Assembly: GCA_031273445.1 (NCBI GenBank)
Contig: JAISRV010000025.1
Coordinates: 1 to 11,523, forward strand
From: Candidatus Adiutrix sp.
GTDB lineage: Bacteria; Desulfobacterota; Desulfarculia; Adiutricales; Adiutricaceae
Direction of reading: 5' to 3'
DNA: 11,523 bases
In this document: piece after piece, positions 1-11,523 of the stretch
Numbering within the stretch: position 1 is the first letter of the stretch
Layout of the letters: each line of letters opens with the position of its first letter
The notes under the pieces: generated by a model
Told to the model about the DNA's origin: nothing
Databases searched by the model: none
What the model saw: the letters and a program-made list of their open reading frames with translations, nothing else
Program-made: the position numbers and the translations under genes

Positions 1-80
1 TCATAAACGACATCAGAAACTGGATGATCCAGGAAAAGATGGCTGATCTTGACGAATTGCGCGGCGCCCTTAAGGTTTAA
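1..80 (+). CDS. C-terminal end of a gene, possibly dihydroorotate dehydrogenase-like protein (5' partial)
   Basis: The window opens inside a reading frame whose first full codon is at position 3 and which stops at TAA 78-80. Only 25 residues are visible. They include a WM pair followed about ten residues later by DELRGAL. This pattern (an amphipathic helix with WM, then a short loop and a (D/E)-x-(L/F)-RG-x-L end) resembles, from memory, the C-terminus of dihydroorotate dehydrogenase-like proteins of the PreA/PyrD fold. The fragment is too short to prove the family. The gene lies 47 bases upstream of the next one on the same strand, so the two could be cotranscribed. A 5-bp GC stem (83-87 with 92-96) follows the stop but has no T-run. 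Confidence 0.45.
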   Translation, partial: INDIRNWMIQEKMADLDELRGALKV

Positions 81-118
81 AGCGGCCGGGCGGCCGTTCG
101 CAAGAAATTTGAGTTAAT

Positions 119-122
119 GAGG
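119..122 (+). promoter_or_regulatory. Shine-Dalgarno GAGG for the GTG start at 128
   Basis: GAGG lies 5 bases before GTG 128 and supports this non-ATG start. An ATG at 117 is in another frame. The next in-frame ATG is far downstream and would remove the membrane anchor. Confidence 0.6.
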
Positions 123-127
123 AAACC

Positions 128-1798
128 GTGTTTTTTTGCGCCGCCGTCCAACCAGAGAGCAAGCCGCCGGCCCGGGGCCGGCTTCGCCGGGCGTTGCCGG
201 CGGCGGCGGTTCTATTGGTCCTGGCTTTTTATTTCGGGCCGGGCTGGACTTTAAGACATTTTTTGGGCAGCGCCGCCCTGGCCGGCGACAGCGGCCCGGA
301 ATTCACCTTCGAAAAAGCCGGAGGGTCGCTTTTTTCGCGTTCCGCCTATGTGGAAAATCTTTGCCTGGTCAGGCTTAACGGCGCCTCCCTCGCGGCCCCG
401 GTTTGCTTCGATTCCGTCAGAGCCGAAGGTCTCTGTCTCATCAGCCTCTTCAAACTGTGGCGGGAAGACGGCGGCCATAGCCGAACCCGGGCCCTGCCCC
501 TGGCCCGCCGCCTGGCTGTGGCCGGCTTGAAAACGGACGGCGGCCCGATGACCCTGAGCCTTGGCGAAGCGATTGTGGAAGCGCCGGCCCTCCCGCCGTC
601 GTCCGGCGACCCGGGGCTGACGGCGCCCCTTTTGTTCGACAAACTTCTGGCCAGAAATTTTTTTTACGGGGCGGAGGCCGGCCTGGGATCATTTGACCGG
701 CTGGAGGCCCGAGGGCTGACTCTGACCAGGCTGGGGAGCCTTCAGATGCGCGGCTTCAACGCCGACCTCGGCGGCGAGGCCGGCGCGGTCGCGGCGGCCG
801 ACCTGACCATCGGCGGTCTGGACATTAACCTCATGGCCCTGGCCCTGACCAGGGGCGACTTTTTGTCTTTCCTGCGCGGTTGCGAGACCCTTGATCTGGC
901 CCAGGCTGTTTACACGAAAAACGGCCAGGAGGCCCTGACCGTCATGAACGCCCTTTTCGACCGTCAGGAGCCGGCGGACGGGTCCGGCGGCCAAGCGGCG
1001 AAATATATCCGCCGGATCAGCCTGAGGGCTGATCTGGCGGCGCTGGCCCCGGAAAGCGGCGCGCAATACTGGCGGCGGCCGGATTTGGCGGCCATATGGG
1101 CCATCACAAACGGCGCCTTAAATCTTGAGGCCGAGCTGGAACTGACCCGCGACGCCAAGGCCGGCACGTTGGAATTGGACCAATTGCGCCTGAGCTCGCC
1201 CGATTTGGGCCAGGCCGTGCTGCGAGGCCGGGCGGTCGGCGTGTCGTCGACGCGTTCCTGGCAGGCCCTGAACGGGCGGGATCTTTCTCTTCAAAAACTC
1301 ATGCCGGCCTTAAGCGAATTGGCGACCTGGCGCCTGGCCGGCCTGTCTTTGGAGTTCTCGGATCAAGGTCTGGCGGCCGCTCTCTACCGCCATCTGGACC
1401 GTACGGAATTCCGCGACGCCCCCAGCCGTTCCAGCCCGGCCAATATCATGAGCCGCTATATCGCGCCGACGGCGGATAAATTGGAAGAAGAAGGGGGGCT
1501 GGCCAATATTCCAGCTCTGATCAATGAAATAGCCGCCTTTATCAACCAGCCGGACAGTTTCAAAATCACGGCCGCGCCTCTAAAACCACTTTCTTTAAAG
1601 CGCATGCTTTTGATGCGCTTTGTCTATAACGACAAATATGATACAATCGATAAATTGCGTCTGACTCTTCAGGTCAACAACCGGGCGCCGGTGTCAGTGG
1701 CGACGGCCCCGGGCGTGGCTTACGAGAAGCTGCCTTCCTCGCCCCAACCGCTGGACGATTTTTTTAAGGAAGAAGACCTCCCGCCTCCGGCCCATTGA
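128..1798 (+). CDS. Membrane-anchored periplasmic protein, AsmA-like in layout, paralogue of the next gene
   Basis: This is a 556-residue protein with a GTG start. A basic stretch (residues 12-21, several Arg) precedes one hydrophobic segment at about 22-37, giving an N-in membrane anchor with the rest in the periplasm; no lipobox is evident. The body alternates short amphipathic beta-like strands with many GxL and LxL patterns, the repetitive layout of AsmA-like or DUF-type envelope proteins. A C-terminal block from residue 406 (LSLEFSDQGL, then LYRHLDRTE, then an INEIAAFI helix, a KITAAPLKPLS strand and a RLTLQV strand) matches in order the block at residues 503-610 of the downstream gene, so the two are diverged duplicates. 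The tail is acidic and proline-rich. A T7 run (131-137) directly follows the start codon. The exact family and function are not recognised; an envelope role is inference. Confidence 0.75.
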   Translation: MFFCAAVQPESKPPARGRLRRALPAAAVLLVLAFYFGPGWTLRHFLGSAALAGDSGPEFTFEKAGGSLFSRSAYVENLCLVRLNGASLAAPVCFDSVRAEGLCLISLFKLWREDGGHSRTRALPLARRLAVAGLKTDGGPMTLSLGEAIVEAPALPPSSGDPGLTAPLLFDKLLARNFFYGAEAGLGSFDRLEARGLTLTRLGSLQMRGFNADLGGEAGAVAAADLTIGGLDINLMALALTRGDFLSFLRGCETLDLAQAVYTKNGQEALTVMNALFDRQEPADGSGGQAAKYIRRISLRADLAALAPESGAQYWRRPDLAAIWAITNGALNLEAELELTRDAKAGTLELDQLRLSSPDLGQAVLRGRAVGVSSTRSWQALNGRDLSLQKLMPALSELATWRLAGLSLEFSDQGLAAALYRHLDRTEFRDAPSRSSPANIMSRYIAPTADKLEEEGGLANIPALINEIAAFINQPDSFKITAAPLKPLSLKRMLLMRFVYNDKYDTIDKLRLTLQVNNRAPVSVATAPGVAYEKLPSSPQPLDDFFKEEDLPPPAH

Positions 1799-1996
1799 CC
1801 GACGCCCCTGACGGAGGCGAGCATCCGGAACGGAATGCGCCGGCCAGGCCTCTTCTTCTCTGGCTCTGAACATCATCACAGCGGCGAACATCGGGCGCCG
1901 GCCCGTTTCGTTCGCTTCTTAGTCTGAAAAACACCATTATTGTCAGTTGTCCGGCAACCGCCTTTGCGCGGGCCAAGATGGCGCCGGAACGGAAAA

Positions 1997-2000
1997 GAGG
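1997..2000 (+). promoter_or_regulatory. Shine-Dalgarno GAGG fixing the ATG start at 2006
   Basis: AAAAGAGG ends at 2000, 5 bases before ATG 2006. The reading frame is open further upstream to a TTG at 1940, but that extension adds 22 residues (basic, Trp/Pro-containing) with no ribosome site, so ATG 2006 is preferred. Confidence 0.75.
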
Positions 2001-2005
2001 ACACT

Positions 2006-3958
2006 ATGACGACAGAGACGCCCGCCGCCCCGAAAGCGCGGAGCAAAAGCAAAACGCCTTTGATTATTGCGGCGCTGGTGATCGTAGCGGTTCTGGCGAT
2101 TATCGCCGGACGCTCCGCCTCCGGCGACGCCTATGAGACGTTTTCCCTGGCCATGAACAAAATAGCCGGCGAAGGCAAATGGACGGCCGGAAGCCATTCG
2201 GCGAGTTTGTTCAGCGGCCTTCTAACGGTCGACGATCTGAAGGTCGACCTGCCTGAAAACGGCGCTTTGACTATCGCCTCGCTGGCGCTCGGCGGCGCCC
2301 TGGCCAAGGGGGATCTGGCCGACCTCATCGAAGCCGGCGCCTGGCGCGGGGCCAAAGAGCTGAAAATAGCCGACAAACTTAACCTGACGGGCATAAAGAT
2401 CACTAACGCCGAGCTTAAGCTGAATTATGACCTCGCTGAACTCAGCCTTGAGTCCCCGGCTTTGGCCCCGGCTGCCCAGGGCGGGGAACTAAGCGGCCCG
2501 GTCAGCTTTCTAAAGGCTTTCAAGGCCGACAGCCTGGTTTATAAAAATTTCAGCGGCGCCGCGGCTCTGCCTGAAGACAACGGTCAGATGGAGTTCGGCG
2601 CGGGCGAAGTCAGGGCCGTCGGCTTTTCCTTCGCCGGCAAGCCCATAGCCGCCTTTGACAGCCTCGACCCCAGCGGCCTTTTGTCTTCTCTTTCCGCTTT
2701 CGTCGCCAAGGAATATGGCGTTAAAAACATGTTCATAAATTTGTCCGGCGAATTTGAAGGAAACGCTCCGACGAAAATAGCCATCAGCCTCGACGAGGCC
2801 CTGAGCAAGAACGAGGCTCTTTTGCGCAGCTCCGACTCCTCCGTCCTGCGCGGCTTTAAAGTGGAAGTGGAATCCGAGGAGCTCAAGGCCGTCGGCGCCC
2901 TGGCTGAAATGACCACCGCCAAGCTGGACGCCGACGCCTATGTCGACAAGCTGTCCACGGTCATGGCCGCGGCCGTTAAGTCCTCCGACGCCAACCAGAT
3001 GGAATCGGCTTTGTCGGACCTGCAGACCCTGGGCGATCTGTTCGTCTCCCCGATCGGCTTCGACGACATGACCATGAAGGGCCTGGAGATTAATTTATCC
3101 GACCTAATCAGTTTCAAACTGGCCGAAGCTTCGGTCGTCGGCCCCTTCAAAGCCGGGCAGATGCCGGTCAGCCAGAAAAACAGTCTCAAAGGTCTGGAAG
3201 TCAAGCTGTCTGAGAACCCGGACAACCCCAGGGACGAAGGCCGGGCCATCTATGACTTTGGCCGCGATTTCGGCCTGACCGTTTTCAGGGCCAACGGCGA
3301 AAGCGAGGGCAGCTATGACGCCGCCTCAGGTCTTTTCGCCATCCGCGCCAACAACTTTAAAGTTGACGATCTGGCGGAATTCTCCGCCGAGATTCAGTTC
3401 GACGGCCTGACTCCAGGCCGCCTGGAAGTGTTCAACAACACGCCGCTGAACAATCCGTTGGCCTTCATACTGAACCCGGAGGCCATTTTCGGCGAGGCCT
3501 CCTTTAACGGCTTCAGCCTGAAAGTTAAGGATCTGGGCCTCCGGGAACGCCTCTACCAGTACATCAGCCGCACCGACGACTCTTTTGACGGCCCGGAAGA
3601 CGTCAAAAACCAGGCGACCGCCGCCTTGGCGGCCCTGGAAAATCAGTCCGCCGGCAGCCTGAACAACCCGGCCGACCTGCGGCAGCCGTTGACGATATTT
3701 CTGGAAAACGGCGGCGGCCTGGAGGTGAAAATCAAGGCTGATCCGCCGCTGTCGGTTCAGTCGGTCCAAAATATGGGCGCCGATCCCAACCGCATCCTGA
3801 ACTCGCTGGGCATCACTTTCGTCGCCGACGACAAAGCCTTCGCGCCTTTAAACTTTGCCGCCGACCCTCCGGCGGGCGACCTGTCGTCGATGACCGATGA
3901 GGAGATGGAGCAATTGCTGAAAGAGATGGAGGCCCTGGACGAAGAGGAAGCCGAGTGA
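2006..3958 (+). CDS. Membrane-anchored periplasmic protein, paralogue of the preceding gene
   Basis: This is a 650-residue protein from ATG 2006. Residues 1-17 are polar and Lys/Arg-rich and residues 18-34 form a clean transmembrane helix (PLIIAALVIVAVLAIIA), so it is probably an N-in single-pass inner-membrane protein with a large periplasmic part. The order of elements copies the upstream gene: an SLFSG stretch after the anchor (SLFSR upstream), LDDL-type repeats, then a C-terminal block with SLKVKDLGL at about 504, LYQYISRTD, LTIFLENGGGLEVKIKADPPLS at about 563-583 and a final strand. The last 24 residues or so are very acidic (DEEMEQLLKEMEALDEEEAE). A gap of 207 bases without a recognisable gene separates it from the upstream paralogue, and no convincing promoter is seen there. 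It resembles AsmA-like/beta-helical envelope proteins only in layout; substrate and partners are unknown. Confidence 0.78.
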   Translation: MTTETPAAPKARSKSKTPLIIAALVIVAVLAIIAGRSASGDAYETFSLAMNKIAGEGKWTAGSHSASLFSGLLTVDDLKVDLPENGALTIASLALGGALAKGDLADLIEAGAWRGAKELKIADKLNLTGIKITNAELKLNYDLAELSLESPALAPAAQGGELSGPVSFLKAFKADSLVYKNFSGAAALPEDNGQMEFGAGEVRAVGFSFAGKPIAAFDSLDPSGLLSSLSAFVAKEYGVKNMFINLSGEFEGNAPTKIAISLDEALSKNEALLRSSDSSVLRGFKVEVESEELKAVGALAEMTTAKLDADAYVDKLSTVMAAAVKSSDANQMESALSDLQTLGDLFVSPIGFDDMTMKGLEINLSDLISFKLAEASVVGPFKAGQMPVSQKNSLKGLEVKLSENPDNPRDEGRAIYDFGRDFGLTVFRANGESEGSYDAASGLFAIRANNFKVDDLAEFSAEIQFDGLTPGRLEVFNNTPLNNPLAFILNPEAIFGEASFNGFSLKVKDLGLRERLYQYISRTDDSFDGPEDVKNQATAALAALENQSAGSLNNPADLRQPLTIFLENGGGLEVKIKADPPLSVQSVQNMGADPNRILNSLGITFVADDKAFAPLNFAADPPAGDLSSMTDEEMEQLLKEMEALDEEEAE

Positions 3959-3993
3959 ACGACGGCCCGCGCCATTCAGAGCCCAAAAGGCGC

Positions 3994-4015
3994 GCCGGAC
4001 CGTGAGCGGTCCGGC
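3994..4015 (+). repeat. Small hairpin GCCGGACC / GGTCCGGC
   Basis: An 8-bp perfect stem (3994-4001 with 4008-4015) encloses the 6-base loop GTGAGC. It lies 35 bases after the stop at 3958 and upstream of the large hairpin. No T-run follows, so it is not a classical intrinsic terminator. Part of its left arm and loop (CCGTGAG, 4000-4006) can instead pair with CTCACGG at 4026-4032. Confidence 0.5.
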
Positions 4016-4029
4016 CGCGGCAATTCTCA

Positions 4030-4097
4030 CGGCCGGAACAACGGCCCGGCCGGCCGGAACGCTTCGGCGCCGGTCGGCCGGGCCGTTGTTCCGGCCG
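4030..4097 (+). repeat. Very long inverted repeat / hairpin before the helicase-like gene
   Basis: Bases 4030-4055 pair with 4072-4097 over 26 positions with no mismatch; one pair (4053 with 4074) is G-T, which is G-U in RNA. The stem continues inward with GG/CC (4056-4057 with 4070-4071), a two-base AA bulge (4058-4059), then CGC/GCG closing a TTCG loop (4063-4066). This gives C(UUCG)G, a known extra-stable RNA tetraloop. The total is about 31 base pairs. No T-run follows: the sequence after it runs straight to ATG 4111 in 13 bases. It could be a rho-independent-like terminator lacking the T-tract, an mRNA-processing or stability element, a dispersed palindrome, or a translational block on the next gene. 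Confidence 0.8.
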
Positions 4098-4110
4098 CCG
4101 GACTTACGCC

Positions 4111-7071
4111 ATGTCTAAAACCCGTGAACAGACGGCCTCCGAGCCCTTTGATCCTGGCCCTGGCCGCCTGACGGCCCGCCCCGGCCCGGATGCCTATCTC
4201 TTCGCCTTTTCCAGCCGCCAGGGCCCCTGGCCCGATATTGGCCGACGCGGCCGTTTCATCTGCGAGGCCGGCGCTCTGGAGGCCCGCGTGACCGACCGGC
4301 GCGGGCCCCGCCTCTCCATCTCTCTAAACTCAGACAAATCCTTGAAGACGGACCTCTCCGGCTTGTTTCTGGCCGACCCCCTCCCGCCGGAAGCGCCGGC
4401 CCCGGGGCCGGACGAATCGTCTCTGCCGGGGGGGACGGCTTTTTTGGACCCGCATGACGGCTGGGTCATGCGCCTGACGGAAGCTTCCGGCCAGAAAGCC
4501 CCGGCCTTTGATCCGCAAATGTGGCCGACCGTCACTCTGGACGAACTGCCCCAACGCCTTTCGCCCGGGGGGTTGACCTTTATCTGGCGGCAGCGCCCGA
4601 CGCCGGAGAACGATCCGACCGGGGTCCTGGTCAGTCATCTTGAACAGGCCGGCGACCGAATGCTGATTCTAGGCGACGCGCCGGCGGACCTGGAAAGCGC
4701 CGCCGGACTCCCCGGAGCCCTCTTCCTGGGGCCGGCGGCGCCGGGGGAGGCCCTCTGTCCGGCCAGCGTTCATACAAAAATATCTGAAGCGGCCGCGGCC
4801 CGTGAAGAGGCCCAGACCGAGCTGCGCAACCAGCTTAACGAACTCAAAAGGGGCGAAGCCGCGGTCAAAGCGGAAGAGGCCCGCTGGGGCGACCTGGCCG
4901 CTCTGGAAAACAGATTTGCGACTTTGGGCCGGGAGGCGGAGGCTCGGCGGCGGCGTTGGGAAAAGACGCGGCTGGAGACGAAACGGGCCGGAGAAGCCTG
5001 GGAAAAGGCCGCGGCAACCCTGGAAGCGGCCGCTGGAGGGCTGCTGGGCTGGGTGCGCCAAAAAAGGCCTGACGAAAAACTCATTCAACGGGTCAAGGTC
5101 AGGCAAGCGGCCCTGGAGGAGGCCGAAGCGGCCATGGCCGAAACGCGTCGGGAGGAAGAAAGTCTTTTGGCCGAGGCCCTGAGTCTGGAAAAACGCCTGT
5201 CCGCCATGCGGCGGGACTCGGAGGCCTGGCCTTCGCCCGTGACGCTGGAAGAGCGCCGGCTGGCCTTCAAAAAACAGGAAGAAAGTCTGGCGGACCGGCT
5301 GGCCTCTGTAACCGCCCGCCCGGCGCCGACCACCCGGAGTCTGGCCGGTTCGGCCAGGAGGCTATTGGCTTTAACCGCGGATTCGGCGCCGGGCGAAGCG
5401 ATGGCCGACGAGACCTTCGATGTCATTGTGGTTCATGTTTCGCGGCCGCCGGACCATCGCGGGCGGCTGGCTCTGGCCGGGCTGGCCGCGCGGGCCCGGC
5501 GGCATCTGGTCATTATGGGCGACTTCTCCTTCTGGCCGATCTGGAACGGGCGGGCCCCGACAATCAAAGCTGAAGGCGGCGGGCCGGCCTGGGCCAGCCT
5601 GATTCTGGCCGAAGCGGCCGATGAAAGGAAACTGTTTCTGGCCCAGGGCGGCCCCTTTCAGGCCGACGCGCGGCAACCAGGCCCGGCCGGACTGCCGCGC
5701 CTGGAGCGTCTGGAGTTGGGCGGCGAGTCCGGCCTGGTTCAGGCGGCGAATCTGAACTATATCGTCGCCCCGGGCGGCCTGACGGCCGCCGCGGTCGACG
5801 GCGCGGGGAATCTCCCGGAATTCGCGCCTAAAAATAAAAAAAACCAAGCCGCCGCCGCCGCGGCCAGCGGACTCGGACTGCGGGCTGACGGCGAAATCGG
5901 CCCGGCCAACCCCGTCAGCGCGCTTATGACGGCCCGGGCGGCCCTTCATTTTGCCGGCCGGGTCGACGCGGACGGCCCGGCGGCCGTCGTGCTGACGGCT
6001 TCTCCGGCTCAGGCGAAACTCATCAGCTTGATGCTGGACGATCTGGGGGCCGTTCCGGGCCGGATCTTCTGCGGCGAGCCGCGGGATTTCGCCCACTGGC
6101 CCCCCGTGCCTCTGGCGCTGATAGACCCGGCCTTCGAAGCGCCCCATCGGAATCACCCCTGGGCCTGGCCCCTCTTTGGCCGCCGGAACCTCATCGGGGC
6201 CTGGCGCTTGGCCGAAGAACGCATCTGGCTGGCCGGGCGGGAGGCCTGGATGCGGGGCTTGCCTGAAAATTCGCCCCTGGCCGCCCTTTGGAAAGCCGCC
6301 CCCAAGGCCGCGGAGGCCTCTCTGTCGCCCCCGGCCGGGCGGCCGCCGGGCCCCAATTTCTGGGAAGCCCTGGACAAAGCCAAAAAAGAGGTCTGGGCCA
6401 TTGCGCCGGCCTTTGAACAATATTGGTGGCGGCCGCTGGAAGAGCATTTTCTGGCCGCGGCCCGACGCCGGGCCGCGGTGACGCTTATCTGCGCCCCGCC
6501 CGGCCCCGGCCTCGACCGCGATTACGCCGCCGCCGCCATCAGAACTCTGAGCGGCCACGGCTGCGCGGTGCATCTGGCCGAGGGACTGCCGGGCTTTATG
6601 GCGGTGATCGACCAAAGCCACTTCACCTGGGGTCATTTTATCGAAGGCGGCCGCGGCGCCTATGTCTGGGGCGGCCTTAAGTCGGCCGTTTTGCCGGGAG
6701 CGGCCGCCGCCCTCAGCGAAATTCTCCAAATACGGCTCATCGGCGAAAAAATGAGCCGCCCCGGCGGCGGGTTGAAGAACTGCCGCCAATGCGGCTGGCC
6801 GCTGGTTTTGATCAATCAGGAACACATACGCGGCTATGGCGACGAACAGCCGCTTAAGCTGGCCTGCCTGGGCCGCTGCGGCTCCAAGAGGCCGCGCCGT
6901 CTGGACGAACGCGAGCCTTTCGCCGCGCCGCCGAAATGCGGCGTCGACCATCGCACTCCCTATCAGCGCGTCAGCCGCGGCAAACATGATTTCTGGGTCT
7001 GCCCCAACCACCCGGCGGGCGACGAGCCGCGCTGCCCCGGCTGCCGGGCGACGCCGGGGGATCCCTCATGA
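4111..7071 (+). CDS. Degenerate SF1 helicase-like / PLD-like / zinc-ribbon fusion protein (pseudo-enzyme)
   Basis: This 986-residue protein follows the layout of bacterial DNA2/UPF1-type SF1 helicases with a C-terminal PLD domain. It has a beta-rich N-terminus (1-150), a first RecA-like lobe starting LTFIW (155-159), a coiled-coil insertion (about 225-400, Glu/Arg/Ala-rich), the lobe continuing at FDVIVV (436-441) and LVIMGD (466-471), a second lobe (about 598-730), a PLD-like domain (about 749-872), and a Cys-rich tail (C891, C894, C919, C923; C943, H947, C964, C975, C978). Walker A is WRQRPTPEN where the family has WGPPGTGKT (Lys to E166). Walker B Asp-Glu is H442-V443. Motif III Gln is F474. 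In the PLD domain HxK is P827-G828-F829 and GSxN is GHFI, with D834 kept. Catalysis is therefore unlikely, yet the frame is intact, suggesting a retained structural or nucleic-acid-binding role. No clear Shine-Dalgarno precedes ATG 4111. Alignment is from memory. Confidence 0.72.
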   Translation: MSKTREQTASEPFDPGPGRLTARPGPDAYLFAFSSRQGPWPDIGRRGRFICEAGALEARVTDRRGPRLSISLNSDKSLKTDLSGLFLADPLPPEAPAPGPDESSLPGGTAFLDPHDGWVMRLTEASGQKAPAFDPQMWPTVTLDELPQRLSPGGLTFIWRQRPTPENDPTGVLVSHLEQAGDRMLILGDAPADLESAAGLPGALFLGPAAPGEALCPASVHTKISEAAAAREEAQTELRNQLNELKRGEAAVKAEEARWGDLAALENRFATLGREAEARRRRWEKTRLETKRAGEAWEKAAATLEAAAGGLLGWVRQKRPDEKLIQRVKVRQAALEEAEAAMAETRREEESLLAEALSLEKRLSAMRRDSEAWPSPVTLEERRLAFKKQEESLADRLASVTARPAPTTRSLAGSARRLLALTADSAPGEAMADETFDVIVVHVSRPPDHRGRLALAGLAARARRHLVIMGDFSFWPIWNGRAPTIKAEGGGPAWASLILAEAADERKLFLAQGGPFQADARQPGPAGLPRLERLELGGESGLVQAANLNYIVAPGGLTAAAVDGAGNLPEFAPKNKKNQAAAAAASGLGLRADGEIGPANPVSALMTARAALHFAGRVDADGPAAVVLTASPAQAKLISLMLDDLGAVPGRIFCGEPRDFAHWPPVPLALIDPAFEAPHRNHPWAWPLFGRRNLIGAWRLAEERIWLAGREAWMRGLPENSPLAALWKAAPKAAEASLSPPAGRPPGPNFWEALDKAKKEVWAIAPAFEQYWWRPLEEHFLAAARRRAAVTLICAPPGPGLDRDYAAAAIRTLSGHGCAVHLAEGLPGFMAVIDQSHFTWGHFIEGGRGAYVWGGLKSAVLPGAAAALSEILQIRLIGEKMSRPGGGLKNCRQCGWPLVLINQEHIRGYGDEQPLKLACLGRCGSKRPRRLDEREPFAAPPKCGVDHRTPYQRVSRGKHDFWVCPNHPAGDEPRCPGCRATPGDPS
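5836..5888 (+). other. Candidate -1 slippery site (A8 run with A AAA AAC) and -1 frame stop
   Basis: An eight-A run (5836-5843) followed by C places the heptamer A AAA AAC at 5838-5844, in the correct phase (zero-frame codons AAA AAC). A ribosome slipping back one base would read about 14 more codons and stop at TGA 5886-5888, giving a protein of about 590 residues that lacks the second RecA lobe, the PLD-like domain and the zinc tail. GC-rich sequence follows, including a short CCGC/GCGG stem at 5858-5870. The codons give Lys/Asn-rich residues (PKNKKNQ) in an otherwise GC-rich gene. Function is unproven. Confidence 0.35.
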
Positions 7072-7913
7072 GCGGGCTGATCGGCAAACTGACCGACTTC
7101 GTCCGCGGTTTCGGCCCGAACGGCCAGGCCTTCTCCTCGTTGAGGGCGGAAGTGATCTTCGAAGGCGATTCGGAGTTTCACCACATTATCATCATGGAAG
7201 AAAACGGGCGCCGCACCATGTTTTTCGGCCCCGCCGGCGAAGAGGCCGAAACTTCCGTCGACCTCCGCAATCCCGATCAGGCCGTGTTTGAATATCCGGG
7301 CATGATGCTGGCGGCTCTGCCGCTGATGCCCCAGGGGCGGCGCATCGCCATGCTGGGCTTGGGCGGCGGCTATCTGCCGCGCCTCTTTCGGCGCTATCTG
7401 CCTCAATACTTTCTGACCGTGGTGGAGGTGGACCTTATGGTCGCCGAACTGGCCGAGACCTATTTCGGTTTCAGCCCCGGCGACAATGTCCGGCTGGTGG
7501 TCTCCGACGGCCGCGACTTTCTGGAGGCGCAGAAGCCCGGCGCCTTCGACCAGATCTGGCTGGACGCCTTTTCCGGCGACTATGTGCCGTCCCGGCTTTC
7601 GGGCCCGGACTTTTTAGAGCTCTGCCTGAGCCGGCTCGCGCCCGGCGGCCTTTTGGCCCAAAACCTTCATCAAAGCCGGCCGGCCGCCTTCAGTAGACAG
7701 CTTGACCATACCAGGGCCGTTTTTGGCGATTTTATGGGCCTCAGCGGCGTCCGCTGCGGCAACGCCATAATTGTGGCCAGGGCGCCGGGCGCGGAGACCG
7801 GGCCGCCCTGGAAGCCGGCCGCCCTCTCCAGGGCCGCCAAAGATTTCGGCCCCCGCATCGGCCCCTACGACCTGGTCAGGGAAATGGGCAAATTTAAAAA
7901 ATTCGGTCCTTAA
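7068..7913 (+). CDS. Spermidine synthase-like (class I methyltransferase fold) protein
   Basis: This 281-residue protein begins at an ATG that overlaps the upstream stop (ATGA, 7068-7071), so it is probably translationally coupled to the helicase-like gene. It carries the Rossmann-type nucleoside-binding loop GLGGGYLPR (97-105), an acidic end of strand 2 (VVEVD, 118-122), SDGRDFL (146-152) and DQIWLDAFSGDYVPSRL (161-177), then APGGLLAQN. These are signatures of the spermidine synthase superfamily. The canonical polyamine signatures are changed: GGGDG is GLGGG, the YQ pair before the core is replaced by HH (39-40 region), and the LDG/YHE motifs are not recognisable. It is therefore better called spermidine synthase-like; the acceptor and whether it uses SAM or decarboxylated SAM are unknown. 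Length is normal for the family. Confidence 0.8.
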   Translation: MSGLIGKLTDFVRGFGPNGQAFSSLRAEVIFEGDSEFHHIIIMEENGRRTMFFGPAGEEAETSVDLRNPDQAVFEYPGMMLAALPLMPQGRRIAMLGLGGGYLPRLFRRYLPQYFLTVVEVDLMVAELAETYFGFSPGDNVRLVVSDGRDFLEAQKPGAFDQIWLDAFSGDYVPSRLSGPDFLELCLSRLAPGGLLAQNLHQSRPAAFSRQLDHTRAVFGDFMGLSGVRCGNAIIVARAPGAETGPPWKPAALSRAAKDFGPRIGPYDLVREMGKFKKFGP

Positions 7914-7920
7914 AGGAGGG
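7913..7920 (+). promoter_or_regulatory. Strong Shine-Dalgarno for pepA, overlapping the upstream stop codon
   Basis: AAGGAGGG begins at the last base of the TAA stop (7911-7913) and GGAGG (7915-7919) lies 9 bases before ATG 7929. This is by far the best ribosome site in the window and suggests pepA is translated well independently of its upstream neighbours. Confidence 0.85.
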
Positions 7921-7928
7921 TCCTGTTA

Positions 7929-9395
7929 ATGCGCATGCAATTCAAAGCCGAACTGGCGGCGCCGGCGGCCAACACCGCGTTTTTTCTCTTTGAGGACGAC
8001 GAAAGCCTGACGGCCAGGCCGGAACTGGCGGCCGTCCAGGCGATTTTGGCGCCGTTGATGGAAAACGGGGAATTCAAAGCCTCGCCCCTGGCGGAACTGC
8101 CGCTGAAGACCGCCGACGGCTGGCTGATTCTGGTCGGCTTGGGGCGGCGGGACAAGTTGACCCCGGCCCGCCTCATAGAGGCCGCGGCCAAGGCCGTGGG
8201 CCGGGCCGTGGCCCTGAACAGCCGCCGCCTGGACCTGGCTCTGCCTCCGGCCGGGGAGATCGCGCCGGGCCGGGTTTTGACCCTGACCGCCCTGGGCGCT
8301 CTTTTGGCTCTTTACAGACAAACCGAGTTCAAAAGCGAGCCCGCCCCGGCGCCGGCCTTAACGAACCTTATTTTTCTGGGCTTCGGGAGCGTCAAGAATG
8401 CGGCCAAAATTTTACGCGAGGCTGAAATAACCGCGGAAGCCGTCGCGCTGGCTAGGCGTCTGGGCGATCGGCCCGCCAATGTCCTTTACCCGGAAACATT
8501 CGCCAAGGAGGCGGCTGCGCTGGCCAAACGCCATTCGCTGACGGTCGAAATTCTGGACGAAAAAGCCCTGACCAAGGCCAGGCTGAACCTTATCGCCGCC
8601 GTGGGGCGGGGCAGCGCCCACGGGCCCCGGCTGGTCACGCTTAAATACCAGGGGGCCGAGGCCGGCCTTAAGCCCGTGGCCCTGGTCGGAAAGGGCGTCA
8701 CTTTCGATTCCGGAGGCCTGTCGCTCAAGCCGGCCGGCTCCATGGAAGGCATGAAAACCGATATGTCCGGCGCGGCCATCGTCCTGGCCGTCACCGGCGC
8801 CGCCGCGGCCATGAAACTGCCGGTCAACCTGACCGCCGTCATGCCCCTGGCGGAAAACATGCCCGACGGGGCCGCCGTGCGCGTGGGCGACGTCATCGCC
8901 GGCCGCTCCGGCCGGACGGTGGAAATCACCAACACCGACGCCGAAGGCCGTCTTATTTTAGCCGACGCCCTGACCTGGGCCGGGGAGATGAAGCCGGCGG
9001 CCATCATTGACGTGGCCACCCTGACCGGGGCCTGCGCCGTGGCTCTGGGCGATTTGTGCGCCGGCCTTTTCAGCAACGATTCCGCTTTGCGCAGAGGGCT
9101 GATGGACGCGGCGGAGGCCATGGGGGAACACTTCTGGCCGCTGCCGCTTCTGGACGAATATGAAGACAACCTCAAAAGCGAAACGGCCGACCTGATCAAC
9201 GCCCCGACCGTGCCCCGCGGCGGCGCCGTCAACGCCGCGCTCTTCCTGCGCCGTTTCGTGCCCGCGGAAATCCCCTGGGCCCACCTGGACATCGCCGGGC
9301 CCGCCCGGGCCGGCAGCCCGCGGCCAGGCACGCCTGTCGGCGCCGTCGGCGTGGCCGTGCGCTCCCTTGTGGCCTACCTGAAGTCCCGCCCCTGA
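7929..9395 (+). CDS. pepA: Leucyl aminopeptidase (cytosol aminopeptidase, M17 family)
   Basis: This 488-residue protein, normal length for M17, would remove N-terminal residues from peptides in the cytoplasm as a two-metal hexameric enzyme. The N-terminal regulatory domain (about 1-160) is variable. The catalytic domain has all signatures: RPANVLYPE (181-189), GKGVTFDSGG (254-263, metal ligands K255 and D260), SLK (K267, catalytic), KTDMSG (D278), NTDAEGRL (335-342, D337, E339, R341) and WAHLDIAG near the C-terminus. By family knowledge these cover both zinc/manganese sites, so it should be active. A second ATG at 7935 is possible; 7929 fits the strong ribosome site. It lies 15 bases after the spermidine synthase-like gene and 15 before the radical SAM gene. 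In some bacteria M17 proteins also bind DNA; nothing here tests that. Confidence 0.97.
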   Translation: MRMQFKAELAAPAANTAFFLFEDDESLTARPELAAVQAILAPLMENGEFKASPLAELPLKTADGWLILVGLGRRDKLTPARLIEAAAKAVGRAVALNSRRLDLALPPAGEIAPGRVLTLTALGALLALYRQTEFKSEPAPAPALTNLIFLGFGSVKNAAKILREAEITAEAVALARRLGDRPANVLYPETFAKEAAALAKRHSLTVEILDEKALTKARLNLIAAVGRGSAHGPRLVTLKYQGAEAGLKPVALVGKGVTFDSGGLSLKPAGSMEGMKTDMSGAAIVLAVTGAAAAMKLPVNLTAVMPLAENMPDGAAVRVGDVIAGRSGRTVEITNTDAEGRLILADALTWAGEMKPAAIIDVATLTGACAVALGDLCAGLFSNDSALRRGLMDAAEAMGEHFWPLPLLDEYEDNLKSETADLINAPTVPRGGAVNAALFLRRFVPAEIPWAHLDIAGPARAGSPRPGTPVGAVGVAVRSLVAYLKSRP

Positions 9396-9410
9396 GCCGC
9401 CCCCTCGCCC

Positions 9411-11156
9411 ATGTCTGAAACAAAAGTGATCGCGGCCATTGTCGCCCGCTCCAGTTCCCCAGCCCGCCCGGCCCGTCTTTTGACCGACCGGGCGCTGACG
9501 ACGGCGCATGGCCAATCGTCTTTGGCCCACATCGTGCGACGGCTGTCGCTGTGCGCCGGGCTGAACGCGCTGACCCTGGCCGCCGGCGACCCCGAGGCCG
9601 ACGCCGGCATCATTCTGGCGGCCGCGCAACTGGGCCTGCCGGCCGTGGCCGGGCATCCCCGCGATATGCCGCGCCGCCTCCTTATGGCCGCCGAGAGCTT
9701 TAACGCGGCTCACGTCGTCCGCGTCAACGGCAACTTCCCCTTGATAGACCCCTGGGCGCTGGACGACCTCATCAGCCGCCACTTGCAAAAGAATTCGGAT
9801 TACAGCTCCAACAGCCACTACCGGGGCGTAGTCTACGGGCTGGGGGCCGAGATATTCAAGGCGGCCGCGCTGCGGAAGCTGATCGCCGGCGAATCTCCCG
9901 GCGGCGCCGGCCTTGATGCGCGCGTCTTCATGCGTCGCCCCGGGGATTTCAGCGTCAATCTGGAGCCGGCCGACAAAACCGCCCCTGACCTGCGGGTCAG
10001 CCTTGATTTCGCGGCCGACGTCCCCGTTGTGGAGGCTATTTTCGAGCGCCTGGGAGAGCCGGACAACGCGGCGGTGATCGATTTTTTCGCCGACCGCCCC
10101 GAATTCGCCGCCTCCGCCGCGGGGGCGGCCGAAGTGGGGCTGCAAAAAGTCCTGCTCTTTCCCGAAAAGCTGGCCGCGCTGAAAAACAACGGCCCCGGAA
10201 GCCGCGATCTGAGTTACCCGATTTCGGTCGAACTGTCGTTGACCAATCGTTGCAACCAGAACTGCCGGTGGTGTTCCGACAAAAAACTGCGCGCCCGGAC
10301 GCCCGATCTCGTCAATCCGGATATGCTCGAACTTCTGTTCGCCGATCTGGCCCGGGGCGGCGCCCGCGGGGTGACCATAGAAGGCGGAGGCGAACCGACT
10401 CTGGCCCCTTTTTTTGAAGAGGCCGTGCGTTCAGCCGCGGCGCGCGGCCTGGCCGTGGGCCTGATCACCAACGGGCTGGACCTTTTTCCGCCGGAGCGCG
10501 ACTCCGACATATACCGGCGGTTCGAATGGATCAGAGTCAGCCTCGACGCGGCCGAACGCGGGCAGTATCTGAGACTTAAGGGCGTGGACGGTTTTGAAGC
10601 GGCCATGGCCGCCATAGGCCGCCTGGTTGAGGCCGCGGCCCCGGCGGCCATCGGCGTAGGCTATGTGCTGACCTCAGAAAACGACGAGCCGAACCTTCTC
10701 CAGCACCTGATTTCAACTCTGCGCGCCATGGGCGTGAATTATATCCAGATTCGCCCGGTGGTCGACCACCCGGAGATGGTCAGTTCTTTGTCGGCCGGTT
10801 TTCTCAAAAAATTCGAAACCCCCGATTTCAGCGTCAACCTGGCCGCCCTCACTGAAAACCGGGCCAGCGGCAACCTGGGCCTGCCCTGTCTGGCCCACAG
10901 CCTCTCCACGGTCATCAGCGCCGACGGGGCGGTCTGGCTTTGCGGCCGTTTGAACGCCGCCGAAGAATGCCGCCCCCTTGGGCGCCTGACCGAAGCCGCC
11001 TTCGCGGAAATCTGGCGCGGCCCGGAACGGGCCGCCCAAACGGCCGAAGCCGCCGACCCTGACTTCTGCAAAAGCCATTGTCCCCAATGCCGCATGACTA
11101 AATACAATCAACTGCTGGCCGATATTGATCGTTTGAAAACCAAAAATTTCATCTGA
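9411..11156 (+). CDS. Fusion: cytidylyltransferase-like domain + radical SAM/SPASM domain
   Basis: This is a 581-residue protein with two parts. Residues about 5-215 resemble SpsF/KdsB-type cytidylyltransferases (sugar-acid activation): an opening strand VIAAIVAR, a VVRVNGNFPLIDP stretch (102-114), DYSSN (130-134) and RVSLDF with D199. The usual AR-x-GS-x-RLPGK signature is degraded (ARSSSPARPAR) and the metal-binding Asp of GDxP is N108. Residues about 270-581 form a radical SAM domain with CxxxCxxC (C281, C285, C288) for the 4Fe-4S cluster, GGGEPT (325-330) for SAM binding, and a SPASM-type tail: C493-x12-G506-x4-C511, then C553, C557 and C560. The radical SAM half looks complete, the nucleotidyltransferase half doubtful. 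By analogy it may modify a sugar, a nucleotide-sugar or a peptide linked to cell-surface glycans; this is inference. No clear Shine-Dalgarno precedes ATG 9411, 15 bases after pepA. Confidence 0.82.
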   Translation: MSETKVIAAIVARSSSPARPARLLTDRALTTAHGQSSLAHIVRRLSLCAGLNALTLAAGDPEADAGIILAAAQLGLPAVAGHPRDMPRRLLMAAESFNAAHVVRVNGNFPLIDPWALDDLISRHLQKNSDYSSNSHYRGVVYGLGAEIFKAAALRKLIAGESPGGAGLDARVFMRRPGDFSVNLEPADKTAPDLRVSLDFAADVPVVEAIFERLGEPDNAAVIDFFADRPEFAASAAGAAEVGLQKVLLFPEKLAALKNNGPGSRDLSYPISVELSLTNRCNQNCRWCSDKKLRARTPDLVNPDMLELLFADLARGGARGVTIEGGGEPTLAPFFEEAVRSAAARGLAVGLITNGLDLFPPERDSDIYRRFEWIRVSLDAAERGQYLRLKGVDGFEAAMAAIGRLVEAAAPAAIGVGYVLTSENDEPNLLQHLISTLRAMGVNYIQIRPVVDHPEMVSSLSAGFLKKFETPDFSVNLAALTENRASGNLGLPCLAHSLSTVISADGAVWLCGRLNAAEECRPLGRLTEAAFAEIWRGPERAAQTAEAADPDFCKSHCPQCRMTKYNQLLADIDRLKTKNFI

Positions 11157-11160
11157 ATTT

Positions 11161-11523
11161 TTATTGTCCGCCTTTATAGCGGGCTTCGGCCTCAGACATG
11201 AATTTTTGCAGGTTGACCACCCGTTTTTGGTCTGAGGGGTGGGTGGAAAAAAAGTCGGTTTTACTTTTTTGGCCGGAGGCTTCGGCCATGCGCCGCCAGA
11301 AGTTGACGGCTTCCTGGGGGTCATAGCCGGCCATGGCCATCAGCGACAGGCCGATACGGTCGGCCTCGGCTTCGTGCGCGCGCGAGAAAGGCAGCATGAT
11401 GCCCACCTCGCTGCCCAGGCCGTAGGCGGCCATGGCCATATCGGAAGTCAGGGCGGAAGCCCCGCCCAGGCCTAGCCCGACGCTTAGAACCGAGGCGCCC
11501 AGGCCGGTCATGAGCTGCTGACT
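11161..11523 (-). CDS. M48 family metalloprotease, C-terminal part (5' partial, runs off the window)
   Basis: The frame is open from the window edge (11523) to TAA at 11163-11161, 120 visible residues beginning SQQLMTGLG. It is not a complete gene: an ATG at 11511-11509 is internal. The visible part has a glycine/alanine-rich hydrophobic stretch, then SRAHEAEADRIGL, in which the Glu of the (S/R)-x-x-E-x-EAD signature is the third zinc ligand of M48 proteases. MAGYDPQEAVNFWRRM and FFSTHPSDQKRV follow, both standard in this family. The HEXXH motif lies beyond the window. The relatives are periplasmic or lipoprotein proteases of the LoiP/BepA type acting in envelope protein quality control, but which subgroup cannot be told. 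It converges on the radical SAM gene with 4 bases between stops. Confidence 0.92.
   Translation of the reverse strand, partial: SQQLMTGLGASVLSVGLGLGGASALTSDMAMAAYGLGSEVGIMLPFSRAHEAEADRIGLSLMAMAGYDPQEAVNFWRRMAEASGQKSKTDFFSTHPSDQKRVVNLQKFMSEAEARYKGGQ

Follow-up and report, generated by a model that had tools for sequence, protein, structure and literature searches.

A UPF1-like helicase and PLD nuclease relative that has very probably lost both activities and is retained across a bacterial family

Introduction

To our knowledge, few helicases have lost the entire ATPase and yet remain under selection. In the excerpted accounts cited here, the bacterial dead-helicase cases RecC and AddB (PMC1185551, PMC4824097) and PriA (PMC4504706) belong to repair or replication machines, and PriA of D. 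radiodurans keeps DNA binding without ATPase (PMC4504706). MkoC of Mokosh type II consists of a UPF1-like superfamily 1 (SF1) helicase followed by PLD, the order also found in the protein described here. CnuH of type II and III CoCoNuT is likewise, in the part of its description cited (PMC11090510), a UPF1-like SF1 protein in which a large helical insertion, coiled-coil in part, follows Walker A.

The protein lies in the window, an 11,523-nucleotide stretch of Candidatus Adiutrix sp. (GCA_031273445.1, contig JAISRV010000025.1). A prediction made from the sequence alone, hereafter the original prediction, had described it as an SF1 helicase in which every ATPase motif has been replaced. A literature search, with most subscription journals outside its scope, found no paper on this pseudo-helicase family.

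Domain Organization of the Window Protein

The protein begins with a UPF1-like SF1 helicase fold that contains a coiled-coil insert; a PLD-nuclease fold comes next, and a cysteine-rich module makes up the C-terminus. The 986-codon frame is open throughout, as originally predicted. Its features, all on the positive strand, are as follows (A2 denotes the intact proteins described below):

4111..7071, +, pseudo-helicase/pseudo-PLD protein of 986 aa; open frame, homologues at E ≤ 0.001, no Pfam family
4144..4560, +, N-terminal beta-rich region at the place of the UPF1-type 1B/OB part; model strands at residues 18-88, hhalign collinear with A2 from residue 12
4585..4611, +, former Walker A; W159 retained, RQRPTPEN in place of GPPGTGKT
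4768..5325, +, coiled-coil insert splitting lobe 1A in two; model helices 220-308, 322-370 and 376-402
5416..5445, +, former motif II; FDVIVV kept, HVSR in place of DEAS
5518..5541, +, former motif III, GDFSFWPI; D471 invariant, Gln gone
5878..6330, +, lobe 2A; Q634 left of motif IV, motif V changed to GEPxDF..W, motif VI to GR..L..A..LA
6340..6780, +, PLD-nuclease fold in which HxK is lost and D834 retained
6781..7068, +, C-terminal cysteine-rich module with C891, C894, C919, C923 and C943, C964, C975; last letters PGD

The AlphaFold model is confident, and its structural matches are the UPF1-type helicases SETX, IGHMBP2 and UPF1 and the nuclease Nuc, in agreement with the fold originally proposed. 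Two RecA-like lobes and a 1B-type N-terminal part are predicted from Foldseek and VIA-align matches to SETX, IGHMBP2, UPF1 and Sen1 together with hhalign to the intact family; a PLD superfamily fold follows, and the two cysteine pairs (C891, C894, C919, C923) form a putative C4 zinc site. Neither Pfam, NCBIfam nor PADLOC identified the protein as a helicase, its SMC and JetC matches were confined to the coiled coil, the PDB searched with the single sequence yielded no significant match (best E 1.4), and a PHROGs search gave no match for it or for its upstream neighbours A and B.

Catalytic Motifs across the Family

Motif counts refer to an alignment of 50 homologues of the window protein (A1). 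The residues on which the original prediction rested lie where it had placed them, namely LTFIW (155-159), E166 at the place of the Walker A Lys, FDVIVV (436-441), HVSR (442-445) and GDFSFWPI (470-477). The statement that every ATPase motif is replaced is slightly too strong: Walker A and motif II are lost, but D471, Q634 and F660 are kept. Similarly, motifs V and VI were said to lack their usual residues, which is true of most of motif V and of residue 700, a Leu at the place of the motif VI Arg, but not of the motif V Phe (F660).

A full Walker A (GxxxxGK[ST]) occurs in 0/50 homologues, P0013 alone having GKS at that place with the leading Gly absent. Neither D at 442 nor E at 443 of motif II is found in any of the 50; in motif III, D471 is present in all 50 and Gln at residue 474 in none. 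The motif VI Arg is found in one homologue (L048) and a Lys in another (L039), and no homologue combines two of Walker A, the motif II D/E and the motif VI Arg. Motif Ia is lost as well. Q634 of motif IV is kept in 46/50 and F660 in 43/50, and the motif IV Tyr has become Ser in 48/50. The impression that many changes are one-base steps from the parent codons proved uninformative, such steps accounting for 11 of the 14 positions changed in the window protein, 410 of 648 (63%) in other members and 51% of random residues.

The PLD motif HxK....D is similarly affected, with no HxK within residues 815-837 in 50/50 rows and D834 kept in 47/47. The loss of the PLD His and Lys is absent from the original prediction. 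C891 and C894 are present in 47/47 rows with letters; C923 is missing in P0002 and L031, the second cysteine set is missing or cut in several rows, and the C-terminal letters of P0017 and P0015 are unrelated to those of other members. The median pI is 7.3 in pseudo members versus 8.8 in the intact type.

Several replacement residues are themselves conserved (D471 and G655 in 50/50, E656 in 41/50, D659 in 42/50), which could mean that GDFTxW, GEPxDFxxWP and GR..L..AL.LA build a new catalytic site, the old fold now serving an unrelated activity. We consider this quite improbable, as D471 and F660 derive from the ancestral motifs III and V, and family models recognise nothing in the window protein beyond coil matches.

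Relationship to Intact Helicase-PLD-Zinc Proteins

A2 comprises 38 intact SF1 helicase-PLD-zinc proteins (Pfam AAA_11, AAA_12, PLDc_2, Zn_ribbon_Top1). The profile comparison proposed with the original prediction, carried out with hhalign between A1 and A2, is collinear over 830 columns (probability 99.8, E 1.2e-28) and pairs TFIWRQRPTPEN with TFVWGPPGTGKT, FDVIVVHVSR with FDVVVVDEAS and GDFSFWPI with GDFRQLPP; the coiled-coil insert has a common position in the window protein and the intact proteins. Because coils align by chance, the proteins were also cut into parts and aligned separately, with reversed A2 as the control. E values (forward/reversed) were 3.1e-14/0.59 for the part after the coil, 1.4e-14/0.31 for PLD plus zinc, 4.6e-5/0.096 for lobe 2A alone, 2.7e-5/0.15 for the part before the coil, 5.6e-8/0.0019 for the coil alone and 2.2e-27/1.6e-6 for the whole length, the last reversed value stemming from the coil. 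The family profile gives A2-type proteins 58-117 bits among the 120 matches listed, against at most 16.5 in 260 reversed controls; separate PLD/zinc stretches are visible in just 7 of the 120 A2-type proteins listed. The reverse test with the intact A2 profile is weak and partly coil-driven: the 50 members score 45.9 bits at best and -1.0 at lowest (best reversed control 7.9), and the window protein 12.8, by its coil only.

The intact relatives L148 (genome G238) and L149 (G135) come from two genomes of other families of the same phylum. The family profile scores them 357 and 313 bits, covering nearly the whole profile, and the A2 profile scores them higher still, at 441 and 407 bits. They carry GPPGTGKT, [VI]DEIS, GD[FW]LQLPP, TVHTFQG, NVAVTRAK and PLD HGK....D, and their C-terminal module ends in PGD, as in the window protein. 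The A2 proteins and L148/L149 share domain order, coiled-coil place, PLD fold and first cysteine pairs with the window protein, but keep Walker A, DE(A/I)S, motif V, motif VI and PLD HxK, which the window's family is without. Identity between the window protein and L148 is highest in the C-terminal module (38/95) and 16-30% elsewhere: N-terminal part 22/140, first part of 1A 12/40, coil 31/192, second part of 1A 17/98, lobe 2A 31/151 and PLD 34/135.

The missing Pfam, NCBIfam and PADLOC helicase matches, the PDB search result and the low score with the intact profile would all suit an unrelated coiled-coil protein misread by eye as a helicase. This reading is hardly credible, given that the structure model agrees with the coil-free profile alignments and that L148 and L149 match end to end. 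From alignment and model together, the window protein is very probably a relative of SF1 (UPF1-like) helicase-PLD proteins in which both activities are lost.

In a tree of 30 rows (16 of the 50 pseudo members, 10 of the 38 A2 proteins, L148, L149, L152 and MkoC), the pseudo rows form one clade with support 100/100 on a long stem of 1.57 changes per column; the split uniting L148/L149 with it has support of only 87/80. The tree is compatible with a single ancient loss. A family-alignment search of about 5.8 billion proteins, with 7,993 candidates scored, found no intact intermediate. The phylum-wide genome search that supplied the intact relatives scored two candidates per genome and counted at least 6 of 297, a lower bound, since the A2-type protein of G047 was missed. 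Among 60 genomes of order-mates of G238, only G238 itself has an intact relative, and a second genome of its genus is without one.

Distribution and Selection

Homologues at E ≤ 0.001 were found in 37 of the 60 genomes searched, which are all 37 of the window's family; G001, of the same genus as the window, retains the pseudo-helicase only as decayed pieces. The dN/dS ratio is 0.15-0.52, well below 1, in 12/12 pairs, which overlap in members and all come from other genera of the family, none from the window's genus. In three pairs the C-terminal module has dN/dS of 0.08, 0.17 and 0.22 versus 0.23, 0.49 and 0.30 for the N-terminal part; the PLD part is without special constraint in one of the three (0.47). 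A pseudogene in progress whose frame merely still stands open might be read from the pieces in G001, the long clade stem and the unrelated C-terminal letters of P0017 and P0015, but is very unlikely in view of the homologues in every family genome and the low ratios in every pair. These same two observations uphold the original view of a retained pseudo-enzyme, and the sequence comparisons indicate that it is very probably kept under purifying selection.

Gene Neighbourhood

Three genes flank the pseudo-helicase on the same strand:

128..1798, +, neighbour A, related to B; no Pfam, the A-type protein of G001 matching the B profile (E 1.6e-18)
1940..3958, +, neighbour B, by our reading beta-rich with an N-terminal hydrophobic helix; AlphaFold pLDDT 89.3
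7068..7913, +, methyltransferase/spermidine-synthase-like gene; PF01564 below its cut-off

The start of the methyltransferase-like gene overlaps the pseudo-helicase stop by 4 bases. Among 32 relatives' loci, same-strand A- or B-type genes occur in 27, and tblastn homologues of B and of the methyltransferase-like gene in 24 and 19, respectively. This linkage and overlap, along with the lipoprotein JlpA as best Foldseek match of the B model (E 3.0e-5), could point to an envelope-linked regulator or assembly factor serving the A- and B-type proteins, for example via their mRNA. We judge such a role unlikely: a shared promoter alone may explain the linkage, gene A is open and gene B mostly open in G001 despite its decayed pseudo-helicase, and the JlpA match is weak (TM only 0.24/0.39), with ApoB and porins ranking above it in VIA-align.

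The protein might instead be a RecC-like subunit, a dead partner that scans or steers nucleic acid for a separate, active motor or nuclease whose gene lies in another part of the genome. RecC and AddB are, in the excerpts cited, dead SF1 cores in active complexes, the RecC nuclease domain being dead too (PMC1185551, PMC4824097), and the long coiled coil would suit complex formation. Against this, the Pfam scan of the neighbours revealed no helicase or nuclease gene, and no AAA_12 helicase was found in the window's own genome (71.67% complete); this explanation, too, has a low probability.

Proposed Role

The loss common to relatives in the searched genomes of the family suggests a new, non-enzymatic job. 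Sequence and predicted structure indicate an SF1 (UPF1-like) helicase joined to a PLD nuclease and a zinc-type module at the C-terminus, whose two active sites disappeared, on the simplest account in one event that preceded the radiation of the family. The resulting dead protein would act independently of ATP, as a clamp or scaffold that binds nucleic acid. The C-terminal module may grip RNA or DNA, aided by remnants of lobe 2A and the PLD fold, and the coiled coil and rewired lobe 1A may carry partner contacts; RecC and AddB, with a dead SF1 core for Chi recognition, offer a model by analogy. As the pseudo-helicase gene lies amid conserved envelope-type genes, its partner or target may lie there.

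This overall explanation, of a dead helicase-nuclease under purifying selection acting as a nucleic-acid-binding clamp or scaffold, is modestly favoured. The scaffold function taken by itself is put at slightly below an even chance, lowered from an even one because P0002 and L031 lack the fourth cysteine. More doubtful, though conceivable, is the fuller history, in which the family ancestor captured a mobile UPF1-like helicase-PLD nuclease of the defence type, both catalytic centres were lost, and the protein was rebuilt into a lasting structural one that binds nucleic acid without ATP and is tied to an envelope gene cluster specific to the family; it would be a bacterial equivalent of RecC of the UPF1 type, in a new cellular role.

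Comparison with Known Systems

The window protein differs from MkoC in having a zinc-type module and is not a Mokosh member; among four members scanned, the MkoC model matched neither the window protein, L031 nor P0006, and matched L038 by its coil only (E 0.006). The congener G003 holds an intact MkoC match (E 4.8e-279). CnuH is set apart by the ATP-driven helicase activity and McrBC-type operons given in its excerpted description (PMC11090510), whereas neither McrB nor McrC was recognised among the window neighbours scanned.

As far as the cited portions describe them, RecC and AddB share with the window protein an SF1 core stripped of most or all motifs, in their case retained for DNA recognition, and, in RecC, a dead nuclease domain (PMC1185551, PMC4824097); they differ in their PD-(D/E)xK nuclease and known repair complex, the window protein having PLD, a zinc-type module and no candidate partner gene recognised among the neighbours scanned. 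The pseudohelicases PriA of D. radiodurans (PMC4504706) and Utp25 (PMC9539457) are likewise reported, in the passages cited, as lacking activity and retained for another job, but belong to other helicase groups and have other partners.

The present case is distinguished by its UPF1 type, by the loss of the nuclease as well and by its presence in every searched genome of the family, once in decayed form. Since other families of the phylum hold an intact relative whose C-terminal module is the same, the change from enzyme to non-enzyme can be followed at the level of single residues, and, if the C-terminal module binds nucleic acid, the case shows what is worth retaining of such a machine after the motor has been lost.

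Gene content of the window

The 986-residue pseudo-helicase is the third of six genes, none of the first three of which matches a Pfam family.

128-1798, + strand, gene A, no Pfam family
1940-3958, + strand, gene B, no Pfam family
4111-7071, + strand, 986-aa pseudo-helicase, no Pfam match
7068-7913, + strand, methyltransferase/spermidine-synthase-like gene
7929-9395, + strand, M17 aminopeptidase gene
9411-11156, + strand, radical-SAM gene

The product of the last gene fuses a nucleotidyltransferase-like N-terminal part to radical SAM and SPASM parts; its Pfam matches to NTP_transf_3 and CTP_transf_3, both E 0.003, fall below the cut-off. Predicted structures of B-type proteins suggest membrane-anchored open beta structures, and these proteins are multiplied near the pseudo-helicase, where a single-linkage cluster of 53 spans 27 of 32 loci (L031-L062).

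Homology with intact helicase-PLD-zinc proteins

The motif residues named in the original prediction of an SF1 helicase with every ATPase motif replaced are all found at their places in the protein. Their placement is supported by aligning two profiles, one of 50 pseudo-helicase homologues and one of 38 intact proteins of the SF1 helicase-PLD-zinc type (A2), over 830 columns (probability 99.8, E 1.2e-28); when repeated locally, the alignment spanned 850 columns at E 2.2e-27. As a control for the coiled coil that splits lobe 1A, the proteins were cut into parts and the forward comparison was set against one with A2 reversed. Forward and reversed E values were 2.7e-5 and 0.15 before the coil, 5.6e-8 and 0.0019 for the coil, 3.1e-14 and 0.59 after it, 4.6e-5 and 0.096 for lobe 2A, and 1.4e-14 and 0.31 for PLD plus zinc; over the whole length they were 2.2e-27 and 1.6e-6, the latter due to the coil.

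The pseudo-family profile gives 58 to 117 bits for 120 A2-type proteins among the matches listed, at most 16.5 bits on 260 reversed controls, and 26.9 bits (MkoC, the Mokosh type II protein, of genome G003) and 22.1 bits for the next frames of unrelated source. The converse, a weak test, yields 45.9 down to -1.0 bits for the A2 profile against the 50 members, with reversed controls up to 7.9 and the window protein at 12.8 bits, from its coil. The case for homology thus rests on the profile-profile comparison, structure and the intact relatives rather than on single-sequence scores. Homologues of about 1270 to 1650 aa occur in several genera (L037, L042, L050, L054, L055, L060 and L061), with the longest segments located N-terminally and in the second 1A part.

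Loss of catalytic residues

A full Walker A is found in 0/50 homologues, as are the motif II Asp, the motif II Glu and the motif III Gln. At motif V, Thr is present in none, His in 4 and Gln in 1, with Phe kept in 43. Residue 700, placed by the alignments at the motif VI Arg, is Leu in 47, Arg in one (L048, whose motif VI region reads LARAKK), Lys in one (L039) and Met in one. Only P0013 has GKS at the old P-loop place, lacking the leading Gly, and this GKS, the L048 Arg and motif II residues never occur together in one homologue; the GKS, the Arg and the L039 Lys are either chance or relics. The PLD His and Lys are absent from all 48 rows with letters. Retained are W159 (46/50), D471 (50/50), Q634 (46/50) and, in the PLD fold, D834 (47/47). 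The loss of catalytic residues, as read from the sequences, makes an ATP-driven helicase or PLD nuclease very unlikely.

Intact relatives and a probable single loss

A search of 297 phylum genomes found a relative outside the family in two, G238 (protein L148) and G135 (L149). Against the pseudo profile, which they match along almost all of its length, these proteins reach 357 and 313 bits; the A2 profile gives them 441 and 407 bits. They carry the helicase motifs GPPGTGKT, [VI]DEIS, GD[FW]LQLPP, TVHTFQG and NVAVTRAK and the PLD motif HGK....D.

A 30-row tree (16 of the 50 pseudo-helicases, 10 of the 38 A2 proteins, L148, L149, L152 and MkoC), midpoint-rooted for drawing and with MkoC on a long branch, unites the pseudo-helicases in a single clade with 100/100 support; the stem of this clade measures 1.57 changes per column. 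L148 and L149 branch between this clade and the A2 group with MkoC (split support 87/80). The simplest reading is a single loss of activity before the family radiated.

At 1e-30, eight of 395 phylum genomes match L148: G238 (100% identity), G135 (61%), G007 with a pseudo-family member, and five with A2-like or partial proteins (29-34%). The order of G238 has the intact relative in one of 60 genomes, G238 itself; this scattered distribution would fit an accessory gene. In class member G047 the A2-type gene (L093:4402-7518) lies about 2 kb from 9577-11369, which we read as phage terminase small/large subunit-like. The window's genus also holds an intact Mokosh type II match (G003, L146:3359-6919; MkoC E 4.8e-279).

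Retention and selection

Hits among the homologues bear the names 'Candidatus Adiutrix sp.' and 'Deltaproteobacteria bacterium', which suggest that the window's family is Adiutricaceae, described in PMC9137090 as Desulfobacterota of termite guts. All 37 searched genomes of the window's family, including the window's own and G001 of its genus, hold a homologue, while other genomes of the class have none at E 0.001 (0/23 and 0/26); the A2-type protein of G047 reaches 99.9 bits with the pseudo-family profile in a direct test. A counting method, with synonymous sites partly saturated, gives dN/dS of 0.15 to 0.52 for the 12 closest pairs with available DNA, which overlap and all come from genera of the family other than the window's. 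Together, the 37/37 presence and these ratios support the claim that the dead protein is kept rather than simply decaying. G001 is the contrary case: its pseudo-helicase survives only in stop-containing pieces (L145, G001:C68, about 4030-5380), so the gene can be lost. At this locus gene A is open, B is open over most of its length with its end matching in another frame, and the methyltransferase-like gene is in broken pieces.

The C-terminal cysteine module

C891 and C894 are present wherever the alignment has letters (47/47 rows). In the first set the fourth cysteine, C923, is absent from P0002 and L031, both near the window's genus, and the later set (C943, C964 and C975) is lacking or truncated in P0015-P0019 and L058, and in part in L062. 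Identity between the window protein and L148 is 38/95 residues in this module, 34/135 in the PLD, 31/151 in lobe 2A, 12/40 and 17/98 in the first and second parts of 1A, 31/192 in the coil and 22/140 in the N-terminal part. In three pairs the module has dN/dS of 0.08, 0.17 and 0.22, which in two of the pairs is the lowest of all parts. The same pairs give 0.20-0.49 for the N-terminal part and for the two parts of 1A, and varied values for the PLD part (0.01, 0.21 and 0.47). The low ratios and the identity gradient suggest that the part which kept its old role is the C-terminal module. Putatively that role is nucleic-acid binding, a reading based on general knowledge and on what Pfam calls the zinc ribbon of A2 (Topoisomerase DNA binding C4 zinc finger).

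Likely role

The evidence best supports the reading as a dead helicase-nuclease retained as a nucleic-acid-binding scaffold, the odds of which are slightly lowered by the two members without one cysteine. Its fold, homology, losses, retention, selection and single clade are computational observations. Such a protein would bind zinc and nucleic acid, its coil may contact partners, and it may be linked with the neighbouring envelope-type genes. RecC and AddB (PMC1185551 and PMC4824097) offer a model for such a protein, as does PriA of D. radiodurans (PMC4504706).
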